Assembly: GCA_001723855.1 (NCBI GenBank)
Contig: MCBC01000078.1
Coordinates: 1-6,363 of the forward strand
Reading direction: 5' to 3'
DNA length: 6,363 nucleotides
From: Candidatus Altarchaeales archaeon WOR_SM1_86-2
GTDB taxonomy: Archaea > Altiarchaeota > Altiarchaeia > IMC4 > MCBC01
Shown here: positions 1-6,363 of the stretch, in pieces
Numbering within the stretch: the first letter of the stretch is position 1
Layout of the letters: every line of letters starts with the position of its first letter
Translations under genes and position numbers: made by a program
Notes under the pieces: model-generated
The model's database searches: none
What the model was told of the DNA's origin: nothing
What the model saw: the letters and a program-made list of their open reading frames with translations, nothing else

Positions 1-39
1 AATATTCATTATCTTATTCTTCTATTGCCACAATAAAAA

Positions 40-113
40 CAACCTTCTGAAACAGCAAAATTTCAAAGAAATTTTGTGTTCCAGAACTTGCTTCGCAAGT
101 TCTGCGAAGGTTG
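40..113. repeat. T-shaped nested inverted repeat
   Basis: An outer 8-bp stem, CAACCTTC at 40-47 with GAAGGTTG at 106-113, encloses two further perfect hairpins. The first pairs CAAAATTTC (56-64) with GAAATTTTG (68-76) across an AAA loop. The second pairs CAGAACTTGC (82-91) with GCAAGTTCTG (95-104) across a TTC loop. The order is A-B-B'-C-C'-A', a three-way junction if folded as RNA or extruded as single-stranded DNA. It lies beyond the 3' end of the minus-strand operon. There is no T-run typical of a terminator. It could be a small structured RNA, a protein-bound cruciform or the end of a mobile element; sequence alone does not decide. Confidence 0.6.
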
Positions 114-126
114 ATCATCAGAATGA

Positions 127-174
127 ATGGGGGGTAAACCCCCATGCCTTACCCAACAATATTTAGATTGGGTA
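127..174. repeat. Two adjacent hairpins
   Basis: ATGGGGG (127-133) pairs with CCCCCAT (139-145) over a 5-nt loop. TACCCAA (150-156) pairs with TTGGGTA (168-174) over an 11-nt loop. Both are perfect. They directly follow the T-shaped repeat at 40-113, so about 135 bases consist almost wholly of self-complementary segments. No gene is visible here. A shared structured RNA or a mobile-element end is possible but unproven. Confidence 0.45.
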
Positions 175-262
175 CGATTATGAGCGGGAAAAAATCATAT
201 ACTTTATAATACAATAAAAAATATGATGAATAATTCCTTCCTCCATTACTCTTCGGTCGCTA

Positions 263-384
263 TCGCTCCCTCGTCCTCGCTTCGCTCGGAGCATATACAG
301 GCAGGTATGCGGTTCGCTCACTTCGTTCGCTCATCCAAATTTGCCTATCGGCAAAAACTTCGTATATTCTGATTCCGTTAAATC
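263..384 (+). repeat. Structured repeat element, copy E1
   Basis: This is related to 6141-6259. Shared blocks are TCGCTC near the start, a 15-base identical stretch TCGCTCATCCAAATT (327-341), AACTTCG (356-362) and the terminal ATTCCGTTAAATC (372-384). It folds as a long hairpin. CAG at 302-304 and TATGCG at 306-311 pair with CGTATA at 361-366 and CTG at 369-371, with one G-T wobble. An apical hairpin pairs TTTGCC (340-345) with GGCAAA (350-355). The stem ends directly before ATTCCGTTA. The arms differ in sequence from the second copy but still pair, which supports conserved structure. A TATA-like TTTATAAT (203-210) lies upstream, so plus-strand transcription is conceivable. The strand given is only the orientation of the repeat. 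Confidence 0.55.
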
Positions 385-419
385 AGGAGGTATTGGAAAT
401 AAGCAAATGCAATAATGAG

Positions 420-439
420 TTTTACCGGATCATGGTAAA
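420..439 (-). terminator. Hairpin after the 454-1074 gene
   Basis: TTTACC (421-426) pairs with GGTAAA (434-439) over a 7-nt loop, 14 bases past the stop codon of the minus-strand gene ending at 454. An alternative fold uses GGATC (427-431) with GATCC (447-451). There is no T-run after it in the minus direction, so it is a weak terminator candidate; it could equally stabilise the 3' end. Confidence 0.25.
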
Positions 440-453
440 GGGCATGGATCCCC

Positions 454-1074
454 CTATAGCCTCTTTGAAATAAAATAAAATGCAGCAAAGAGTAGAATGC
501 ATAATATAACGGCACCGAAAATATATTGGAGGGAATATTCGTAGCCTTTTCCTGCCCATGCGTTTATAATCTTTTCCTCCCCTGTATTGATCTCTTTCAA
601 ATAAATCCTGTTTTCCGATAAATGCGAGCGCTCGGACCCCAAAATATCTCTGAGATTCTCTAATTCGCTGTCCAGTTCACTTATGGCATTCCTTTCCATC
701 TCATCCTCCACGAGTAACCTATCACCCCTGCCGAGGGAATAGAATTGCGAATCCACCCTCCAGAGAAACTTTTTTCTCGTGCTCACAACCACCAGTGTTT
801 TCTCCACCCTGCACGGAAATTCAAGCAGCGGGATCTCAACATCATGGTTGGAGAAGTTACTTTTGAATCTCAATACGACCATGTCCCCCTCTTTTTCCAC
901 GATATTGTCACCCCATTCCGGAGAAAAATCCGCATCCATATCCTGCCCCCTGATCAAACAAAAACCCTCCACGGCTTCATCCGTGACCTTGAGGTCATAC
1001 ACCGCCGAGTTTATACTGCCTGCGGAAACCCCCGTCCCGAGCAGGGTTAAAAGAATAAACACCCCTATTTTCAT
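454..1074 (-). CDS. Exported protein with signal peptide and C-terminal membrane anchor
   Basis: This encodes 206 residues of unknown function. The N-terminus has a hydrophobic stretch ending in VSA-GS near residue 18, a typical signal-peptide cleavage site. Residues about 19-125 look beta-rich and hold two cysteines (39 and 88) that could form a disulfide outside the cell. Residues about 126-165 are charged and helical with heptad-like leucines, perhaps a short coiled coil. Residues 183-203 form one membrane helix, followed by a short basic tail (SKRL). The inferred topology is type I: ectodomain outside, C-terminus inside. The ATG at 1074 is chosen because the signal peptide starts there. 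No Shine-Dalgarno motif is seen. The gene lies 43 bases downstream of the Yip1-like gene, either in the same operon or from a promoter in that gap. I do not recognise a named family. Confidence 0.85.
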   Translation of the reverse strand: MKIGVFILLTLLGTGVSAGSINSAVYDLKVTDEAVEGFCLIRGQDMDADFSPEWGDNIVEKEGDMVVLRFKSNFSNHDVEIPLLEFPCRVEKTLVVVSTRKKFLWRVDSQFYSLGRGDRLLVEDEMERNAISELDSELENLRDILGSERSHLSENRIYLKEINTGEEKIINAWAGKGYEYSLQYIFGAVILCILLFAAFYFISKRL

Positions 1075-1117
1075 CTCAACTTATTTGTTATTATTTATTT
1101 TTAAAAAAATTATAAAA
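1075..1117 (-). promoter_or_regulatory. T-rich gap: possible terminator and promoter
   Basis: On the minus strand this 43-base gap has the run TTTTTTT (1103-1109), suited to archaeal T-rich termination after the Yip1-like gene. It also has a TATA-like TTTTATAAT (1109-1117) centred about 39 bases before the ATG at 1074. Either would partly uncouple the last gene from the upstream one. Base composition alone makes such motifs likely in AT-rich DNA, so both roles are tentative. Confidence 0.3.
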
Positions 1118-1804
1118 TCATAAAAAATCAAGTTCCTCAAAAAATGATTGATAATAGTGGAAATACGGTCTCAGCAGCCACACCAGCTGAAATCCGACAA
1201 GCAGCGTGAGAATTCCCCCGACCATGAGAGGTATAAGCCAGAGAGGCAGTTCCGATCCCTTAACGTCTGCTTCATCCTCCCCTGCCTTTTTCTCCATAAC
1301 TTCTCTTCCAAGCACGTTCTTTGCACCGGCCAGCAGATAAACGGCTCCGCACAACCCTGCCAACGCAAACAATGCATAGTGTATGCCGTGTATCAAAATA
1401 TGCGAGTCGGTGGTTAGAGAAAAGACAAAAACAACGGGCGAAAATGAAACTAAAACGGTGGATGCGATCGAATAACTCACGGAAAGCAGAGAGAGCATCT
1501 GTTTGAAATTTACTCTCAGCCCGATCAACGCGCCTATGACAAAGTATGCCGGGGAGGTAGCATAGAGGGGTATTAAAAGCAAAAGCGGCATCTTCACCAT
1601 ATCCATCGGGATAACGATGGGGTAAGTTTTTCCTGCAAACAAACCCATCACCGCGCCGTAGATCGCACAGAAAAATACGATCGTCAGAGCCGAGCCGAGC
1701 AGGTACCTGTTAAGATTTCTCTCTTCTTTGATTTCATCAAATACCCTTTTCCTTTCCCTCAAAAATTCTATAAATACCGCATATCCTTGCTTATTTTTTT
1801 CCAT
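1118..1804 (-). CDS. Yip1-like polytopic membrane protein
   Basis: This encodes 228 residues. A charged cytosolic-looking N-terminus (1-30, with EFLRERKRVFDEIKEE) precedes about five membrane helices, at roughly 34-56, 72-95, 105-130, 139-162 and 187-211. A charged loop (165-185) sits before the last helix. The second segment starts KMPLLLLIPLYATSPAYF and the last contains VGFQLVWLLRPYF. From memory these resemble a prokaryotic Yip1-like family, often labelled 'actin-binding WH2 domain-containing protein', whose C-terminus carries a G-x-Q-x-x-W-x-L-R-P-F-like motif. Its biochemical role is unknown; that label should not be read as function. The ATG at 1804 follows an A-rich stretch without a Shine-Dalgarno motif. 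It overlaps the possible 61-codon frame upstream by 37 bases and probably shares its promoter, module A. Confidence 0.85.
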   Translation of the reverse strand: MEKNKQGYAVFIEFLRERKRVFDEIKEERNLNRYLLGSALTIVFFCAIYGAVMGLFAGKTYPIVIPMDMVKMPLLLLIPLYATSPAYFVIGALIGLRVNFKQMLSLLSVSYSIASTVLVSFSPVVFVFSLTTDSHILIHGIHYALFALAGLCGAVYLLAGAKNVLGREVMEKKAGEDEADVKGSELPLWLIPLMVGGILTLLVGFQLVWLLRPYFHYYQSFFEELDFL

Positions 1805-1953
1805 TTTTTATTTGTTTTGATTTTAGATGATACCGGGTAAGATACTGAAGCGGGTTTGCGTATAACATTTCTGCAGTCCCTGAAGTTTTGCACGCGGCAT
1901 GCCACCATCTCTCCAATTACCATTCCGGGATTTATCTTTTGATTGTTTTTCAT
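1768..1953 (-). CDS. Possible small leaderless protein, 61 residues
   Basis: An ATG at 1953 opens a 61-codon frame beginning MKNNQKINPGMVIGEM and ending with a lysine-rich tail. It has two cysteines (19 and 27) and no membrane helix. The case for it is positional: the ATG lies 31 bases past the centre of the TATA-like box in module A, matching the spacing of the start at 4834 to module B. That would make the transcript nearly leaderless at this ATG. It overlaps the start of the Yip1-like gene by 37 bases. The case against is its short length, lack of any family resemblance, and the lysine-rich end, which could simply reflect A-rich DNA. The region may instead be a long 5' leader for the Yip1-like gene. 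Confidence 0.35.
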   Translation of the reverse strand: MKNNQKINPGMVIGEMVACRVQNFRDCRNVIRKPASVSYPVSSKIKTNKKWKKISKDMRYL

Positions 1954-1971
1954 TCTTAAAGAATATATGGG

Positions 1972-2033
1972 TGAAACAACTAATAAATTCATTATGAAAT
2001 GCGTTTCACAGGGGCGTGAAATGTGTTTCCCGG
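1972..2033 (-). promoter_or_regulatory. Promoter-operator module A
   Basis: This matches 4851-4912 at 51 of 62 positions without gaps. It holds two palindromic sites, GTGAAATGTGTTTCCC (2016-2031) and ATGAAATGCGTTTCAC (1994-2009), exactly 22 bases apart, about two helical turns. A third half-site TGAAA (1972-1976) lies 23 bases further. On the minus strand the TATA-like ATTTATTAG (1980-1988) lies between the second site and the half-site. The expected transcription start is near 1957, just before the ATG at 1953. Sites upstream of the TATA box could serve an activator or a repressor. The upstream end is 8 bases from the stop codon of the lipoprotein gene. Confidence 0.6.
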
Positions 2034-2041
2034 CATCTAAA

Positions 2042-3508
2042 TTAATCAGCACCCATATCAAATACACCTTTTTTATAGCAAACATTTTTTCCGTATTCAT
2101 CCCGGTAATCGAGATAACCGAAATAGTATCTTTCGCCTTTACCTTCTCTGTAGAGATATACCGCAAGTTGAAGATAGCAGTCGTCATAACACCCTGTTTG
2201 ATTTTTAACATCCGCACATTTACCGCTGCATAAACTTGGATCTTCCCATCTAAGTGCGACATCCCCCAGGCACCTTAACCTGCAGTCCTTTATTCCTATA
2301 TCACTGCAGTAACCGGGATTTCGTGTCAAACCAAGACAGGCAAGTTTGAAATCGTAACCCCTTACTTTTCCGCACAACACGTCATTTTCGCTCATGATCG
2401 CTATGTCAAAATAACATTCATCCTTCATTTTCAAATCATTTATCTTTCCGCAAAATGCCTCGTCCCCGAGGAGTCTTGCAAAAGAAAAATAGCAGTATCC
2501 CGTGTATTCCACAGAATCGATTTTTTCACAGAGCAGGGAGTTGTTTGTTTTTCTTGCTAAATTCCAGAAGCACTCATCCCTGAACATGCACTTTGCTATT
2601 TCCTCGCAGTGAGTTTCATGATAATCCTCATACTTAATTCCATGTTTGCACCGCTCCCTGATATCTATATTCTCAACTTCTTCACATATTGATGTGTCAT
2701 TATTCATTTCTGCGGCATCCTTATAACAATAATCCCGCAACAGCACATCCCCCCCGCTCATCATCCCGCAAAGGGATGCATTCCCCGCCGCCCTCGCTAA
2801 TTTCCGGTAGCACAGGTCCTTATCAGGTCCCAGGTCTCTATATAAGGTTTCACAGATATTTTCGTCATATACATTCAGTTTACCGTCCTCTTCCCTTACG
2901 GCATACTCGTATGTTTTTTTGTCGTCCGTCTCCAGGGTTACGGTATTTTTTTCTTCGTTAAGTTTGAGTGCTACGGAGTGTTCACCCTTTGTGACGGTGA
3001 TTGTTTTATTGTCCGCACTCTTTCTGACTTCGGCATTTTCTGCCCACGACAACCCCCGGCTGCCTATCAGGAATTCTTCTATAAACCATTCGCTGTACCA
3101 CTCGCTGTCATTTCTTAAGATGTCATTCCAGCTGAATAAATATCTCACATCATCCGGAACTTCCGGTTTTATCTCCTCTTGATTATCATATATATGAAAT
3201 TTCACATAACATCCGTCTCTAACATCCTCTTCCTCAATTTCATCACAAAAATCTGCGCTGTTGTGTTTAATTGCCAGATGATAATTTCTTTTGTCCGGAT
3301 TTGTGATCCTGTCAAATTCTTCAATGCGCACAAAACAGTCATCTTTTGTGTCAATATTCGTAATTTTTTCGCATATTTCTGCCGGCAGGGGAGCATCAGG
3401 GATGGAATATCTGGGGTAAGAAGTAAGGACTTTATCTTCAATAATGCACCCGCTGATTAATGCGATTGCGATTATTATTCCAGGTAATATTTTTTGATAA
3501 TTTTCCAT
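2042..3508 (-). CDS. Cysteine-repeat surface lipoprotein
   Basis: This encodes 488 residues, with an N-terminal hydrophobic segment ending in the lipobox LISG-C21, so it is predicted to be lipid-anchored on the outer face of the membrane. Apart from Cys21 there are 27 cysteines with a strict rhythm: pairs 12 residues apart (14 in two repeats), with usually 14 to the next pair, giving a 26-residue unit. Examples start at Cys275, 301, 327, 353 and 379, with the pattern LCxKI then KDECYxxIA. Two units precede (Cys46/58 and 88/100) and about nine follow (219-477) an inserted domain at about 118-213. That insert begins near FSWNDI and is beta-rich at its end; I remember similar FSW(D/N)-containing domains from euryarchaeal hypothetical proteins. 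The repeats probably form disulfide-linked helical hairpins. Ligand and role are unknown. It is the last gene of operon B and overlaps the YdjM-like gene by 34 bases. Confidence 0.85.
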   Translation of the reverse strand: MENYQKILPGIIIAIALISGCIIEDKVLTSYPRYSIPDAPLPAEICEKITNIDTKDDCFVRIEEFDRITNPDKRNYHLAIKHNSADFCDEIEEEDVRDGCYVKFHIYDNQEEIKPEVPDDVRYLFSWNDILRNDSEWYSEWFIEEFLIGSRGLSWAENAEVRKSADNKTITVTKGEHSVALKLNEEKNTVTLETDDKKTYEYAVREEDGKLNVYDENICETLYRDLGPDKDLCYRKLARAAGNASLCGMMSGGDVLLRDYCYKDAAEMNNDTSICEEVENIDIRERCKHGIKYEDYHETHCEEIAKCMFRDECFWNLARKTNNSLLCEKIDSVEYTGYCYFSFARLLGDEAFCGKINDLKMKDECYFDIAIMSENDVLCGKVRGYDFKLACLGLTRNPGYCSDIGIKDCRLRCLGDVALRWEDPSLCSGKCADVKNQTGCYDDCYLQLAVYLYREGKGERYYFGYLDYRDEYGKNVCYKKGVFDMGAD

Positions 3509-3987
3509 TTTCGTTTATTATTTATAAAAAATTTTATCAATAAAGTCATAATAATTGCTAAAATCACAAGCCCTAATGTCAGACAATCTACTGCCCAGAA
3601 TGCTTCTATCCCGATCGGTTCATAGGAGAGCGGGTAAAGCAGAAGATAATGATGAACGCCCCCAAACGGATACATGGTGATGTCCAAGGCAAAATGAGAT
3701 GCTATTCCAATAACAAAAAGTGCTAATACGACCTTAAAATCCTTAAAAAACGATGCTGTAAAAACCCCGAGCAGGAATGCTCCAAGCGGGCTGTGCATAA
3801 CGACCATGATACTTTCTGCCGCATTCATGTTAAAAAACATCATGGGAGCGGCTAAAAACACTTTTGCATCAGGCAGTATCGAGCCCAAAAGTATCACTGC
3901 CCTGTATCTCTCAACCCCTTCATACCTCATATGCAATACAAGGTATATGATCCATCCAAGCGCAATGTGCGCAACCAAACACGGCAT
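3475..3987 (-). CDS. YdjM-like membrane-bound predicted metal-dependent hydrolase
   Basis: This encodes 170 residues with about four to five membrane helices. The motif set of the YdjM/DUF457 family can be read in order: His7 in the first helix (LVAHIALG), the SILPD motif with Asp40, His65-Ser66 (MHSPLG), then SHFALD with His98 and Asp102. A further His112-His113 pair follows. These histidines and aspartates are thought to bind metal in the family. The family is called 'membrane-bound metal-dependent hydrolase' from sequence; substrates are generally not established, so only the fold class is claimed. The C-terminus is very basic (NNKRKWKIIKKYY) and its coding bases overlap the lipoprotein start. 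The ATG at 3987 lies 5 bases after the upstream stop, implying co-translation. An alternative reading as a general integral membrane protein is less likely given the ordered motifs. Confidence 0.82.
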   Translation of the reverse strand: MPCLVAHIALGWIIYLVLHMRYEGVERYRAVILLGSILPDAKVFLAAPMMFFNMNAAESIMVVMHSPLGAFLLGVFTASFFKDFKVVLALFVIGIASHFALDITMYPFGGVHHYLLLYPLSYEPIGIEAFWAVDCLTLGLVILAIIMTLLIKFFINNKRKWKIIKKYYLE

Positions 3988-3992
3988 TTTAT

Positions 3993-4346
3993 TTATTTTT
4001 CCAGTGCACTTAACTTATTCTCTAATTCATCCAACCTCTCCAAAATCTTATCGTGGTTCTCAAACACCCTCCTCTGAACAGGGTTTAAGCGGGCATATAT
4101 CTCTGCCTCCCTCTGGTATATCCTTGATTGTTTAAGTTCGATGTAACCCAGGAGTAGCATAAGCCCCATTGAAGCCGCCAGCACAACCACCAGCCAGTAT
4201 CTTCCGCTCAGGAATTCAAAGTACGGATACTGCTTCATGCTCGTAACCGTGACAAATACCATCATCAAAAATGTCAGGTACCCCACCCAGTATCTTCCCC
4301 TGTCAAATACTATCTTCGCCTTAATTAACCTGTCTTTCATTTCCAT
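3993..4346 (-). CDS. Small membrane protein with two helices and a coiled-coil tail
   Basis: This encodes 117 residues. A basic N-terminus (KDRLIKAKIVFDRGRYW) leads into a helix at about 19-36, then a short loop and a second helix at about 50-68. The remaining 48 residues are charged. Residues 97-115 (NHDKILERLDELENKLSAL) have heptad leucines typical of a short coiled coil, so the protein may oligomerise or bind a partner on the cytosolic side. The start overlaps the end of the upstream gene by 10 bases, and the stop lies 5 bases before the next ATG, placing it inside operon B. I do not assign a family or function. A second ATG two codons downstream (4340) is an equally possible start. Confidence 0.82.
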   Translation of the reverse strand: MEMKDRLIKAKIVFDRGRYWVGYLTFLMMVFVTVTSMKQYPYFEFLSGRYWLVVVLAASMGLMLLLGYIELKQSRIYQREAEIYARLNPVQRRVFENHDKILERLDELENKLSALEK

Positions 4347-4834
4347 CTTAATTTTACGTTCAATCCCCTGAAATCAATCTCCCATTCCCTCAGAATGAAA
4401 TAAATCAAAAGTAAAACCGCCGAGAGGTTCAGCGGCGCAAACATAAGTTTTACATTCCCTGTTTTGTAAATCTCATCCGCCATTACATGCACTTTGTTAT
4501 CTTCCAGCAGCACTGTTCCGCCAACCCGGATGCCGTCACCGTTTTTGATTTGGTGTGCTATCGGAGTATTTCCGTCCACCACAGCATATATTTTCTCGCA
4601 TCCTATGAACGGGTATTTTTCCAGTTCAAATTCCATTAAACCATCCCTTGTTTCAATCCCCGTTACCTCACCCCCCGTATAAACCTCCAATCCATCCATG
4701 CCCTCTTTATTCTCAATTATATATGAAAATGGAACCTGTGGGGGTTTTAAATGCTCCGGGGTTTCATAAATGCTGAAGATGCACAACCCAAGCAGTAATA
4801 CCAGAGACGCCGCACCAGTGATTCTTGTTATCAT
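4337..4834 (-). CDS. Membrane-anchored protein with small beta (OB-like) domain
   Basis: This encodes 165 residues from the ATG at 4834. One membrane helix near the N-terminus (residues about 4-22) is followed by an extracytoplasmic domain of about 110 residues, and a second helix lies at about 135-148 before a basic tail. The middle part alternates beta strands and glycine turns (GGEVTGIETRDG, then GDGIRVGGTVLLEDNKVHV), which resembles an OB-fold, though I cannot prove it. The frame extends to a GTG at 4858, but that codon lies upstream of or beside the expected transcription start. The TATA-like box at 4859-4867 is 29 bases before the ATG at 4834, favouring a leaderless start there. It is the first gene of operon B and overlaps the next by 10 bases. 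Function unknown; the neighbours suggest the envelope. Confidence 0.8.
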   Translation of the reverse strand: MITRITGAASLVLLLGLCIFSIYETPEHLKPPQVPFSYIIENKEGMDGLEVYTGGEVTGIETRDGLMEFELEKYPFIGCEKIYAVVDGNTPIAHQIKNGDGIRVGGTVLLEDNKVHVMADEIYKTGNVKLMFAPLNLSAVLLLIYFILREWEIDFRGLNVKLRWK

Positions 4835-4850
4835 TTTTAAACAAAAACGA

Positions 4851-4912
4851 TGAAACACCTAATAAATCGCGGGTGAAATGTGTTTCACAGATGCGTGAAA
4901 TGTGTTTTCCGG
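4851..4912 (-). promoter_or_regulatory. Promoter-operator module B
   Basis: This is the counterpart of 1972-2033, 62 bases, same order of parts. Its sites are GTGAAATGTGTTTCAC (4873-4888, a perfect 6-bp dyad around TGTG) and GTGAAATGTGTTTTCC (4895-4910), 22 bases apart. A half-site TGAAA at 4851-4855 lies 23 bases from the site centred in the module. The minus-strand TATA-like box ATTTATTAG is at 4859-4867. The expected start is near 4836, giving an almost leaderless mRNA for the gene at 4834. Conserved arrangement in both modules suggests binding by one regulator. Confidence 0.65.
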
Positions 4913-4934
4913 TCAAATACCTAATGCGCATAAT

Positions 4935-4994
4935 TTAACCACCTATGAATCTTCTTTTTTTGTAGTAATGAAATCGGTATGCTTAGGTGGTTAA
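4935..4994. repeat. 11-bp inverted repeat around a 38-base spacer
   Basis: TTAACCACCTA (4935-4945) is perfectly complementary in reverse to TAGGTGGTTAA (4984-4994). The spacer is AT-rich and contains a run of seven Ts. This could be a long hairpin, paired operator half-sites, or the trace of a tiny mobile element. I see no target duplication directly outside it. Confidence 0.45.
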
Positions 4995-5073
4995 TATAAA
5001 AATCCCCTGATCGAAGCGATGGGTTAACGGGATATTCATTTATTAAATCAGGATAATATAACATCCATATTGT

Positions 5074-5139
5074 GCATAAACGCAATATTGCGGTTATGCC
5101 CCCAACTTGGAGGGATAAACGCAATACTGCGTTTATCCC
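5074..5139. repeat. Tandem palindromes with a shared core
   Basis: The first palindrome (5074-5099) pairs GCATAA with TTATGC and CGCAAT with ATTGCG around one mismatch. The second (5112-5139) is a perfect 12-bp stem, GGGATAAACGCA with TGCGTTTATCCC, over an ATAC loop. Both hold ATAAACGCAATA, 39 bases apart. Between them lies a small palindrome, CCAACTTGG (5102-5110). A partial core, TATACGCAAT, recurs at 5145-5154. Candidates are regulator-binding sites or a structured RNA; the position is between divergent genes. Confidence 0.5.
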
Positions 5140-5369
5140 GTAGTTATACGCAATCGCTCAGCATCTTTTAAAACTGAAATTTCAAACAAAAAAATAACCA
5201 TCAAATGTGCATAAAAATTTAAGAAATATTTATTTAATTAATCTGGATAAAAAATCCATTAATAATTTGAATTGAAAATTGAAGAAATTCAACTTTATTT
5301 ATATTTATTTATTTAGTAATTAACATCTACGATTCATCCAAAGGCGACGTATCTAAAAGTTCTGATATT
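5140..5369. other. AT-rich non-coding stretch
   Basis: No gene is visible. The DNA is strongly AT-rich with repeated TTTATTTA-like runs (about 5228-5325). Minor inverted repeats are TGGAT (5244-5248) with ATCCA (5254-5258), and TTGAATT (5267-5273) with AATTCAA (5286-5292). TGTGCATAAA occurs at 5206-5215 and also at 5071-5080. It may be the upstream flank of the plus-strand promoter; nothing firmer can be said. Confidence 0.5.
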
Positions 5370-5381
5370 ATGCCAAACAGG

Positions 5382-5389
5382 TATAAAAG
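5382..5389 (+). promoter_or_regulatory. TATA box of the plus-strand gene
   Basis: TATAAAAG lies about 65 bases before the ATG at 5451, which puts the expected transcription start near 5410-5415 and leaves a leader of about 35-40 bases. This agrees with the presence of a ribosome-binding motif in this gene, unlike the minus-strand genes. Confidence 0.5.
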
Positions 5390-5404
5390 CGACATTTATG
5401 TCGC
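5389..5404. promoter_or_regulatory. Palindromic operator next to the TATA box
   Basis: GCGACATTTATGTCGC has perfect 7-bp arms around TT. It begins at the last base of the TATA box and ends before the expected transcription start, the usual place for an archaeal repressor site. A single GCGAC half-site also occurs upstream at 5344-5348. The motif differs from the sites of modules A and B, so a different regulator is implied. Confidence 0.5.
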
Positions 5405-5441
5405 ATATATCGTAGTTATATCCAATATTATAATACCCAAT

Positions 5442-5447
5442 GGTGAT
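5442..5447 (+). promoter_or_regulatory. Ribosome binding site GGTGAT
   Basis: GGTGAT matches the archaeal anti-Shine-Dalgarno at the 16S rRNA 3' end and lies three bases before ATG 5451. It decides the start in favour of 5451 over the in-frame ATG at 5370, which lies upstream of the TATA box. Confidence 0.65.
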
Positions 5448-5450
5448 ACT

Positions 5451-6005
5451 ATGCGTGAGGAAGATATGATTAATGATATTGTAAAAGAGGGTTACAATAT
5501 CTTCAAGAAGCAATATGTAGCTTTTATCGTTGGCACAGTGATCGCCCTTCTTGGGATGATCTTTATAATTACAATCCCCCCGTTGATTTTCGGGATTTAT
5601 TTCATGTGTATAAAGTCAATAAAAGGGGAGGAAATACAGATTTCTGATGTGTTCAAAGGCTTCAATTATTTTATTACAAGCTGGGTATTGTTCATCGTCG
5701 GTTTTATAGCAATAGTTGTCGGTTTAATCTTTTTGGTAATCCCAGGGCTGCTTTTGATGGTGCTTTTCCAATATGCCATTGCAGTAGCGATACTTGAAAA
5801 TAGGGGTGCGATTAGTTCGCTCAAGAGAAGTTATGAAATAGGAAAAAAGAATTTCGCCTTTTCACTAGTGCTCTGGATTTTAATGGCAGTGATAGAAAGT
5901 GTTGGAGGACTCACCCGTATAGGTGTGTTGATTACGATTCCTTTCACTGCACTTTGTGTTTCCCTCGCGACCCATAAATTGACTGCAAATACTAAAGCCG
6001 CTTAA
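5451..6005 (+). CDS. Polytopic membrane protein, DUF975-like
   Basis: This encodes 184 residues. An acidic then amphipathic N-terminus (MREEDMINDIVKEGYNIFKKQ) precedes about four to five membrane helices, at roughly 23-50, 76-97, 98-115, 136-154 and 157-173. A soluble loop (52-75, with KGEEIQISDVFKGF) follows the first helix pair, and a conserved-looking stretch, ENRGAISSLKRSYEIGKKNF (116-135), precedes the fourth. The layout and the IPGLLLMVLFQYA motif resemble DUF975 and the membrane domain of glycerophosphodiester phosphodiesterase proteins; there is no catalytic domain. Function is unknown. The start is set by the ribosome-binding motif GGTGAT. The gene stands alone, divergent from the minus-strand operons, with its own TATA box and palindromic operator. 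The upstream in-frame extension of 27 codons contains the promoter and is discarded. Confidence 0.85.
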   Translation: MREEDMINDIVKEGYNIFKKQYVAFIVGTVIALLGMIFIITIPPLIFGIYFMCIKSIKGEEIQISDVFKGFNYFITSWVLFIVGFIAIVVGLIFLVIPGLLLMVLFQYAIAVAILENRGAISSLKRSYEIGKKNFAFSLVLWILMAVIESVGGLTRIGVLITIPFTALCVSLATHKLTANTKAA

Positions 6006-6119
6006 CATGGTTTTCTGTTCTCTTAATAGGCGTTGAGCAGCCAGATAAGGTTAATACTCTTATCTACGAGTTCTTTGAGGAACGCTAGATGAAGTGAATA
6101 GAATCTATAGATTCAGGGA
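6006..6119 (+). terminator. Downstream region of the plus-strand gene with a hairpin
   Basis: A T-rich stretch (TTTTCTGTTCTCTT, 6011-6024) begins 6 bases after the stop codon and is the likelier termination signal. A hairpin follows, AGATAAG (6043-6049) with CTTATCT (6059-6065). A perfect 14-base palindrome, GAATCTATAGATTC (6101-6114), lies further on. No gene is seen. Confidence 0.35.
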
Positions 6120-6140
6120 GATTCGTGCCCTCAAAAACTC

Positions 6141-6259
6141 TCGCTCCTACCGTCGCTCGGTGCTATAGCACTCCGATAACAAAGGATTTACGATTCGCTG
6201 TCGCTCATCCAAATTGCTCCCTGCGGTCGCAACTTCGCAAATCCTTATTCCGTTATATC
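6141..6259 (+). repeat. Structured repeat element, copy E2
   Basis: This is related to 263-384 and in the same orientation. Shared blocks are TCGCTCATCCAAATT (6201-6215), AACTTCG (6231-6237) and the end ATTCCGTTATATC (6247-6259). The main stem pairs AAGGATTT (6182-6189) with AAATCCTT (6239-6246) and CGA (6191-6193) with TCG (6235-6237), around one mismatch. An apical hairpin pairs TTGC (6214-6217) with GCAA (6229-6232). As in E1, the stem ends immediately before ATTCCGTTA. A perfect palindrome, GTGCTATAGCAC (6160-6171), lies in its left part. The element is interrupted or bounded at 6259 by the intron-like sequence. Confidence 0.55.
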
Positions 6260-6363
6260 GTGTGCCTCGCATGGCCATTTGCCAGGTGGTGTAAGTCCAC
6301 CTTCCTCAATTGCTTGTTCAGAGGAATAGTCGAAGATGACCCGAAAGGTCTAGCACCCTATTT
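6260..6363 (+). mobile_element. Probable group II intron, 5' end only
   Basis: The sequence begins GTGTG, fitting the group II 5' consensus GTGYG. It continues with GCATGG and a hairpin AGGTGG (6284-6289), loop TGTAAGT, CCACCT (6297-6302), which resembles the 'GGTG-AAGTCC' part of domain I in many bacterial and archaeal group II introns. Further stems are CCTC (6304-6307) with GAGG (6321-6324), and GACC (6338-6341) with GGTC (6347-6350) closing a CGAAA loop. The reverse transcriptase gene and domains V and VI would lie past the window edge, so identity cannot be confirmed here. The insertion point follows ATTCCGTTATATC of element E2. Confidence 0.5.

Follow-up and report, generated by a model that had tools for sequence, protein, structure and literature searches.

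Two operons in the 6,363-nt stretch of archaeal DNA analysed here (the window) open with modules of 62 nt that look almost alike, which raises the question of whether these modules are promoter-operators and what kind of protein would read them. Both modules (A and B; Table 1) and both operons lie on the minus strand. As an earlier note on this DNA had held, the modules align without a gap, with 51 of 62 positions identical; when the window was simulated 40 times with a Markov-1 model, the best pair of 62-mers reached 34-38. In the 60-mers that flank the modules, identity falls to 17/60 and 22/60, which is background. The bare 14-mer palindrome, counted with up to two mismatches, occurs seven times in the window against a shuffle mean of 7.77; as it is not over-represented on its own, the significance of the modules lies in their composite arrangement.

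Read along the minus strand, each module consists of a palindrome, a second palindrome 22 nt on, a TATA-like box and a TTTCA half-site, with an ATG some 30 nt beyond the box. We recovered the predicted spacings of 22 and 23 nt and the common box (ATTTATTAG) in both copies, the TTTCA half-sites lying within the range of 21-24 nt from one another and the last directly after the box. Six of the 11 differences between the modules fall in the six-base spacer between palindrome and box, and the ATG (first base at 1953 for A and at 4834 for B) stands 31 nt and 29 nt, respectively, past the box centre, again as proposed. The description of two palindromes per module was slightly generous, since the proximal one is perfect in both copies but the outer one is imperfect (one mismatch in A, two in B).

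Table 1. Coordinates of the two modules and of the ORFs that follow them in the window.
Feature	Position	Strand	Remark
Module B, putative promoter-operator of four-gene operon	4851..4912	-	62-nt repeat
Module B distal operator, imperfect palindrome	4896..4909	-	2 mismatches to TGAAA-N4-TTTCA
Module B proximal operator, perfect TGAAA-N4-TTTCA palindrome	4874..4887	-	
Module B TATA-like box ATTTATTAG	4859..4867	-	TATA role suggested by ATG 29 nt past centre and by relatives
Module B third half-site TTTCA, directly downstream of box	4851..4855	-	
Module A, putative promoter-operator of second operon	1972..2033	-	62-nt repeat
Module A distal operator, imperfect palindrome	2017..2030	-	1 mismatch to TGAAA-N4-TTTCA
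Module A proximal operator, perfect TGAAA-N4-TTTCA palindrome	1995..2008	-	
Module A TATA-like box ATTTATTAG	1980..1988	-	
Module A third half-site TTTCA	1972..1976	-	
165-aa protein with two hydrophobic segments, opens operon B	4337..4834	-	no confident Pfam match
117-aa protein, one hydrophobic segment	3993..4346	-	
170-aa membrane protein, YdjM family	3475..3987	-	PF04307 above cut-off
488-aa cysteine-rich protein (28 Cys), lipobox-like N-terminus, last in operon B	2042..3508	-	
61-aa ORF, opens at module A ATG	1768..1953	-	no hydrophobic segment, no Pfam match
228-aa Yip1-like membrane protein	1118..1804	-	PF04893 E 1.3e-5, just below cut-off
206-aa exported protein, C-terminal TM	454..1074	-	ectodomain family of G001 regulator, without winged helix

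Hydrophobic segments are present in six of the seven ORFs of the two operons, in agreement with their earlier designation as envelope genes. The 61-aa ORF, which overlaps the next ORF, is doubtful as a gene, and relatives of the 488-aa cysteine-rich protein are few and distant. The Yip1-like protein is orthologous to the product of positions 2794-3420 of locus L001 in a related genome, G001 (57% identity), and the 206-aa protein is 32% identical to the product of L001 932-1930 and 35% identical to that of L001 3417-4067.

The module itself is conserved in this relative, where a single copy precedes the orthologous operon and follows, at 17 nt, a DUF7343 gene (L001 932-1930) that encodes a candidate regulator of 332 aa with an ectodomain, a transmembrane (TM) segment and a C-terminal DUF7343/MarR-like winged helix. 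The DUF7343 (PF24034) score of this protein (27.7 bits) is barely above the cut-off of 27.6 bits; regulators of 136 and 157 aa, whose winged helix is also C-terminal, are clear matches at 56.9 and 47.2 bits. A PDB sequence search with the G001 regulator gave no match, and a fold search paired its ectodomain with chains of ribophorin I and M1 aminopeptidase at TM-scores that were low (0.25-0.36 of the query among the matches listed). When the two window modules and that of G001 were combined into a 37-nt consensus, it was found, at up to three mismatches, in one place across 29 whole genomes from the phylum of G001, and a strict DNA pattern had no match in collections of genome contigs or viral contigs. 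Alignment of the Yip1 protein recovered L001 and a weak planctomycete match from the genome contigs, nothing from the viral contigs, and G001 only from the 29 genomes. The regulon of the earlier note was not borne out as a sizeable one for the exact module in G001, the one relative that carries it, which has it in one place only.

Operators of this kind are physically linked to DUF7343 genes in several genomes. In a motif-blind set of 20 loci (~60 kb), chosen by similarity to the G001 regulator protein, all eight perfect TGAAA-N4-TTTCA palindromes, in six genomes, stand at most 90 nt 3' of a DUF7343 match, where about 0.03 would be expected by chance from the 14 palindromes in 1.3 Mb of G001. 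Across the 29 genomes, the exact arrangement palindrome-N18/19-TTTCA starts no more than 75 nt 3' of a DUF7343 stop in 7 of 15 distinct places. Among 24 hand-picked promoters, half-sites stand at -22 to -24 from the last one, with a TATA-like box between them and the third half-site directly following the box; the ATG begins 19-48 nt after the last half-site in 18 of the 23 that have an ORF.

We compared regulators after reducing the DUF7343 matches from 96 to 73, leaving out duplicates that share a 3' end as well as ends with less than 60 nt of sequence. A TTTCA pair 3' of the gene was absent in 8 of 20 regulators with a matching helix pattern and present in 3 of 53 without it, the helix pattern and the motif classes having been defined after the sequences had been inspected. 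Every regulator with the pair has one or two hydrophobic segments (15/15). The pair occurred in 5 of 142 motif-blind control ORFs (three of the five being arrays of neighbouring genes; Fisher 1e-4); this control replaced a first one (13 of 528 ORFs), because the loci of the latter had partly been chosen by motif. As DUF7343 is widespread, with 88 matches in 28 of the 29 genomes and matches in 9 of 14 control genomes (4 above the cut-off), its mere presence says little. The single dimeric regulator of the earlier note has gained a candidate family, the membrane-anchored DUF7343 winged-helix proteins, but no DUF7343 regulator gene was found among the window ORFs scanned with Pfam.

In the 29 genomes, the palindrome TGAAAYRYRTTTCA alone was found in eight places in seven genomes, six of these with a single copy, and tandem GAAA-N4-TTTC pairs in three genomes (G001, G011, G022; reversed control 1). 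Matches with one mismatch (23/26 and 52/66 rows; reversed controls 5 and 5) were mostly chance-like and were set aside, apart from G005:C37 and G014:C20, which were retained by eye. We also discarded four exact matches as chance, their setting not being promoter-like (G002:C239, G003:C36, G021:C20, G028:C229), and the flexible TTTCA triple as a genome-wide signature, since low-complexity and chance matches dominate it.

GTTTCA-N15-GTTTCA-N16-GTTTCA arrays accompany a second DUF7343 subfamily in all nine loci examined; at zero or one mismatch these arrays gave 23 matches in 12 of the 29 genomes, against one at up to two mismatches in the reversed control. Other DUF7343 clades pair with GAAC- or GTTCC-type repeats, in classes set after inspection; redefinition of classes B and C once the sequences had been viewed changed them from 5 and 0 rows to 3 and 12 rows. 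For label A taken by itself, clustering on the tree was weak, with a value as low in 13 of 500 shuffles.

The modules are most likely promoter-operators. The same arrangement stands at the orthologous G001 operon and the same distance from operator to TATA-like box recurs in other genomes, which supports the earlier preference for a promoter-operator over a mobile repeat. Judging from these sequence comparisons, membrane-tethered DUF7343 regulators probably switch envelope promoters by binding to phased half-sites that surround the TATA box. Each 62-nt module would be a core promoter framed by its operator: three TTTCA half-sites 22-23 nt apart, or about two helical turns, would lie on one face of the DNA around the TATA-like box, two of them upstream, each paired with an inverted partner half into a full or partial palindrome, and the third immediately past the box. 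Transcription would start about 25 nt past the box and yield leaderless or nearly leaderless transcripts. Occupying the sites, cooperatively as the earlier note proposes, would be dimers of a one-component regulator anchored in the membrane, with an outer sensor part, one or more TM helices and a C-terminal cytoplasmic DUF7343/MarR-like winged helix, and we infer that the window's genome encodes an ortholog of the 332-aa G001 protein. Such a regulator would sense the state of the envelope and switch operons of envelope proteins. As to sign, activation, in which the regulator would help TBP/TFB on a poor TATA box, seems somewhat likelier than blocking.

Under blocking, a DUF7343 regulator at the same sites would act as a repressor, covering the TATA box until an outer signal releases it. 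Repression is common among MarR-type factors, and the third half-site directly after the box in the 24 hand-picked promoters fits such a role. The box also has two more sites upstream of it, set at a fixed distance, an arrangement shared with ArnR, an activator (PMC6396743), and with CsmR, which its authors infer to be an activator (PMC13286277). We consider repression a real but lesser possibility.

That the operators serve an ordinary soluble transcription factor encoded elsewhere, with the adjoining DUF7343 gene a member of the same pathway or a target, would suit the lack of a regulator among the scanned window ORFs and the four exact operators in a promoter-like setting that are not directly beside a DUF7343 gene (G004:C67, G007:C1, G020:C71, G022:C182). 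We consider it unlikely, because in 7 of the 15 exact places the operator, 3' of a DUF7343 gene, precedes the next operon, which means that this gene is not simply the operator's target, and because DUF7343 clades pair with differing repeats, a pattern that one unrelated factor common to them all would leave unexplained. A mobile or duplicated repeat is a highly improbable account of the 62-nt copies, and so is a terminator of the preceding gene. Two alike copies do share one contig, module A starts 8 nt past a stop, and the palindrome closely follows a stop codon in relatives; however, the likeness is limited to sites and box, G001 has a single locus, both window copies precede ORFs, copies away from DUF7343 genes (G007, G020, G022, G014:C20) retain box and spacing, and Rfam had no match to the modules at the gathering threshold.

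The preferred reading, a membrane-tethered DUF7343 regulator at phased half-sites, has likenesses among known archaeal systems. According to the available portion of PMC6396743, ArnR and ArnR1 of Sulfolobus acidocaldarius are, like the candidate, membrane-bound one-component regulators, and they control surface-structure genes through two inverted-repeat boxes upstream of BRE/TATA; paired inverted repeats, the outer ones imperfect, likewise stand upstream of the TATA-like box of surface genes in the modules. By the same portion, ArnR/ArnR1 have an N-terminal HTH and two C-terminal TM domains, whereas the winged helix is C-terminal in the candidate, and the N-terminal HTH order is not that of the G001 candidate or of the 136-aa and 157-aa regulators. 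The ArnR box is TCGAC-N5-GTCGA rather than TTTCA, and the modules, unlike ArnR as described there, have a third half-site downstream of the TATA-like box. By analogy, the candidate system may work like ArnR, yet with another family and another site. CsmR of Haloferax volcanii, in the available part of PMC13286277, resembles it in that a semi-palindromic TATCA-N4-TGATA is placed relative to TATA at motility genes; this site differs from TTTCA, that part notes no membrane anchoring for CsmR, and its role as activator is its authors' inference. Transmembrane transcription regulators that join a DNA-binding domain to a TM region, the layout of the candidate, are common in archaea (PMC10269533, as far as available); the main text, to the same extent, mentions neither MarR nor Altiarchaeota and gives no operators for the DUF7343 family. 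Pfam assigns no function to DUF7343 (PF24034), a MarR-like winged helix, and the role and sites proposed here come from comparative evidence in one phylum. The term 'DUF7343' is absent from the literature searched and no such system was found there, consistent with the earlier view that the system is undescribed.

How such uncultured archaea control their genes has hardly been explored, and the present proposal brings together a regulator family of no known function with its operators and targets. A wider and tentative reading is that an uncultured archaeal phylum may run its envelope genes via an expanded membrane-tethered DUF7343 family (88 matches, 29 genomes), in which each subfamily has its own half-site word (TTTCA, GTTCC, GAAC and others), phased half-sites clamp the TATA box, and the promoter is held at the membrane, the place of export for its product. 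On this reading the 206-aa window protein, which has the ectodomain of the G001 regulator without its DNA-binding part, would be among the products of the regulon and would either compete for the same signal or report it. With several subfamilies, recognition helices and sites can be compared, the function of DUF7343 becomes testable, and a system is offered for asking how a membrane-fixed protein acts at an archaeal core promoter.

The labels 'Spy-like' and 'SHOCT-like' that we gave to some proteins are impressions and carry no evidential weight; two proteins labelled 'Spy-like' had no such Pfam match. Some of the regulators have a CTCGxxCxM loop, and for these alone, not for the window, we considered a signal of metal or thiol nature, as some targets are HMA, DsbA-like or DsbD/cupredoxin proteins.

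The earlier note described modules A and B as near-identical 62-base promoter-operator modules, each heading an operon, and comparison with simulated sequence bears this repeat out. The two modules are identical at 51 of 62 positions, whereas the best 62-mer pair reached at most 38/62 in 40 first-order Markov simulations of the window, and identity in the flanks is only 17/60 and 22/60. On the minus strand, on which the modules and their genes are both read, each module consists of an imperfect palindrome, 22 nt, a perfect TGAAA-N4-TTTCA palindrome, a six-base variable spacer, the ATTTATTAG box, three bases and TTTCA; of the two palindromes claimed per module, the proximal copy is perfect and the distal copy imperfect. 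Half-sites lie at -45 and -23 relative to the last half-site. The claimed concentration of differences in the spacer (6 of 11) and the position of an ATG 29-31 nt beyond the box centre in both modules were also confirmed.

Hydrophobic segments are present in 6 of the 7 ORFs of the two operons, the exception being the 61-aa ORF behind module A, in agreement with the view that envelope genes lie behind the modules. Module A starts 8 nt past the last ORF of operon B, and the G+C content of the window is 41%. One relative of the window Yip1 protein (P0021) comes from a Candidatus Altiarchaeota MAG. The 488-aa protein (2042-3508) has 28 cysteines and a lipobox-like start, and 10 other proteins match it at E <= 1e-3 with identities of at most 36%. 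A 30-nt inverted repeat (5076-5136; 87% complementary, 1 nt apart) sits in the interval that separates module B from the divergent gene 5448-6005, and stretches near both window ends (327-384 and 6201-6259) are similar at about 77% over 60 nt, perhaps as copies of a dispersed intergenic repeat.

Modules of the window, and operator-like sites at loci (L) extracted from genomes (G) and contigs (C) of a relative's phylum
Feature	Position or loci	Strand	Setting
Module B	4851-4912	-	Before four packed ORFs (165, 117, 170, 488 aa) that occupy 4834 to 2042
Module A	1972-2033	-	Before three ORFs: one of 61 aa (doubtful), one for a Yip1-like membrane protein, one for an exported protein of 206 aa
Putative HMA targets	G020:C71:114709 and G022:C182:541 (L085, L087)		Palindromic-type operators before small heavy-metal-associated (HMA) proteins
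GAAC-type repeats	L068, L071, L118, L123, L132, L133, L135, L137, L145, L150, L156, L160		Replace TTTCA after a DUF7343 clade
GTTCC half-sites	L144, L155, L157		After another DUF7343 clade; last half-site directly past TATA-like box

The genome-contig search found one relative, locus L001 (titled Euryarchaeota archaeon ND3_Bin_21) in genome G001. Its orthologous operon is preceded by two copies of TGAAACGCATTTCA with a spacing of 24 nt, followed by CTTTATTTA, GTTTCA and an ATG, with half-sites at -47 and -23 relative to the last half-site. With the same arrangement at this operon, the predicted role of A and B as promoter-operators is well supported. Because TGAAAYRYRTTTCA occurs in G001 solely in this module, and a 37-nt consensus built from it and the two window modules has no further place in 29 genomes of the phylum at <=3 mismatches, few operons appear to be under this exact module, and in that relative a large regulon is unsupported for it.

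For the single dimeric regulator proposed in the earlier note there is now a concrete candidate. The first palindrome of L001 starts 17 nt past the stop of a 332-aa gene, whose product has an N-terminal ectodomain, a TM segment and a C-terminal winged helix that barely matches DUF7343, a MarR-like domain (27.7 bits, cut-off 27.6). The structural model (mean pLDDT 84.9, pTM 0.60) predicts an ectodomain rich in beta structure, a long helix at 207-240 and a C-terminus that resembles a winged helix, and the C-terminal domain is kept in twelve relatives (33-82% identity over the alignment). The ectodomain of this G001 regulator recurs, with no winged helix attached, in the protein that operon A encodes at 454-1074; the predicted ectodomain sensor is common to candidate regulator and regulon product.

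Using the 332-aa protein as query, we obtained 49 matches in 21 of the 29 genomes and took the best match of 20 genomes, blind to DNA motifs (L053-L072; about 60 kb). These loci contain 8 perfect TGAAA-N4-TTTCA palindromes, none of them more than 90 nt away from the DUF7343 match on its 3' side. They come from G001, known before, and from five new genomes (G003, G014, G017, G026, G027); the other 14 loci lack them. As G001 holds 14 perfect palindromes in 1.3 Mb, 20 segments of 120 nt would be expected to contain about 0.03. In all six genomes TTTCA follows 18 or 19 nt after the palindrome, with a TATA-like box in between. The exact pattern palindrome-N18/19-TTTCA occurs at 15 distinct places in the 29 genomes. 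Of these, 7 begin no more than 75 nt past a DUF7343 stop, on its 3' side (those of the six genomes, and G028:C110), and 4 lie elsewhere in a promoter-like setting (G004, G007, G020, G022); the remaining 4 look like chance.

Among 73 DUF7343-type ORFs retained from 96 matches, 15 have a TTTCA-N17..19-TTTCA pair within 120 nt from the stop, against a mean of 0.08 (maximum 2) in 500 shuffles of these stretches and 5 of 142 other ORFs in the motif-blind loci (Fisher 1e-4), 3 of these 5 being arrays of neighbouring genes. With motif classes and helix pattern set only after seeing the sequences, labels on a domain tree (77 rows, 61 columns; 15 TTTCA, 12 GAAC-type, 3 GTTCC-type, 47 none) required 16 changes versus 27.8 when shuffled (0/200 as low), and TTTCA pairs accompany 12 of 20 ORFs with the recognition-helix pattern and 3 of 53 without it (Fisher 2e-6). 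GTTCC forms one clade and GAAC, most of whose clade members have 326-415 codons, requires 4 changes; TTTCA alone is weakly clustered (11 changes; 13/500 shuffles as low). The predicted site type tracks DUF7343 clade.

A second subfamily comprises 136-aa DUF7343 genes, a type assigned by eye. One to three arrays of GTTTCA-N15-GTTTCA-N16-GTTTCA, or one base off, occur at 9/9 of their loci examined, a tenth (L136) being left out of this count. Allowing <=2 mismatches, the 29 genomes contain 32 matches (20 at 0, 3 at 1, 9 at 2) and the reversed control pattern 1; the 9 with two mismatches look like chance. The 23 good matches are spread over 12 genomes, which include all 10 with a 136-aa gene (Fisher 3e-6). 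The association is partly circular: 19 matches lie <=2.5 kb from such a gene, and 17 of these 19 were already known by the time the pattern was drawn up. Of the six new matches, two are near a 136-aa gene (G011, G020) and four lie elsewhere. For 19 of the 23 arrays we identified a first ORF with an ATG start and a length of >=60 aa, and 18 of these 19 encode a hydrophobic segment. Since an array precedes the small gene ahead of the regulator in 5 of 9 loci (L106, L111, L113, L114, L139), this suggests that 136-aa regulators control themselves. Given the linkage and the partly circular pattern evidence, a family of such putative modules across the phylum is supported.

Half-sites 21-24 nt apart frame the box, an arrangement that would place bound dimers next to TBP and on the upstream side of the BRE. 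The predicted regulator may act as a repressor, for which the half-site downstream of the box speaks; activation through TBP/TFB contact is favoured, because box distances are constant and the boxes look, by eye, like poor TATA boxes. One or two hydrophobic segments in 15/15 regulators with a TTTCA pair suggest that the signal for these regulators comes from outside.

In the literature collection searched, we found no mention of DUF7343 and, among the papers listed, no such regulator-operator system. Transmembrane regulators are widespread, according to a survey (PMC10269533), and the CsmR site (PMC13286277) resembles the window palindrome in form. The nearest precedent in that collection is ArnR/ArnR1, membrane-bound regulators of surface genes with inverted-repeat boxes upstream of TATA (PMC6396743). 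The window system would share the membrane tie (through its candidate), boxes and surface genes; it is ArnR-like in its predicted working and not an ArnR member, because domain order, family and site all differ.
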